Below are positions 1-64,000 of a stretch of DNA of 64,000 nucleotides, piece by piece. Origin of the DNA: Mesorhizobium sp. CAU 1732 (GTDB taxonomy: Bacteria > Pseudomonadota > Alphaproteobacteria > Rhizobiales > Rhizobiaceae); contig NZ_JBDQQR010000001.1 in assembly GCF_039888675.1 (NCBI RefSeq), forward strand, positions 2,170,001-2,234,000, written 5' to 3'. The position numbers and the translations under genes are program-made. How positions within the stretch are numbered: position 1 is the first letter of the stretch; each line of letters starts with the position of its first letter. Below the pieces are notes generated by a model. The model had not been told where the DNA came from and searched no databases. It saw nothing but the letters and a program-made list of their open reading frames with translations.

Positions 1-80
1 TTGAGGCCGAGCTTGTTGCAGTAGAAATCGAGTGAGATATCAACGTCCTTGACGCGGACCATGGTGTGCAAATAGCGCAT
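1..80 (-). CDS. gloA: Lactoylglutathione lyase (glyoxalase I), 5' end only
   Basis: The first 26 codons are present; the rest lies beyond the left edge. The protein starts MRYLHTMVRVKDVDISLDFY, which matches the N-terminus of metal-dependent glyoxalase I (a His of the metal site at residue 5, then the beta-alpha-beta entry and the FYCNKLGL segment). The family isomerises the methylglyoxal-glutathione hemithioacetal to S-lactoylglutathione in the cytosol. The gene is divergent from the cold-shock gene. Identification rests on a short but characteristic segment. Confidence 0.8.
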   Translation of the reverse strand, partial: MRYLHTMVRVKDVDISLDFYCNKLGL

Positions 81-260
81 CTTTGCCTTCCGGTTCTTCG
101 AGGTGGAGCCGCTGATATGGAGCAGTCGCGCGGAAGCGGCAACCGGCTCGTCGTGATTGAAACGAGCTTCCATGACGCCGCTTCGAATCGCAGCGTGGGC
201 ACGATCCAAGACCTGAGGCAGTATTGTGGGGTAGAAATGTTGAAAACTGCGCCACGGCCC

Positions 261-290
261 TTGCTAACACAGGAACGCACAGTGTTATCC
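261..290 (+). promoter_or_regulatory. Possible promoter with a dyad for the cold-shock gene
   Basis: TTGCTA at 261-266 is followed 18 bases later by TTATCC at 285-290, a weak sigma70-like pair. A dyad, TAACAC at 265-270 and GTGTTA at 282-287, lies inside it and could be an operator. It sits about 45 bases upstream of the chosen start. The rest of the 81-335 spacer shows nothing I recognise. Confidence 0.3.
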
Positions 291-335
291 TGCTGAATAG
301 AATCAGACGATTTGTTCGAGGAAAGGTACGTCGGG

Positions 336-929
336 ATGGGGGACAAAGCCTCTTCGGAGAGGCGGTACGACGCCATTGACGAAGCCGTGGGTCCAGATGA
401 TGGACCGGAGGCTGTGCTCGCCGAAATATCCGGCGAAATCAAATGGTTCGATGTCGCCAAGGGCTACGGGTTCATCTTGCCCGACGACACCGCCATCGGT
501 GACGTGCTTCTCCATGTGACCTGCCTTCGCAAGGATGGCTTCCAGACCGCGCTTGAGGGCGCGCGCGTGGTCTGCCTCGTTCGTCGCGGCGATCGTGGCC
601 TCCAGGCCTTCAAGGTTCTCTCGATGGACAACACGAACGCCGTCCATCCGTCCGAGCAGCCGCTTCAGAAAACCCACGTCGCGGTGACGGCCGAGAGCGG
701 GCTCGAACGCGCTCTGGTGAAATGGTTCAACCGCACCAAGGGTTTTGGCTTCCTGACGCGCGGTGAAGGCACCGAGGACATCTTCATCCACATGGAGACG
801 TTGCGCCGATACGGCCTGACAGAGCTTCGACCGGGCCAGGTGGTGCTGGTGCGCTTCGGCAAAGGCGACAAGGGCCTTATGGCTGCCGAAATTCATCCCG
901 ATATGGGGACACTGCCGGTTTCGCATTGA
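336..929 (+). CDS. Two-domain cold-shock protein (CspA-like)
   Basis: The product is 197 residues with two cold-shock (OB-fold) domains. The first, near residues 31-97, carries KGYGFI (RNP1) and DVLLHV (RNP2-like). The second, near residues 127-190, carries KGFGFL and DIFIHM. Single-stranded nucleic acid binding is the family role; the tandem arrangement is common in Rhizobiales, where most other Csp proteins have one domain. I chose ATG 336 because GAGGAAAGG lies just upstream; a TTG at 312 in the same frame has no clear ribosome-binding site. The DUF192 gene follows directly and may be co-transcribed. Confidence 0.88.
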   Translation: MGDKASSERRYDAIDEAVGPDDGPEAVLAEISGEIKWFDVAKGYGFILPDDTAIGDVLLHVTCLRKDGFQTALEGARVVCLVRRGDRGLQAFKVLSMDNTNAVHPSEQPLQKTHVAVTAESGLERALVKWFNRTKGFGFLTRGEGTEDIFIHMETLRRYGLTELRPGQVVLVRFGKGDKGLMAAEIHPDMGTLPVSH

Positions 930-958
930 CCGATCTCCGCCGGCGAGCAGGGTGGCCA

Positions 959-1468
959 ATGTTGCGTATGATCTGGATTTTGGCCGTCGTGCTGACGGTC
1001 GCACTGTCTCCCGGGGTCTCATCCCAGGCCTATAGTCAGGTGCGCATCGATGACGGGCAGCCGATGCTGCTGCCCGTCGATGCCGTTCCCCTCGTGGCCG
1101 AAACGAAGGACGGAGCGCGCGAATTCACCATCGAGATCGCCGATGACGACCGCGAGCGCTCGGCCGGCCTGATGTTCCGCACCGAGATGGACGACATGCA
1201 CGGCATGCTGTTCGTGTTCGAGCAGACGCGTCGCGTCTCTTTCTGGATGAAGAACACGCCGATGCCGCTCGACCTGATCTTCATCCGGGACGATGGCACC
1301 GTCGCGGCGGTGCTGCCGGGCGAGCCTTTTTCCACGGCCTCGATCGGGCCCGGAGAGTCGGTCCGGTTCGTTCTTGAACTGAAGGCTGGAACCGCGCAGA
1401 AGACAGGCATCGTCAGCGACGTCCGGCTGCGCCATCCGCGCATCGACAGCGTTGCGGATGGTGACTGA
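959..1468 (+). CDS. Exported DUF192 family protein
   Basis: The 169-residue product begins with a signal peptide (LRMIWILAVVLTVALS, likely cleaved near SSQAYS). The DUF192 domain covers about residues 45-160, with the typical RSAGLMFRTEM and FWMKNTPMPLDLIFI segments. The function of DUF192 is not established. An upstream TTG (926) overlaps the stop of the cold-shock gene, but ATG 959 has AGGGTGG just ahead and puts the hydrophobic stretch at the N-terminus. The next gene starts about 29 bases after its stop, so the pair is probably co-transcribed. Confidence 0.85.
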   Translation: MLRMIWILAVVLTVALSPGVSSQAYSQVRIDDGQPMLLPVDAVPLVAETKDGAREFTIEIADDDRERSAGLMFRTEMDDMHGMLFVFEQTRRVSFWMKNTPMPLDLIFIRDDGTVAAVLPGEPFSTASIGPGESVRFVLELKAGTAQKTGIVSDVRLRHPRIDSVADGD

Positions 1469-1496
1469 TCAAGCAATTCAGGAATTATTCGCAGGC

Positions 1497-2267
1497 ATGC
1501 ACAGTTTCACGCACGACGGCTTCGACCTCGCCTTCATCGACCGCGCGCCGGAAACGGGTAGCGGCGAGCCCGTCCTCCTGATTCACGGCTTCGCGTCGAC
1601 CCATCATGTGAACTGGGTCGCGCCGGGTTGGGTCAAGACGCTGAGCGAGGCCGGCTATCGCGTCATCGCCTTCGACCATCGCGGGCACGGGAAATCCACC
1701 AAGAGCTACGATCCCGACGACTATACGCCGGACGCCATGGCCGACGATGCGTCGGCTTTGCTCGACCATTTGTCGATCGATCGCGCGCACGTCTTTGGCT
1801 ATTCCATGGGCGCGCGGGTCTCGACGTTTCTCGCGCTTCGGCACCCAGAGAAAGTCGCCACCCTGATCCTCGGCGGCCTTGGCTATGGCATGGTCGATGG
1901 CGTCGGTGACTGGGATCCGATCGCCGAGGCCCTGATGGCCGACGATGCGACGACGATCGACCATCCGCGCGGCAAGATGTTCCGGACATTCGCCGACCAG
2001 ACGAAGAGCGATCGCAAGGCGCTGGCCGCCTGCATCGCGAAGTCGCGCGAACTGCTGAGCGAAGACGAACTCGCGGGAATCACGCAGCCGACGCTCGTGG
2101 GCGTGGGCACCAGGGATGACATCGCCGGCTCGGCGAAGAAGCTCGCGGACCTGATGCCGGATGCCGAAGCCTTCGACATTGAAGGGCGCGACCACATGCT
2201 GGCGGTCGGCGACCGCACCTTCAAGGCGAAGGTGCTTGAATTCCTGAAAGCCCATCCGCTCGGCTAG
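1497..2267 (+). CDS. Alpha/beta hydrolase
   Basis: This is a 256-residue alpha/beta-hydrolase fold protein. The nucleophile elbow is GYSMGA (Ser near residue 103), the oxyanion region is LIHGFAS, and the acid and His are probably in GTRDD and GRDHML near the C-terminus. No signal peptide is visible. The substrate cannot be told from sequence; related proteins act as esterases, haloperoxidase-like enzymes or lactonases. The frame extends upstream to 1452, overlapping the DUF192 gene, but ATG 1497 fits the domain start. The 3' end overlaps the convergent YcaQ-type gene by 47 bases. Confidence 0.85.
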   Translation: MHSFTHDGFDLAFIDRAPETGSGEPVLLIHGFASTHHVNWVAPGWVKTLSEAGYRVIAFDHRGHGKSTKSYDPDDYTPDAMADDASALLDHLSIDRAHVFGYSMGARVSTFLALRHPEKVATLILGGLGYGMVDGVGDWDPIAEALMADDATTIDHPRGKMFRTFADQTKSDRKALAACIAKSRELLSEDELAGITQPTLVGVGTRDDIAGSAKKLADLMPDAEAFDIEGRDHMLAVGDRTFKAKVLEFLKAHPLG

Positions 2268-3462
2268 CGTCGCCGCTTTTCATCCAGCCATCCTCGAACA
2301 CGACGCTCGAAACGCCGGCAAAGCGGCGCAGGCGCTCGAGTTCCGTTTCGAGCTTGGTGGTGAGGATTTTAGAGGCGCGGACGCCGCGCTCGGGCCAGAA
2401 GGCGCGAACCACAAGCGCGTCGCGCTCCCGGTCCGCCTTGACGTCGATGCGCCCGATCGCGTTGTCGCCGCGCAGAACGGGGTAGACGTAGTAGCCGTAT
2501 CGGCGCTTGGCCTCCGGCACGAAGATCTCGATCCGGTAGTGAAAGCCGAAGATGCGCTCTGTCCGGGATCGGTCGCGCAACAGCGGATCGAACGGGCTGA
2601 GGATGCGGACGCGGTCAAGCGGCGTCGGGGCTTCCAGCGCGACATCCACCGCGCCGGGCAGCGAGAAGCCCGCACGCGGTTTGCCGTCTATGCCTTCGAC
2701 GCGAACGGGAACGAGGTCGTGGCGGTTGCGGGCGATCCATTCGTCCACCTCGGACGGCGACAGCAATGCCCAGAATGACGCGATCTCGCCGCGCGTGGCG
2801 AAACCGAGCCGGTGCAGCGCCTCGCGGCATGCCCAGTCGACGAAGGCGTCGTGATCCACTTCCTGCGCGCGGTGCGCAGCCGGAATCACCCGCTCGGTGA
2901 GATCGTAGACTTTCTGGAAACCGTCGCGCCGCGCGATGGCGAGTTCGCCCGTCCGCCAGAGATATTCGAGCGCGGCCTTCGACGGATGCCAGTCCCACCA
3001 GCCGGTGCTTGGCCTGTCGCCCTCGAAGTCGCGGGCCATCTTGGCGCCGTCTCGCGTGATGAGATCGTGCACGCGGGCGATGTCGTCGTCGAAGCCTTCG
3101 GTGCCGAAATGATCCTTCCAGCGTTCGCGCAGCCGCTCCTTCTGGCGCGCGAAGCGATGGCGCCAATAGGGGAAGAAGGCGCCGGGAATGATCGACGCGT
3201 CATGCGTCCAGTTCTCGAAGAGGTCGCCGTCCTTTTCGAGAAGTGATTGCAGGTCGCGGCGGCGATAGGTCTGGCCGCGTGAGAACAGGATGTGATGATG
3301 GGCGCGCTCCAGCACATTGACGCTGTCGACCTGCACGAAGCCGAGATCGCGGATCAACTGCGACAGCGTATCCTTGCGAAGCGGCCCCGCGCTGCGGCCT
3401 TCGAGCCCGGCGAGGTGGAGAAGGTGCCGCCTGGCCTGGCGGTTGGAGACGAGAATCGACAT
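2221..3462 (-). CDS. YcaQ/AlkX-type winged-helix DNA glycosylase
   Basis: The 413-residue protein belongs to the HTH_42 (YcaQ/AlkZ) family: N-terminal winged helix (RQARRHLLHLAGL, SQLIRDLGFVQVDSVNVL) followed by repeated winged-helix and beta segments (HDASIIP, FDPLLRDRSRTERIFGFHYR, YGYYVYPVLRGD). Characterised members remove bulky or crosslinking alkyl lesions from DNA. AlkZ enzymes use a Q-x-Q motif and the YcaQ/AlkX group Q-x-D; here FVQVDS gives Q-V-D, placing it with YcaQ. Its C-terminal 15 codons overlap the convergent hydrolase gene. The function is inferred from family. Confidence 0.85.
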   Translation of the reverse strand: MSILVSNRQARRHLLHLAGLEGRSAGPLRKDTLSQLIRDLGFVQVDSVNVLERAHHHILFSRGQTYRRRDLQSLLEKDGDLFENWTHDASIIPGAFFPYWRHRFARQKERLRERWKDHFGTEGFDDDIARVHDLITRDGAKMARDFEGDRPSTGWWDWHPSKAALEYLWRTGELAIARRDGFQKVYDLTERVIPAAHRAQEVDHDAFVDWACREALHRLGFATRGEIASFWALLSPSEVDEWIARNRHDLVPVRVEGIDGKPRAGFSLPGAVDVALEAPTPLDRVRILSPFDPLLRDRSRTERIFGFHYRIEIFVPEAKRRYGYYVYPVLRGDNAIGRIDVKADRERDALVVRAFWPERGVRASKILTTKLETELERLRRFAGVSSVVFEDGWMKSGDASRADGLSGIQAPSP

Positions 3463-3578
3463 GGCGCAACTCTAGATCGGCGCGCCGCTTCAGCCACCCG
3501 AAAAAGCACAGGAGAAAGCGATCCGGCGGTGCTGTTCCTGACAACGGGATGGCAGGAGAATGCCGCCCGGCATCGCAA

Positions 3579-4376
3579 TCAGATGCCCCTGAAGACAGGC
3601 GGGCGCTTTTCGCGAAAGGCAGCACGGCCTTCGGCGTAGTCCACGCTCTCGAAGGTTCGGTCGCCGAATTCGCCTGCGAGCGCCGCGTCGCCAGGCGCGC
3701 CTGTCAGCACTGCCTGAATCGAGGCCTTGGATGCGCGGATCGACAGGGGCGCATTGCGGGCGATGGTCGCGGCGATTTCGCCGACACGCGCGTCGAGATC
3801 ACCGCTGACGACCTCCATCAGGAAGCCTGCGCGCAAAGCCGCCGCCGCGTCGAGACGCGCGGCGGAGTAGGCGAGATACCGTGCCACCTGAGGCCCGACG
3901 GCGTTGACGATGTCGGCCATCGCATCGACGGGATAGGCAAGCCCGAGCTTTGCCGCGGGTACGCTGAAGGCGGCATCGGGCGTTGCAAGACGCAGGTCGC
4001 ACGCGGCCGCCAGTCCGAAACCGCCGCCAAAGCAGATGCCGCGAATGGCTGCGACGACGGGAAGGGTGCTATTGCGCACGGCGGCGAAGGCTGCGGAATT
4101 GTACGCCTCGTAGACCCGCGCCTTGGCTGCATCGCCACGCACATCATCGAACTCGGCGATGTCGGCGCCGGCGCAGAAATCCGCGCCGCTTCCGGTCAGG
4201 ATGATCGCTCGGGATGACGCGGAGGCCGTCAGATCGTCGATGATTCCGGGCAGGCGTTGCCACATTGCCTGCGTCATCGCATTTTTGCGTCGCGGGCGAT
4301 CGATCGTGATCGTTGCGATGCCGTTTTCGACGTCGACGCGAAGGGAATCGCTTTGCGGGTCATCTTGAATTTGCAT
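3579..4376 (-). CDS. Enoyl-CoA hydratase/isomerase family protein
   Basis: This 265-residue crotonase-fold protein has the expected segments: ATITIDRPRRKNAM, the first oxyanion-hole region GADFCAGADIAEF and the second ICFGGGFGLAAACDLRLA. The Glu of classical hydratases (GGxxE) is not obvious: the segment reads AAKLGLAYPVDAM, so it may be an isomerase, hydrolase or other crotonase. I chose ATG 4376 (MQIQDDP), where homology begins; the frame is open further into the cysE leader. It is divergent from cysE, with about 110 bases between starts. Confidence 0.85.
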   Translation of the reverse strand: MQIQDDPQSDSLRVDVENGIATITIDRPRRKNAMTQAMWQRLPGIIDDLTASASSRAIILTGSGADFCAGADIAEFDDVRGDAAKARVYEAYNSAAFAAVRNSTLPVVAAIRGICFGGGFGLAAACDLRLATPDAAFSVPAAKLGLAYPVDAMADIVNAVGPQVARYLAYSAARLDAAAALRAGFLMEVVSGDLDARVGEIAATIARNAPLSIRASKASIQAVLTGAPGDAALAGEFGDRTFESVDYAEGRAAFREKRPPVFRGI

Positions 4377-4486
4377 CACAACAATCCAATTGAAGGCTGG
4401 TTGAGGAAATTGCGGTTCATTTGCGGCTCGGTTCGCATTATGATCGACCCTTCGCCAAAGCAAGATGGTTGGCACAGGAGACCGAG

Positions 4487-5308
4487 ATGGGCAGTACAAG
4501 CGCGATCAGATCCGAGATGATCCAGCCCGTCGACCCGATCTGGAGTTCGGTTCGAAGCGAAGCAAAAGTCGCGGTCGAACGCGATCCGCTGCTTGCTGCG
4601 TTTCTGTATTCCACGATCCTGAACCACGACAGCCTCGAGGATTCGGTCATCCACCGTCTGTCGGAACGGCTCGACCACGCCGACCTTGGCTCCGACCTCA
4701 TACGCCAGACTTATCAGGCGATGCTGCGCGACAATTCCGATTGGAGCGCGACGGTCAGGGTCGACATCCAGGCCTATTACGACCGCGACCCCGCATGCGA
4801 CCGGTTCCTGATGCCTGTCCTTTATTTCAAGGGTTTCCACGCGATCCAGACGCACAGGCTCGCCCATTGGCTGTGGAACCAGGGCAGGCGGGATTTCGCG
4901 CTCTACCTGCAGAGCCGTTCGTCGGCGATCTTCCAGACCGACATTCATCCGGCATCGCGCATCGGCAAGGGCATCTTCATCGACCACGCGACGGGACTTG
5001 TCGTGGGCGAGACCGCGGTCGTGGAGGACAACGTATCCATGCTCCACGGCGTGACGCTGGGCGGTACGGGCAAGGCGGGCGGCGATCGCCATCCAAAGAT
5101 CCGCCATGGCGTGCTCATCGGCGCCGGCGCCAAGATTCTCGGCAATATCGAGGTCGGCCATTGCTCTAAAGTGGCGGCAGGCTCGGTCGTTCTGAAATCC
5201 ATTCCCCATAACAAAACCGTTGCCGGCGTGCCCGCCCGGATCGTGGGCGAGGCGGGGTGTGACGAGCCGTCCCGCGCGATGGACCAGCTCCTCGTCAGCG
5301 AGGCCTGA
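4487..5308 (+). CDS. cysE: Serine O-acetyltransferase
   Basis: The 273-residue product has the all-alpha N-terminal SATase domain (residues 15-135) and a left-handed parallel beta-helix of hexapeptide repeats (about 150-250; IHPASRIGKGIFIDHATGLV, GVLIGAGAKILGN), ending with VAGVPARIVG. It transfers acetyl from acetyl-CoA to L-serine, the committed step to cysteine. ATG 4487 is supported by CAGGAG at 4475-4480. The DUF3126 gene follows, an arrangement I know from other Rhizobiales. The family is usually feedback-inhibited by cysteine through the C-terminal tail. Confidence 0.95.
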   Translation: MGSTSAIRSEMIQPVDPIWSSVRSEAKVAVERDPLLAAFLYSTILNHDSLEDSVIHRLSERLDHADLGSDLIRQTYQAMLRDNSDWSATVRVDIQAYYDRDPACDRFLMPVLYFKGFHAIQTHRLAHWLWNQGRRDFALYLQSRSSAIFQTDIHPASRIGKGIFIDHATGLVVGETAVVEDNVSMLHGVTLGGTGKAGGDRHPKIRHGVLIGAGAKILGNIEVGHCSKVAAGSVVLKSIPHNKTVAGVPARIVGEAGCDEPSRAMDQLLVSEA

Positions 5309-5416
5309 GGCGGCATTTCCGCGCCCTTTCCTTGAAAGCTCGACCGCGGGCTTTACATCGCCGTGACGGGCATGCCAGAAGCGCGGTCCAATCAGGCGGT
5401 TACCGGAGAGCAGATT

Positions 5417-5626
5417 TTGAAACCCGAAGAGATCAGAAAACTCGACGCGTATTTCAAGCGCACCTTCGCAAACGCACAGCTTCAGGTGAAAGCGCGGCCG
5501 CGCAAGGACGATTCCTGCGAGCTCTATCTCGGGGACGAATTCCTCGGCATCATCTTCAAGGACGATGATGACGGCGACCTGTCCTACAATTTCTCGATGG
5601 CCATTCTCGATATCGATCTCGACTGA
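5417..5626 (+). CDS. DUF3126 family small protein (TTG start)
   Basis: This 69-residue, acidic-ended protein matches DUF3126, a short family largely restricted to Rhizobiales (KLDAYFKRTF, ARPRKDDSCELYLGDEF, IIFKDDDDGD, DIDLD). Its function is unknown. I prefer the TTG at 5417, with GGAG at 5405-5408, because homologues begin with the lysine-proline-glutamate segment that follows. ATG codons at 5363 and 5372 are in frame but would add 15-18 residues with no family support. It lies 108 bases after cysE on the same strand. Confidence 0.85.
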   Translation: MKPEEIRKLDAYFKRTFANAQLQVKARPRKDDSCELYLGDEFLGIIFKDDDDGDLSYNFSMAILDIDLD

Positions 5627-5683
5627 GACCGGCTGGACGAATCGAAATGCGCTTGGCGAGCGATCGCCGGGCGCTTTTTCGTT

Positions 5684-6424
5684 TCAGCGCTTCACGATGA
5701 AGCTCTCCGCTTTCTCGCGTATCGCCGCATCGACGTCCCGCCACGAGCCCGCCAGTTCGGCCGGCATGCGGTAGGAGAGGCTCAACCCGTTGCCCAGATG
5801 AATGTCGCGCTCACATGCGGCGAGCGATTCGCGCGACGCGTCTCCCGACAGGCAACGCGCGACGAACGGAGTGTCCGTGTCCCCGTCGCCGACGATCAAA
5901 ATCTCGTCCATATAGCCGGATTTTTCGGAGAAACTGTAGACGGTCAGGCCACCGGGACCCGGACGTCCGGTACCCTCCACCAAAGCGCGATAGATCGGCT
6001 CGAGCCGGCCGCTCATGTCCCGCGACATCATCCGTTCCTCGAACGACAGGAACAGGATGTTGCGCGTGTCGCCCGTATGATTGAAATCGTCCCGAGCCTC
6101 GTTGCTGTACCCTTCGAGAAGCGGCCAGTTGAGATAGAGGTCCAGCCGCTGCGTGACCCCGCTGCGGCGTGACGCATCGAACCGGATCATGTTGGCCGGC
6201 ACCGCGAGCGTGTCCTTGCCGATGACGATATCGTGGACCGTCAGGTCGTCGGTGTGCCCCGCCATTGCGATCGTGCGGCCGACCATGCGCCCGCCGATGC
6301 TGATCGCCACCGAGAGGAGCGCGAGAAGCACGAAGGTCAGGAAAACCTTCAGCATGAAGCTGGATCGGACCGGGACGGGGTATGCCGCGTGAGCCATGAT
6401 TGCCGATGCGAATTGCAAGGCCAT
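5684..6424 (-). CDS. Membrane-anchored hypothetical protein
   Basis: About 246 residues. One strong membrane segment near residues 25-46 (LKVFLTFVLLALLSVAISIG) is followed by a soluble domain of about 190 residues, probably periplasmic. I recognise no domain. Codon use and the intact frame support a real gene, and similar single-pass proteins occur in Rhizobiales. The start is unsure: GTG 6433, ATG 6424 (GGTGAGG just upstream) and ATG 6355, directly before the membrane segment, are all possible. It converges with the DUF3126 gene. Confidence 0.7.
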   Translation of the reverse strand: MALQFASAIMAHAAYPVPVRSSFMLKVFLTFVLLALLSVAISIGGRMVGRTIAMAGHTDDLTVHDIVIGKDTLAVPANMIRFDASRRSGVTQRLDLYLNWPLLEGYSNEARDDFNHTGDTRNILFLSFEERMMSRDMSGRLEPIYRALVEGTGRPGPGGLTVYSFSEKSGYMDEILIVGDGDTDTPFVARCLSGDASRESLAACERDIHLGNGLSLSYRMPAELAGSWRDVDAAIREKAESFIVKR

Positions 6425-6649
6425 GAGCCTCACCGTTGAAGGAAGCGCCGGGCTGTTCTGCTGCTACGGGCAGAAGAGGGGGGGCACGGCACTTGCTGAA
6501 TAAATCTCGAAGACCATTGCCGCTTCATGGTAAACGGCGCGTAAAGACATGTCCGATTGCCGTGTCCGGCGGCCAAAATGGCAGGGGTCGAACTTGCGTT
6601 CCTGCCGATGCGCCTTCTAGGGTGACCACCTTTGCCTGAAGGAGGAATC

Positions 6650-7177
6650 ATGCCCGCTTACACGCTCGATGGCGTTTCGCCCGAATTGCCTGACGATGGA
6701 TCAGCCTGGATTGCGCCCGATGCGACGCTGATCGGCAAGGTGACGCTCGGCAGCGATGTCGGCGTGTGGTTCGGGGCCGTGCTGCGCGGCGACAACGAGG
6801 CGATCACCATCGGCGCCGGCACGAACGTGCAGGAACATACGGTGATGCACACCGACATGGGCTTTCCACTCACCGTGGGCGAGGGGTGTACGATCGGCCA
6901 CCGGGCGATGCTTCATGGTTGCACGATTGGGAACAACAGCCTCGTCGGCATGGGCGCCATTATTCTCAACGGCGCGAAAATCGGAGAGAACTGCCTCGTC
7001 GGGGCTGGCGCGCTCGTCACGGAAGGCAAGTCGTTTCCGGACAATTCGCTGATCATGGGCGTTCCGGCCAAGGCGGTTCGCACGCTCGACGAGAATGCGA
7101 TCGAGGGCCTCCGGGGATCGGCGCGGCACTACGTGGCCAATGCCAAGCGCTACCGAACCGGCCTCACGCCAGCCTGA
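6650..7177 (+). CDS. Gamma-class carbonic anhydrase-like hexapeptide protein
   Basis: The 175-residue product is a left-handed beta-helix protein of the gamma-carbonic anhydrase/PaaY/YrdA family. Metal-ligand histidines are visible in QEHTVMH and in IGHRAMLHG, spaced as in the family. Homologues are trimeric zinc or iron enzymes, and mitochondrial relatives are complex I subunits in plants. AAGGAGG at 6639-6645 fixes ATG 6650. Whether it hydrates CO2 or acts on a thioester cannot be told here. Confidence 0.9.
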
Positions 7178-7188
7178 CGCGAGGGGCG

Positions 7189-7206
7189 CGATCCGTTAAC
7201 GGATCG
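7189..7206. promoter_or_regulatory. 18-bp perfect palindrome after the carbonic anhydrase gene
   Basis: CGATCCGTTAACGGATCG is perfectly self-complementary. It begins 11 bases after the stop of the gamma-carbonic anhydrase gene and about 75 bases before the LexA-type box. TTCA-N7-TTAACC at 7208-7224, one mismatch from a CtrA box, follows it. It could be a protein-binding site; it is a poor terminator because no T-run follows. Confidence 0.4.
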
Positions 7207-7273
7207 GTTCACCCCCGGTTAACCGCGAAAAAGACGAACGTGCTTCGTGCATGACGCAACGTCGCAAACAGAA

Positions 7274-7302
7274 TTGACGTGAGAACAAAACTGGAACATA
7301 AA
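7274..7302 (+). promoter_or_regulatory. LexA-type SOS box inside a sigma70-like promoter
   Basis: GAACAAAACTGGAAC at 7283-7297 is an exact match to the alphaproteobacterial LexA site GAAC-N7-GAAC. It sits between a -35 like TTGACG (7274-7279) and a weaker -10 like CATAAA (7297-7302), spacing 17. LexA bound here would block the promoter. The next open frame is the 28-residue peptide at 7331. Confidence 0.75.
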
Positions 7303-7330
7303 GGGGCCATAAGAGATACGGGAGATCGAA

Positions 7331-7417
7331 ATGGCTTCTTTCCTTCAGGATGTGTTCTCGCTCGTGTCCATGGGCGCGTTCGTTACGGCAATGGCGCTGC
7401 TGATCGGCGCGATGTGA
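7331..7417 (+). CDS. 28-residue hydrophobic peptide, probably SOS-induced
   Basis: The ORF encodes 28 residues: a short polar start (MASFLQDV) and one membrane-length stretch (FSLVSMGAFVTAMALLIGAM). GGAG at 7321-7324 lies 6 bases before ATG 7331, and the LexA-type box with promoter lies 29 bases further upstream. It ends 2 bases before the convergent ggt stop. Size, topology and LexA control resemble SidA, the 29-residue SOS-induced division inhibitor of Caulobacter that binds FtsW/FtsN; this is a functional analogy, and I do not claim sequence homology. The ORF is too short to be certain from sequence alone. Confidence 0.65.
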   Translation: MASFLQDVFSLVSMGAFVTAMALLIGAM

Positions 7418-7419
7418 TG

Positions 7420-9174
7420 TCAGTCGCCGACGGCCACGCCTTCGCGGCGTGTGTCGGCAGCGCCTTCGAGGCCTGACGGCGTAAATTCGATGCCATGCAG
7501 ACCCGAATTCAGTTCCTTCGCCTCGACCTCGTAGCCAAGGGCCGCGAGGTCTTCCACCAGGTCTTCGGCCGCGGTTCCCAGTTCGATATCGTAGGGACCG
7601 AAGCGGTTGACCATATGCGGCCGCGCGATCGCCGCAGCCATGTCGAGATCCCAGTCGATCAGCCCGATGAGCGTGTTGGCCACATAGGAGATGATGTTGC
7701 TGCCGCCCGGCGACCCCAGCGCATAGCGCGGTTCGCCGTCGAGAAGAACGATCGTCGGCGCCATCGACGATCGCGGCCGCTTGCCCCCCTCGACGCGATT
7801 GGCGACGGGGCCGTCACTGCCGGTTGCCGCGAAGGAGAAATCGGTAAGCTGGTTGTTCAGGAGAAAACCGCCCACCATCAGCCGTGCGCCGAACCCGTTC
7901 TCGATCGAGGACGTCATCGATGCGATGTTGCCGGAATCGTCGACGATGACGAAATGGGTGGTCGCCGGTTGTGACAGGTCGACGCCGTCGATGCGCAGGT
8001 CAGCCTTTTTCCAGGGCGGCTCGCCGGCGGTGACATCGTCCTGGCCGAGCGCGGTCGGCTGTCGGATCAGCGCGCTGCGGCCGGCGAGGTAGTCGGCGTC
8101 GAGAAGGCCTTCCGGCATGTCCACGAAGTCGGAATCGGCCATGTAGCGGTCGCGGTCCGCGAAGGCGAGGCGGGTGGCGTCGCCGATGATGCGCCAGCTT
8201 TCCGGATCGTCCGGGCCGAGCGCGCCGATCTCGTAGGGTTCGACCATGCCGAGAATCTGCCCGATCGTCATCGCGCCGGAGGAGGGCGGTCCCATGCCGC
8301 AGATCTCATGGTCGCGATAGGGAGCGCAGACCGCGTCCCGCTCGACGATCCGATAGTCCTTGAAATCGTTGGCTGACAGCAATCCCGGATTGGTCGGGTG
8401 ATCGCGAACCGCGGCAACGATCGCGTCTGCGATGGGACCCTCATAAAATGCATCCGCCCCGCCGGCCGCCAATGCATCCAGCGTGTCGGCGTAGCTTTCG
8501 TTGATCAACGTGGCGCCGGCTGCGAGCGCCGCGCCATCCGGGCCGTAGAAATAGGCCCTGGTGGACGGTTGGGCGTCGAGCCGGCCCGAATCGGACGAGA
8601 TCAGTCCGGCAAGGCGCGGGGAAACCTTGAAGCCGTCGCGGGAGAGGGTGATCGCCGGCGCAAACAGGTCCGCCCATGGCAGCTTGCCGGCGCGCTCATG
8701 GATCGTCTCCATGAGGCGAGGAACGCCCGGGACCCCGACGGAGCGGCCGCCCACCACCGCATCGAAGAAGCCGAGCGGCTGGCCGTCATCGCCGAGGAAG
8801 AGGTCGCCGGTCGCCGCCTTTGGCGCGGTTTCCCGCCCGTCGAAGGTGGTGACGGTGCGGCTCTGCGCGTCGTACCAGACGAGGAACGCGCCGCCGCCGA
8901 TGCCCGACGATTGCGGCTCGACGAGGCCCAGCGTGGTCTGGACCGCAACCAGCGCATCGGCAGCACTTCCGCCCTGGCGCAGGATGGCGAGCCCGGCCTG
9001 CGCCGCGAGTGGATTGGCGGCGACCACCATGTGTTTTTCGGCGCGCACAAGCCCGCCTGCGCTCGACCCGGCTGCACGCTCCGGCGCCAGCGTGTCGCTG
9101 GCCTGCTGCGACCATGCGGTCGAAGCCGTCGCGAACATCAAGGATGCAGCCAAAAATGTGCGGGTGATGGTCAT
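7420..9174 (-). CDS. ggt: Gamma-glutamyltransferase (glutathione hydrolase)
   Basis: This 584-residue exported Ntn-hydrolase starts with a signal peptide (TRTFLAASLMFATASTAWS). The autoprocessing site is the first Thr of TTHFVIVDD near residue 405, which becomes the nucleophile of the small subunit. The GSPGGSNIISYV oxyanion region and EPQSSGIGGGAFL match the family. It cleaves or transfers gamma-glutamyl groups of glutathione in the periplasm. The position after TTHF is Val, where characterised enzymes often have Ser. ATG 9174 has GAGGAGG just upstream; the frame stays open 45 bases further. Confidence 0.93.
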   Translation of the reverse strand: MTITRTFLAASLMFATASTAWSQQASDTLAPERAAGSSAGGLVRAEKHMVVAANPLAAQAGLAILRQGGSAADALVAVQTTLGLVEPQSSGIGGGAFLVWYDAQSRTVTTFDGRETAPKAATGDLFLGDDGQPLGFFDAVVGGRSVGVPGVPRLMETIHERAGKLPWADLFAPAITLSRDGFKVSPRLAGLISSDSGRLDAQPSTRAYFYGPDGAALAAGATLINESYADTLDALAAGGADAFYEGPIADAIVAAVRDHPTNPGLLSANDFKDYRIVERDAVCAPYRDHEICGMGPPSSGAMTIGQILGMVEPYEIGALGPDDPESWRIIGDATRLAFADRDRYMADSDFVDMPEGLLDADYLAGRSALIRQPTALGQDDVTAGEPPWKKADLRIDGVDLSQPATTHFVIVDDSGNIASMTSSIENGFGARLMVGGFLLNNQLTDFSFAATGSDGPVANRVEGGKRPRSSMAPTIVLLDGEPRYALGSPGGSNIISYVANTLIGLIDWDLDMAAAIARPHMVNRFGPYDIELGTAAEDLVEDLAALGYEVEAKELNSGLHGIEFTPSGLEGAADTRREGVAVGD

Positions 9175-9240
9175 GTCGTCCTCCTCGTCGGGGCACCTTG
9201 CGCCGACACCACAATGCACGCGCCAGCGAATGCCGTCCCG

Positions 9241-9957
9241 CTAGGGGCGCGTCACCTTGCCGAACACCGTCTCGAACGATGCCTTCAGCGCCAGATCATA
9301 ATCCGCCATCGTCACCGGCAGGCCAAGATCGACAAGGCTGGTGACGCCGTAACCGGTTACGCCGCAGGGCACGATGCCGCCGAAATGGCTCAGATTCGGC
9401 TCCACATTGACGGCGATGCCATGCAGGCTGACCCACCGCCGCAGCCTGATCCCGATCGCCGCGATCTTGTCCTCCTGGGGAGAGCCGTCCGGCAACGGCG
9501 GGCGGTCGGGCCGCACGACCCAGACGCCGACGCGGTCTTCACGGCGCTCGCCCTTGACGTTCAAGCTCGCGAGCGAACCGATGATCCAGGCTTCGAGAGC
9601 CGCCACGAAGGCGCGGACGTCCTCGCGACGGCGCTTCAGGTCGAGCATGATGTAGGCAACGCGCTGGCCGGGTCCGTGATAGGTATATTCACCGCCTCGG
9701 CCGGCATCGAAGACCGGAAAGCGCTCGGGCTCGAGCAGGTCGTCGCGATTCGCGCTGGAGCCGGCCGTGTAGAGGGGCGGGTGCTCGACGAGCCAGACGA
9801 GTTCAGGTGCGTTCTCGTTGCGAATCGCCGCGACACGCGCCTCCATCGTCGCCAGCGCGGTCGGATAATCGACCAGACCCGGTTCCACGCGCCATTCGAC
9901 GGGCGGCCCATCCGACAGTGGCAGAAACGACGCGTTTATCTGGTTTCGTTCGAGCAT
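9241..9957 (-). CDS. lipB: Octanoyl-ACP:protein octanoyltransferase
   Basis: The 238-residue LipB carries [20 protein letters not shown] (substrate-binding His), the lysine of [11 protein letters not shown], and the catalytic Cys in [14 protein letters not shown]. It transfers octanoate from ACP to lipoyl domains, the first step of lipoate assembly in the cytosol. ATG 9957 ([11 protein letters not shown]) is the likely start, although the frame is open for 37 more codons. It is divergent from the tRNA-Leu gene. Confidence 0.93.
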
Positions 9958-10068
9958 TATGGCGCACCTTGGGCAACGCTTCTCATATGGACGCTCGTGG
10001 CCCAAAGGTCCAGTTTTGAGGCCTTCGCCAGAAACGTAGCAATTCTGCGCAATTGTGTGCCGACGCAC

Positions 10069-10097
10069 TTGTGCCCCCCGAACCTATTTGCTACATG
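10069..10097 (+). promoter_or_regulatory. Likely promoter of the tRNA-Leu gene
   Basis: TTGTGC at 10069-10074 and TACATG at 10092-10097, 17 bases apart, form a reasonable sigma70 promoter. Transcription would begin near 10104, about 29 bases before the mature tRNA. Confidence 0.4.
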
Positions 10098-10132
10098 CGC
10101 CGGGCCGGCCAAGACCGGCTCTTTCGTAGCGT

Positions 10133-10217
10133 GCGGTCGTGGCGGAATTGGTAGACGCGCAGCGTTGAGGTCGCTGTGGGGCAACCCGTGGAAGTTCGAG
10201 TCTTCTCGACCGCACCA
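10133..10217 (+). tRNA. tRNA-Leu (anticodon GAG)
   Basis: The 85-base gene folds as a class II tRNA. The acceptor arms GCGGTCG and CGACCGC pair perfectly, the discriminator A and CCA are encoded, the anticodon loop TTGAGGT gives GAG, a long variable arm is present, and the T-loop reads TTCGAGT. It reads CUC and CUU codons. No integrase gene or attachment-site duplication lies beside it. Confidence 0.97.
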
Positions 10218-10468
10218 ACGAAAACTTTCATCCGAGACTTTGTCTTTCGGGTGCGCCGAACGGGGTGATTACCAACGCTCTTTTTCGGTATATCGCGGTC
10301 CAAATCAGCAATTTCTGACATATGACGGCGAACTCATTCCGTTTCGGCGCGTTCGTTTACGTAGGCGCGGGACACAACTCCTTCGATGCGCGGCGATTGC
10401 CTTTGTGTTCGCCGCATTGAACAGCTAGACGGTGGGCGAACCCCATCGATTCAGGACGGGAGGCGCTG

Positions 10469-11881
10469 TTGGAAAATCCCCAGGACATGCCCCCGCGCGA
10501 CGACGCTCGAGAAATCGAGCCCGACATCTATGATGAGGATGGCATCGTCCGTTCGTCTTTCCTGGCGCATATCGGCGCCGCGATCGCGGATCGCGATACG
10601 CTCACGCTGAAGGACGAAGTCGGTAAACTCCACCAGTCCGAGGTCGGGGACCTGCTCGAGGCGCTGATGCCGGAGCAGCGGCGTTCGCTCGTCGAGTTGA
10701 TGGGATCGGCCTTCGACTTCACGGCGTTGACCGAAGTCGACGATGCGATCCGTATGGATATCGTCGACAGCATTCCGAACGAGCAGATCGCGCAGGCCGT
10801 CCAGGAACTCGATTCGGATGACGCCGTCTACATTCTGGAAGATCTGGACGAGGCGGATCAGGAAGAAATCCTCGCGCAACTGCCGTTCACCGAACGGATC
10901 AGGCTGCGGCGCTCGCTCGACTATCCGGAAGAGAGCGCCGGCCGTCGCATGCAGACGGAGTTCGTCGCCGTTCCGCCCTTCTGGACGGTGGGCCAGACGA
11001 TCGACTACATGCGCGAAGACCAGAACCTGCCGGAATCGTTCAGCCAGGTCTTCGTCATCGATCCCACCTTCAGGCTGCTCGGCGCAGTCGATCTCGACCG
11101 CATCCTGCGCACACAGCGCACGGTGAAGATCGAGGACGTCATGCATGAGACGCGTCACGCCATCCCGGCCACGATGGACCAGGAAGAGGCGGCGCAGGTC
11201 TTCGAGCAGTACGATCTTCTCTCGGCCGCCGTGGTGGACGAAAACGAACGCCTCGTCGGCGTGCTGACCATCGACGACGTGGTCGACGTTATCCAGGAAG
11301 AGGCCGAAGAGGATCTGATGCGCCTCGGCGGCGTCGGCGATGAAGAACTGTCGGATTCCGTGCTGGCCGCATCGCGCTCGCGCGTTCCCTGGCTGCTGGT
11401 CAACCTCGTGATGGCTTTTCTGGCAGCGTCCGTCATCAGCCTGTTCGATGCGACGATCCAGGAGATCGTCGCGCTGGCAATTCTGATGCCCATCGTCGCC
11501 GGCATGGGCGGCAATGCCGGCTCGCAGACCATGACTGTCACCGTGCGCGCGCTCGCGACGAAAGACATCGACATCTACAATGCCGGCCGCATCATCCGGC
11601 GCGAAATCGGTGTCGGCGTTCTCAACGGCATCATCTTCGCGTCGCTGATCGGCCTCGTTGCGGGGTTCTGGTTCGGTACCGACATCGGCGGCATCATCGC
11701 AGTCGCCATGGTCGTCAACATGTTCACCGCCGCTCTGGCGGGCATATTGATACCGCTTCTGCTCGACCGGTTCGGCGCGGACCCGGCCGTGGCCTCGGCA
11801 GTCTTCGTCACCACCATCACGGATGTGGTTGGCTTCTTCGCGTTTCTCGGCCTCGCGACCTGGTGGTTCGGCCTCTTCTGA
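10469..11881 (+). CDS. mgtE: Magnesium transporter MgtE
   Basis: The 470-residue product has the MgtE plan: a cytoplasmic N domain (about residues 40-150, superhelical, acidic), a CBS pair (about 155-275; RTVKIEDVMH, VDENERLVGVLTIDDVVDVI) and a C-terminal pore domain with five membrane helices (about 300-470; LMPIVAGMGGNAGSQTMTV). The CBS pair closes the channel when cytosolic Mg2+ is high. I chose TTG 10469, which follows GGGAGG; ATG 10487 is possible. The 10218-10468 spacer shows no recognisable riboswitch. Confidence 0.94.
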   Translation: MENPQDMPPRDDAREIEPDIYDEDGIVRSSFLAHIGAAIADRDTLTLKDEVGKLHQSEVGDLLEALMPEQRRSLVELMGSAFDFTALTEVDDAIRMDIVDSIPNEQIAQAVQELDSDDAVYILEDLDEADQEEILAQLPFTERIRLRRSLDYPEESAGRRMQTEFVAVPPFWTVGQTIDYMREDQNLPESFSQVFVIDPTFRLLGAVDLDRILRTQRTVKIEDVMHETRHAIPATMDQEEAAQVFEQYDLLSAAVVDENERLVGVLTIDDVVDVIQEEAEEDLMRLGGVGDEELSDSVLAASRSRVPWLLVNLVMAFLAASVISLFDATIQEIVALAILMPIVAGMGGNAGSQTMTVTVRALATKDIDIYNAGRIIRREIGVGVLNGIIFASLIGLVAGFWFGTDIGGIIAVAMVVNMFTAALAGILIPLLLDRFGADPAVASAVFVTTITDVVGFFAFLGLATWWFGLF

Positions 11882-11915
11882 GTGCCGTTCCTGACGACCG
11901 CCGTCAGCTCGCCAA

Positions 11916-11931
11916 TTGACTTTTACGTAAA
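11916..11931 (+). promoter_or_regulatory. Candidate MerR-family operator and -35 element
   Basis: TTGACTTTTACGTAAA contains the perfect palindrome TTTACGTAAA at 11922-11931, overlapping a TTGACT that could be a -35. It lies 46 bases upstream of the MerR-family gene. MerR proteins bind between -35 and -10, so autoregulation is a reasonable guess. Confidence 0.4.
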
Positions 11932-11977
11932 TGCCGTGCCAAATCCATTGCAGATTCATGACAGGACGGCCGCGCCG

Positions 11978-12364
11978 ATGCGGGAATATTACTCCATCAC
12001 CGAGCTGACCCGCGAGTTCGACATCTCGACGCGCACGCTGCGCTTTTACGAGGATGAGGGCCTTGTCGCGCCGGTGCGCCGTGGCCGTACGCGGCTCTTC
12101 CGCCCGTCCGACCGGCAGTTGATCCGGCAGATCATGCGCGGCAAGCGCCTCGGCTTCTCGATCAACGAGATCCGCGAAATCATCCAGATGTACAAGACGC
12201 CGCCCGGAGAGGTCGGGCAGCTCAAACTGATGATCAAGCGCATCGAGGAAAAGCGCGAGGATTTGCGCCAGAAGCGCCGCGATCTGGAAGAGACCCTGGC
12301 GGAACTCGATCAGGCGGAAGAATCATGCGTCGAGCGGCTGGTAGAGCTCGGCGTCAACACCTGA
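11978..12364 (+). CDS. MerR-family transcriptional regulator
   Basis: The 128-residue protein has an N-terminal MerR winged helix (YYSITELTREFDISTRTLRF then YEDEGLVAPVRRG) followed by a long coiled-coil dimerisation helix (about residues 78-120). No effector-binding Cys cluster is seen: one Cys lies near residue 118 only. It resembles the short LiuR-like MerR group of branched-chain or acyl-CoA regulators, but the effector cannot be deduced. ATG 11978 fits the domain start; the frame is open back to the mgtE stop. Confidence 0.85.
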   Translation: MREYYSITELTREFDISTRTLRFYEDEGLVAPVRRGRTRLFRPSDRQLIRQIMRGKRLGFSINEIREIIQMYKTPPGEVGQLKLMIKRIEEKREDLRQKRRDLEETLAELDQAEESCVERLVELGVNT

Positions 12365-12378
12365 GACGCCTAGCCGGC

Positions 12379-12855
12379 TCAAATCCAGCGCCGAACCTTC
12401 TTCGAATAGTCCCGGAATTTCTTGCCGAAGCGCAGTTCGAGGTGGCGTTCCTCGCGCTCGATGGCAAGCTTCTGCGTGGCGAAGGCGGCGACGGGCGCAA
12501 GCAGGATGAACCACAAGATGCCGGAGATGAGGCCGACGCCGACCATCAGCATCGTGTTCCCCAGATAGAGCGGGTTGCGCGTGAACGCGAAGGGTCCGCC
12601 TGTCACCAGATGGTCGGAACCACGATGCGGCATGATCGTGGTGCGCGCACGCGACATGGCACGCATCGCGGCAATGTCGATCGCGATGGCGCCCGCGACG
12701 ACGAGCCAGCCGATCGCGAAGAAGAACTCGGCAAGTTGCATCGGAAGCCACGGCAAAGGCATCAGCCAGTGCGCTAGGATCGCCAGTGCGACTGCGGCCA
12801 CAATGATCACAGGCGGCCACGGCAGGGTGTTGGGGCTATCCCGAATGTCCGTCAT
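12379..12855 (-). CDS. Isoprenylcysteine carboxyl methyltransferase-like membrane protein
   Basis: The 158-residue integral membrane protein has about four hydrophobic segments and the PEMT/ICMT signature region (GGPFAFTRNPLYLGNTMLMV; then REERHLELRFGKKFRDY). The family includes S-adenosylmethionine-dependent membrane methyltransferases; bacterial substrates are mostly unknown. Its ATG overlaps the stop of the upstream DUF1624 gene by 4 bases, so the two are translationally coupled. It converges with the MerR gene. Confidence 0.85.
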   Translation of the reverse strand: MTDIRDSPNTLPWPPVIIVAAVALAILAHWLMPLPWLPMQLAEFFFAIGWLVVAGAIAIDIAAMRAMSRARTTIMPHRGSDHLVTGGPFAFTRNPLYLGNTMLMVGVGLISGILWFILLAPVAAFATQKLAIEREERHLELRFGKKFRDYSKKVRRWI

Positions 12856-13835
12856 TGCGCCTCTTCCTCCAGCTGCGACGCTTCGGTGTCGAAGCTGCAT
12901 GCGCTGACGATATCCTGCAATCGTTGCGAAGTCTCCGGGCTGGCGCGGTCCTCGTAGATCTCGTCGAAGCGGCCTTCGCTTTGCAGCCGGTCGACCACGC
13001 AGCCGCAATAGGCGGTGCAGAAGTCTTCACCTCTCGTTGGAACGCATTGCGCGCTGCAGGCGCGGGTGAATTCGACATCGCGCGCTTCCTGCGCCGGCGG
13101 AGCGGCCAGCGAGAACAGCCAGATCATTCCGATCAGCACCGGCTGATGGATCAGATAGACGGAGAGGCTGTGCCTGCCTGCGAACTGCACCGGTCGCGTC
13201 CAGCGGTGCAGGGCGACGCCCCGCCGGCGGGCGAAAATCCCCGCGGCTTCCGCCATTTTCGCTGCTGCAATGCCGGCGAGCACCGCCCCGAAAAAGGGAA
13301 GGATGGGCACATAGTCGTTCGAACGGGGGCTGATCTCCGACAGTCCCACCCACCATAGCGCCGGGTGATCGAAAACGGCGGACCGCAGATAGAACGGCGC
13401 GGCGATGGCAGCCGCAGCCAGAACGAGGTTCAGCACCGCGGGCAATTTCACTAAGGCGAGGCCGAGAAGGCTGGCCAGCGCAATGTGATGCAGGATGCCG
13501 AAGAAAATGAAGCTGTCCGGTACCGCGATCCAGGTTGCGAGCGAGATCGCGGCTGCGGCGCCGGCGACCATCGCCATGCGCTTGAGAAACGGACGCCATT
13601 TCACGCTGCGCGCATGGGCGAGAAACAAGCTGACACCGACGAGAAACAGAAACGAAGAAGCGATGCCGCGCGCGAACAGCCGCCAGCCGCCTTCCGCGGT
13701 CATGCCGGGAGGGGCATAGCCGAAGAATTCGAGATCCCAGGTGAAGTGATAGATCGCCATCGCGACAAGCGCTGTGCCGCGCGCAAAGTCGATGACTTCA
13801 AGGCGCGATCTGGCTTTGTTTGCGTCCTGCAACAC
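12852..13835 (-). CDS. DUF1624 membrane protein with Cys-rich C-terminal tail
   Basis: About 327 residues. Seven or so membrane helices carry DUF1624 (heparan-alpha-glucosaminide N-acetyltransferase-like; RSRLEVIDFARGTALVAMAI, YHFTWDLEFFGY near the start; GRHSLSVYLIHQPVLI near the end). After the last helix comes a soluble tail of about 75 residues with six cysteines (CSAQC, CTAYCGC, a final C). The start is uncertain: GTG 13835 follows GAGAGA and gives the expected N-terminus, while the frame continues upstream into the oppC-like gene. Confidence 0.8.
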   Translation of the reverse strand: MLQDANKARSRLEVIDFARGTALVAMAIYHFTWDLEFFGYAPPGMTAEGGWRLFARGIASSFLFLVGVSLFLAHARSVKWRPFLKRMAMVAGAAAAISLATWIAVPDSFIFFGILHHIALASLLGLALVKLPAVLNLVLAAAAIAAPFYLRSAVFDHPALWWVGLSEISPRSNDYVPILPFFGAVLAGIAAAKMAEAAGIFARRRGVALHRWTRPVQFAGRHSLSVYLIHQPVLIGMIWLFSLAAPPAQEARDVEFTRACSAQCVPTRGEDFCTAYCGCVVDRLQSEGRFDEIYEDRASPETSQRLQDIVSACSFDTEASQLEEEAQ

Positions 13836-13893
13836 GTCTCTCGTTCCGCTTCGGTGGTCCTTTCGCCAGCGATAGCACGATTCTGGTGCCGAC

Positions 13894-14838
13894 TCAGCGA
13901 CCGCGGATGCGTGGATCGAGTGCGTCGCGCAGGCCATCGCCGATATAGTTGACGCTGAGGACGGTGAGCGACAGGGCCAGACCTGGCCAGATGACGCGCG
14001 AGGGATTGATCGCGAGGAAGTTCACGCCGTCGAAGAGGAGGCGGCCCCATGTCGGATAGTCCGACGGAAAGCCGAGGCCGAGGAAGGACAGCGCGGATTC
14101 GGTGATGATCGCCGTCGCGATGCCGAGTGTGGCCGAAACCATGATTGGTGACAGCACGTTGGGCAGGATGTGGCGGGTGACGATGCGCCGTTCGCGCGTG
14201 CCGATGCTTTTCGCCGCCAGCACGAACTCCTGCTCCTTCACCGAAAGAACCGCACCGCGCACGATGCGCGCGGTCTGCATCCAGCTCGTCGCGCCGATCA
14301 CGAAGACGATCAGCAGGAAAATGCCGGTTTCCGGCCCGAACGCCGCGCGCAGCGTGTCACGGAACAGCATGATGATGACGAGCAGCAGCGGCAGCAGCGG
14401 CAAAGCGAGGAACAGGTCCGTCATGCGCATCAGCCAGCCATCGAGCTTGCGCAGATAGCCGGCCGTGATGCCGATCGTGGTGCCGACGAACAGCGACAGC
14501 AACATCGCGGTGACGCCGACTGACAGCGACGTGCGCCCGCCGGCCAGCACCTGCGCGAACATGTCCCGTCCGAGATTGTCGGTGCCCATCGGATGCTGGA
14601 AGGTCGGTCCCAGATTTCGAGCGCGCACGTTGAGCGCGCTCGGATCGATGCCGTGCAGATATGGCCCGAAGATCACCAGAAAGATGATGGTCAGAAAGAT
14701 GCACGCCCCGATGACCCCGCCGCGATGCTGCCGGAACTGACGGAAGACGTCGGAGGTGATGGTGCGTTGCGCGCGCATCTGCTGCACGACTGGCGCCGCA
14801 GGCTTGCCGGGCGGATCGATGAGGGCCGTGTCAGTCAT
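13894..14838 (-). CDS. Peptide/nickel-type ABC transporter permease (DppC/OppC family)
   Basis: The 314-residue protein has the OppC N-terminal domain, six membrane segments and the EAA-type loop (EFVLAAKSIGTRERRIVTRH then ILPN). It is the last gene of the transporter operon and overlaps the preceding permease by 8 bases. With the DppB-type partner it forms the inner-membrane channel. The solute cannot be told; dipeptides, oligopeptides, sugars and nickel are all carried by this family. Confidence 0.93.
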   Translation of the reverse strand: MTDTALIDPPGKPAAPVVQQMRAQRTITSDVFRQFRQHRGGVIGACIFLTIIFLVIFGPYLHGIDPSALNVRARNLGPTFQHPMGTDNLGRDMFAQVLAGGRTSLSVGVTAMLLSLFVGTTIGITAGYLRKLDGWLMRMTDLFLALPLLPLLLVIIMLFRDTLRAAFGPETGIFLLIVFVIGATSWMQTARIVRGAVLSVKEQEFVLAAKSIGTRERRIVTRHILPNVLSPIMVSATLGIATAIITESALSFLGLGFPSDYPTWGRLLFDGVNFLAINPSRVIWPGLALSLTVLSVNYIGDGLRDALDPRIRGR

Positions 14839-15844
14839 AGCGGATCCTCGGGTCGAGAATGCCGTAGAGAAGGTCGGCGATCAGATTGAAGAACACGATC
14901 AGCACGGCAAAAATGAAGGTCAGCGTCTGTACCAGCGGGATGTCAGCGCCCTGGATGGCCGTGATCAGAAGCTGCCCGAGGCCGTTCACACGAAAAATCT
15001 GCTCGGTGATGATGGCGCCGGAAAAGATCGTCGGAATGCCCAGCGCGATGACCGTCACCACCGGGATGAGGCTGTTGCGCAGGACGTGGACGAGCAGGAC
15101 CACGCGTTCCTTCATGCCTTTGGCGCGCGCCGTGCGCACATAGTCCTGGTTGAGGTTGTCGAGCATGGAGGCGCGCACGAAGCGGCTGAGCTGGGCGGCG
15201 TTGTAGAGCGCGAGCACAGCCACCGGCAGCACCATCTGGCGCACCTGCGCCCAAAAGCTCGACCAGTCCGTCACGCGCAGCGTGGTGTCGTAGATCGAGG
15301 GAAACCACTGCAGATTGACGCTGAAGATGACGATCAGCACCACACCGGTGAAGAACGTCGGAACCGAAAAGCCCACCATCGAGACGAAGGTGCCGATCTG
15401 GTCGAACCAGGAATACTGCTTGTAGGCCGAGATGACGCCGATCGGGATGGCGATCATAATGCCGAAGAGATAGGCAAAGCCGACCACCATCAGCGTCTGC
15501 GGCATGCGCTCGGCGATCAGGTCGACGACCGGGCTGCGCGTGGCCCACGAGCGTATGCGCAGCCGCCCGGCTGAGTCGCCGATTGGAAAACCCAAAAGCT
15601 TTTCAAGCAGGTTGAGCGGTTCGTTGATAAAGAACTGCTGCAACCAGTAGAGATATCGGATCGGAAACGGCTGGCCCAGACCCAGCGATTGCCTGATCTG
15701 TTCGCGCACCTCCGGGGGAATGGTGAGCGGAAGATTTCCCGTCGGGTCGTTCGGCGCGAGATCGAGCAGTGCAAAGATGATGAAGCTGATCACGAACAGG
15801 GTCGGGATCGCGAACATCAGACGCCGAAGCGTAAAGTTCAGCAT
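14831..15844 (-). CDS. Peptide/nickel-type ABC transporter permease (DppB/OppB family)
   Basis: The 337-residue protein opens with the OppB signature FTLRRLMFAIPTLFVISFII, has six membrane helices, and carries the EAA-type loop DYVRTARAKGMKERVVLLVH. It pairs with the DppC-type permease, with which it overlaps by 8 bases. A strong stem-loop separates it from the upstream binding-protein gene, a place where transcripts of this operon type are often stabilised or processed. Confidence 0.93.
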   Translation of the reverse strand: MLNFTLRRLMFAIPTLFVISFIIFALLDLAPNDPTGNLPLTIPPEVREQIRQSLGLGQPFPIRYLYWLQQFFINEPLNLLEKLLGFPIGDSAGRLRIRSWATRSPVVDLIAERMPQTLMVVGFAYLFGIMIAIPIGVISAYKQYSWFDQIGTFVSMVGFSVPTFFTGVVLIVIFSVNLQWFPSIYDTTLRVTDWSSFWAQVRQMVLPVAVLALYNAAQLSRFVRASMLDNLNQDYVRTARAKGMKERVVLLVHVLRNSLIPVVTVIALGIPTIFSGAIITEQIFRVNGLGQLLITAIQGADIPLVQTLTFIFAVLIVFFNLIADLLYGILDPRIRYD

Positions 15845-15892
15845 GAAATTGACTCCGACGGGACGAGCGGGACCTTCTCGGCCGCGTGGATG

Positions 15893-15939
15893 AGAAGCTG
15901 TCCGGACCGCAACCGCCGAAGCGGCCGCGGTCCGGCTTC
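15893..15939 (-). other. Strong stem-loop between binding-protein and permease genes
   Basis: CCGGACCGC (15902-15910) pairs with GCGGTCCGG (15927-15935). Inside it CCGC and GCGG close a CGAA tetraloop, and outer GAAG/CTTC can add a further stem. No T-run follows on the minus strand. It sits 7 bases after the binding-protein stop, fitting a 3'-end stabiliser that keeps binding-protein mRNA more abundant than permease mRNA. Confidence 0.6.
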
Positions 15940-15945
15940 ACATCG

Positions 15946-17652
15946 CTACTTCTTGCGGGTCCAGTCGGCTACGTTCCAGAGCTGCGAGTCCCACGAGTTC
16001 ATCCGCATGCCTTCGATGCTGACGGCATGCGCCGCCACTTCACCGCGATGGACGAGCGGAATCAGAGCACCCTCATTGGAGAGGATGTCGTTCATCTGTT
16101 TCGCGATCGCGCCGCGTTCCGCGAGATCTGCCGTCTCGGACATCTTGTCGGCAAGCGCGGCGTATTCGTCGTTGCAGAAGCGCGGCATGTTGGTGCCGAG
16201 CCAGCCATTTTCGGGGCTGGGGGTGTTGCTGCAGAGCCAGCCGGCCATATAGGCCTCGGGGTCGGTGCCGGGGAAGTTGTTGGTGTACATTTCGATGTCG
16301 GCATAGAACTTCTGGAACGTGTCCGGGCTCGCCGGGTCACCGCCGAAGAAGACCGCCGCATCGATGTTGCGCAGCTCGGATTCGACGCCGATCTGGGCCC
16401 ACATGTCCTTGACCAGCGCCTGCGTCGCCTGGCGAACCGAGTTGGTCGAGGTCTGATAGAGGATGGAGAGGCGTACTCCGTCCTTGGCGCGGATGCCGTC
16501 GCTTCCGGGAACCCAGCCTGCGTCGTCGAGCAGCTTCATGGCCGCTTCGGGATCGTATTCGAGGCACCAGTTGACGGCTGTCGACGCATAATTCTCCGGG
16601 GCAGGCAGGATGTTGCACGTCGCCCGGCCCGCCGCGCCGTAGCCTGCTTCGACGATGATCTCACGATCGATGGAGATCGACAGCGCCTTGCGCACAGCCG
16701 GGTCGCTCAGGAACGGATGCGCCCCACCCTTGATGGTCGAGCGCTCCGCGCCCTTTGAAGGCGACGGATCGGTCATGTTGAGTTCCAGGCGCTCGACCGA
16801 GGTGCCGAAGGAGGTGACGATCACGCCCTTTCCGGCCGCTTCCATCTGCGCCAGGATTTCCGGCTCGACCTGGAGGTTCCAGGCATAATCGAACTCACCG
16901 GTCTCCAGGACGGCGCGTGCCGCCGATGCGGGATCGCCGCCGCCCTTCATGGTGACGGTCGCGAAGGCCGGCTTGTCGGCCTCGCGAAAATTCGGGTTGG
17001 CTTCCAGCGTGATGACGTCGTTGGCCTTGAAATCGAGGACGCGGAACGCGCCGGTGCCGATCGGCTTGAAGTTCTGCTCCGTGCATTCGGGCGCCTTGGC
17101 GCCGACGCAGTTTTCGAACTGCGCTTTCTGGATGATCGGCGACTCCTTGCCGACGAACGGACCGTAGGGAAACGGCTTGGCAACGGAGAACGTGACCTTC
17201 ACGGTCTTGTCGTCGATCGCCTCGACCTTCTCGACGTCGGTGAACTTCGGCAACTGCTGACAGCCGCCGTCCGGGGCCATGCAGTATTCCGCCGTGAACA
17301 CGACGTCATGCGCGGTGAACGGCGTTCCGTCCGACCAGACCAGATCGGGCAGGATCTTCCAGGTGATCGATTTGAGATCGGCCGAGACGCCGCCATTGTC
17401 CACGGTCGGAATCTCGGTGACCAGCGCGGGCACCATGTTGCCGGCCTCGTCATATTTGGCCAGTGGCTCGATCACCGCCGAAGAGGCCTCGACATCCTTC
17501 GTGCCGCTCGACAGGAACGGGTTGAGGATCGAGACTGCCTGCCAGTAAAGCACGTTGAGATTGCCGTCGCTGCCGCGTTTGGCCTGCGCCGCCCCGGCCG
17601 TCAGCGCGAGCATCGCCGCTGTCCCGGCCAGGAATGTCGTGATCTTCCTCAT
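15946..17652 (-). CDS. Periplasmic solute-binding protein, SBP family 5
   Basis: The 568-residue product has a signal peptide (MRKITTFLAGTAAMLALTAG, cleavage near AQA) and the family 5 extracellular binding domain (DLVWSDGTPFTAHDVVFTAE; ADKPAFATVTMKG; PAVRKALSISIDREIIV). It captures a peptide-like or related ligand and delivers it to the DppBC-type permeases. The frame is open for 63 more codons upstream, but ATG 17652 begins the signal peptide. The spacer to the ATPase gene upstream is about 137 bases. Confidence 0.93.
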   Translation of the reverse strand: MRKITTFLAGTAAMLALTAGAAQAKRGSDGNLNVLYWQAVSILNPFLSSGTKDVEASSAVIEPLAKYDEAGNMVPALVTEIPTVDNGGVSADLKSITWKILPDLVWSDGTPFTAHDVVFTAEYCMAPDGGCQQLPKFTDVEKVEAIDDKTVKVTFSVAKPFPYGPFVGKESPIIQKAQFENCVGAKAPECTEQNFKPIGTGAFRVLDFKANDVITLEANPNFREADKPAFATVTMKGGGDPASAARAVLETGEFDYAWNLQVEPEILAQMEAAGKGVIVTSFGTSVERLELNMTDPSPSKGAERSTIKGGAHPFLSDPAVRKALSISIDREIIVEAGYGAAGRATCNILPAPENYASTAVNWCLEYDPEAAMKLLDDAGWVPGSDGIRAKDGVRLSILYQTSTNSVRQATQALVKDMWAQIGVESELRNIDAAVFFGGDPASPDTFQKFYADIEMYTNNFPGTDPEAYMAGWLCSNTPSPENGWLGTNMPRFCNDEYAALADKMSETADLAERGAIAKQMNDILSNEGALIPLVHRGEVAAHAVSIEGMRMNSWDSQLWNVADWTRKK

Positions 17653-17789
17653 GTCAGCTTCCCCTATCTGTTTTTGTTCATGTCTTGCTTCGGATATGGA
17701 CCGGCGCCCAACTCCCATCGGCGCACCCGGCAATCTTGACGTCATGTCAGCACGTCTCAAAGCGCTGCAATTCGCTTTCGCTTCTCCTC

Positions 17790-18851
17790 CTACTCGACCA
17801 GATGGCAGGCAACGTATCGTCCCGGCTCGACCTCGCGCCACGTCGGTTCATCGACGAAGCACTGATTGACCGCCTCCGGGCACCGCGTACAGAAACGGCA
17901 GCCGGCAGGCGGGTTCGACGGATCGGGAATGTCACCCGTGAGAATGATGCGCCGGCGCGTCGCCTCGATTGCCGGGTCGGGTACAGGCACCGCCGACAGC
18001 AACGCTTTCGTGTAGGGATGTTTCGGGCTGGAAAAGAGCCGCGTCACATCCGCGAGCTCGACCATCTTGCCCAGATACATCACGGCCACACGGTCTGCGA
18101 TGTGCTTTACCATCGACAGATCGTGGCTGATGAAGAGGTAGGTCAGGCCGAGCTTTTTCTGCAAATCCTCCAGCAGGTTGACCACCTGCGCCTGGATCGA
18201 GACGTCGAGCGCGGCGATCGGCTCGTCGCAGACGATGAAGTCCGGATCGAGAGCAAGCGCGCGGGCGATGCCGATGCGCTGGCGCTGGCCACCCGAAAAC
18301 TCGTGCGGATAGCGGTTGACGTAGTCCGGGTTCAGCCCCACCGCATCGAGCAGTTCGCGCACGCGCTCGCGGCGCGCCTCGCCGGATGCGACACGGTGCT
18401 CCGACAGCGGCTCGGCGATGATGGCGCCCACCGTCATACGTGGATTGAGGGACGCCTGAGGGTCCTGGAAGATCATCTGCATGCGCGGCCGCATGCGCCG
18501 CAGCGCTTCGCCTTCCAGCGAGGCGATATCGACGTTCTCGAACAGGATGCGCCCGCCGGTCGCCTTGTAGAGCCGCAGAAGCGCACGCCCTGTCGTCGAC
18601 TTGCCGCATCCGCTTTCGCCCACCAGCGCCAGCGTTTCGCCCTTGCGGATATCGAAAGAGATGCCGTCGACCGCCTGAACCGCTCCGACACGCCGGCGCA
18701 GGATGCCCTTGTAGATCGGGAAGTGCATCTGGAGATTTTCCACGCGAAGCAGCGGATGCCCATCCTGTATCTGCGCGACCGGCTTTTCCGCGACCTCAGG
18801 CGACAACGCGCGGCCCTCCGATCTCGGGATCCCACCAGCAAGCGACATCAT
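17790..18851 (-). CDS. ABC transporter ATPase (DppF/OppF family)
   Basis: The 353-residue ATPase shows Walker [10 protein letters not shown], signature [15 protein letters not shown], Walker [13 protein letters not shown] and the switch His in FISHDLSMV. The C-terminal oligopeptide-transporter extension carries GCRFCTRCP, the cysteine cluster seen in OppF/DppF proteins. It forms a heterodimer with the OppD-type ATPase, whose reading frame it overlaps by 56 bases, so translation is probably coupled. Confidence 0.93.
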
Positions 18852-19794
18852 GGCCGTCCGCCTCAGCGATCAGCGGCGGGTTTTCCTCCCAACAGCGCTC
18901 GAAGGCATGACGGCAGCGGGGTGCGAACGGGCAGGACGAAGGCTGCGCCAGAAGGAGGGGGGGCTGTCCGCTGATCGAGCGAAGGCGCTCGTCCGCCGTG
19001 TGCCTGCCGGGCAACGAGTCGAGCAAAGCACGCGTATAGGGGTGCTGCGGATCGGCGAACAGGCGATCGACGCGCGCATGCTCGACGACCAGTCCGCCAT
19101 ACATCACGATGACGCGGTCGGCGATGCCGGCGGCGACGCCGAGATCATGCGTGATCCAGATGATCGCCATGCCGAGCTTGTGACGAAGCTCGCGGACGAG
19201 CTCGAGAATCTGAGCCTGCACAGTGACGTCGAGCGCGGTGGTGGGCTCGTCGGCGATCAGCACCTTGGGATCGCAGGCCAGAGCGATCGCAATGACGACG
19301 CGCTGGCGCATGCCGCCCGAGAACTGGTGCGGATAATCGTCGATGCGCTTGGCGGCAGCCGGGATGCCCACGATCTCAAGCAGTTCGATCGCGCGCTGCC
19401 GCGCCTGCTTGCGGCTGAGCCCCATATGCTCGCGCAGCGGTTCCATGATCTGGAAGCCGACCGGATAGACCGGGTTGAGCGACGTCATCGGATCCTGAAA
19501 CACGAAGCCGATGCGCGCGCCGCGAACATGTCTGATGTCCGACGTGCCGAGTTTTACGAGATCCTGGTCCTGGAACATGACCCGGCCGCTCGCGATGCGG
19601 GCCGGTGGCATCGGCAGAAGTTGCAGGAGCGACATCATCGCGACGCTCTTGCCTGAACCGCTCTCGCCGACCACCGCGAGCAGCTCACCTTCGTCCAGAT
19701 TGAAGCTGATGCCGTTGACCGCGTGAATTACGCCGTCATGCGTATGAAAAACCGTCTTGAGGTCGGAGACTTCCAACACCTGCGCGATTGACAC
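18796..19794 (-). CDS. ABC transporter ATPase (DppD/OppD family)
   Basis: This 332-residue ATPase is the first gene of the transporter operon. It has Walker A GESGSGKS, signature [16 protein letters not shown], Walker [14 protein letters not shown]-loop WITHDLGV and the CPFAPRC C-terminal extension. I chose GTG 19794, which follows GGTGGGG; another GTG at 19815 is in frame. The upstream spacer (19795-19943) shows no clear regulatory site. Confidence 0.92.
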
Positions 19795-19943
19795 ACCCCA
19801 CCGTGTAAGCTGCACCGTCGTTGCGATGCGTTCCCGTTTTTCTCGTTGCGGTCATCTGACCACCTGACTTTCGACAATTCAAGACAGGAAATGGGCAAGT
19901 GGGGAAGTTTGCTCAAATGGTGCGCAAGAACGCTCCTTCAAGG

Positions 19944-21248
19944 CTAGACAAGAACTGGTTGTCTTACGCGAGCATCGCCACCGAACACTTTGATATAGCG
20001 TTCGATTTCGGCTGGATCGCCGGTCGCTTTTTCCGGATTGTCGGAAAGCTTGACGGCCGGCCTGCCGTTGGCGAGCGTCACCTTGCAGACCAGAGAGATG
20101 GCGCGCAGCGCATCGTTGTGGGCCGGGGCGCAATCCTCGAAATCGTTGGTGAGGTTCGTCCCCCAGCCGAACGCCATCCGCACCTTTCCGCGAAAATGCA
20201 GATACGCCTTCTCGATCGTATCGACGTCCAGTCCGTCCGAGAAGATCAGCAGCTTCTCGCGCGGATCGCGTCCGCGCTCGCGCCACCACTCGATGATCCG
20301 CTCGCCGCCCTCGATCGGCGGTGCGCTGTCCGGGCGGAAGCCCGTCCAGTCGGCAATCCAGTCCGGCGCGTTCCGCAGAAACGAGGCCGTGCCGAACGCG
20401 TCAGGCAGGACGATCAGCAGATTGCCGCCGTAGTATTTCTGCCAGGCCTGAAGCACGGTGTAGGGGGCTGCGCGCAACGCATCGTCATTTTCCGCAAGGG
20501 CCGCCAGAACCATCGGAAGCTCATGCGCATTCGTGCCGAGCGCCTCTAGGTCGGTGTCCATGGCCAGAAGCACGTTGGACGTGCCCGTGAAGGATTCGCC
20601 GATACCTTCCTTCAGCGCTTCCACGCACCAGCGCTGCCACAGGAAGGAGTGGCGGCGGCGCGTCCCGAAATCGGAGATGCGGATTTCGGGATGCCGCCTG
20701 AGCCGCTCGACCTTCTCCCAGACTTTCGCCTTGGCACGGGCATAGGTGACGTCGAGCGCGAAGGGACCCATCGACTTGAGCGCCGAGCGTGATCGCAGTT
20801 CGTTGATGATCGCCAGCGCGGGGATTTCCCACATCGTGGTGTCATGCCAGCGGCCGTGGAAATGCAGCTCGTACTGGCCGTCGCGCTTGGACAGTTCGTA
20901 TTCGGGAAGCCTGAAATTCTCCAGCCAAGCGAGGAAGTCGGGTTCGAAGATCTGCTTGCGGCCGTAGAACGTGTTGCCGCCGAGCCAGATCATCTCCTTC
21001 TTGGAAAAGCGCAGCGTGCGGGCATGGTCGAGCTGTGCCCGCAATTCCTGCTCGTCGATCTCGTCGGCAAGCCTGACCGATCTGGTGCGGTTGATCAGGG
21101 AAAACGTCGCGTTCACATCGCGGTAGACCCCCCATATCATCTGAAGCATCAACAGCTTGTAGAAGTCCGTGTCGAGCAGGGAACGCACGATCGGATCGAG
21201 CTTCCATGTGTGGTTGTAGACCCGACGGGCGATATCAGTCTTGGGCAT
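19944..21248 (-). CDS. pncB: Nicotinate phosphoribosyltransferase
   Basis: The 434-residue product matches type I NAPRTase: [14 protein letters not shown] near the N-terminus, [11 protein letters not shown], the [11 protein letters not shown] region holding the autophosphorylation/substrate area, and [17 protein letters not shown] and [11 protein letters not shown] for phosphate binding. It makes nicotinate mononucleotide from nicotinate and PRPP, the salvage entry to NAD. ATG 21248 is supported by GGAAGA upstream. It is divergent from the aldo/keto reductase gene. Confidence 0.94.
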
Positions 21249-21450
21249 TCGTGAGGTCTTCCTGCCGGTCTGCGGCGGTATGCGGGAAGCGATGGTCGGT
21301 GGCAGCGGAACCTGAACCGACATCCCTTGTCAATCCGCCAGCCAGGCGGCGGAGTTGGCCCGGCGCGTTGCGCGTCGGCCGCCTTCTCGGATAAGGGTTG
21401 GGCGAACGACGCGTCCGCGTCGATGATTCCCCGCGAATGGAGCACCACAC

Positions 21451-22503
21451 ATGGAAAAGCGCAGGCTTGGCCGCACCGACTTGTTCGTTACGAAGATCTG
21501 CCTCGGCACGATGACCTTCGGCGAGCAGAATACGGAGGCCGAAGGCCATGCGCAGCTCGATCTGGCGCTCGATCGTGGCGTGAATTTCATCGATACGGCC
21601 GAACTCTACCCGATCCCGCCAAAGGCGGAGACGCAAGGGGCGACCGAGCGTTTCATCGGCAACTGGATGAAGGAGCGCGGCAACCGCGACAAGGTCATCC
21701 TCGCGACCAAGGTGGTCGGGCGCACGGCCAACGAATGGTTCCGGGGCGGCCGTCCGTCCAAGCTTGTTCGCGCCGACATCATGGATGCGATCGACAAGTC
21801 GCTGGCCAAATTGCAGACCGACCACGTCGATCTCTATCAGATCCACTTCCCCGATCGGCTCGTGCCGTGGGGTTCGAGCCCGACCCGCATCGGGGAATGG
21901 CCGGCCAAAAGAGCAGACGACGAGACCCCGATCGCCGAGACGCTTGCCGTTTTCGAAGACCTCGTGAAAGCAGGTAAGATCAGGCATCTGGGCCTGTCGA
22001 ACGAGAGTGCCTGGGGCGTCATGACGTTCGTCAAGGAAGCGGAACGCGGGGCAGGGCCGCGCGTCGCGTCGCTCCAGAATGCCTACAACCTCGTCAACAG
22101 GACATTCGAGGTGAATTTGGCGGAAGTTAGCGATCGCGAGGACGTCTCCCTGCTTGCCTATTCGCCGCTGGCTCAGGGGTATCTGACCGGCAAGTACGAC
22201 GATGGCGCCTTGCCGGAAGGATCGCGCAAGCAGCTCTACAACCGGCTTCAGCGCTACGAGACCGCCGGCGCTGCCGATGCACACAAGGCCTACAACCAGT
22301 GCGCCCGCGACTTCGGCATGGACCCGGCGCTGTTCGCCAATGCCTTCGTCACGCATCAGCCTTTCGTCGCTTCGAATATCATCGGCGCCACGAGCATCGC
22401 CCAACTCGAGACGGCGCTCGCCTCGGCCGACGTGAAATGGACGAGCGAAATGCAGGCAGCGGTGGACGCGATCCATCAGCAGCGCGGCAATCCATGCCCT
22501 TGA
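21451..22503 (+). CDS. Aldo/keto reductase (Tas-like)
   Basis: This 350-residue TIM-barrel NADPH-dependent reductase has the catalytic tetrad positions in FIDTAELY (Asp, Tyr), the Lys of VILATKVVG and the His of DLYQIHFPD. The insertion RLVPWGSSPTRIGEWPAK is typical of the Tas subgroup, and FVASNIIGATSIAQLETAL binds the cofactor phosphate. Substrate unknown. It converges with topoisomerase IB, and a 50-bp inverted repeat lies between the two stops. Confidence 0.9.
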   Translation: MEKRRLGRTDLFVTKICLGTMTFGEQNTEAEGHAQLDLALDRGVNFIDTAELYPIPPKAETQGATERFIGNWMKERGNRDKVILATKVVGRTANEWFRGGRPSKLVRADIMDAIDKSLAKLQTDHVDLYQIHFPDRLVPWGSSPTRIGEWPAKRADDETPIAETLAVFEDLVKAGKIRHLGLSNESAWGVMTFVKEAERGAGPRVASLQNAYNLVNRTFEVNLAEVSDREDVSLLAYSPLAQGYLTGKYDDGALPEGSRKQLYNRLQRYETAGAADAHKAYNQCARDFGMDPALFANAFVTHQPFVASNIIGATSIAQLETALASADVKWTSEMQAAVDAIHQQRGNPCP

Positions 22504-22520
22504 TCTCTCTCTCCTGGTTC

Positions 22521-22570
22521 GAGCATCGGAATAACCCGAAAACCGGATTCCACTTTTCGGTCCGATGCTC
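22521..22570. repeat. Rhizobial intergenic palindromic repeat (RIME/REP-like)
   Basis: GAGCATCGGA at 22521 and TCCGATGCTC at 22561 are perfect inverted arms around a 30-base centre containing CCGAAAACCGGATTCCAC. The centre resembles the abundant palindromic repeats of rhizobial genomes. It fills the gap between two convergent genes and touches the topoisomerase stop codon, so it may also end transcription in both directions. It is the only copy I saw in this window. Confidence 0.6.
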
Positions 22571-23634
22571 TACCTCTGCAACCAGCGCAGCACGGTCATC
22601 TCTTCCTCGTCGAACCCATCCGGCAATTTGCGCCACGAGCGCCGGGCAGCGGCGATTTCGTCAGTGAGGTTGCCGGCCTGCCAGGCATCGAGGATGTCCG
22701 GGTGGATGTAGCAACTGCGGCAGACCGCGCGCGTGTTGCCGAGTTTCGCCGCCACGGTATCGATCACGCCATTCAGCGTCCGGTTTCGGGCGGTTTTCGT
22801 CTCGGGCAGGGGCGTTGTCGACAGCAGCGTTGCGGCATGAACCGTGCCGCCCCAGGTGCGAAAATGCTTGGAGGAAAATTCAGCGCCGATCGCATCGCGA
22901 ATATAGGCGTTGACGTCCTCTGATCGGACGCTGCGGCGATCGCCGTCCTCATCCTGATACTGGAAGAGATGCTGGCCGGGCAATTCCTGTATCGAGCGCA
23001 TCACGCCGGCGATGCGGCGGTCGACCAGCTTGAGCCGCCATTCCTTGCCCGATTTGCCCTTGAACGAGAACCGCAGCTTTGCGCCCTCGATCTCGAGGTG
23101 GCGGGATTTGAGCGTGGTCAGGCCGAAGCTTCCATTGTCTCGCGCATAGGCGGCGTTGCCGACGCGGATCATCGTGTTGTCCAGCAGCCAGACGACGGAG
23201 GCGATGACGCGCTCGCATGGCAGGCCCCGGCGCCGCAGATCGCTATCCACCGCGCCGCGCAGGGTCGGCAGGGACTCCGCAAAACTCGCCAGGCCCGAAA
23301 ATTTCACGGCGTCGCGGCAGGCGGCCCAACGCTCATGATAGCGGTACTGCTTGCGGCCCTTGACGTCGCGGCCCGTGGCTTGCAGGTGGCCGTCCGGGTT
23401 CGCGGCGATCCAGACGTCCGTCCATGCCGGCGGGATGGCGAGCATTCGGATGCGATGCAGGTGCTTTGCGTCGGTCAGCTTGCCGCCCTTGGCCGTCACG
23501 TAGAAAAAGCCGCGTCCGGCGCGTTTGCGACGAAACCCCGGTTCCTCGTCGCTCGAGTAGACGAGGGAGACGCTTTCCGCCGCACGCGACGGCTCGCGCA
23601 GTTCGGACAGATCGCTACCTGACTGATCGAGCAT
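22570..23634 (-). CDS. DNA topoisomerase IB (poxvirus-like)
   Basis: The 354-residue enzyme has the bacterial type IB N-terminal domain (GRGFFYVTAKGGKL; RIRMLAIPPAWTDVW) and a tyrosine-recombinase-like catalytic core: RVGNAAYARDNGSFGLTTLK, a conserved KGKSGKEWRL, KHFRTWGGTV, and the nucleophile Tyr309 in CRSCYIHP. It relaxes both supercoil signs by a 3'-phosphotyrosine link. These enzymes are non-essential and scattered in alphaproteobacteria. Confidence 0.93.
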   Translation of the reverse strand: MLDQSGSDLSELREPSRAAESVSLVYSSDEEPGFRRKRAGRGFFYVTAKGGKLTDAKHLHRIRMLAIPPAWTDVWIAANPDGHLQATGRDVKGRKQYRYHERWAACRDAVKFSGLASFAESLPTLRGAVDSDLRRRGLPCERVIASVVWLLDNTMIRVGNAAYARDNGSFGLTTLKSRHLEIEGAKLRFSFKGKSGKEWRLKLVDRRIAGVMRSIQELPGQHLFQYQDEDGDRRSVRSEDVNAYIRDAIGAEFSSKHFRTWGGTVHAATLLSTTPLPETKTARNRTLNGVIDTVAAKLGNTRAVCRSCYIHPDILDAWQAGNLTDEIAAARRSWRKLPDGFDEEEMTVLRWLQR

Positions 23635-23732
23635 TGCGGTCTCCTCGGGAACCCCATCGCTTCGAAGCGTCGAGCCGGGCGATTGGTTCCCGCTCGACTG
23701 CCGCGACGGTCAACATTTCCGTGACGACATCG

Positions 23733-23748
23733 TTAACCGTCCATTAAC
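23733..23748 (+). promoter_or_regulatory. Full-consensus CtrA-type box
   Basis: TTAACCGTCCATTAAC fits the CtrA site TTAA-N7-TTAAC exactly. It lies 51 bases upstream of the secreted-protein gene at 23799 and about 100 bases upstream of the divergent topoisomerase gene. A cell-cycle-controlled promoter in either direction is possible. Confidence 0.55.
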
Positions 23749-23798
23749 CATGCGGGCGCAGCTTTTTTCCGTAGGGGGGTGAACTCTGGAGAACAGGC

Positions 23799-24128
23799 AT
23801 GTTCTACGCGAGACCTCCTGCGGCGCTCTGCGCCGGCGCCATCAGCACCCTTGTTCTTTTCGTCCTGCATCCAGCCGGCGCGCACGACGCTCCGAGCGGC
23901 TGGACATATCCGCTCGCATGCTGCTCGAACTACGATTGCCGCGAAGTGGCCGACGCCGATGTCGTTGAAGGCCCGGAGGGATATGTCATCAAGGTGACCG
24001 GCGAGGTCATCCCGATGACGTCTCGGAAAGTGCGGAAGTCACCGGACGGTGTGTTTCACCGATGTTCCGTGCAAGGCAAGCAGGACGGCGCGACGCTCTG
24101 CCTCTTCGTGCCGCCACGCAGCTTTTAG
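23799..24128 (+). CDS. Secreted hypothetical protein, Cys-containing
   Basis: The 109-residue product has an N-terminal signal peptide (ALCAGAISTLVLFVLHPAGA, cleavage near AHD). The mature part begins near HDAPSGWTYPLACCSNYDCR and has five cysteines in total, consistent with disulfides in the periplasm. I know similar short secreted proteins in Rhizobiales but no function. A CtrA-type box lies upstream. Confidence 0.75.
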   Translation: MFYARPPAALCAGAISTLVLFVLHPAGAHDAPSGWTYPLACCSNYDCREVADADVVEGPEGYVIKVTGEVIPMTSRKVRKSPDGVFHRCSVQGKQDGATLCLFVPPRSF

Positions 24129-24243
24129 GAACTTGTGACATTCGTACCGCTTGCACATATGCGCGTTCGGTCGTCTAAGTTTTCGCAATGCCGATGAGGC
24201 AGTCTGTCCGGAGACCTGCGCAGTGCATGACGATGCCGCCATG

Positions 24244-24570
24244 ATGCCCGTTTCGGGCCGAACTCATGCCCGGAGCAACGGCTTCCTGACGTCACGCTGG
24301 AATGGTACCGCGCCATTCGGAACGCTGTTCTGGCGCGACATGATGGTAATTGCCACACTCATCAGCCTGGCGATGCTCGGCGTATCGCTGGCCGTCCTTG
24401 AAATGGGCTATCCGACCTGGCTTGCCATCGCGGCATTTCTTCTCCCCATTCCGTGGAACACCTTTCTCGTCGCGTGTGTCTTTCGCACGGTTGATGCGCA
24501 AAGCCACCGGTATGGCTTCATCGCAAAACTCGCTGCGATACTCTGGTTTCTCATCGCCGCTATTCTATGA
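24244..24570 (+). CDS. Small membrane protein, function unknown
   Basis: About 108 residues with three likely membrane helices: MVIATLISLAMLGVSLAVLE, WLAIAAFLLPIPWNTFLVAC and FIAKLAAILWFLIAAIL, preceded by SRWNGTAPFGTLFWRDM. I recognise no domain. The start could be ATG 24241, ATG 24244 or further upstream; there is no strong ribosome-binding site. The opposite-strand frames show no better protein. Confidence 0.55.
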   Translation: MPVSGRTHARSNGFLTSRWNGTAPFGTLFWRDMMVIATLISLAMLGVSLAVLEMGYPTWLAIAAFLLPIPWNTFLVACVFRTVDAQSHRYGFIAKLAAILWFLIAAIL

Positions 24571-24649
24571 CGGTCACACACGCCGATGCGTTTCGCGTGT
24601 GGTCGCGACATGCTAGATCGCCCCGCGACTGAGCCGAGGTGCCGATGCG

Positions 24650-25159
24650 ATGATTTACGTTTGCTCCATGACGAAGGTGGCCGATACCGTCCAGTTGGCC
24701 GGTGCTGCGCGGCTGGTGACGCTTCTCAATGCCGGCACGCCATTCGAGCGTCCGGCGTCCATCCTGGCCACGAATCATCTGTTCCTGTCGATGAACGACA
24801 TCGTCCAGGAACTGCCGGACATGGTCGCGCCGTCACAGGACCATGTCGCGACTCTGCTGGAGTTCGTGCGCGACTGGGATCGCGAGGCGCCGCTGGTCAT
24901 CAACTGTTTTGCCGGAATAAGCCGTTCGACGGCGGCCGCCTATATCAGCGCGGCGGCTCTGGCGCCGGACCGCGACGAGGTCGAACTGGCGCTGACGCTT
25001 CGGCGTCTGGCGCCGTCTGCGACGCCCAATGCGCGGCTGGTCCGTCATGCCGACTTCCTTCTTGGCCGCGAAGGGCGCATGGTGGCCGCGATCGAAGCGA
25101 TTGGACGCGGTGCCGACGCGTATGAAGGCACGCCGTTCTGCCTCGCTTTGGAGCCGTGA
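24650..25159 (+). CDS. Tyrosine phosphatase-like protein
   Basis: The 169-residue cytosolic protein has a phosphatase P-loop of the C-x5-R type (NCFAGISRSTAAAY, Cys near residue 85). The usual His before the Cys is Asn here. The rest (HLFLSMNDIVQELPDM; DWDREAPLVI) fits the conserved Rhizobiales family of dual-specificity-like phosphatases. Substrate unknown; the His-to-Asn change may alter Cys reactivity. It is 232 bases upstream of nuoA and may be transcribed separately. Confidence 0.8.
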   Translation: MIYVCSMTKVADTVQLAGAARLVTLLNAGTPFERPASILATNHLFLSMNDIVQELPDMVAPSQDHVATLLEFVRDWDREAPLVINCFAGISRSTAAAYISAAALAPDRDEVELALTLRRLAPSATPNARLVRHADFLLGREGRMVAAIEAIGRGADAYEGTPFCLALEP

Positions 25160-25353
25160 GAGGGGGCGTACCCTCCAACTGTGGCGGGCGCTGAGGCTGC
25201 CCCGAGGGAAGGGGAAGCAGCCGCTTCAAAATGGCCAATGTTTGACTTGCTTCGCCCGGTTGGCTGCGCTAACCCTCGCCGCGTTGCAACATACCCACGA
25301 CGCTCCAGCCTCGGCTGGATAATCTGTCGCGGCTTCGCCCCATGGTTCGATGC

Positions 25354-25359
25354 TATAGT
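25354..25359 (+). promoter_or_regulatory. Possible -10 element of the nuo operon
   Basis: TATAGT lies 33 bases upstream of the nuoA start. The position 17 bases further upstream reads GGCTTC, a poor -35, so this is weak. The 25160-25391 spacer otherwise shows nothing I recognise. Confidence 0.25.
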
Positions 25360-25391
25360 CGGATCGTTCGGCGACCAACGGAACACGGATA

Positions 25392-25757
25392 ATGAGCGAA
25401 CTTCTCAGTTCCTACCTTCCCATCGTCATCTTCATCGGGGTCGCCCTGGTGGTCGGTCTGGCGCTGATCGCAGCGCCTTTCCTGGTTGCCTACCGCAATC
25501 CCGATCCGGAAAAGCTGTCGGCCTATGAGTGCGGCTTCAACGCCTTCGACGACGCACGCATGAAGTTCGACATCCGCTTCTATCTCGTCGCCATCCTCTT
25601 CATCATCTTCGATCTCGAAGTGGCCTTTCTGTTCCCGTGGGCGGTGGCCTTCGGCGAAATCGGCTGGCTCGGCTTCTCGTCCATGATGGTGTTCCTGGGC
25701 GTGCTGACGATCGGATTTGTCTACGAGTGGAAAAAGGGAGCGCTGGAATGGGATTGA
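25392..25757 (+). CDS. nuoA: NADH-quinone oxidoreductase subunit A
   Basis: The 121-residue subunit has three membrane helices and the conserved loop [20 protein letters not shown], which carries the Cys reporting the active/deactive state in mitochondrial ND3. It belongs to the membrane arm near the quinone site. First gene of the complex I operon; its end overlaps nuoB by 10 bases. Confidence 0.97.
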
Positions 25758-26329
25758 ACGACGGTTCCACGACGCTCATAGCGCCGCGCCCCAAGGGCAT
25801 CATCGATCCGGGAACCGGCAAGCCGGTCGGCCACGACGATCCGTTCTTCGGCGGCATCAACGACGAACTCTCCGACAAGGGTTTTGTCGTCACCTCGTCC
25901 GAGGCGCTGATCACGTGGGCTCGTTCTGGCTCGCTGATGTTCATGACCTTCGGTCTTGCATGCTGTGCGGTCGAGATGATCCACACCTCGATGCCGCGCT
26001 ATGACAGCGAGCGCTTCGGCGTCGCGCCGCGCGCGTCTCCGCGCCAGTCGGACATCATGATCGTCGCCGGCACGCTGACCAACAAGATGGCGCCCGCACT
26101 CCGCAAGGTCTACGACCAGATGCCGGAGCCGCGCTACGTCATCTCTATGGGTTCGTGCGCCAATGGCGGCGGCTACTATCACTATTCCTATTCTGTCGTG
26201 CGTGGCTGCGACCGCGTTGTGCCGGTCGACATCTACGTGCCGGGCTGCCCGCCCACGGCGGAAGCTCTGCTCTACGGCATTCTTCTTCTGCAGAAGAAGA
26301 TCCGCCGCACGGGCACGATCGAGCGCTAG
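25748..26329 (+). CDS. nuoB: NADH-quinone oxidoreductase subunit B
   Basis: The 193-residue subunit holds the terminal 4Fe-4S cluster N2 that passes electrons to quinone. The four ligands are the tandem Cys pair in [10 protein letters not shown] and the cysteines in [10 protein letters not shown] and [15 protein letters not shown] 25748 overlaps the nuoA stop by 10 bases, so translation is probably coupled; the longer open frame upstream is only the nuoA shadow. Confidence 0.97.
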
Positions 26330-26341
26330 ACGGTAATCGCG

Positions 26342-26947
26342 ATGAGTGAAGCCCTCAACGACCTGTCCTCCTACATTGGCGAGCGCCTCGGCGCGAAGCT
26401 GGAAAGCGCATCCGTCTCGTTCGGCGAACTGACGCTGACGGTCGATGCCGCATCGATCGTGGACGTGCTGACGTTCTTGAAGAACGACGTCCAATGCCAG
26501 TTCATTTCGATCATCGACATCTGCGGTGCCGATTACCCGATGCGCGTCAAGCGCTTCGACGTGGTCTATCACCTGCTGTCGCCGCGTCAGAACCAGCGCA
26601 TCCGGGTGAAGGTTCTGGCCGACGAGGACACGCTGATCCCGTCCGCGACCGCCGTCTATGTGGGGGCCGACTGGTTTGAGCGCGAGGCCTATGATCTCTA
26701 CGGCATTCTCTTCACAGGTCACCCGGATCTGCGCCGTCTTTTGACCGATTACGGTTTCGAGGGCCATCCGCTGCGCAAGGACTTCCCGCTGACAGGTTTC
26801 GTCGAGGTTCGCTACGACGACGAGATCAAGCGCGTGGTCTACGAGCCGGTGGAGCTCAAGCAGGAATTCCGCAACTTCGATTTTCTCTCGCCATGGGAGG
26901 GCACGGATTACGTGCTGCCCGGCGATGAAAAAGCCAAGCCGAACTGA
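26342..26947 (+). CDS. nuoC: NADH-quinone oxidoreductase subunit C
   Basis: The 201-residue subunit is the 30-kDa peripheral-arm component. The signature [20 protein letters not shown] and [20 protein letters not shown] match the family. It has no cofactor and scaffolds the NuoB-NuoD interface. NuoC and NuoD are separate genes here, as in alphaproteobacteria and unlike the fused NuoCD of enterics. Confidence 0.97.
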
Positions 26948-26954
26948 GGCTAAG

Positions 26955-28145
26955 ATGGCCGAGACATCCGTCCGCAATTTCAACATCAACTTTGGACCGC
27001 AGCATCCGGCCGCGCACGGCGTTTTGCGCCTTGTGCTCGAGCTCGATGGCGAGGTCGTGGATCGCGTCGATCCGCATATCGGCCTTTTGCATCGCGGCAC
27101 CGAGAAGCTGATGGAGAACAAGACGTATCTCCAGGCGATTCCCTATCTCGACCGTCTCGATTATTGCGCGCCGATGAATCAGGAGCACGCCTTCGCGATC
27201 GCGGTGGAGCGTCTGCTGGGCATCGAAGTGCCGATCCGTGGCCAGCTCATCCGCGTGCTCTATGCGGAAATGGGCCGCATCATGAGCCACATTCTGAATG
27301 TCACGACGCAGGCCATGGACGTCGGCGCGCTTACGCCGCCGCTCTGGGGTTTCGTCGAGCGCGAAAAGCTGATGGTGTTCTACGAACGCGCGTCGGGTTC
27401 GCGTATGCATGCGGCTTATTTCCGGCCGGGCGGAGTCCATCAGGACCTGCCGGAGAAGCTCATCGAGGACATCGGCAGATGGATCGACCCGTTCCTGAAA
27501 GCCCTCGACGATCTCGACAATCTGCTCACGCCGAACCGCATCTTCAAGCAGCGCAACGTCGATATCGGCATCGTGTCGCTGGAAGACGCCTGGGCGTGGG
27601 GTTTCTCGGGCGTGATGGTGCGTGGCTCGGGTGCTGCGTGGGATCTGCGCAAGTCGCAGCCCTACGAGTGCTACTCGGAGATGGAATTCGACATTCCGAT
27701 CGGCAAGAACGGCGACTGCTACGACCGCTATCTCATTCGCATGGAAGAGATGCGCCAGTCGGCCGAGATCATGCGCCAGTGCGTCAACCGCCTTCTCGGC
27801 AAGGACAAGGTCGGACCGGTCTCGACCATGGACGGCAAGGTCGTGCCGCCCAAGCGCGATGCGATGAAGCGCTCGATGGAAGCGCTGATCCATCATTTCA
27901 AGCTCTACACCGAGGGTTATCGCGTACCGGCCGGCGAAGTCTACGCGGCTGTCGAGGCGCCCAAGGGCGAATTCGGCGTCTATCTCGTGTCCGACGGGAC
28001 CAACAAGCCCTATCGCTGCAAGCTGCGCGCGCCCGGTTTCGCGCATCTTCAAGCGATGGATTTCCTGTGCAGGGGCCATCTGCTCGCCGACGTGACGGCG
28101 GTGCTCGGCTCCCTCGATATCGTGTTTGGTGAGGTCGACCGCTAA
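26955..28145 (+). CDS. nuoD: NADH-quinone oxidoreductase subunit D
   Basis: The 396-residue 49-kDa-type subunit lines the quinone cavity. It shows [20 protein letters not shown] with the quinone-site His, [12 protein letters not shown], and [21 protein letters not shown] 26955 gives the MAETSVRNF start seen in relatives; an in-frame ATG at 26925 lies inside nuoC. It ends 2 bases before nuoE. Confidence 0.97.
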
Positions 28146-28147
28146 AG

Positions 28148-29506
28148 ATGTCAGTCCGCCGTCTCGCAGAAGCCAGCGTCCAGCCAGCCAGCTTTGCCTT
28201 CAACAAGGCGAACGTTACCTGGGCACGCAATACGATCAAGAAGTACCCCAAGGGCCGCGAGCAATCAGCCGTGATCCCGCTGCTCATGCGTGCGCAAGAG
28301 CAGGATGGCTGGGTCACGAAGTCGGCGATCGAGCACGTCGCCGACATGCTTGAGATGCCCTACATCCGGGTTCTCGAGGTCGCGACCTTCTACACGCAGT
28401 TCCAGTTGAAGCCGGTCGGCACGCGGGCGCACGTCCAGGTTTGCGGGACGACGCCGTGCATGCTGCGCGGCTCGGAAGCGTTGATGGATGTCTGCCGCTC
28501 CAGAATCCACCACGACCAGTTCCACACCAATGCCTCGGGCACGCTGTCTTGGGAGGAAGTGGAGTGCCTGGGCGCGTGCGTGAACGCGCCGATGGTCATG
28601 ATCTTCAAGGACGCCTATGAGGATCTGACGCCGGAGCGGCTTGAGCAGATCATCGACGAGTTCGATGCCGGCCGTGGCTCCAGCGTACCGGCAGGCCCGC
28701 AGAATGGTCGTGTCTATTCGGCCCCGATGTCCGGTCTGACGTCGCTGTCGGATGAGAATGCGGTGTTGAAGTCGACCCGCGACAAGCAGGCCAAGACTGC
28801 CGGCCGCGACCAGAAGGCCGCAGCCACGCAGGCCGACGCTGCCGTCGCTCCTTCGCAGGCCGCCAAGCCGAGGACCGATGCGCCGGAGACGAACCCGGCG
28901 CTCAAATCGCCGTCCAAGGTGAAGGTCGCTCCTGAAAAGGAAGCCGCGGCGAGCGTCGCGGCACCCGCCGAGAACAAGGCTGCCGCCGATCAGGCCGAGC
29001 CTTCGGTCGAAAAGACGGTCAAGCAGCGCAAGCATTCCGGCAAGGCGGCCGACGATAAGGCTTTCCGTGCGCCGGGAACGCTCGACGATGAAGCCATCGG
29101 CGCAAGCGCCGCGCGTGGCGCCGGCACGAACGCGGGACGTTCGAGCAAGCCTGCGCCCGTCGGCAAGCCGTCGCCCGACGCGCCGCGCGACAACGCTGCC
29201 GCTGCTGCACCAGCGGCATCGATCGCGGACAAGAACCGCCCGGCAGGCATGGACAAGCCCGCCTCGCCGGACGATCTCCAGCTCATCTCGGGCGTTGGCC
29301 CGAAGATCGAGGGCATCCTGCACTCGCTCGGCATCTACACCTACGCGCAGGTCGCGTCGTGGAAGAAGGCAGAGCGTGATTGGGTGGATGGATATTTGCG
29401 CTTCCACGGCCGTATCGAGCGGGAAGACTGGGTGAAGCAGGCGAAGGCGCTCGCAAAGGGCGGCGAAGCGGAATACATCCGCGTCTTCGGCAAGAAGCCG
29501 CGTTGA
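28148..29506 (+). CDS. nuoE: NADH-quinone oxidoreductase subunit E with HhH C-terminal extension
   Basis: The 452-residue product is far longer than the usual 160-220. Residues 1-170 are the thioredoxin-like NuoE fold with the 2Fe-2S ligands in CGTTPCML and CLGACVNAP. Residues 200-375 are an Ala/Lys/Pro/Asp-rich, probably disordered linker. Residues 376-440 form a helix-hairpin-helix domain ([37 protein letters not shown]), matched by the ORF between nuoF and nuoG. Long NuoE proteins of this kind occur in Rhizobiales; the tail's role is unknown. The frame is intact, so this is not a sequencing fusion. Confidence 0.95.
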
Positions 29507-29516
29507 GGAGCATGTG

Positions 29517-30821
29517 ATGCTGCAGGACAAGGACCGCATCTTCACCAACATCTACGGCCGCTTCGACAAGTCGCTGGCCGGCGCGATGCGTCGCGGACAC
29601 TGGGACGATACGGCCGGGCTTATCGCCAAGGGGCGCGACTGGATCATCAACGAGATGAAGGCGTCGGGACTGCGCGGGCGCGGTGGCGCCGGCTTCCCGA
29701 CCGGTCTCAAATGGTCGTTCATGCCCAAGGAGACCGACGGCCGCCCGCATTATCTGGTCGTCAACGCTGACGAGTCGGAACCCGGCACGTGCAAGGACCG
29801 CGAAATCCTGCGCCATGATCCGCATACGCTGGTCGAGGGCTGCCTGATCGCCGGTTTCGCGATGGGCGCGCATACAGCGTATATCTACGTGCGCGGCGAG
29901 TTCATCCGCGAGCGCGAGGCGCTCCAGCGCGCCATCGACGAGGCCTATGACGCCGGCCTGCTCGGCAAGGGCAACACCAACGGGTGGGATTTCGACGTCT
30001 ACGTGCATCACGGCGCGGGCGCCTATATCTGCGGCGAGGAAACGGCGCTGCTGGAAAGCCTCGAGGGCAAGAAGGGCCAGCCGCGCCTGAAGCCGCCATT
30101 CCCGGCGAATGTCGGCCTCTATGGCTGCCCGACGACCGTCAACAATGTCGAGTCGATCGCGGTCGCGCCGACGATCCTGCGTCGCGGCGCGTCGTGGTTC
30201 TCGTCGTTCGGCCGTCCGAACAATGTCGGCACCAAGCTCTTCTGCATCTCCGGCCACGTCAACAACCCGACGACGGTCGAAGAGGCGATGTCGATCCCGT
30301 TCCGCGAGTTGATCGACAAGCATTGCGGCGGCATTCGCGGCGGCTGGGACAATCTGCTCGCCGTTATTCCGGGCGGTTCGTCCGTTCCGCTGGTTCCGGC
30401 CGAACAGATCATCGACACGCCGATGGACTTCGATTCGCTGCGCGATCTGCGCTCCGGTCTCGGCACGGCGGCGGTGATCGTGATGGACAAATCGACCGAC
30501 ATCGTGAAGGCGATCGCGCGGCTGTCCTACTTCTACAAGCATGAGAGCTGCGGCCAGTGCACGCCATGCCGCGAAGGCACCGGCTGGATGTGGCGCGTGA
30601 TGGAACGTCTGGTGCGCGGCGAGGCGCAGAAGCGCGAGATCGACATGCTGCTCGACGTGACCAAGCAGGTGGAAGGCCACACGATCTGTGCGCTGGGTGA
30701 TGCGGCGGCATGGCCGATCCAGGGCCTGATCCGTCACTTCCGTCCCGAGATCGAGCGCCGCATCGACGAGTTCACCCGTAACAGCCACCGCGCCGAGCCG
30801 GTGCTGGTCGCTGCCGAATAG
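29517..30821 (+). CDS. nuoF: NADH-quinone oxidoreductase subunit F
   Basis: The 434-residue subunit binds NADH and FMN ([31 protein letters not shown]) and the N3 4Fe-4S cluster ([16 protein letters not shown] plus a distal Cys in HTICALGD). It is the electron entry point. ATG 29517 follows GAGGAG; a GTG one codon earlier is also in frame. A GGCAGG/CCTGCC stem-loop (30831-30846) lies between it and the next ORF. Confidence 0.97.
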
Positions 30822-30830
30822 AAACACGGA

Positions 30831-30846
30831 GGCAGGATCGCCTGCC
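30831..30846 (+). other. Short stem-loop between nuoF and the HhH ORF
   Basis: GGCAGG and CCTGCC enclose an ATCG loop, 10 bases after the nuoF stop and 57 before the next start. There is no T-run, so it is more likely an mRNA processing or stability element than a terminator. Confidence 0.4.
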
Positions 30847-30902
30847 CAACAGGAAACGGCCTGACGCAGGGCAGACGCACAGGAACGGCAAGGGGAATAT
30901 CC

Positions 30903-31589
30903 ATGTCCAAGCCTTCGATGCCCAACGGAATGATGCCTGACATGAAGCAGTTCGAAGATATGACGAAGGCCTATCAGGCCACGATGCCGCAGGAGTTCGC
31001 CGGTGCGGCGAACCTGCTCGCGCATCCGGTCGCGGGCGCGGCTGCCATGGGCGCGCTTGGTCTGGGCGTGATGGGGCACGTCTTCGGCATGTGGATGGGC
31101 GCGATGGCAGGGGCGGCTGAAGCCTCGCAGCGTCTGATGGACGGAAGCTTCGAGCCGGCCGCGTCGCCTGCTGACCCGAAGCCCGCGAAGCTGACGCTCG
31201 TTTCGTCGCTGCCGGAATCGAAGTTTGTGCGTGCGCCTGCGGCGAAAGCCGCGAAGGCAAAACGCGCAAATGCGCCACGCGTGGCTGCACCGAAGGCGGT
31301 GAAGGCTGAAACGGTTGCGGCGACCTCGACGATGGTCAAGCCCAAGGCAGCGGCCGCGCCTGCGAAACCTGACGATCTGAAGGGGATTGCGGGCATAGGC
31401 CCGAAACTCGAGACGGTTCTGAACGGGCTCGGCCTGTGGACATTCGGCCAGATCGCGGCGCTCGACGTCCCGGAGATTGCCTGGCTCGACGACCATCTGG
31501 GCTTCGCCGGCCGTATCGGACGCGACGACTGGGTCGGGCAGGCGAAGACGCTTGGCGAAGCGAACGGGACGGGTACGTCCGGGATTTGA
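30903..31589 (+). CDS. HhH-domain membrane-associated protein inside the nuo operon
   Basis: The 228-residue protein has three parts. An N-terminal segment includes a Gly/Ala/Met-rich hydrophobic stretch (about 45-72; GAAAMGALGLGVMGHVFGMW). A Lys/Ala/Pro linker covers about 95-155. A helix-hairpin-helix domain follows (about 156-218; DDLKGIAGIGPKLETVLNGL, FAGRIGRDDWVGQAKTL). About 30 of 64 residues match the NuoE tail by eye. It is not one of the 14 core subunits. Its place between nuoF and nuoG is shared with Rhizobiales relatives, often labelled nuclease or hypothetical; I see no nuclease residues. Possible assembly, scaffold or nucleoid-tether role; unproven. Confidence 0.85.
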   Translation: MSKPSMPNGMMPDMKQFEDMTKAYQATMPQEFAGAANLLAHPVAGAAAMGALGLGVMGHVFGMWMGAMAGAAEASQRLMDGSFEPAASPADPKPAKLTLVSSLPESKFVRAPAAKAAKAKRANAPRVAAPKAVKAETVAATSTMVKPKAAAAPAKPDDLKGIAGIGPKLETVLNGLGLWTFGQIAALDVPEIAWLDDHLGFAGRIGRDDWVGQAKTLGEANGTGTSGI

Positions 31590-31658
31590 ACGGCATGCGG
31601 CGCTCATGCGTCGCGCAAAAAGCTTGAATTGCGGGCTGACCCGCGGGGTTGAGGCGAA

Positions 31659-33740
31659 ATGGCTAGACTGAAAGTCGACGGCAAAGAGATCGAGGTTCCC
31701 GATCACTACACGCTGCTCCAGGCGGCGGAAGAGGCGGGCGCGGAAGTGCCGCGCTTCTGCTTCCACGAGCGGCTGTCGATCGCCGGCAATTGCCGCATGT
31801 GCCTTGTCGAGGTGAAGGGCGGGCCGCCCAAGCCGGCTGCATCCTGCGCCATGGGCGTGCGCGACCTGCGTCCGGGGCCGAATGGCGAGCCGCCGGAGGT
31901 TTTCACCAACACGCCGATGGTCAAGAAGGCCCGCGAAGGCGTGATGGAGTTCCTGCTGATCAACCATCCGCTCGACTGCCCGATCTGCGATCAGGGCGGC
32001 GAATGCGACCTGCAGGACCAGGCGATGGCGTTTGGCGTGGACGCGTCGCGCTATCACGAGAACAAGCGCGCGGTCGAAGACAAATATATCGGACCGCTGG
32101 TCAAGACGATCATGACTCGCTGCATCCACTGCACGCGCTGCGTGAGGTTCACGACGGAAGTGGCTGGAATCTCCGAGCTCGGCCTGATCGGCCGTGGCGA
32201 GGATGCCGAGATCACCACCTATCTCGAAAGCGCGATGACGTCGGAACTTCAGGGCAACGTCATCGACCTGTGCCCGGTGGGCGCGCTGACGTCCAAGCCC
32301 TATGCCTTCCAGGCGCGTCCGTGGGAACTGACGAAGACGGAATCGATCGACGTGATGGATGCGGTCGGCTCGGCCATCCGCGTGGATTCGCGCGGCCGTG
32401 AAGTGATGCGCATCATGCCGCGCGTCAACGAAAGCATCAATGAGGAGTGGATCTCCGACAAGACCCGCTTCATCTGGGACGGCCTACGCTCGCAGCGTCT
32501 CGACCGCCCGTATATCCGCCGCGACGGCAGGCTCCAGCCGGCGAGCTGGGCCGAGGCATTCGCCGCTATTCGCGACGCGGTATCGAAAACCTCCGGCGAG
32601 CGCATCGGTGCGATCGCGGGCGATCTCGCGACCGTCGAGGAAATGTATGCGCTGAAGACCCTGATGGGTTTGCTCGGGTCGCAGAACATCGACTGCCGCC
32701 AGGATGGCGCGGCGCTTGATCCCAAGGCCGGCCGTTCGAGCTACATCTTCAATCCGACGATCGACGGCATCGAGCAGGCCGATGCGGTGCTGATCATCGG
32801 TTCCAATCCGCGCTTCGAAGCGTCGCTGCTGAATGCGCGCATTCGCAAGCGCTGGCGCATGGGCGGAATGCCGATCGGCGTCATCGGTGATATCGGCGAC
32901 ACGCGCTACGACTACGAGATGCTCGGTGCCGGTCCGGAATCGCTCCAGCAGCTCGCAGACGGATCGATCAAGTTCCTGTCCGTGCTGAAGAAGGCAAAGC
33001 GCCCGATGATCATCGTCGGTCAGGGCGCGCTTGCGCGTACCGACGGTGCCGACGTGCTCTCGCTTGCCGCGAAGATCGCGGGCGACGTTGGCGCGACGAC
33101 TGCCGATTGGAACGGCTTTGCCGTGCTGCACACGGCAGCCGCGCGCGTCGGCGGCCTCGACCTCGGCTTCGTGCCGGGCGAGGGGGCCAAGGATGCGAGC
33201 ACGATGATGGGGGCGCTGGACGTGCTCTTCCTGCTCGGCGCCGACGAGTTCGACACGGGCCGGATCGGCGATGCGTTCACCGTCTATATCGGCAGCCACG
33301 GCGATGCCGGCGCGCACCGCGCCGACGTCATCCTGCCGGGAGCGACCTACACCGAGAAGTCGGGCACCTACGTCAACACCGAAGGCCGCGTCCAGATGAC
33401 GAACCGCGCCGGCTTCGCGCCGGGCGACGCCAAGGAAGACTGGGCGATCCTGCGTGCGCTGTCCGATGTGCTCGGCCACAAGCTGCCGTTCGATTCGCTG
33501 CCGCAGCTTCGTGGAAAACTCTATGCCGAGTTCCCGCATTTCGCGGCCATCGACCAGATCGCTGCCGGCGAAGCCGCGTCCATCGCGTCTCTGGTGAGGA
33601 AAACCGGAAAGCTCTCCGCTGCACCGTTTGCGTCTTCGGTGAAAGACTTCTATCTGACGAACCCGATCGCGCGGGCTTCCGCAGTCATGGCCGAATGCTC
33701 GGCCCTGGCTAAGGGCGGCTTCAAGCAGGCGGCCGAGTAG
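31659..33740 (+). CDS. nuoG: NADH-quinone oxidoreductase subunit G
   Basis: The 693-residue 75-kDa-type subunit has an N-terminal ferredoxin domain with N1b ligands ([22 protein letters not shown]), the His-Cys N5 region ([20 protein letters not shown]) and N4 ([10 protein letters not shown]), then a molybdopterin-oxidoreductase-like domain that lacks a cofactor. It carries electrons from FMN to NuoB/NuoI. It starts 69 bases after the HhH ORF. Confidence 0.97.
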
Positions 33741-33751
33741 GGGCGGGACTG

Positions 33752-34795
33752 ATGGATTCCTTTTTCGCATATTATGTGCTGCCTGCGCTGATCGTCCTCG
33801 GCAAATCCGTGCTGCTCATCGTCGTGCTCTTGATCCTCGTCGCGTACCTGCTTTACGCCGACCGCAAGATCTGGGCGGCGGTGCAGCTTCGCCGCGGCCC
33901 GAACGTCGTGGGTCCATGGGGCACCTTGCAGGCCTTCGCCGACCTGCTGAAGTTCGTCTTCAAGGAGCCGATCATTCCGTCTGGCGCCAACAAGGGCGTG
34001 TTCCTGCTGGCCCCGCTGGTGTCGGCCGTTCTGGCGATTTCGGCCTGGGCCGTCATTCCGGTCAGCGAAGGCTGGGCGATCGCCAACATCAATGTCGGCA
34101 TCCTGTTCATCTTCGCGATCACTTCGCTGGAAGTGTTCGGCGTGATCATGGGCGGCTGGGCGTCGAACTCGAAATATCCCTTCATGGGCGCGCTGCGTTC
34201 GGCCGCGCAGATGGTGTCCTACGAAGTCTCGATCGGCTTCGTCATCGTCACTGTGCTGCTGGTGGTCGGTTCGCTCAACCTCACCGACATCGTGCTATCG
34301 CAGCGCGACGGTCTCGGAACGCTCGTGGGCCTGCCGAATTCCTTCCTGGATTGGCACTGGCTGGCGCTGTTCCCGATGTTCATCATCTTCTTCATCTCGG
34401 CGCTGGCCGAGACGAACCGCCCGCCCTTCGATCTCGTGGAGGCCGAGTCCGAACTCGTCGCCGGCCACATGATCGAATACTCCTCGACGCCGTTCCTGCT
34501 GTTCTTCCTGGGCGAGTATGTTGCCATCGTGCTGATGTGCGCGCTCACGACCATCCTGTTCCTAGGCGGATGGCTGCCGCCGTTCGACTTCGCCCCGTTC
34601 ACGTGGGTGCCGGGCGTGATCTGGTTCGTGCTCAAGGTCTGCATGGTGTTCTTCATGTTCGCCATGGTGAAGGCCTTCGTGCCGCGCTATCGATACGACC
34701 AGTTGATGCGTCTGGGCTGGAAGGTGTTCCTGCCGATCTCGCTCGCCATGGTCGTCATCACGGCAACCGTCCTCAAGGTCTGGGAGCTCGTTTGA
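33752..34795 (+). CDS. nuoH: NADH-quinone oxidoreductase subunit H
   Basis: The 347-residue ND1-type subunit has eight or nine membrane helices. The quinone-channel loop is conserved ([55 protein letters not shown]). Its stop codon overlaps the ATG of the following small ORF (TGATG), implying translational coupling to that unusual gene. Confidence 0.97.
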
Positions 34796-35049
34796 TGGAG
34801 ATTTCCTTGTTCAGCGAACTCTCCAAGCCTGGCTCGGCATTGATGGGTGCCTTCATCGGCGGCGGTCTGGCAAGTATCGGCGGGATGGGCATGCTTGCGC
34901 TTCTTCGGTTGCCGACAGTGGCGGGGACCCAGCTTGCACGCCGGATATTCAGCCGGATCAGCCCACGGGTATTCTACTTCGGCCTCGTAGTGCCGGTTTG
35001 GGCACTTGTAGGTGCGGCCATCGGTTACGAAGCCGGTGGAGTTTACTGA
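34795..35049 (+). CDS. 84-residue membrane protein between nuoH and nuoI
   Basis: Two likely membrane helices: about residues 15-40 (ALMGAFIGGGLASIGGMGML) and 60-82 (VFYFGLVVPVWALVGAAIGY), joined by a basic loop (TQLARRIFSRISPR). The start overlaps the nuoH stop and the next small ORF begins 1 base after its stop, as expected for genes translated with the operon. I do not recognise the family and it is not a core complex I subunit. An accessory or assembly role is inferred from position only. Confidence 0.8.
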   Translation: MEISLFSELSKPGSALMGAFIGGGLASIGGMGMLALLRLPTVAGTQLARRIFSRISPRVFYFGLVVPVWALVGAAIGYEAGGVY

Positions 35050-35050
35050 G

Positions 35051-35242
35051 ATGTCTGCAGCTTTCATCGGCGCGCTGGTTGGACTGGTGATCGCGACGAT
35101 CGATTTCACACTCCTGCGCATGCTCGCGAGCCGGGTAGACCTGCCCGAGACGAAGCGTGTGCTCAACATTACCGGCCTGACGCAGTTCGCGCTGCTTCCG
35201 GTCGTGGGCTGGTTCGTCGGCCCGCTCTTTGCTGGAGAATGA
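35051..35242 (+). CDS. 63-residue membrane protein between nuoH and nuoI
   Basis: Two likely membrane helices: about 3-22 ([20 protein letters not shown]) and 40-60 ([20 protein letters not shown]), separated by a charged loop (RVDLPETKR). ATG 35051 is 1 base after the preceding stop and the stop overlaps an ATG 6 bases upstream of the nuoI start used here. No family recognised. The tight packing on both sides argues for a translated gene rather than a chance frame. Confidence 0.8.
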
Positions 35243-35244
35243 CA

Positions 35245-35736
35245 ATGTCTGCTCTCGCGCAAGCCGCCAAATCGCTCCTGTTGCAGGAGTTCGTCGGTGC
35301 GTTCTTCCTCTCGATGCGCCAGTTCTTCGCGCCGAAGGAAACGATCAACTATCCCCATGAGAAGGGGCCGATCAGCCCGCGCTTCCGCGGCGAGCATGCG
35401 CTGCGCCGCTATCCCAATGGCGAAGAACGCTGCATAGCCTGTAAGCTGTGCGAGGCGATCTGCCCGGCGCAGGCGATCACTATCGAGGCCGGTCCGCGCC
35501 GCAATGACGGCACGCGCCGCACGGTGCGCTACGACATCGACATGGTGAAGTGCATCTATTGCGGGTTCTGCCAGGAGGCGTGCCCCGTCGACGCGATCGT
35601 CGAAGGACCGAACTTCGAATTCGCGACCGAGACGCGCGAAGAGCTTTATTACGACAAGGACAAGCTGCTCGCCAATGGCGATCGGTGGGAGCGCGAGATC
35701 GCGCGCAACATGGAAATCGACGCGCCCTACCGTTAA
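35245..35736 (+). CDS. nuoI: NADH-quinone oxidoreductase subunit I
   Basis: The 163-residue TYKY-type subunit has two 4Fe-4S motifs for N6a/N6b: [16 protein letters not shown] and [16 protein letters not shown]. An N-terminal amphipathic helix sits at the membrane. I chose ATG 35245 ([16 protein letters not shown]) because relatives begin there; ATG 35239 is two codons earlier. Confidence 0.97.
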
Positions 35737-35750
35737 GGCGCGCAAAGGTG

Positions 35751-35846
35751 GACGAGCCACAGGGCCTCGTCTAAGAGACACGCGGATTCGGATAGCCCGG
35801 AGGCGGGGCCGAAACCGAAGCGGAGAGCAGGGCCAGGCCCGCTCTC
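35751..35846 (+). other. Two stem-loops in the nuoI-nuoJ spacer
   Basis: The 129-base spacer, the longest inside the nuo operon, holds GACGAG/CTCGTC (35751-35771) and a much stronger stem, GAGAGC-A-GGGCC with GGCCC-GCTCTC (35823-35846), ending 19 bases before the nuoJ start. Neither is followed by a T-run. An mRNA processing or stability role between the peripheral-arm and membrane-arm genes is plausible. Confidence 0.5.
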
Positions 35847-35865
35847 AAAGGAACCGGGGGAACCC

Positions 35866-36486
35866 ATGCTGACAGGACTTGAGGCGATCTTTTTCTATCT
35901 GTTCGCCTTCATCGCGGTGGCGGCGGCCTTCATGGTCATCTCCGCGCGCAATCCCGTGCATTCGGTGCTCTACCTGATCCTGACGTTCTTCAACGCCGCG
36001 GGGCTTTTCCTGCTGACGGGCGCCGAATTCCTCGCGATGATTCTCCTCGTCGTTTATGTCGGCGCCGTGGCCGTGCTGTTCCTGTTCGTCGTCATGATGC
36101 TCGACGTGGACTTTGCCGAACTGAAGAGCGGCGCGCTTCAATATGCGCCGATCGGGGCGCTGGTCGGGCTCATCCTGGCTGCTGAGCTTGTGATCGTGCT
36201 CGGCGGCTACACTTTCGCGCCGGAGCTTGCGAGCGAGATCGCAAGGCCGATCCCGGCACTCGCAGACCGGCACAACACCGCCGCGCTCGGTGACATCCTC
36301 TACACGGACTACATCTACTTCTTCCAGATCGCTGGCCTGATCCTGCTCGTGGCGATGATCGGCGCGATCGTGCTGACGCTTCGCCACAAGCCGGGCGTCA
36401 AGCGTCAGGACATCTCGGCTCAGGTGCGCCGCTCGCCGGCAACCGCGATCGAGGTGAAGAAGGTCGAGACGGGCAAGGGAATCTGA
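35866..36486 (+). CDS. nuoJ: NADH-quinone oxidoreductase subunit J
   Basis: The 206-residue ND6-type subunit has five membrane helices; [20 protein letters not shown] is the conserved helix 3 with its pi-bulge region. GGGGGAA lies just ahead of ATG 35866. The stop overlaps the first ATG of nuoK. Confidence 0.96.
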
Positions 36487-36488
36487 TG

Positions 36489-36797
36489 ATGGAAGTCGGC
36501 ATCGCGCACTTTCTTACCTTGTCGGCGATCCTGTTCACGCTCGGCGTGTTCGGCATCTTCCTGAACAGGAAGAACGTCATCGTCATCCTGATGTCGATCG
36601 AGCTCATCCTGCTCGCGGTCAACATCAACTTCGTGGCGTTCTCGGCCGCGCTGGGCGACATGGTGGGCCAGGTGTTCGCCCTGTTCGTGCTCACGGTGGC
36701 AGCCGCAGAAGCTGCGATCGGACTTGCAATTCTCGTCGTCTTCTTCCGCAACCGCGGCTCGATCGACGTCGAAGACGTCAATATGATGAAGGGCTAA
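36489..36797 (+). CDS. nuoK: NADH-quinone oxidoreductase subunit K
   Basis: The 102-residue ND4L-type subunit has three membrane helices with the two conserved glutamates in [15 protein letters not shown] and [14 protein letters not shown], which belong to the proton path. Two consecutive ATGs (36486, 36489) are available; the second gives the usual 102 residues. Confidence 0.96.
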
Positions 36798-36805
36798 AGC
36801 GGATC

Positions 36806-38794
36806 ATGTATCACGCGATCGTCTTCCTTCCGCTTGTCGGGTTTCTCATCGCCGGCCTCTTCGGCCGTTCGATCGGCGCGAAGGCGTCCGAATATGTGAC
36901 GTCGGGCTTCCTCGTGATCTCGGCGGTCCTGTCGTGGGTCGCGTTCTTCACGGTCGCCTTCGGTGAAGGCCAGGCCTTCACGATTCCCGTCTTGCGCTTC
37001 ATCCAGTCGGGTGGGCTGGACGTCGCCTGGGCGCTGCGCATCGACACGCTGACGGTCGTGATGCTGGTCGTGGTGAACACCGTTTCGGCCTTGGTGCACA
37101 TCTATTCGATCGGATACATGCATCACGATCCGCATCGGCCGCGCTTCTTCGCCTATCTGTCGCTCTTCACTTTCGCCATGCTGATGCTGGTGACGTCGGA
37201 CAATCTCGTCCAGATGTTCTTCGGCTGGGAAGGCGTGGGCCTCGCGTCCTACCTGTTGATCGGATTCTGGTACAAGAAGCCCTCCGCGAACGCGGCCGCG
37301 ATCAAGGCCTTCGTCGTCAACCGCATCGGCGATTTCGGCTTCTTGCTCGGCCTGTTCGGCGTCTTCGTTCTGTTCGGCTCGGTCAATTTCGACACGATCT
37401 TTGCCAGCGCCGCCGGGATGGTTCCTGCCGAAGGCGCCGAAATGTCCGGCGATGCCGTGTTCCAGTTCCTCGGCTGGTCGCTGACGCAGGCCGGTGCTGT
37501 TACCGTCATCTGCCTGCTTCTCTTCATGGGCGCTATGGGCAAGTCGGCGCAGGTCCCGCTGCACACCTGGCTCCCGGACGCGATGGAAGGCCCCACGCCT
37601 GTGTCCGCGCTGATCCATGCTGCGACGATGGTGACCGCCGGCGTGTTCATGCTGGCGCGCCTGTCGCCGATCTTTGAGCTGTCGCACACGGCTCTGACGG
37701 TCGTGACGTTCGTCGGCGCGTTCACCGCGATTTTCGCGGCGACGGTCGGTCTCGTCCAGAACGACATCAAGCGCGTGATCGCCTATTCGACCTGCTCGCA
37801 GCTCGGCTACATGTTCGTGGCGCTCGGCCTCGGCTTCTATTCGGCGGCGATCTTCCACCTGTTCACGCATGCCTTCTTCAAGGCGCTTCTGTTCCTCGGC
37901 TCGGGATCGGTCATCCATGCCGTCTCCGACGAACAGGACATGCGCCGCATGGGCGGCCTGCGAAAGCTGATCCCCGCGACCTACTGGATGATGATCATCG
38001 GCACGATCGCGCTGACGGGCGTCGGCATTCCGGCGACCATCATCGGCACCGCAGGCTTCTTCTCGAAGGACGCGATCATCGAAGGCGCGTTCGTGGGCCA
38101 CAATGCCATGGCGGGCTTTGCCTTCACGCTTCTCGTCATCGCGGCCGTCTTCACCAGCTTCTATTCCTGGCGCTTGATCTTCATGACGTTCCACGGCAAG
38201 CCGCGTGCGTCAGCCGACGTGATGCATCACGTCCATGAATCGCCGCCCGTCATGCTGGTGCCGCTCTTCGTGCTGGCCGTCGGTGCGCTGTTCGCCGGCG
38301 TCGTGTTCCACGATGCCTTCATCGGCGACGGTCATGACGCGTTCTGGAAGGGTGCACTGTTCATCCTGCCGGAGAACCACATCCTGCACGAGTTCCACGA
38401 CGTGCCATTCCTCGTGAAGCTCGCGCCCTTCGCGGCGATGATCATCGGCTTCCTGACGGCATACCAGTTCTACATCCGCTCGCCGGAGACGCCGAAGAAG
38501 CTCGCGGCGCAGCATCACGGCCTGTACCAGTTCCTCCTGAACAAGTGGTACTTCGACGAGCTGTACGATTTCCTCTTCGTGAAGCCCTCCATGCGGCTCG
38601 GCAGCTTTCTGTGGAAGACCGGCGACGGCAAGGTCATCGACGGGCTCGGTCCTGACGGCATTTCCGCCCGCGTGGGGGACATAACCGCGCGGGTCGTGAA
38701 GCTGCAGACCGGCTATCTCTACCACTACGCATTCGCAATGCTCATCGGTGTCGCCGCGCTCGTGACCTGGATGATGCTCGGGGGTTCATTCTAG
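36806..38794 (+). CDS. nuoL: NADH-quinone oxidoreductase subunit L
   Basis: The 662-residue antiporter-like proton pump has about 16 membrane helices and the long lateral helix at its C-terminus. Key segments are [19 protein letters not shown] (conserved Glu), [20 protein letters not shown] and the Lys of [20 protein letters not shown]. It is the distal pump module of the membrane arm. Confidence 0.97.
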
Positions 38795-38797
38795 ACC

Positions 38798-40306
38798 ATG
38801 ACCGACTGGCCTATCCTCTCGACTGTCACCTTCCTGCCGCTGGTCGGCGTGTTCCTGATTCTGCTGATCAGGGACGAGGGAACGGCTGCGCGCCGAAATA
38901 TCCGCAACGTCGCGCTTCTGACGACGGTCTTCACCTTCGTCCTGTCGCTCTTCATCTGGGCCGGCTTCGACAATGCCGACGCCGGGTTCCAGATGGTCGA
39001 GAAGGTCGACTGGCTGGATTCGGGCATTTCCTATCACATGGGCGTCGACGGCATTTCGATGCTGTTCGTCATCCTGACGACGTTCCTGATGCCGCTCTGC
39101 ATCCTTGCTTCGTGGGAATCGATCGAGCACCGCGTCAAGGAATACATGATCGCGTTCCTGATCCTGGAAACGCTGATGATCGGCGTGTTCTGCGCGCTCG
39201 ACATCGTTCTTTTCTACGTCTTCTTCGAAGCCGGCCTGATTCCGATGTTCATCATCATCGGCGTGTGGGGCGGAAAGCGGCGTGTCTACGCCTCGTTCAA
39301 GTTCTTCCTGTATACGCTGCTCGGCTCGGTGCTGATGCTGCTCGCCATCATGGCTATGTTCTGGCAGGCGGGCACCACCGACATCCCGACATTGCTGACG
39401 CACGAGTTCCCGGTCGGCATGCAGCAATGGTTATGGCTCGCGTTCTTTGCATCGTTCGCGGTCAAGATGCCGATGTGGCCGGTCCATACCTGGCTGCCCG
39501 ACGCACACGTCGAGGCGCCGACAGCAGGCTCGGTGATCCTGGCGGGCATCCTCCTGAAGATGGGTGGCTACGGCTTCCTGCGCTTCTCGCTGCCGATGTT
39601 CCCGGACGCGTCGCTCTACTTCCAGCCTTTCGTCTTCACGCTCTCGGTCATTGCGATCGTCTACACCTCGCTGGTGGCGCTGATGCAGGAGGACATCAAG
39701 AAGCTGATCGCCTATTCGTCGGTCGCCCATATGGGCTATGTGACCATGGGCATCTTCGCGATGAACTCCGAGGGCATCCAGGGTTCGATCTTCCAGATGC
39801 TGTCGCACGGCCTGGTTTCAGGCGCGCTCTTCCTGTGCGTCGGCGTCGTCTACGACCGCATGCACACGCGTGAGATTTCGGCCTATGGCGGACTCGTCAA
39901 CAACATGCCGAAATATGCGGTGGTGTTCCTGATCTTCACGATGGCGAATGTCGGACTGCCCGGCACCTCCGGCTTCGTCGGCGAGTTCCTGACGCTGCTC
40001 GGCGTGTTCAAGGTCAACACCTGGGTCGCGCTCTTCGCCGCCACCGGTGTGGTCTTGTCGGCAGCCTATGCGCTGTGGCTCTATCGCCGCGTCGTCTTCG
40101 GTCAGCTTACCAAGGAAAGCCTGAAGGGAATGCTTGACCTGTCGACGCGCGAAAAGGCCATCATCTACCCGCTGGTGTTCTTCGTGATCCTGTTCGGCGT
40201 CTATCCGGCACCGGTATTCGACGCGACCGCGGCGTCCGTCGACGCACTCATCAACAAGGTAAACCTGTCGATCGAGGCCACTCAGGCCGCGGCGATGAAC
40301 CAGTAA
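38798..40306 (+). CDS. nuoM: NADH-quinone oxidoreductase subunit M
   Basis: The 502-residue ND4-type antiporter-like subunit shows [20 protein letters not shown] (conserved Glu), [20 protein letters not shown] and [19 protein letters not shown]. It starts 3 bases after the nuoL stop. Confidence 0.97.
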
Positions 40307-40321
40307 GGCCCGGACAGCATC

Positions 40322-41758
40322 ATGGCGGCAGACCTTTCCACAAGCCTCATTCTCGCTACGCCGGAGCTGATCCTGGCGGTCGGCGCGATGGCGCTGCTGA
40401 TGATCGGCGTCTTCTCGGGCGAGCGTGCCAACACGACCGTCACCGGGCTTGCCATCGCGCTGCTCATCGGTGCGGGCGGCTGGATGCTGATGTTCGTGGG
40501 CGAGGGCGAAGCCTTTGGCGGCGCTTTCGTCAGCGATCCGTTTGCCAAGTTCATGAAGGTGCTGACACTCGCCGGCTCCGTCCTGACCCTCATCATGTCG
40601 GTCGGATTTGCCCGCGAGGAGAAGTTCGACAAGTTCGAATACCCGGTCCTCGTCATCCTCGCGACGCTCGGCATGCTGCTGATGGTGTCGGCGAACGACA
40701 TGCTCGCGCTCTATGTCGGCCTCGAACTCCAGTCGCTTGCGCTCTACGTGATCGCTGCGATCAATCGTGACAGCGTCCGCTCCACCGAAGCTGGCCTGAA
40801 GTACTTCGTGCTCGGTGCCCTGTCGTCCGGCATGCTGCTCTACGGCATCTCGCTGGTCTACGGTTACACCGGCAACACCGGCTTCGATGCCATTGCCGCC
40901 GCGCTCTCCGGCGAAGAGCGTCAGCTCGGGCTCGTCTTCGGCCTGGTCTTCGTGCTCGCCGGACTGGCGTTCAAGATTTCGGCCGTGCCGTTCCACATGT
41001 GGACGCCCGACGTCTATGAAGGCGCGCCGACGCCGGTGACGGCCTTCTTCGCAGCCGCGCCCAAGATGGCCGCGATGGCGCTGCTGGTCCGCGTGACCAT
41101 GGGGGCATTCGAGCCCATTGCGCCCGACTGGCAGCAGATCATCGTTTTCGTCTCGATCGCGTCCATGATCCTCGGTGCGTTCGCCGCGATCGGCCAGCGC
41201 AATATCAAGCGCCTCATGGCCTATTCGTCCATCGGGCATATGGGCTTCGCGCTTGTGGGCCTCGCGGCCAACAGCGAGGCAGGCGTTCGCGGCGTCGCGA
41301 TCTACATGCTGATCTACCTCGTCATGACACTCGGAACCTTCGCCTTCATCCTTGCGATGCGGCGCAAGGAGGGCAATGTCGAGCAGATCGACGAGCTCGC
41401 GGGCCTCTCTTCCACCAACCCGGTTATGGCGACCATCCTGACCATCCTGATGTTCTCGCTGGCGGGCATTCCGCCGCTCGCCGGATTCTGGGGGAAGTGG
41501 TACGTCTTCCTCGCTGCGATCAACGCGGAACTCTATGCGCTCGCCATCATCGGCGTGCTCGCTTCGGTCGTCGGCGCATATTACTATCTGCGCATCATCA
41601 AGATCATGTGGTTCGACGAGTCGGTCGGTGCATTCCAGCCGATGGCCGGCGAGCTTCGGCTGGTTCTGGGCGTGTCCGGTGCCTTCGTGCTGTTCTACGT
41701 GCTGATCGGCGGACCGATCGGCCGCATGGCCGAGGCTGCCGCCAAGACGTTCTTCTGA
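40322..41758 (+). CDS. nuoN: NADH-quinone oxidoreductase subunit N
   Basis: The 478-residue ND2-type antiporter-like subunit shows [20 protein letters not shown] (conserved Glu), [20 protein letters not shown] and [20 protein letters not shown]. It is the last core subunit gene; birA follows after only 4 bases, so transcription very likely continues into the next genes. Confidence 0.97.
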
Positions 41759-41762
41759 CCGG

Positions 41763-42590
41763 ATGGGATTTTCCCTCGCGCCCACCGCAACCGCACAGGG
41801 CTACCGCCTCGAGGCGTTCGACACGATCGGCTCGACCAATGCTGTGGCGATCGAGCGTGCGCATAAAGGCGATGCAGGCAGGCTGTGGCTCGTCTCGAAG
41901 CGTCAGGAAGCGGGCAGGGGCCGGCGCGGGCGCGAGTGGCAGACGCCGCACGGCAACCTGGCTGCCACGCTGCTCTTGGTCGAAGAGTTCGATCTGAAGG
42001 TCGCCGCGACGCTCGGCTTTGTCGCCGGCCTTGCGCTGGCGGATGCACTGGAGGCCGTCATCCCCGACCGCGCGATCGGCGTCGGCGTCGATGGCGGAAC
42101 GCCGGTTCAGGGAGGCCGGTTCGAACTGAAATGGCCGAACGACGTTCTGGCGCACGGGGCGAAGCTATCCGGCATCCTGCTGGAATCGACCATGCTGGGG
42201 CCGGACAGATTCGCAGTGGCGATCGGCATCGGCGTGAATGTGGTTGCGGCACCTGAGGGCGTGCCCTATCCAGCGACATCGCTCGCCGCCCTTGGCGGCA
42301 CCTGTGACGCCGAAACACTGTTTCTTGCGCTCTCCGATGCGTGGATCGAGAATGCGAGGCTGTGGGACGCAGGCCGAGGCCTGGCCGCGATCCGCCGGCG
42401 CTGGCTTGCACGTGCCGCGGGCATCGGCTCGGACGTCGCGGTGAAGGTGGACGAACGCGTCGTTCGCGGCATATTCGAAACGATTGACGAGGAATGCCGG
42501 TTCGTTGTCCGGGGTGCCAATGGCGAGACGGTGACGATCGCCGCCGGCGACGTTCATTTCGGAGCGGTCGCTTCGGCAACATCCGCCTGA
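41763..42590 (+). CDS. birA: Biotin--[acetyl-CoA-carboxylase] ligase
   Basis: The 275-residue protein has the catalytic BPL domain (DTIGSTNAVAIERA; RQEAGRGRRGREW, the adenylate-binding loop; LKWPNDVLAHGAKLSGILLE) and a small SH3-like C-terminal domain. There is no N-terminal helix-turn-helix, so unlike E. coli BirA it should not repress transcription. Its substrate is probably the AccB encoded at about 59.4 kb. Confidence 0.93.
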   Translation: MGFSLAPTATAQGYRLEAFDTIGSTNAVAIERAHKGDAGRLWLVSKRQEAGRGRRGREWQTPHGNLAATLLLVEEFDLKVAATLGFVAGLALADALEAVIPDRAIGVGVDGGTPVQGGRFELKWPNDVLAHGAKLSGILLESTMLGPDRFAVAIGIGVNVVAAPEGVPYPATSLAALGGTCDAETLFLALSDAWIENARLWDAGRGLAAIRRRWLARAAGIGSDVAVKVDERVVRGIFETIDEECRFVVRGANGETVTIAAGDVHFGAVASATSA

Positions 42591-42611
42591 CGGCGCGGCA
42601 AAGGAGTATAG

Positions 42612-44279
42612 ATGTCCAGACACGATGAGGCCGAACTGGTCTTCTGCCCGCTTGGCGGCGTCGGCGAGATCGGGATGAATTTCGCCCTCTACGGCTTCGG
42701 TCCGTCGCATGCGCGGCAATGGATCGTCGTCGATTGCGGCGTGACGTTCCCTGATCCGACCCTGCCGGGTGTCGACCTGGTTCTTCCCGACACGCGATTC
42801 ATCGAGGAGAACGTCAAGGATCTGCAGGGCATTGTGATCACCCACGCGCACGAAGACCACTACGGTGCGCTGCTCGACATCTGGCCGCGCCTGAAGAAGC
42901 GGGTGTGGATGACGCCGTTTGCCGCCGGGCTCCTCGAGGCCAAGCGGCGCATGGATGGCGGCCCGGACATTCCGGTGCAGATCTACCACGCGGGTGAGCG
43001 CTTCTCCGTCGGGCCTTTCGACATCGAAGCCCTGGCGGTGACGCATTCTATCCCGGAGCCGGTTTCGCTCGCCATCCGCACCCCGGCCGGCACGGTCATC
43101 CATACGGGCGACTGGAAGATCGACCCCGCGCCGACGATCGGCCCGAAGACCGACGAAGCGCGCTTTCGCGCGATCGGCGACGAGGGCGTCGTGGCGCTCA
43201 TCTGCGATTCGACCAACGCGTTGCGCGAAGGCGATTCTCCGTCCGAGCAAGCCGTGGGCGTTGGCATCAAGGAGGTCATCGACGCGTCGCCAGGGCGGGT
43301 TGCCGTCACGACATTCTCATCGAATATCGGGCGTATCCGCTCAGTCGCGGAAGCGGCACGCGATTCGGGCCGACAGGTGCTCGTGCTCGGCACGTCGCTC
43401 AAGCGCGCCATCAACGTGGCAACCGAGCTCGGATATATGGACGGCGTGCCGGAGTTCATTTCCGAAGAGGATTACGGCTACATCCCGCGCGACAATCTGG
43501 TCATCCTGTGCACGGGAAGCCAGGGAGAGTCTCGCGCCGCGTTGGCAAAACTCGCTCGTGACGAGATGCGCAACGTGGCGCTCTCGCCGGGCGATACGGT
43601 CATCTACTCGTCGCGTATGATTCCCGGCAACGAAAAGGCCATTCTCGAGATCAAGAACCTGCTGATCGAGCAGGGCATCAAGATCGTCGAGGACGGCGAC
43701 GCGCTGGTGCATGTCTCGGGCCATCCGCGCCGCAATGAGCTTCTGAAAATGTACGAGTGGACCCGGCCGCGCGTGCTCGTGCCGGTGCATGGCGAGGCGG
43801 CGCATCTGGTCGCGCAGGGTTCGCTCGGCGCGCAGGCCGGCATTCCCGAAATTGCGCAGGTCCGCAACGGCGACATGATCAGGCTCGCGCCGGGTGTGGC
43901 CGAAATCATCGACCAGGTGCCGTTCGGGCGCGTGTTCAAGGATGGCCGTATCGTCGGTTCGGAGGACGAGGTGGGCGTGCGCGACCGGCGCAAGCTGTCC
44001 TTCGCCGGCCATGTCGCGGTGAACGTGGTGCTCGACGACCGCTACGATATTTCTGGCGACCTCGACCTCGTCGCGATTGGCGTCGCGAAAAAGGACGCGA
44101 AGGGCGAACTTCTCGAGGAACTGATGGTCGATGCGGCGATTGGCGCGGTTGATAGTATTCCGCGTGTCAGGCGAAAAGACCTCGATCTTGTCGCCGAGGC
44201 CGTGAGGCGCGCGGTCCGTTCGTCCGCGAACGAGGCGTGGGGCAAGAAGCCGATCGTGACGGTCTTCATCACGCGCTAG
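42612..44279 (+). CDS. rnj: Ribonuclease J
   Basis: The 555-residue metallo-beta-lactamase/beta-CASP RNase has HAHEDHYGALLDIWPRL with the zinc-binding HxHxDH motif, a beta-CASP domain (STNALREGDSPSE; GSQGESRAAL) and a C-terminal domain. It combines endonuclease and 5'-3' exonuclease activities. Alphaproteobacteria carry both RNase J and RNase E; the end of rne lies at the right edge of this window. AAGGAG precedes ATG 42612. Confidence 0.95.
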   Translation: MSRHDEAELVFCPLGGVGEIGMNFALYGFGPSHARQWIVVDCGVTFPDPTLPGVDLVLPDTRFIEENVKDLQGIVITHAHEDHYGALLDIWPRLKKRVWMTPFAAGLLEAKRRMDGGPDIPVQIYHAGERFSVGPFDIEALAVTHSIPEPVSLAIRTPAGTVIHTGDWKIDPAPTIGPKTDEARFRAIGDEGVVALICDSTNALREGDSPSEQAVGVGIKEVIDASPGRVAVTTFSSNIGRIRSVAEAARDSGRQVLVLGTSLKRAINVATELGYMDGVPEFISEEDYGYIPRDNLVILCTGSQGESRAALAKLARDEMRNVALSPGDTVIYSSRMIPGNEKAILEIKNLLIEQGIKIVEDGDALVHVSGHPRRNELLKMYEWTRPRVLVPVHGEAAHLVAQGSLGAQAGIPEIAQVRNGDMIRLAPGVAEIIDQVPFGRVFKDGRIVGSEDEVGVRDRRKLSFAGHVAVNVVLDDRYDISGDLDLVAIGVAKKDAKGELLEELMVDAAIGAVDSIPRVRRKDLDLVAEAVRRAVRSSANEAWGKKPIVTVFITR

Positions 44280-44289
44280 GAGCTTTGCC

Positions 44290-44694
44290 GTGCTCGGACG
44301 TCTGAACCATGTCGCTCTCGCCGTCCCCGATCTCGCGGCGGCGAGCGCGCATTATCGCGATGCGCTGGGCGCGCGCGTTTCGGAACCGCAGCCGCTGCCC
44401 GAGCATGGCGTGACCGTCGCCTTTGTTGATGTCGGCAACACCAAGATCGAACTGCTGGAGCCGCTGGGCGACAACTCGACGATCCTGCCGTTCCTGCAGA
44501 AGAACCCGTCCGGCGGCATGCACCACGTCTGCTACGAGGTGGACGACATCGCCGCCGCTCGCGACCACCTCAAGGCGCAGGGCGCGCGCGTGCTCGGCGA
44601 TGGGGAACCGCGCATCGGCGCCCACGGAAAGCCGGTGCTCTTCCTTCATCCGAAGGATTTCTTCGGTACGCTCGTCGAACTCGAACAGGTGTGA
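44290..44694 (+). CDS. mce: Methylmalonyl-CoA epimerase
   Basis: The 134-residue glyoxalase-fold protein begins LGRLNHVALAVPDLAAASAH and has paired metal ligands in LNHVAL, KIELLEPLG, MHHVCYEVDDI and GTLVELEQV. It interconverts the 2S and 2R forms of methylmalonyl-CoA in propionate breakdown. The annotated start is a GTG at 44290 or the adjacent frame start; its position after RNase J is conserved in Rhizobiales. Confidence 0.9.
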   Translation: MLGRLNHVALAVPDLAAASAHYRDALGARVSEPQPLPEHGVTVAFVDVGNTKIELLEPLGDNSTILPFLQKNPSGGMHHVCYEVDDIAAARDHLKAQGARVLGDGEPRIGAHGKPVLFLHPKDFFGTLVELEQV

Positions 44695-44700
44695 TGCGCG

Positions 44701-44970
44701 ATGACCTGGATTTCCATCTTCGCGATCTACTTCATCTTGTGGTGGGTCGTGCTGTTCGCCATGCTTCCCATCGGGCTCAAGACCCAGGAAGAGGACGGCG
44801 AGGTGACGCTCGGTACGATGCCCAGCGCGCCTAGAGGCGCACATATGCGCGGCGCCGTCATCCGCACCACGATCGTGTCGGGAATAATCTTCGGGTTGTT
44901 TTATGTTGCGGTGGTCTATTTCGGTTTTTCGTTCAACGACATCCCGCGGATAGGTCCATCGGCACGCTGA
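44701..44970 (+). CDS. DUF1467 membrane protein
   Basis: The 89-residue protein has two membrane helices (ISIFAIYFILWWVVLFAMLP and VSGIIFGLFYVAVVYFGFSF) with a short loop containing KTQEEDGEVTLGTMPSAPRG. It matches DUF1467, a Rhizobiales family regularly found between mce and proS. Function unknown. It starts 6 bases after the mce stop. Confidence 0.88.
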   Translation: MTWISIFAIYFILWWVVLFAMLPIGLKTQEEDGEVTLGTMPSAPRGAHMRGAVIRTTIVSGIIFGLFYVAVVYFGFSFNDIPRIGPSAR

Positions 44971-45037
44971 GCCGGGCGCATGACGTCGCCATCAAGCAAC
45001 CACGGCGATCGGCGTTTTCTGATTTATTTCGATGCAC

Positions 45038-45065
45038 AAAAAAAATGCAAGGCCGAAGCCTTGCA
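45038..45065 (-). terminator. Rho-independent terminator, minus strand
   Basis: TGCAAGGC (45046-45053) and GCCTTGCA (45058-45065) form an 8-bp perfect stem; read on the minus strand the loop is TTCG and eight T residues follow directly. On the plus strand there is no T-run. So it ends a minus-strand transcript, although no minus-strand protein gene lies to its right. Confidence 0.8.
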
Positions 45066-45189
45066 ATTTAAACGCGTCCGATCTGCTTTCCGTTTGACGG
45101 CGGCTGCGGAATATCGCGCCTAGATCGCATCCTCCCAAGACTTTGACCGCGCAGGAGGGCGGATTTTTTCTCTGCCCTCTCGATTATGT
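45038..45189 (-). ncRNA. Candidate trans-acting small RNA beside proS (possibly alpha-r9 family)
   Basis: A minus-strand promoter (GTGACA at 45219-45224, CTACTG at 45196-45201 as plus-strand positions, spacer 17) would start near 45189 and end at the T8 terminator, giving about 150 nt. The predicted RNA has an early hairpin GAGGGC/GCCCTC with an exposed CCUCC run, then a CCGT/ACGG hairpin and the terminator. No protein frame fits. As best I recall, the rhizobial alpha-r9 (Smr9C) sRNA was described next to proS; I could not compare the sequences. Confidence 0.55.
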
Positions 45190-45427
45190 TGAGCACAGTA
45201 GACCAACCTTCACGAACTTGTCACCTAAAATATTGCGCGAGAACACCTCAACATGTGCTGCACTGCACAATTGTTCGGCAGCGACTGCCTAGCTTTCCCT
45301 CACGCAAGGGATGCGTCGTCGCGGCTGGCTTCGGGTTTCCATAGCGCCACGAAATCGCTATGAAGCGCTGGCAAATAAGTCCCAGGCGCGCATGATTCCG
45401 CAGCGCCTTCTTCTCACGGAATTCCTC

Positions 45428-46756
45428 ATGCGTCTGTCGCGTTACTTTCTGCCCATCCTGAAGGAAAATCCGCGCGAGGCCGAGATCGTCTCGCACCGGC
45501 TCATGCTGCGTGCCGGCATGATCCGCCAGCAGGGAGCGGGCTCGTTCTCATGGCTGCCGCTTGGCAAGCGTGTGCTCGACAAGGTCAACCAGATCATCCG
45601 CGAAGAGCAGAACAGGGCAGGCGCTCTGGAAATCCTGATGCCGACCATCCAGTCGGCGGAGCTGTGGCGCGAGAGCGGTCGCTATGACGACTACGGCAAG
45701 GAGATGCTGCGCATTCAGGACCGCCATGAGCGCGACATGCTCTACGGGCCGACCAACGAGGAGATGGTCACCGACATCTTCCGGTCCTACGTGAAGTCCT
45801 ACAAGGACCTGCCGCTCAACCTCTACCACATCCAGTGGAAGTTCCGCGACGAAGTGCGTCCGCGTTTCGGCGTGATGCGCTCGCGCGAGTTCCTGATGAA
45901 GGACGCGTATTCGTTCGATCTGGATTTCGAGGGCGCACGCGCCGCATACAACCGCATGTTCGTGTCGTATCTGCGCACCTTCTCCCGTATGGGGCTGAAG
46001 GCGATACCGATGCGCGCCGACACCGGCCCGATCGGCGGCGATCTCAGCCACGAGTTCATCATTCTCGCCGAGACGGGCGAAAGCGCGGTGTTCTGTCACC
46101 GCGACTTCCTCGACCTCGCCGTGCCCGGCGACGATACGGATTTTTCGGATGACGCAGCGATCGCCGGCATCGTTCAGGACTGGACGACGCCCTACGCCGC
46201 GACCGAGGAGATGCATGAAGAGGACGTCTGGTCCAAGGTCGCGGAGGGTGACCGTCTGGCCGCGCGCGGCATCGAGGTCGGGCACATCTTCCATTTCGGC
46301 GACAAATATTCGAAGCCGCTGGGCGCCAAGGTGACGGGGCCGGACGGCAAGGATCATTTCGTATCCGGCGGCTCCTATGGCATCGGCCCGACACGGCTGA
46401 TCGCGGCGATCATCGAGGCGAGCCATGACGAGAACGGCATCATCTGGCCGGAATCGATCGCGCCGTTCGACATCGGCCTGATCAACATGAAGGCCGGCGA
46501 TGCTGAATGCGACCGCGTCTGCGCCGAGATCGAAGCTGCTTACACAGCGACCGGTCACGACGTGCTCTACGACGACACCGACCAGCGGCCCGGCGGAAAG
46601 TTCGCCACCATGGACCTGATCGGCATACCGTGGCAGGTCATCGTCGGCCCGCGCGGTGTTGCTGCCGGCGAGGTCGAGGTCAAGCATCGCGCGACCGGAG
46701 AGCGTCACAACAAACCGATCGCCGAGTTGATCGCGGGCGCGAGAAAGGCACAATGA
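45428..46756 (+). CDS. proS: Proline--tRNA ligase (alphaproteobacterial short form)
   Basis: The 442-residue class II synthetase has motif 1 ([14 protein letters not shown]), motif 2 ([20 protein letters not shown]) and motif 3 ([15 protein letters not shown]), then the anticodon-binding domain. It lacks the INS editing domain of the enterobacterial enzyme, as is normal for alphaproteobacteria. ATG 45428 ([15 protein letters not shown]) matches the family start; the frame is open 39 codons upstream. Its stop overlaps lolC. Confidence 0.95.
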
Positions 46757-48039
46757 GCGTGGCCGAGACGAAACCCTTGTCCGGGGCGGGGCCGTTTTCC
46801 GGCTTCGAGCGGATGGTTGCGTGGCGCTATCTGCGCTCCAAGCGCAAGGACACGGTCATTTCGGTCATCTCGCTGATTTCGTTTGTCGGCATCATGCTGG
46901 GGGTCGCGACGCTGATCATCGTCATGGCCGTGATGAACGGATTTCGCGAAGAACTGCTGAACCGGATCCTGGGCATCAACGGGCATCTGATCGTCCAGCC
47001 GATCGACCGGCCGTTCGACGACTACGCCGAGGTCGCCAGCCGCATCGAAGGTGTACCCGGCGTGCGCTATGCGATCCCGCTGGTAGAGGGCCAGGTGCTC
47101 GCCACCGGGCGGGTCGGGACCGGCTCGGGCGCGCTTGTCCGTGGCCTGCGCGAGCAGGACATCGAGAAACTCCAGACGGTTGCAGGTAACATCCGAGAGG
47201 GAACGCTCGAAGGTTTCGACGCCGGGGAAAGCGTCGCGATTGGCAAGCGGATGGCCGACACGCTCGGCCTGGGCGTCGGAGACGGGATCCAGCTCGTGGC
47301 GCCTGACGGAGACGTTACGCCGTTTGGCGTCACCCCACGGCAGAAGACGTATCCGGTGAGCGCGATATTCGAAGTGGGTATGTCGGAATACGATGCGTCG
47401 ATCGTGTTCATGCCGCTCGGGGAGGCGCAGCTCTTTTTCAATGCGGAAGGCCTGGCCCAGACGGTCGAAGTCTTCGTCGACAATCCCGACGCGGTCGATA
47501 CGCTGCGCCCGCTCGTCGAAACGGCCGCCCAACGCCAGATCTTCTTGACGGACTGGCGCCAGCGAAACCAGACGTTTTTCTCAGCCCTTCAGGTCGAGCG
47601 GAACGTGATGTTCATGATCCTGACGCTGATCGTGCTTGTCGCGGCTTTGAACATCATCTCGGGCCTGATCATGCTTGTGAAGGACAAGGGCAGGGACATA
47701 GCGATCCTGCGCACCATGGGTGCGACGAGCGGCGCGGTCATGCGGATATTCGTGATGACCGGCGCTGCGATCGGCGTGACGGGCACGATCGCGGGCGTGA
47801 TTCTGGGCGTCGTGGTGTGCCTGAACGTCGAATCGATACGCCAGTTCTTCTCCTGGCTCACCAGCACGACCCTGTTCAATCCCGAACTCTATTTCCTGTC
47901 GCAACTGCCCGCCAAGATGAACATGCAGGAGACGATCTCGGTCGTCCTGATGGCGCTGTTGCTGTCGTTCATCGCGACGCTGTTCCCCGCCTGGCGCGCG
48001 GCCAGGCTCGATCCAGTCGAAGCGTTGCGGTACGAATGA
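46753..48039 (+). CDS. lolC: Lipoprotein-releasing ABC transporter permease
   Basis: The 428-residue membrane protein has LolC/E topology: helix 1 (about 38-60; [20 protein letters not shown]), a periplasmic domain (about 60-280), and three C-terminal helices with the FtsX domain ([20 protein letters not shown]). It extracts lipoproteins from the inner membrane with LolD for transfer to LolA. A single LolC/E-type gene is present rather than separate lolC and lolE. It overlaps proS by 4 bases. Confidence 0.92.
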
Positions 48040-48722
48040 TGGCGAAGGATGTTCTGCTCGAACTGAAAGCCGTCGAACGCCGCTACGACGAGGGTGCGCG
48101 CAAGCTGACGATTCTCGACGGCGCCGATTTCACGCTGCATCGCGGCGAAACCGTCGCGCTCGTCGCCCCGTCGGGCGCTGGCAAATCGACATTGCTTCAC
48201 ACGGCGGGCCTGCTCGAATGGCCCGATGGCGGCGATGTGATCCTGAATGGTCGTGCCTGCGGACGGCTGAGCGACGACGAGCGGACCGCGATCCGGCGCA
48301 ACCAGATCGGTTTCGTCTACCAGTTTCATCATCTCCTGCCGGAGTTCTCCGCGATCGAGAACATCATGATGCCGCAACTGGTCCGCGGCCTTGGTCCGAA
48401 GGATGCGCGCGATCGTTCGATTCAGTTGCTGGACTACATGAAGATCGGGCCGCGCGCCGAGCATCGCCCGGCCGAATTGTCTGGCGGTGAGCAGCAGCGC
48501 GTCGCCATCGCCCGCGCGGTTGCCAATGCGCCGCTTCTCCTGCTGGCCGACGAGCCGACGGGAAATCTCGATCCCGCGACGGCGTCCTACGTGTTTGATG
48601 CTCTGGAGGCACTGGTCCGCCAGTCGGGCCTTTCATGCCTCATCGCAACGCACAATCACGATCTGGCCGCGCGCATGGACAGACGCGTGACGCTCGCCGA
48701 AGGCAAGGTCGTCGAGATTTAG
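48036..48722 (+). CDS. lolD: Lipoprotein-releasing ABC transporter ATPase
   Basis: The 228-residue ATPase shows Walker A PSGAGKST, the LolD region [20 protein letters not shown], signature [14 protein letters not shown] and Walker [13 protein letters not shown]. It energises LolC. Two adjacent ATGs (48036, 48039) overlap the lolC stop. The stop codon lies inside a 28-bp perfect palindrome. Confidence 0.94.
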
Positions 48723-48741
48723 GCTGCGCAGCCTAAATCTC
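48714..48741. repeat. 28-bp perfect palindrome across the lolD stop
   Basis: The half-site GAGATTTAGGCTGC is followed directly by its exact complement GCAGCCTAAATCTC. The TAG stop of lolD lies within the left arm. No T-run follows, so it is not a standard terminator, but as RNA it would form a long hairpin at the end of the lolCD message. Confidence 0.65.
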
Positions 48742-48767
48742 GCTCTCCCAGTTCCTCCTCAATGCCG

Positions 48768-48808
48768 AAAAATGACGGAGCCGACCCTTTGGGGAAAGGG
48801 CCGGCTCC
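48768..48808 (-). terminator. Terminator of the transglutaminase-like gene (minus strand)
   Basis: GGAGCCG-A-CCCTTT at 48777-48790 pairs with AAAGGG-C-CGGCTCC at 48795-48808, with one mismatch and a GGGG loop. On the minus strand GTCATTTTTC follows. It lies 60 bases after the stop of the minus-strand gene, and would also serve lolD as a barrier. Confidence 0.65.
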
Positions 48809-48868
48809 TGAACCCGGTCGTTGGGGACGGGGAGGGTGGGGACTCGACCGGGTTGTCCCTGTGTTCGC

Positions 48869-49477
48869 TTACCTGTTCGAGCTGACGCTGCCGACCAGCA
48901 CGTTGCGGCCGTCGTCGATCGAAACCCACATGCCGGCATGGCGTGCCGACTGGCGCTTGAGGAACTGGTAATCCGTCTCGCTCCAGGCCATGACGCGCGG
49001 CTCCAGATTGTCCAGAACGAAGTCGCCCATGCTGGTGTTGACGGTCAGGATCGCGTGCCCGTCGCCGTTCGGCTGCCGAACCACGGTGATCAGAAGGTTG
49101 GAAACAGGCACGCCGGCCTGAATGAGACGGCGGCGCTTCTCCAGCGCGTAGTCCTCGCAGTCACCCACGCCATCGACCGGGTAGGACCAGTATTCTTCGA
49201 CGCCCCAGATTTCCATGTCGGTGCGCGGCGTGATCATCGTGTTGACCAGATTGTTGACCTCGACGATCTTGGTCCACAGCTCACGTGTCAGATTGACGGG
49301 CGCTGCCTGTCTCGTGCTGGTGCATTCCTGTGGCGTACGCCGGCAGAAATCGTAATGTCCGACCGGCTGGGTCGAAAGTCCGCCCGTGGGCATGAATGAT
49401 TGTGCTGCAGCCGCGTTTGCGCCCGCGGCCAAGACGATTGCGGTCATTGCCGCGAGCAGTGTCCCCTGCTTCCCCAT
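48869..49477 (-). CDS. Bacterial transglutaminase-like cysteine protease (periplasmic)
   Basis: The 202-residue exported protein has a signal peptide (LLAAMTAIVLAAGANAAAAQ) and the BTLCP domain with catalytic Cys in VGDCEDYALEKRRRL, His in DGHAILTV and Asp in FVLDNLEPRV. Relatives (LapG-like group) cut surface adhesins in some bacteria, but this short Rhizobiales form has no proven substrate. It stands alone on the minus strand. Its upstream region (49478-49600) is AT-rich compared with the surroundings. Confidence 0.88.
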   Translation of the reverse strand: MGKQGTLLAAMTAIVLAAGANAAAAQSFMPTGGLSTQPVGHYDFCRRTPQECTSTRQAAPVNLTRELWTKIVEVNNLVNTMITPRTDMEIWGVEEYWSYPVDGVGDCEDYALEKRRRLIQAGVPVSNLLITVVRQPNGDGHAILTVNTSMGDFVLDNLEPRVMAWSETDYQFLKRQSARHAGMWVSIDDGRNVLVGSVSSNR

Positions 49478-49689
49478 TGTGTAGTCTCCCCTGTTGAGGA
49501 GACAATGACAGGTGCGGATTTATTCCGCGCAAAAGAGCGAAGTAGAACTTGCTTCAAAGGCAGATCGATATTGCCGAAAAGATGGTATAGATTTGAATAG
49601 ATAACTATATAATTTTTAGTCGAATTTATCTAAAACTTTATCGATCGTGGCAGCCTGCGCTGCGCCACAACAGGATCGTCGGAACAACG

Positions 49690-49716
49690 AAAAAAGCCGG
49701 CACGAAGGCCGGCTTT
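49690..49716 (-). terminator. Terminator of the PilZ gene (minus strand)
   Basis: AAAGCCGGC and GCCGGCTTT form a 9-bp perfect stem with a 6-base loop; the minus strand reads into six T residues. It lies 25 bases after the stop of the PilZ gene. Confidence 0.8.
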
Positions 49717-49740
49717 GACAGGGCTATGGAATAGGGCGGA

Positions 49741-50361
49741 TCAGGCCTGTCGGCGACCGCTGAATTCTGCCTCGAGCGTCTCTTCGCGCTGCAGGACGGA
49801 AAATTCGATCGCGATGCCGTCGTCGAAATGGCGCACCACGCGTCCGCGCATCGTGCCGAGCGTGACTGCGACACCGATCGCCGGCTTCACGTCCAGTTCG
49901 ACGGCTGCACCGGAAAGGGACAGGTCGATGATCCGGCATTGATACTGGCGGCCATCGCCGAGAATCATGACACTCATCGGGTTGCGCGGCGCGACGCGTT
50001 CGTGGCGGCGATCTTCCGGCAGGTCCAGTTCATGCTTGTTGGCAAGCCAGGTCAACTGGGCCGCAAGCTTGTCGCGCTTGCGCTCCGATGCGACGATCGT
50101 CATCGCGAAGCCGCCTTCAACCCCGCGCGTGACGACACCCTCGACGCGGCCGATATGATCGAGATAGGCAATTATCTTTTCGCCGAGCTGGCCGGGCTGG
50201 TCTGCAAGAAATGCAACGTTGCCTGGCGACATGTCGACAACCTGACACGGATGCTCCGAGCGGTCCTCGAGCATGTAGCGGCCATAGATCTTTACACGCA
50301 CGCGCTGGAAGTTGCGGCGCTCGGCCCGTGACGGCGCAGTATTCGTCGCCGTTGAAATCAT
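49741..50361 (-). CDS. Tandem PilZ-domain protein (c-di-GMP binding)
   Basis: The 206-residue protein has two PilZ-like units. The first (about residues 14-95) has ERRNFQRVRV but a degenerate second motif (VDMSPGNVAF, no Gly at the expected place). The second (about 118-195) has RRHERVAPR and IDLSLSGAAVEL, matching R-x3-R and D-x-S-x2-G. So only the second is likely to bind c-di-GMP. No output domain is present. A PAS-domain gene lies just upstream on the same strand. Confidence 0.88.
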   Translation of the reverse strand: MISTATNTAPSRAERRNFQRVRVKIYGRYMLEDRSEHPCQVVDMSPGNVAFLADQPGQLGEKIIAYLDHIGRVEGVVTRGVEGGFAMTIVASERKRDKLAAQLTWLANKHELDLPEDRRHERVAPRNPMSVMILGDGRQYQCRIIDLSLSGAAVELDVKPAIGVAVTLGTMRGRVVRHFDDGIAIEFSVLQREETLEAEFSGRRQA

Positions 50362-50476
50362 ATCTGCATCCGCCCGGATTCCCTCAAGCTACGCGATACT
50401 CCGAAGAGACGTCGCGGAACTTAGGCCAAGTCCGGTTAATATACGGTAAGTCGGGGGGCGGGAGAGGTGTTGCAGA

Positions 50477-51118
50477 TTAACGTTCGCGACCGCCGTCGAA
50501 CACGACGAGGTGGCGGATCCGACGTCCCGGGTCAGGACGATCGAGCCCGTCGCGGAGCATCTGCGAATCGGCCGGTGCGATGGGCGGCGTGCTGAACGAG
50601 GACCGGTTGGCGAGAAAGGCCGGCTCGCTCTCCGGATCGACCACGCGCAACGTGTCCACGCGGCCTTCCACGATTGGGTCGGCGCCAAGCCAGTAGGGCT
50701 TGTGCTCGGGCGTGATCGCGCCGAGTGAACGCGGGCTTCCCAGTCCGCCTTCCAGCGGCAGCAGGACCATCTCGAACGGGTTCTCGCGTCCGCTCTGGCT
50801 GATCCCGATATAGGTCACCACCACCACTGACTTGTCGTGAAACGCGCTGTAGGCAAGGCGCGAGACCATGCGCTGGTCGCGGCGCGACCACAGGAGCGGA
50901 AAGGAATACCCCTTCAACTCGCGCCCATAGGTCGCGCAAAGCCTCGTGCCCGCCAGCCTGAACACCGGTTCGCCGCGCGCGTCCTTTTCAAGAATGAACG
51001 TGTCGGCCAGCAGCGACTTGATGTCGGCCGGTTCGATCTCGGTGCGCCGGGGTGCCGGACGTCCGTCCCGCAACCTGTTCCAGTATTGGAACAGCGCAAT
51101 CGATCCTTCCTGTTTCAT
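50477..51118 (-). CDS. PAS_5-domain protein
   Basis: The 213-residue protein carries the PAS_5 family region (ALFQYWNRLRDGRPAPRRTE; FRLAGTRLCATYGRELKGYS; LGADPIVEGRVDTLRVVD). Such proteins are frequent in Rhizobiales and lack a kinase or cyclase domain. The C-terminal 25 residues are rich in Arg and Asp. The gene is 115 bases upstream of the PilZ gene on the same strand, so the two may be co-regulated. Confidence 0.85.
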   Translation of the reverse strand: MKQEGSIALFQYWNRLRDGRPAPRRTEIEPADIKSLLADTFILEKDARGEPVFRLAGTRLCATYGRELKGYSFPLLWSRRDQRMVSRLAYSAFHDKSVVVVTYIGISQSGRENPFEMVLLPLEGGLGSPRSLGAITPEHKPYWLGADPIVEGRVDTLRVVDPESEPAFLANRSSFSTPPIAPADSQMLRDGLDRPDPGRRIRHLVVFDGGRER

Positions 51119-51230
51119 ATTCCCTCACCGCCCCTTGTCCGTCGCGGAATGTTCCATCGGTGAACAGAAACGTGCCGTCCGATGGTCTACATGCCCGTAC
51201 AGGCAGAAGGCATGCCAGAGCCGTTAACCG

Positions 51231-51259
51231 TTGTTCACGGCGTTCCGGTTTGTTAGGGT
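51231..51259 (+). promoter_or_regulatory. Promoter of the candidate small RNA
   Basis: TTGTTC (51231-51236) and TAGGGT (51254-51259) are 17 bases apart. Transcription would start near 51266. Confidence 0.4.
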
Positions 51260-51261
51260 TA

Positions 51262-51418
51262 ACAAAGGGTTTACGTTGCCCGCGGCCGTCGGCTGTGGCA
51301 TCTGGAAATCACGTCAAGGGGGACGGCGCTGCGGCGAAAAGGTCCCGGCGGAACAAGTTCTTGGGTGAGCATGGGGGCTCGACCAGCCGTTCGGAGGAAA
51401 CTCCGGACGGCTTTTCAT
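51262..51418 (+). ncRNA. Candidate small RNA upstream of the rhomboid gene
   Basis: From the promoter to the T-run is about 155 nt. Two structures precede the terminator: a stem with GCCGTC/GACGGC extended by CCGC/GCGG, and the small hairpin GAACAAGTTC. The terminator ends 50 bases before the rhomboid start and has no upstream protein to terminate, so the segment is either an independent sRNA or a leader with an attenuator. I cannot assign a family. Confidence 0.5.
51385..51415 (+). terminator. Strong Rho-independent terminator
   Basis: AGCCGT-T-CGGAG and CTCCG-G-ACGGCT form a 12-bp stem (one G-T wobble) closed by a GAAA tetraloop and followed by TTTT from 51112-like position 51412. It ends the candidate small RNA. 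Confidence 0.8.
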
Positions 51419-51467
51419 TTGCGCGGGGGTCTGGTAGCCGAAAGGCCCATTTACCACATCGGCTGGC

Positions 51468-52211
51468 ATGACCTCAGACCCCGAATCGACCCGTTCCGAC
51501 TTGGACGAGCAGAATCAGCCCGGCGCAGCCGCCGTGCGCGAGCCGGTTTTCAATCTGCCGCGTATCGTCGTGATCCTCATCGCTGCCTGCGTCGGCATTC
51601 ACTTGATGAGACTCTACGTTTTAAGCCAGGATCAGGATATCGGCCTGATCGTGCGCTTCGCGTTCATTCCCGTCCGCTATACGGGCGGCTATCTCGTCGA
51701 TATCTACGCGTTCCTCGCGCCGTGGACCTATGCGTTCCTGCATGGAAGCGTCGGCCATCTCGCGGTCAACATGATCTGGCTCGCGGCGTTTGGTTCGCCG
51801 CTCGCCAACCGGATAGGAGCGAGCCGCTTTCTGGCCTTCTGGCTCGTCACGTCGCTTGCCGCCGTCGCGCTGCATTTCGTGCTTCATCCCTACGACCAGT
51901 CGCCGCTTGTCGGTGCTTCGGGAGCGATCTCGGGCATGATGGGCGCGGCTGCGCGTTTTGGCTTCCAGGTCGACCGGCGCGCGAGGAAGGGCGCTTTCAC
52001 GGGTTCCATCCTCTCGGTGCCGCAAGTCTTCCGCTCTCGAACCGTCATGACGTTCCTCGTCGTCTGGATGGCGGTCAATCTGGTGATGGGCCTCTGGGGA
52101 GGGGTTCCGGGGTCGGATGGCCAGATCGCGTGGGAAGCCCATGTCGGCGGCTTTCTTGCCGGTTTCTTTCTCCTGAGGTTCTTCGACAAACGCGATGACC
52201 CGGCTGCGTAG
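51468..52211 (+). CDS. Rhomboid-family intramembrane serine protease
   Basis: The 247-residue protein has about six membrane helices and the rhomboid dyad: Ser in LVGASGAISGMMG and His in AWEAHVGGFLAGFF. HGSVGHLAVNMIWLAAFG carries the conserved H-x2-H-L-x3-N-like helix. It cleaves transmembrane proteins within the bilayer; the substrate is unknown. The N-terminal 27 residues are polar and acidic. Confidence 0.9.
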   Translation: MTSDPESTRSDLDEQNQPGAAAVREPVFNLPRIVVILIAACVGIHLMRLYVLSQDQDIGLIVRFAFIPVRYTGGYLVDIYAFLAPWTYAFLHGSVGHLAVNMIWLAAFGSPLANRIGASRFLAFWLVTSLAAVALHFVLHPYDQSPLVGASGAISGMMGAAARFGFQVDRRARKGAFTGSILSVPQVFRSRTVMTFLVVWMAVNLVMGLWGGVPGSDGQIAWEAHVGGFLAGFFLLRFFDKRDDPAA

Positions 52212-52368
52212 TCGAAGCCGGAATCTCGCCCGCCCTTGAAAATCAGCGTTCCCCGGCGCACGATGTTGCATGCAGGCTGGCGGTTTTGCCGACGGTCGTG
52301 ATCGTTTCGCGACGAGCCGACCTGGCGCGTACGGCCTGAGTCTTTGACCGAGCACGGAGGAGCGCGCG

Positions 52369-52800
52369 ATGACGGTGAAATCCATCCTGGAGGAAAAAGG
52401 CCACGACGTGGTCACGCTGAACCCGGAGGCCACGATCGGTGCAGCCGCGACTTTGCTGGGGGAGAGGCGCATCGGTGCCGTCGTGATCACCGACGGTGAC
52501 AACAGGATCATCGGAATTCTATCGGAACGAGACATCGTACGCGCAGTCGGAGCGACCGGTGTGGCGGCGCTCGATGCGCGGGTTGCCGACGTGATGACCG
52601 CAAAGGTCACCACCTGCCGTGAGACCCATACCGTCAACGGCGTGATGGAACTGATGACGCGCGGCCGATTTCGTCACCTGCCCGTGGAGAAGAACGGTCA
52701 ACTCGACGGCATCATTTCGATCGGCGACGTGGTCAAGCGGCGTATCGAGGAGGTGGAACGCGAGGCCGAGCAGATTCGCGAGTACATCGCGACTGCATGA
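52369..52800 (+). CDS. CBS-domain-pair protein
   Basis: The 143-residue protein consists of two CBS motifs (residues 8-62, VTLNPEATIGAAATLLGERR; 76-130, VNGVMELMTRGRFRHLPVEK) and a C-terminal helix. Stand-alone CBS pairs bind adenosyl compounds such as AMP, ATP or NADH and regulate partners. No partner is evident. ACGGAGGAG precedes ATG 52369. Confidence 0.92.
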   Translation: MTVKSILEEKGHDVVTLNPEATIGAAATLLGERRIGAVVITDGDNRIIGILSERDIVRAVGATGVAALDARVADVMTAKVTTCRETHTVNGVMELMTRGRFRHLPVEKNGQLDGIISIGDVVKRRIEEVEREAEQIREYIATA

Positions 52801-52845
52801 CAGGTCGTCCCGCCGATGCTCAGGCACCGGCGGGATCATCCTGCT

Positions 52846-53103
52846 TCAACGGTTGTCGAGGCGGGCTCGAACGAGTTCCAGGCCGCGCCGTGTGATGCGG
52901 TAAGGCCCGCCGCCGCGCGAGGCGACGGCACGGCGCCTTTTCAGCCGCCGGAAGAGATCGAGGTCGAAGCCGGAGAACCGCCAATTGTCTCGGGTATGGC
53001 AGTGTACGACTTCGATACGGCCGTCATCGTCGCGTTCGAGTTCGATCCACCCGCCTTGTGCCAAAAGATGCAGGATGCGCTGTTCCGCGCGCGTTATGTT
53101 CAT
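52846..53103 (-). CDS. YjhX-family (UPF0386) protein
   Basis: The 85-residue protein matches UPF0386/YjhX (NITRAEQRILHLLAQGGWIE; RDNWRFSGFDLDLFRRLKRR; GGPYRITRRGLELVRARLDN), a small winged-helix-like family. YjhX of E. coli is described as a toxin paired with the acetyltransferase YjhQ. No GNAT gene touches this one; two lie 1.8 kb away. ATG 53103 begins the family domain although the frame starts earlier. Confidence 0.85.
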   Translation of the reverse strand: MNITRAEQRILHLLAQGGWIELERDDDGRIEVVHCHTRDNWRFSGFDLDLFRRLKRRRAVASRGGGPYRITRRGLELVRARLDNR

Positions 53104-53147
53104 CGAAGTAAGTCCTGAAAACCCGGCCATAGGCCGAACGAAGAGGA

Positions 53148-53216
53148 CCGCTGCCGCTTAGGCGGCGCGGTGGTTCGCTGTTTTCATGCCCTGACGATCT
53201 CGAAGGACGTCAGGGC
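53148..53216. other. Two stem-loops in the spacer upstream of gatB
   Basis: CCGC-T-GCCGC with a TTAG loop pairs with GCGGC-GCGG at 53148-53170, and GCCCTGACG (53188-53196) pairs with CGTCAGGGC (53208-53216). The 53104-53386 spacer holds no gene I can support. The stems may end transcripts running from either side or belong to the gatB leader. Confidence 0.4.
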
Positions 53217-53386
53217 TCTATCGGGACTCACTGCAGAACGTGAACATAAAAAGCTCCATGGGAGGCGGCTGATATAGCGTCATACGTGCCGAAACGCCAG
53301 AGGCGGCGGCCTGTCATCTTGCCAGCGTGGCCGGTTTGATCTAGCGACTGTGCAATCCGTCACGCGACAAAAACGACCGGAATGCC

Positions 53387-54886
53387 ATGACCCTCATCGA
53401 TACGCGCACACCCGAACCGAAGCGAATGATCCCCGGCGCCACGGGCGACTGGGAGGTGATCATCGGGCTGGAGGTGCATGCGCAGGTAACGTCCGAAGCC
53501 AAGCTGTTCTCGGGTGCGTCGACGTCCTTCGGCGCGGAGCCGAACTCCAATGTCAGCCTCGTCGATGCCGCCATGCCCGGCATGCTTCCGGTGATCAACG
53601 AGGAGTGCGTCAAGCAGGCGATCCGTACCGGCCTCGGGCTGAAGGCGAAGATCAACCACAAGTCGGTCTTCGATCGGAAGAACTACTTCTACCCCGATCT
53701 TCCGCAGGGCTACCAGATTTCGCAGTTCCAGCAGCCGATCGTGGGCGAGGGGACAGTGATCGTCTCGGTCGGCCCCGACCGTGAGGGGAATTTCGAGGAC
53801 ATCGAAGTCGGCGTCGAGCGCCTGCATCTGGAGCAGGACGCCGGCAAGTCGATCCACGACCAGCATCCGACCATGTCGTTCGTCGACCTGAATCGTTCCG
53901 GCGTCGCGCTGATGGAGATCGTGTCGAAGCCCGATATGCGGTCTTCCGACGAGGCGAAAGCCTATCTGACCAAGCTGCGGACTATCGTGCGCTATCTCGG
54001 CACATGCGACGGCAACATGGACGAAGGCTCGATGCGCGCCGACGTCAACGTCTCGGTTCGCCGTCCGGGCGAGCCGTTCGGCACGCGCTGCGAGATCAAG
54101 AACGTCAATTCGATCCGGTTCGTCGGCCAGTCGATCGAATACGAGGCCCGTCGCCAGATCGGCATTCTCGAGGACGGCGGCAAGATCGTTCAGGAAACAC
54201 GTCTGTTCGATCCCAACAAGGGTGAGACGCGTTCGATGCGTTCCAAGGAAGAAGCGCATGACTACCGCTACTTCCCCGATCCCGACCTCCTGCCGCTGGA
54301 ATTCGACCAGGCCTATGTGGACGCGCTGGCGAAGGACCTGCCGGAACTGCCAGACGACAAGAAGGCGCGGCTGATCGAAAGCCTCGGCCTCTCGACCTAC
54401 GATGCGTCGATCCTCGTCTCGGACAAGGCGATTGCCGACTATTTCGAGAAGGTGGCGGCCGGCCGCGACGGAAAGCTCGCCGCGAACTGGGTCATCAACG
54501 ACCTTCTGGGCGCGCTCAACAAGGCCGGCGGCGACATCGAAAATGCTCCCGTTTCGCCCGACCAGCTCGGTGCGATCATCGACCTGATCAAGGAAGGCAC
54601 CATTTCGGGCAAGATCGCAAAGGACCTGTTCGAAATCGTCTGGACCGAAGGCGGCGATCCGCGCGAACTCGTCGAGAGCCGCGGCATGAAGCAGGTGACG
54701 GATACCGGCGCGATCGAAAAGGCTGTCGACGATGTCATCGCGGCCAACCCCGACAAGGTCGAACAGGCACGCGCGAAACCCTCCATGGCCGGCTGGTTCG
54801 TCGGCCAGGTGATGAAAGCGACCGGCGGCAAGGCCAATCCGCAGGCGGTCAACGACCTCGTCAAGGCCAAGCTCGGGATCGAGTAG
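53387..54886 (+). CDS. gatB: Asp-tRNA(Asn)/Glu-tRNA(Gln) amidotransferase subunit B
   Basis: The 499-residue protein has the GatB kinase-like domain ([53 protein letters not shown]), the helical middle and the YqeY tail domain ([20 protein letters not shown]). With GatA and GatC it converts mischarged Glu-tRNA(Gln) or Asp-tRNA(Asn) to Gln/Asn forms. gatA and gatC are not in this window. Confidence 0.96.
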
Positions 54887-54889
54887 CGG

Positions 54890-55390
54890 ATGTTCGTTCG
54901 GACGGCAGGCTCAGGTGATCTCGAGGCGATCCGCTCGCTGCTGGTCGAGACGTGGCACGACACCTACGACGCGATCTACGGGCCGGCCCGTGTCACGGAA
55001 ATCACCGATGAATGGCATTCGATTGCCGCGCTGACGGCAAGGCTGGACAAGCCGCACTCCGAATTCCTCGTCGCCGATGACGGTGAGGCGATCAGCGGGA
55101 TGGCATTCGCGGCCGCCATCGACGACGGCAAGACGGTCATGCTGCGCCAGCTTTACGTCCGGCCGGCCTTTCAGGGGCGCGGCGTCGGAGGGATGCTGCT
55201 GGACGAGGTCGAAAGCTGCTTCCCCGATGCCAATACGGTGCGCCTCGAAGTCGAGGAAGCGAATGAGAAGGCCATCGCCTTCTATCTGGCGCAGGGGTTT
55301 GCTCATACAGGCAGCACGGCCAATTGCGGATCCGGCCAGTCCGGCATTCCGGCGCTGATCTACGAGCGCCCGATCGTCTGGGCCGACTGA
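54890..55390 (+). CDS. GNAT-family N-acetyltransferase
   Basis: The 166-residue protein has the GNAT fold with acetyl-CoA-binding motif A (LRQLYVRPAFQGRGVGGMLL) and motif B (NEKAIAFYLAQGFAHTGS). The substrate is unknown. It begins 3 bases after the gatB stop and is followed within 6 bases by a second GNAT gene, so the three genes are probably co-transcribed. Confidence 0.9.
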   Translation: MFVRTAGSGDLEAIRSLLVETWHDTYDAIYGPARVTEITDEWHSIAALTARLDKPHSEFLVADDGEAISGMAFAAAIDDGKTVMLRQLYVRPAFQGRGVGGMLLDEVESCFPDANTVRLEVEEANEKAIAFYLAQGFAHTGSTANCGSGQSGIPALIYERPIVWAD

Positions 55391-55395
55391 CCGGC

Positions 55396-55863
55396 ATGTC
55401 GGCGTTCCGGCCCGCGATACGCGAAGCGACGACGGCCGACATTCCGGCTATCGTCGCGCTCTTTGTCGCTGATGCACTTGGCGGTCACGGCGATACAACG
55501 GACCCGCATGCATTCGGCGACTACGAAACAGCATTCCGACGCATCGCGGCGAGCCAAAACGATACGCTCTACGTCGCGGTTGCCGATGGCGAGGTCGTCG
55601 GCACGTTCCAGACGACCCTGATCGTCTCGATGAGCGGGCGCGGATCGGCAGCTCTCAACGTCGAAGGCGTGCAGACCCGCGCCGATATGCGCGGCCGGGG
55701 CATCGGCGAAGCGATGATGCGCTTCGCGATCGAGCGTGCGCGGGACGTCGGCGCGCGGCGCGTGCAACTGACCTCGAATGCGGCCCGAACCGACGCCCAC
55801 CGCTTCTATGAGCGACTTGGCTTCGCCAAGAGCCATATGGGTTTCAAATTGCGGCTCGAATAG
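55396..55863 (+). CDS. GNAT-family N-acetyltransferase
   Basis: The 155-residue protein has motif A (VEGVQTRADMRGRGIGEAMM) and motif B (RTDAHRFYERLGFAKSHMGF). It is only distantly similar to the neighbouring GNAT, so this is not a recent tandem duplication. Substrate unknown. ATG 55396 is chosen; the frame is open back into the preceding gene. Confidence 0.9.
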   Translation: MSAFRPAIREATTADIPAIVALFVADALGGHGDTTDPHAFGDYETAFRRIAASQNDTLYVAVADGEVVGTFQTTLIVSMSGRGSAALNVEGVQTRADMRGRGIGEAMMRFAIERARDVGARRVQLTSNAARTDAHRFYERLGFAKSHMGFKLRLE

Positions 55864-55959
55864 GAGCGACAGTTGGTCTCGCACCCGCTACGGTCTTGCC
55901 ATTGCGAGCAGCGAGCGCCATAACGCCACGAGCGGCAACCGACCTTGCCAGAGGAATCG

Positions 55960-56358
55960 ATGAAGACCTTTTTCACGCAGTTTTTCACGTGGTGGAACGG
56001 CCAGACGCTCGGCACGCGGCTCCACACCTGGCGCTATGGCAAGCGCGTCGGCTCGGATGAGGCAGGCAATGTCTATTACGAGGGCGGCGTCAATTCGGAT
56101 GGCCTGACGCGGCGCTGGGTCATCTACAATGGCTATGCGGAAGCCTCGATGATCCCGCCCGGCTGGCATGGCTGGATGCACCATCGCGTCGATACGCCGC
56201 CAAGCGCCGAGACCTACCAGGCGCGTGAATGGCAGAAGCCGCATATCCCGAACCTGACCGGCAGTCCGGCCGCCTATCGTCCGAAGGGCTCCCTGCTCAC
56301 CGGCGAGGAGCGCCCGCGCGTGACGGGCGACTACGACGCCTGGACCCCGGGCTCCTGA
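55960..56358 (+). CDS. NDUFA12-type complex I accessory subunit (B17.2 homologue)
   Basis: The 132-residue protein matches the NDUFA12/B17.2 family: TFFTWWNGQTLGTRLHTWRY, GNVYYEGGV, RRWVIYNGYAEASMIPPGWH and a Pro-rich end. It is one of the few mitochondrial accessory subunits conserved in alphaproteobacteria, where it binds the peripheral arm of complex I. The gene is about 14 kb from the nuo operon. GAGG precedes ATG 55960. Confidence 0.93.
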   Translation: MKTFFTQFFTWWNGQTLGTRLHTWRYGKRVGSDEAGNVYYEGGVNSDGLTRRWVIYNGYAEASMIPPGWHGWMHHRVDTPPSAETYQAREWQKPHIPNLTGSPAAYRPKGSLLTGEERPRVTGDYDAWTPGS

Positions 56359-56476
56359 CATACGGTTCGCAGAGTTCGGGGCTGGCCCGGATACCAGTCT
56401 CGCCACATTTGGGCGTTATCGGCCTTTCCCGTATCCTGCGTCCAGCCGCCTCTCTTCACCCGACGGGTTCGTCCGA

Positions 56477-57046
56477 ATGATCGCTAAGCGCCACTTCAAG
56501 CATTGCCGCGCCACGTCGTTCGCGGCCGGGGTGGCTCTTCTCGCCAGCGGCTGGGCGTCCGTCGCGATCGCGCAGGTGGAATCATTCCCGCTGCCGCCGC
56601 TTCAAGGCGACCCGCAGTTCCAGCAGCAGCAACCGCTTTCCGACCAGCCGCAGGGCACGCCGGATGACGGGGTCGTACAGCCGCAGGAAGCGCGTCCTTC
56701 CGAGCGCGTGAAAAACCCGGTTGCCGAATTCACCGGTGTCGACAAGATCACCGGCCGCATCATCACCTTCGACGTCTATATCGACGAGACGGTGCAGTTC
56801 GGCGCTCTGCAGGTGACGCCGCGGGTCTGCTATTCGGCGCCCGAGACCGAAGAGCCGAAGACCGATTCCTTCGTGGAGGTCGATGAGATCACGCTGGACC
56901 GCAAAATCCGCCGTATCTTCACGGGCTGGATGTTTGCCGAAAGTCCGGGCCTCAACGCGGTCGAACACGCAGTTTACGATGTATGGCTGAAGACCTGCAA
57001 GCAGCAGTCGGACGTTCCACCGCCGGAAGCCGCCGCCACCAATTGA
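56477..57046 (+). CDS. Exported DUF2155 protein
   Basis: The 189-residue product has a signal peptide (about 1-33, SFAAGVALLASGWASVAIAQ), a Gln/Pro-rich segment (about 40-75) and the DUF2155 domain (about 88-175; ITGRIITFDVYIDETVQFGA; IFTGWMFAESPGLNAVEHAV) with two conserved Cys. Function unknown. It regularly neighbours aat and accBC in Rhizobiales, as here. Confidence 0.88.
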   Translation: MIAKRHFKHCRATSFAAGVALLASGWASVAIAQVESFPLPPLQGDPQFQQQQPLSDQPQGTPDDGVVQPQEARPSERVKNPVAEFTGVDKITGRIITFDVYIDETVQFGALQVTPRVCYSAPETEEPKTDSFVEVDEITLDRKIRRIFTGWMFAESPGLNAVEHAVYDVWLKTCKQQSDVPPPEAAATN

Positions 57047-57075
57047 GCGGTCGGCGATTTGTCTTTCGAGGCTGA

Positions 57076-57690
57076 TCAGTTGAACTGAGCGTCGCCGTCG
57101 ACCGCGTCCGCGAGCATGCGCTCATATTTGGCGCGCGGCACTTCGACGGCCCCGAATCGCGTCAGATGCTCGGTCGTGAACTGCGTGTCGAGCAGGACGA
57201 ACCCACGTTCACGCAGCCGCTCGACGAGATGCGCGAGGCATACTTTCGACGCGTCGGTCTCGCGCGAGAACATGCTTTCGCCGAAAAATGCCCGCCCGAG
57301 TGTCACGCCGTAGAGGCCACCGACGAGCCGTCCCTCGCGCCATGCTTCCACCGTGTGGCAGTTGCCGAGGTCGAACAGCGCGCCATAAGCTTGCCTGATC
57401 GGTTTGTTGATCCAGGTCGACAGGCGGCCCGTCTTCGCCTCCGCGCAGCCATCGATGACGCCGTCGAAATCCGTATCGACCGTCAGGGTGAAACGGCGCT
57501 GACGGATCACCTTCTGCAAGCTTTTGGGGAGATGAAATCCATCGAGCGGGATGATGCCGCGCGTTTCGGGTCGGACCCAGAAGACCTCCGGATCGTCGGC
57601 ATTCTCCGCCATGGGAAAGACGCCCGACGCATAGGCGCGCAGCAGGAGTTCCGTGGGTATGCGGTGGCCGGGCGCAAAGGGTCGGGTCAT
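57076..57690 (-). CDS. aat: Leucyl/phenylalanyl-tRNA--protein transferase
   Basis: The 204-residue protein has the Aat fold and motifs ([76 protein letters not shown]). It adds Leu or Phe to proteins with N-terminal Arg or Lys, marking them for ClpAP. It is the last gene of the minus-strand aroQ-accB-accC-aat group, 116 bases after accC. Confidence 0.94.
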
Positions 57691-57806
57691 CGCTGCGCTA
57701 TCGCATGGGGCCGGAACGGCAATCTACGGTGCACCGGGATCATCGCCGGACGATACCATAGAGCGCCAGCGCATTTCCATCGCGTTGGCGCTCAGGGCGT
57801 TCGCCC

Positions 57807-59150
57807 TTATTCCGGATTTTCCAGATGCTTCTCGAGCCAGTGAATATCGTAATCGCCATTGGCTACGTCGGGATTGCCCACGAGATCCTGAAAGAGCGGA
57901 AGCGTCGTCTTGATCCCGTCGACCACGAACTCGTCGAGCGCGCGTCGCAGACGCATCATGCATTCGACGCGGTTCCGTCCATGCACGATCAGCTTGCCGA
58001 TGAGGCTGTCGTAGTAGGGGGGGATGCGGTAGCCGGAGTAGACGCCGGAATCGACCCGGATGCCGAGGCCGCCCGGCGTATGGAAATGCGTGATCGTGCC
58101 GGGCGAAGGCACGAACGTCTTCGGGTCTTCCGCATTGATACGGCACTCGATGGCGTGCCCCTGGAAGCGGATATCGTCCTGGCGAACCGACAGGCCACCG
58201 CCCGATGCGACGCGAATCTGCTCATGCACGAGATCGATGCCGGTGATCGCCTCGGTCACCGGATGCTCGACCTGGAGGCGCGTGTTCATCTCGATGAAAT
58301 AGAACTCGCCATTCTCGTACAGGAACTCGATCGTCCCCGCGCCGGAATAGCCGAGATCGGCCACAGCACTCGCGCAGATGCCGCCGATGCGCGCCCGCTC
58401 GGTCGCGTTCAGCGCCGGCGAGTTCGCCTCTTCCCAGACCTTCTGGTGCCGACGCTGGAGCGAGCAGTCGCGCTCGCCCAGATGGATCGCGTTGCCGGCG
58501 CCGTCTCCGACGATCTGCACCTCGATGTGGCGCGGCTTCTCGAGATATTTTTCGATATAGACGGCGTCGTCGCCGAAGGCGGCGCCCGCTTCGGACCTTG
58601 CGGTGGAGAGCGCAACCGACAGGTCCTCCTCGTTGCGCGCAACCTTCATGCCGCGACCGCCGCCGCCGGCGGACGCCTTGATGATGACGGGGTAACCGAT
58701 CTCGGCCGCGATGCGCTTGGCCTCGTGGTCTTCCGTCACTGCGCCTTCGGAGCCCGGAACAACGGGAATCCCAAGCCGCTTTGCGGTGCGCTTGGCTTCG
58801 ATCTTGTCGCCCATCACCCGGATATGGTCGCCCGAGGGGCCGATGAAGGTGATCTTGTGCGCTGCCAGGATGTCGGCGAACTTGGCGTTCTCCGACAGGA
58901 AGCCGTAGCCGGGATGGATCGCGTCGGCGCCCGTGATCTCGCAGGCGGCCACGATCTGGTGGATGTTGAGGTAGCTGTCGCGCGAAGGCGGAGGCCCGAT
59001 GCAGACGCTCTCGTCGGCAAGGCGCACATGCATGGCGTCGGCGTCAGCCGTCGAATGCACGGCAACGGTCTGGATGCCGAGTTCCTTGCATGCGCGAAGC
59101 ACCCGGAGTGCGATCTCGCCGCGGTTGGCGATCAGGATCTTCTGGAACAT
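57807..59150 (-). CDS. accC: Acetyl-CoA carboxylase, biotin carboxylase subunit
   Basis: The 447-residue ATP-grasp enzyme shows [20 protein letters not shown], the Gly-rich ATP loop [40 protein letters not shown] and the catalytic [16 protein letters not shown]. It carboxylates biotin on AccB using ATP and bicarbonate. It begins 15 bases after accB. Confidence 0.97.
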
Positions 59151-59165
59151 CCTCTGGTCCCGACG

Positions 59166-59636
59166 CTATTCGATCACGACAAGCGGCTCGCCGTACTCGA
59201 CCGGCTGCGAATCCTCGAAGAGGATGGCTGTCACGGTGCCCGAGCGCGGCGAGGGGATCTGGTTCATGGTCTTCATCGCCTCGATGATCAGGAGCGTCTG
59301 CCCCTCCTTGATCGCCTGGCCGACTTCGATGAACGCCTTGGCGCCCGGTGCCGGCGAGAGATAGGCGGTGCCGACCATCGGGGAAGGCACAGCGTTCTTC
59401 GATGTCTCGGCGGGTGCCGGAGGCGCCGTCAGAGCGGAAGGGGCAGGCGCCGCCGCTGATGCCGGTGCCGGTGCGTAGCTCGGTCCCGCATAGGCCTGCA
59501 CGGCAGCCGGCTGGCGCGACACGCGTATGCGGATATCGTCCTGCTCGACCTCTATTTCGGTGAGGTTGGTTTCGTCCAGAATGCCCGCGAGATCGCGGAT
59601 CAATTGCTGGTCAACGCCGGTTTTTTTTGTCGACAT
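59166..59636 (-). CDS. accB: Acetyl-CoA carboxylase, biotin carboxyl carrier protein
   Basis: The 156-residue carrier has an N-terminal dimerisation region, an Ala/Pro-rich linker (about 60-85) and the biotinyl domain (about 80-156). The modified lysine is in the EAMKTMN motif, Met-Lys-Thr rather than the commoner Met-Lys-Met/Leu. The start ATG 59636 is followed by eight A residues (codons for Lys-Lys). The gene starts 37 bases after aroQ. Confidence 0.95.
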
Positions 59637-59673
59637 CGGAGTTTCGTCCCTTGTCCCTTGTTCTTGCGACCGG

Positions 59674-60111
59674 TCAGAACCGGGCGGCGAGCGCATGAAG
59701 CGCCATGGTGTATCCGTACGGCCCGAAGCCGCAAATCATTCCGGTGGCAACTGCCGTTACCCAGGAGTGATGCCTGAATTCCTCGCGCGCATGGATGTTC
59801 GAGAGGTGTACCTCGGCGACCGGCAGCGGAGAGACCGAACGGATCGCGTCGTGGATCGCGATCGACGTGTGGCTGTAGGCTCCGGGATTGATAATGAGAC
59901 CTTTCGCAGCAGCGCCCGCTTCCTGGATCCAGTCGACCAGCACGCCCTCGTGGTTGGATTGCCGGAAATCGACGTCGATCCCGATTTCCTTGCCCGCGTC
60001 ACGGCAGTCGTCGCCGATCTGGTCGAGCGTCTTGCCGCCGTAGATGCCCGGTTCGCGCTTTCCGAGCATATTCAAATTCGGGCCGTTCAGTATGAATACG
60101 GTATTCGTCAT
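59674..60111 (-). CDS. aroQ: 3-dehydroquinate dehydratase, type II
   Basis: The 145-residue enzyme has [20 protein letters not shown] with the catalytic Tyr, [16 protein letters not shown], and [17 protein letters not shown] and [19 protein letters not shown] for substrate binding. It catalyses dehydration of 3-dehydroquinate in the shikimate pathway. ATG 60111 gives the usual length; the frame is open 28 codons upstream through a hairpin. Confidence 0.95.
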
Positions 60112-60156
60112 AAAACAGTTCCTGCGCGCCGCGACCTCTATAACGGGCTTAGTCGG

Positions 60157-60212
60157 CACGGCAAAGAGCGCAAGTGCGTTCTTTGCCGTGTCCACAGGCG
60201 CTTTAAGCCTGT
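60157..60212 (-). other. Long stem-loops between the DsbA-like gene and aroQ
   Basis: CACGGCAAAGA (60157-60167) pairs with TCTTTGCCGTG (60180-60190), and the inner bases pair further (CGC/GCG with a wobble). A second hairpin, ACAGGC/GCCTGT, spans 60194-60212. They fill most of the 112-base spacer. No long T-run follows on the minus strand, so attenuation, processing or partial termination are all possible. Confidence 0.55.
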
Positions 60213-60223
60213 TTTCGATGGGT

Positions 60224-61042
60224 TCAGCAATTTTCTCCGGTGCAGGAACGCGCCAGTTCCACTTTCTCGGCCAGGACCTGCTGGCCGAGCGCGCCGAACA
60301 CGACCTCGTTGCCGACCACGTAGGAGGGCGTGCCCGTGATCGAGAGTTGGTTGGCGAGCTCGTAAGTCTTGCCGAATGCTTCGGTGATCGCCGGGTTTTT
60401 CATCTCCTCACGCAAGGCGGTTTCGTCCACCCCCTGCGCGAGCGCGGCGCGGATCGCCGAGGCTTCGGTCGCACGACCGCTCATGAGAAGTTCGCGATGA
60501 AACGCGTCGTACTTCTCCGGTGCGATCAGATGCAGCGCCATGGAGACGACGTGTGCCTTCTGCGAATCGGGGCCGAGGATCGGGAATTCCTTCATGACGA
60601 AGCGCAGGTTGGGGTCGGCTGCGACCATCGCCTCCATGTCCTGCATGGCGCGCTGGCAGTACCCGCAATTGTAGTCGAAGAACTCGACGATCGTGACGTC
60701 GCCGTCGGGATTTCCGATGACGCCGTCATAGGATGCGTTGAAGATTTCATCCGACGCGTTGCCGATCGTCTGCTCCTGGGCGAGCCGCTGCTGCTCCTGA
60801 CTCCGCTGTTCGAGCGCCGTCTGCATCTCGATGAGGATTTCCGGGTTCTGAACGAGATAGTCGCGGACGATCGCCTCGACATCGCCGCGCGCCACGGTCT
60901 GCGAAGACGGGGCGAACTGCTCGACCGGCGGCTGTACCGCCGCCGCCACGTGGTCGCTGCGGCTGCCGGCTGTGTAGCCGAAGGCGAGCATCGCGGCCGA
61001 AACCGTGACACCGGCGATGCCGAGGGCGATAGCCTTGCTCAT
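60224..61042 (-). CDS. DsbA/DsbG-like thioredoxin-fold protein
   Basis: The 272-residue exported protein has an N-terminal membrane anchor or signal ([20 protein letters not shown]), a helical dimerisation-like region (about 52-95, ending in EQQRLAQEQ) and a DsbA-family thioredoxin domain with CGYC in [13 protein letters not shown] and cis-Pro in [11 protein letters not shown]. It resembles the Com1/DsbA family of periplasmic oxidoreductases or isomerases. It begins 32 bases after the M48 protease gene and is probably co-transcribed with it. Confidence 0.9.
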
Positions 61043-61074
61043 GATGCGAAGTCCTTGTGTTGGCCGACCGGGCG

Positions 61075-62463
61075 TCAGCGGCCCGGTTGCCGGTAGTTGA
61101 TGATGTCCTGCGCACGCAGCCAGCCCGAAGAGCCGTTCTGCAGCTTCTGCTGGGCGCGCGCGGCGAAAATCTTGGCGTCGCGATAATTGCCTGAATAGAA
61201 GTGGCCGTCCGCGGTTGCAAGTTCGGCGGCGGCGATATCGCCCAGTTGCGCGTAGGCCTGCGCCAGATGGCGGTAGCCGGCGGAATACTCTTTCGCGCGA
61301 GACAAGCCCGTCTGGAGTTCACTGACGGCCTGACGCAGCGCATCGGGCTTGCCGGTCGCCATCAGCGCCTGTCCGTATCCGATCTGAATGATGCCGGATT
61401 TGTTGCTGTCGAGGCGGAAGGCGCGGCCGAATGCGTCGGCGGCTTCCGCCGGCCGACCTGCCTTCATCAGGATTTCGCCGCGCATTTCATGGAAATAGGG
61501 ATTGTTCGGCTGGGCGGCAACCAGCGCATCGATCTTGCCGACAGCCGCGCGCGCGTTGCCGGCCAGAAACGTCCCGATGGCGTCGCCGTAAAGTGCTGCG
61601 GTGCTGCGCGGATTGTCACGGAACAGACGCTGCGCTGCCGCATGGCCTTGCGTGAAGGCTGCGATCTTCGCGCGGATCATGTCATGCCGCTGCTGCAGGG
61701 CAGGCGGGTCCTTCCTGTCGTAGTAACGGCTTTGCTGCGCCAACACCTGAAGGTTGGCTATGCGCTCGCGCGGCATGGGGTGGCTGACCTGATAGGGATC
61801 GACGCGCACGCCCGCCAGCGACATGGAACTCGCAAAGCGCTCGAAGGTCGTGATCATGCCCTTTGCAGACTGTCCGGTCTTCTCGAGATAGGTGATGGCC
61901 GAGCGATCGGCCGTCGTCTCCTCGCCGCGCTGATAGCTCAGCACGGAGCGGCGCGCGGCTTCCATGCCGCCCGACATGATCGCGGTGCCCGACTGCGCCA
62001 GTCCCTGGTCGCGGGCCATGCCGCCGGCGATGGTGGTGCCGACGCCCAGCACGGCGGCCACGATCGCCATGGTCTGCGCGCGCGAAAGCTGATCGCGAAG
62101 CCTCTGCTGGTGACCGCCGGCAATGTGGCCTGCCTCATGCGCGAGAACGCCGATGATTTCATTGGGCGTCTCGGCCGCCATCAACGCGCCGGTGTTGATG
62201 AAAATGCGGCGGCCGGTCACGAAAGCGTTGAACGAGGTGTCGTTGACCAGCACGATCTCGATACCCGAGCTTCCAAGCCCGGCGGCCTGAAGGATCGGCT
62301 GCGCGTAGTCGCGCACCAACGCTTCGATCTCCGCGTCGCGTACGAGCGACAGGCCGCGCTGCTGCGCCAGAGCCGGCGCGACGCATGACAGCGCGAGGCT
62401 GAAGATCAGGAAAAACGTCGCGGTTACGCGCATGGCCATGCGGCTTGGATGGATCGACAACAT
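61075..62463 (-). CDS. M48-family metalloprotease with TPR-like repeats (BepA-like)
   Basis: About 462 residues. A signal peptide (FFLIFSLALSCVAPALAQ) is followed by the M48 protease domain (about 40-250) with the zinc motif HEAGH in GVLAHEAGHIAGGH and the third ligand Glu in YQRGEETTADRSA. The C-terminal half has TPR-like helices (AADAFGRAFRLDSNKSGI; LAQAYAQLGDIAAAELA). E. coli BepA of this plan proofreads outer-membrane LptD assembly. The start is ambiguous between GTG 62472, ATG 62463 and later ATGs. Confidence 0.9.
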   Translation of the reverse strand: MLSIHPSRMAMRVTATFFLIFSLALSCVAPALAQQRGLSLVRDAEIEALVRDYAQPILQAAGLGSSGIEIVLVNDTSFNAFVTGRRIFINTGALMAAETPNEIIGVLAHEAGHIAGGHQQRLRDQLSRAQTMAIVAAVLGVGTTIAGGMARDQGLAQSGTAIMSGGMEAARRSVLSYQRGEETTADRSAITYLEKTGQSAKGMITTFERFASSMSLAGVRVDPYQVSHPMPRERIANLQVLAQQSRYYDRKDPPALQQRHDMIRAKIAAFTQGHAAAQRLFRDNPRSTAALYGDAIGTFLAGNARAAVGKIDALVAAQPNNPYFHEMRGEILMKAGRPAEAADAFGRAFRLDSNKSGIIQIGYGQALMATGKPDALRQAVSELQTGLSRAKEYSAGYRHLAQAYAQLGDIAAAELATADGHFYSGNYRDAKIFAARAQQKLQNGSSGWLRAQDIINYRQPGR

Positions 62464-62588
62464 GGCTTTCACAGGTAGCCGACCTCAGGAGACGTGGAAA
62501 GGCGGAGCGAATAATTTCATGAACTTGTGATCCCCATATCTTTCGGGCATTTGTGCGGCGCATTCCGATCTGCAGGAGAACGCAGCCG

Positions 62589-63734
62589 ATGACGATCCCA
62601 ATATCGAAGCGCAGCGCGGTCGAGCCGTTTCATGCGATGGACGTGCTTGCGGAAGCTAACAGGCTGAAGGCGCTGGGACATCCGGTCGTCTCGCTCGCGG
62701 TCGGTCAGCCATCCGATCCCGCGCCGCAGATCGTGCGCGATGCAGCCGCCCAAGCGCTTCGCATAGGGCGCATCGGCTACACCGATTCGCTGGGGCTCGC
62801 GGGTCTGCGCAGCGCCATCAGTGCTCATTACGCGGATCACTATGGCATCGACGTGCCGACTTCCCGCATAGTGGTGACGACAGGCTCGTCGGCCGGTTTC
62901 AACCTCGCGTTCCTGGCTATGTTCGATCCGGGCGATCGCGTCGCGATCACGGCACCCGGCTACCCCGCCTATCGCAACGTGTTGGCCGCGCTGGAGCTCG
63001 AGGTGGTCGAGATCGAGTTGGCCGAGCATGCCTGGCTCACGCCCGAAATGCTCGAAGACGCGCATCGCGAGCGCGGATTGAAGGGGCTGCTGTTTGCCAG
63101 CCCCGCCAACCCGACTGGCGCCGTGATGCCGCCGGAAGCGCTGGGCGCCCTGATCGAGGCGGCTCGCGAGATGGGTATCACGGTCATTTCGGACGAAATC
63201 TACCACCGGCTGAACTATACCGGGCCCGACGTCAGCGCATTGTCCTACGGCAGCGACACGACGGTGATCAACTCGTTCTCGAAATACTACTGCATGACCG
63301 GCTGGCGCATCGGCTGGATGGTGCTGCCGGAAGACCTCGTGAGGCCCGTCGAGCGGCTTCAGCAAAGCCTGTACATTTCAGCACCGGAACTGTCTCAGGT
63401 GGCGGCGATCCGCGCTTTCGACGCGACGGCAGAGCTTGACCAGGTCAAGCAGCGTTACATCGCGAACCGCTCGCTGCTCTTGCGGGGCCTGCCGGAAATC
63501 GGCCTGCCGCTGGCGGCACCCATGGACGGAGCGTTCTACGCGTATTGCGACGTCTCGCGTCATACCAATGACAGCATGGATTTCGCGCGCAAGCTTTTGG
63601 CCGAGTGCCATGTCGCCGCGACGCCCGGCGTCGATTTCGACATGAGGGAGGGGCATCGGTTCCTGCGGCTGTCCTATGCGGGGAGCGAGCCGGATGTCGC
63701 GAAGGCGATAGAGCGCATGCGAAACTGGCTCTGA
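62589..63734 (+). CDS. Class I/II aminotransferase (PLP-dependent)
   Basis: The 381-residue fold-type I enzyme shows GYTDSLGLAGLRSAI, GSSAGFNLAFLAMFDPGDRV, FASPANPTGAVM (Asn binding the cofactor ring), SDEIYH (Asp and Tyr) and the Schiff-base Lys in VINSFSKYYCMTGWRIGW. Probable aspartate- or aromatic-type aminotransferase; substrate not determinable. It is divergent from the M48 gene. Confidence 0.92.
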   Translation: MTIPISKRSAVEPFHAMDVLAEANRLKALGHPVVSLAVGQPSDPAPQIVRDAAAQALRIGRIGYTDSLGLAGLRSAISAHYADHYGIDVPTSRIVVTTGSSAGFNLAFLAMFDPGDRVAITAPGYPAYRNVLAALELEVVEIELAEHAWLTPEMLEDAHRERGLKGLLFASPANPTGAVMPPEALGALIEAAREMGITVISDEIYHRLNYTGPDVSALSYGSDTTVINSFSKYYCMTGWRIGWMVLPEDLVRPVERLQQSLYISAPELSQVAAIRAFDATAELDQVKQRYIANRSLLLRGLPEIGLPLAAPMDGAFYAYCDVSRHTNDSMDFARKLLAECHVAATPGVDFDMREGHRFLRLSYAGSEPDVAKAIERMRNWL

Positions 63735-63752
63735 TCGTACCTCAGAATGCAG

Positions 63753-63776
63753 AAAACCGGCGCAAGCGCCGGTTTT
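63753..63776. terminator. Bidirectional terminator between the aminotransferase gene and rne
   Basis: AAAACCGGCGC and GCGCCGGTTTT form an 11-bp perfect stem with only AA between, flanked by A and T runs that work in either direction. It lies between two convergent genes. Confidence 0.85.
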
Positions 63777-63813
63777 CCTTATTGTATTATGCATTTCCCG
63801 AACGAGGGAATGC

Positions 63814-64000
63814 CTAGAAAAAGCTCTTCCGCTGCCACCAGCCTGCCTTGCGCGGCTTGGTATCGTCTTCCGTGTCGGGTGCCGACGAGGTGACGACAGG
63901 CTTGCTCGAAACCAGCTTCGGCGCGGCAGGTGCCGGTGCCTCTTCTGCTGCGGGCGCTTCAGGAGCGATCTCCTCGGCCACCTCGACCGCGACGGTTTCG
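63814..64000 (-). CDS. rne: Ribonuclease E, C-terminal end only
   Basis: Only the last 61 codons are in the window. They are acidic and Ala/Pro/Glu-rich and end with KPRKAGWWQRKSFF, the conserved tail of Rhizobiales RNase E, downstream of its disordered degradosome scaffold. The catalytic domain lies to the right of the window. The identification rests on this tail and on the neighbouring M48 and aminotransferase genes. Confidence 0.75.
   Translation of the reverse strand, partial: ETVAVEVAEEIAPEAPAAEEAPAPAAPKLVSSKPVVTSSAPDTEDDTKPRKAGWWQRKSFF

Follow-up and report, generated by a model that had tools for sequence, protein, structure and literature searches.

SidA of Caulobacter crescentus is described as a 29-aa inner-membrane inhibitor with FtsW as an interaction partner; its effect is relieved by changes in FtsW or FtsI, and FtsW(F145L) and FtsW(A246T) are suppressors (PMC4211646). 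DidA, from the same bacterium, is comparable to the peptide proposed here as a small damage-induced membrane division inhibitor (PMC4211646), but it is SOS-independent (DriD) and binds FtsN. The peptide treated in this work resembles SidA in LexA control, in having a single predicted inner-membrane helix, and in size (28 residues compared to 29).

YneA of Bacillus and SosA of Staphylococcus, which belong to another phylum, are larger proteins. Both are SOS-induced division inhibitors (PMC13396833, PMC6851548), and they are likened to the present peptide by description only. TisB and DinQ of Escherichia coli resemble it in being SOS-induced single-helix peptides. TisB differs in its antisense-RNA control and toxic membrane action. 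DinQ, too, is described as a single-helix SOS peptide with a toxic action on the membrane and control by an antisense RNA (PMC3567139).

The window analyzed here is a stretch of 64,000 nucleotides from the genome of Mesorhizobium sp. CAU 1732. To our knowledge, there is no named SOS effector for division arrest in rhizobia and their relatives. A search of the open-access literature for such an effector in rhizobia found none, and the main text of a small-protein paper on S. meliloti mentions SOS or LexA zero times (PMC10117765). We consider it probable that a 28-residue peptide encoded in the window represents the Hyphomicrobiales branch of the checkpoint family to which SidA belongs, and that it would inhibit the divisome.

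Architecture of the peptide locus

The elements of the locus, all on the forward strand of the window, are as follows.

7274..7279, + strand: -35 hexamer TTGACG, read from the sequence; TTGAC is kept in 8 of 8 genus members
7283..7297, + strand: LexA box GAACAAAACTGGAAC (GAAC-N7-GAAC), between the -35 and -10 hexamers, read from the sequence
7297..7302, + strand: -10 hexamer CATAAA after a 17-nt spacer, read from the sequence and conserved in the genus
7320..7324, + strand: ribosome-binding site GGGAG, read from the sequence
7331..7417, + strand: ORF of a 28-aa single-helix membrane peptide, the proposed SidA-family SOS division inhibitor (stop included)

The ORF starts with the ATG at 7331, ends with the TGA at 7415-7417 and translates as MASFLQDVFSLVSMGAFVTAMALLIGAM. 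Reading of positions 7274-7417 confirmed every element of the initial annotation, namely a LexA box between a -35 and a -10 hexamer, a ribosome-binding site and a 28-codon ORF. The membrane helix assigned to the ORF was also recovered, with a best 19-residue Kyte-Doolittle mean of 2.12 that predicts one helix. A generic sigma-70 scan flagged no promoter at the locus, and therefore the -35 and -10 assignments rest on this reading together with conservation in the genus: when the eight genus members are aligned, the principal conserved stretch before the ORF runs from TTGAC through the box region to a CATA-like element. The predicted 5′ leader of the mRNA is about 20 nt long. The ORF is preceded by a gene for a hexapeptide-repeat protein in the same orientation; the genes after it, on the opposite strand, encode a gamma-glutamyltranspeptidase (ggt) and then a lipoyl-ligase-type protein (LipB-like; all by Pfam).

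Conservation of the peptide and its LexA box

A single-sequence search found the peptide in 8 of 8 genus genomes (own genome included), in agreement with the expectation of the initial annotation that close relatives would keep the ORF, and in 16 of 60 mixed relatives at E ≤ 1. Of 297 genomes of the family, 212 matched a 13-row profile at E ≤ 0.1, weak matches included. We examined 145 loci, made up of the better-scoring profile matches among those listed and the single-sequence matches, and obtained a candidate ORF in 141 (none in L109, L124, L147 and L223); merging of identical peptide-plus-upstream pairs left 139. Where in-frame starts scored equally, the one giving a length nearest to 28 was chosen, which means that the length count is, on the start side, a product of this rule; the LexA box played no part in this choice. 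With that preference for lengths near 28, 128 of the 139 distinct ORFs, among the matches listed, encode exactly 28 aa. Two chance hits were retained in some counts, L015 in both the box and the pN/pS counts and L018 in the box count only.

The peptide sequence is clearly under purifying selection. The pN/pS ratio was 0.19 (95% interval 0.15-0.24) over 51 non-overlapping pairs from a set of 126 sequences that includes the chance hit L015, and 0.24 within the genus alone, which bears out the predicted bias toward synonymous substitution. Over the 51 pairs there were 439 differences at third codon positions, 174 at first and 55 at second positions. Residue D7 is conserved in 123 of 126 peptides and F17 in 124, and 92 of 113 distinct peptides contain neither Lys nor Arg. 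A test for a conserved face along the helix showed no significant face (p 0.07), and no claim of a binding partner is based on it. Comparison of 13 peptides with NCBIfam gave no match at E ≤ 10, and with Pfam a single member matched one unrelated model (best E 0.05).

The window contains one GAAC-N7-GAAC site, relative to 2.04 expected by chance, so that the box count alone is at chance level; a chance box is rejected because the box and the ORF are conserved. The initial annotation had raised the question of whether the box is kept together with the peptide, and it was found that an exact box lies within 90 nt upstream in 117 of the 139 distinct ORFs among the matches listed, with a one-mismatch box in 11 more and no box in 11. 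Dinucleotide shuffles of the same 139 upstream regions had a mean of 0.75 exact boxes (maximum 3), and random 90-mers from the same loci a mean of 0.06 (maximum 1). The box most often begins 48 nt ahead of the ATG. Of the 8 genus members, 4 have an exact box and the remaining 4 a box with one mismatch; in L164, L172 and L173 the boxes are degenerate only. Judged by sequence comparison, rhizobia and their relatives possess a genuine, conserved gene for the peptide.

Using the stricter pattern GAACANWNNNNGAACA, we found 13 matches in the own genome, one of which is the box of the peptide, versus 1 for the reversed control. For 4 of these 13 boxes, the gene behind was compared with Pfam. Three were recognized, as LexA, SSB and a thermonuclease-like (SNase) protein whose gene is at L381:1580-1969 (own genome, C1, near 149063); the fourth gene, without a Pfam match, lies close upstream of a second dnaE-type polymerase and is imuA-like by position. 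Published LexA boxes of Caulobacter have the same form, for example GTTCttgttatGTTC (PMC12700426).

Profile A3 (67 rows, 28 ungapped columns) matched 36 of 249 genomes of the order at E ≤ 0.01, 10 of which were the own genome or members of the same family. Of 20 loci taken from the order beyond the family, 12 show an exact box ahead of the matching ORF, 5 have a degenerate box and 3 are likely chance matches. A class-wide search with A3 matched 2 of 241 genomes, the own genome and one likely chance match. Within the flanks of 80 loci named through the upstream gene there was no peptide ORF scoring at least 38; the whole genomes behind 38 of these loci gave 29 matches, 28 of them convincing on reading of the ORF, whereas the ORF in L309 departs from the family length and lacks a box. 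Carriers include Mesorhizobium sp. J18, Nitratireductor arenosus, Aminobacter sp. AP02, Rhizobium leguminosarum Vaf-46, R. rhizogenes, Martelella limonii, Phyllobacterium spp., a Brucella sp. and Kaistia soli. A plasmid search with one family peptide as query yielded no copy at E ≤ 1.

In eight genomes the SOS copy is accompanied by a second copy of the peptide that has no LexA box (none with up to one mismatch in 90 nt) and whose ATG is no more than 8 nt from the stop codon of the previous gene. These copies are L014, L178, L203, L206, L207, L217, L219 and L312, and their neighbors look like phage early genes. On the viral contig L394, a copy at 9706-9801 is near a RecT-like annealing protein, exonuclease VIII, an HNH nuclease and a DnaB-like helicase (PHROGs; six proteins tested, the peptide itself without a match). 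L394 equals the contig of L206 in length, so that the two are probably the same element, and a second viral contig, L395, encodes a nearly identical peptide. Two patterns run against a viral collection gave 13 stretches, of which 2 are clear and 10 belong to other proteins; the remaining one, L393, is a hydrophobic ORF of 29 aa and doubtful. Among cultured phages, one prophage-type peptide used as query retrieved only a record of an ssRNA phage (E 2).

Position relative to dnaE and the probable link to SidA

The 139 loci were read mostly with about 1.5 kb on each side. In 44 of them, among the matches listed, dnaE (the alpha subunit of the replicative polymerase) lies downstream on the same strand, at a median distance of 209.5 nt between the peptide and the dnaE match. 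Another 56 loci have lolD upstream and no dnaE, and in 40 of these ggt or lipB is opposed downstream. The genus loci have an opposed lipB or ggt downstream of the peptide, and in six of them, including the window, the hexapeptide protein is the upstream gene. The peptide does not stay in cis with dnaE in the own genome or the genus: in the own genome some 56 kb separate it from the dnaE match, which it lies beyond, and in the seven genus dnaE loci read the approximately 600 nt upstream contain no exact LexA box. The order lolD, peptide, dnaE is common and probably ancestral. From these gene orders, the peptide unit is judged to have been rearranged relative to its neighbors more than once with its LexA promoter kept, which argues for a gene of its own. 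It thus looks like an independent SOS gene and not a dnaE leader, and this suggests that LexA boxes before dnaE may serve the peptide gene rather than dnaE. Even in L271, from an order member with a small genome (G038, 1.4 Mb), an exact LexA box and a divergent 37-aa membrane ORF precede dnaE.

A comparable arrangement was found in family f53. The holdfast protein HfaA is present in three f53 genomes, and among 14 control genomes it is found in Caulobacter vibrioides only; f53 is a holdfast-bearing, Caulobacterales-like family. In 26 of 30 f53 dnaE loci there is a LexA box with a hydrophobic ORF of 30-35 aa upstream (24 by script, with L332 and L323 added by eye; 4 loci have none). The peptides are mostly of the W-x-K-D-A-A-A-G type, and in L331 and L342 the unit lies farther upstream, 652 and 1164 nt from the dnaE match. 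Twenty f53 peptides went into profile A4, which matched 41 of 47 genomes of the order of f53 at E ≤ 0.05. A box with a short ORF also precedes dnaE in both loci read of family f52. The set from elsewhere in the class comprised 110 dnaE loci (the best 30 plus 80 chosen favoring larger genomes; 5 without a dnaE start), and a script found a box with a short membrane ORF at 12 of 105 dnaE loci, most having none; two loci of family f58, L410 and L441, were recognized by eye.

Direct comparison of profiles A3 and A4 (hhalign) gave an E value of 0.0015 with a probability of only 16.8%. When the 20 f53 peptides were scored with A3, none beat all 500 of its own shuffles, and 4 were in the top tenth. 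With an order-level profile, 3 of the 20 f53 peptides, both f52 peptides and both f58 peptides beat all 500 shuffles, and the f53 mean was 3.0 versus -0.44 for the shuffles (sd 0.63), a value reached by 0 of 500, in a test that relatedness inflates. A D and an F ten residues apart are common to the window-type and f53 branches. The sequence kinship of the Hyphomicrobiales and f53 branches therefore appears detectable but weak. In other families of the class, LexA-boxed short membrane ORFs stand before dnaE in L408, L411, L436, L480 and L499. Because such ORFs are at most weakly similar to the present family, the pre-dnaE position may host replaced or fast-evolving inhibitors.

In C. crescentus, the published locus numbers are CC1926 for dnaE and CC1983 for recN (PMC1839093), ccna_02062 for recN in the second numbering (PMC12700426) and CCNA_02004 for sidA (PMC10769358). 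The recN offset of 79 would make dnaE CCNA_02005, which by this locus-number arithmetic, not a map, places sidA at or near dnaE. We read the peptide as a member of the SidA family because f53 has a boxed ORF upstream of dnaE and the locus number of sidA is at or near that of dnaE. The proposal in the initial annotation of a Rhizobiales counterpart of SidA thus gains support as to setting, a boxed short membrane ORF before dnaE being found in both Hyphomicrobiales and f53 and agreeing with the sidA locus number; its homology part, judged through the f53 peptides as stand-ins for SidA, is weak. The accompanying statement, that the sequences of small SOS division inhibitors vary from lineage to lineage, may be too pessimistic in the present case, which looks like one old alphaproteobacterial family. 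By locus numbers, the ancestral place beside dnaE is probably shared with SidA, and the window gene differs from SidA in lying far from dnaE. The f53 stand-ins are 30-35 aa and mostly start W-x-K-D-A, whereas the window peptide reads ...QDV-x-SLVS...

Alternative readings and the proposed role

The main rival is an SOS membrane peptide with a target outside the divisome, such as transport, respiration, envelope synthesis or a membrane protease. It would account for the fact that only position, promoter and size class are common to the peptide and SidA, but the nearest characterized gene of the same position and promoter type is SidA, by locus number, and some prophage-like elements carry a copy among apparent early genes, a class of phage genes in which division inhibitors are known; we regard this reading as unlikely. 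A type I toxin of the TisB/DinQ kind, a membrane-acting SOS peptide checked by an antisense RNA, would share the size class, the single helix and the LexA control. TisB mRNA has a structured leader, for which the predicted leader of about 20 nt is too short. The RNA fold of 7305-7480 is not unusual (z -0.51), and a scan of 7100-7600 against the described families of Rfam showed no sign of antisense control, the sole match being far below its gathering score. The usual lack of Lys and Arg and the tight conservation of the sequence, with D7 and F17 nearly invariant, also stand against a toxin, which we consider quite improbable.

Two further readings would deny the peptide a function of its own. 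That the ORF is a leader or upstream ORF regulating dnaE could be suggested by the 44 loci in which dnaE follows on the same strand, but the unit was found far from dnaE with its own promoter in the own genome, lipB or ggt is opposed downstream in the genus, the seven genus dnaE loci read have no exact box in the roughly 600 nt before them, and the peptide sequence is under purifying selection; this explanation is disfavored and hardly credible. That the ORF arose by chance, whether its LexA box is real or likewise accidental, would fit the chance-level box count in the window and is refuted by conservation, pN/pS and the box statistics, which leave it a negligible likelihood.

We therefore favor membership in the SidA family, in which the peptide ORF would be an independent one-gene SOS unit kept off by LexA bound between the -35 and -10 hexamers. 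After DNA damage, LexA would be cleaved and the short mRNA translated into the 28-residue peptide, which is predicted to insert as one helix in the inner membrane. By its kinship with SidA, the peptide would most likely restrain the late divisome (FtsW/FtsI/FtsN) until the DNA is repaired. The ancestral place of the family is probably between lolD and dnaE, and the family probably includes Caulobacter SidA.

A broader reading is put forward tentatively, at somewhat under an even chance. SidA may not be a Caulobacter peculiarity but the Caulobacterales branch of an ancient alphaproteobacterial SOS checkpoint family, once located between lolD and dnaE, easily missed by gene callers and travelling as a self-contained LexA-peptide unit; temperate phages of Hyphomicrobiales would have captured it and would express a LexA-free copy from an early recombination operon to halt host division. 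The peptide is thus a tiny, conserved candidate SOS effector, linked to the best studied alphaproteobacterial checkpoint.
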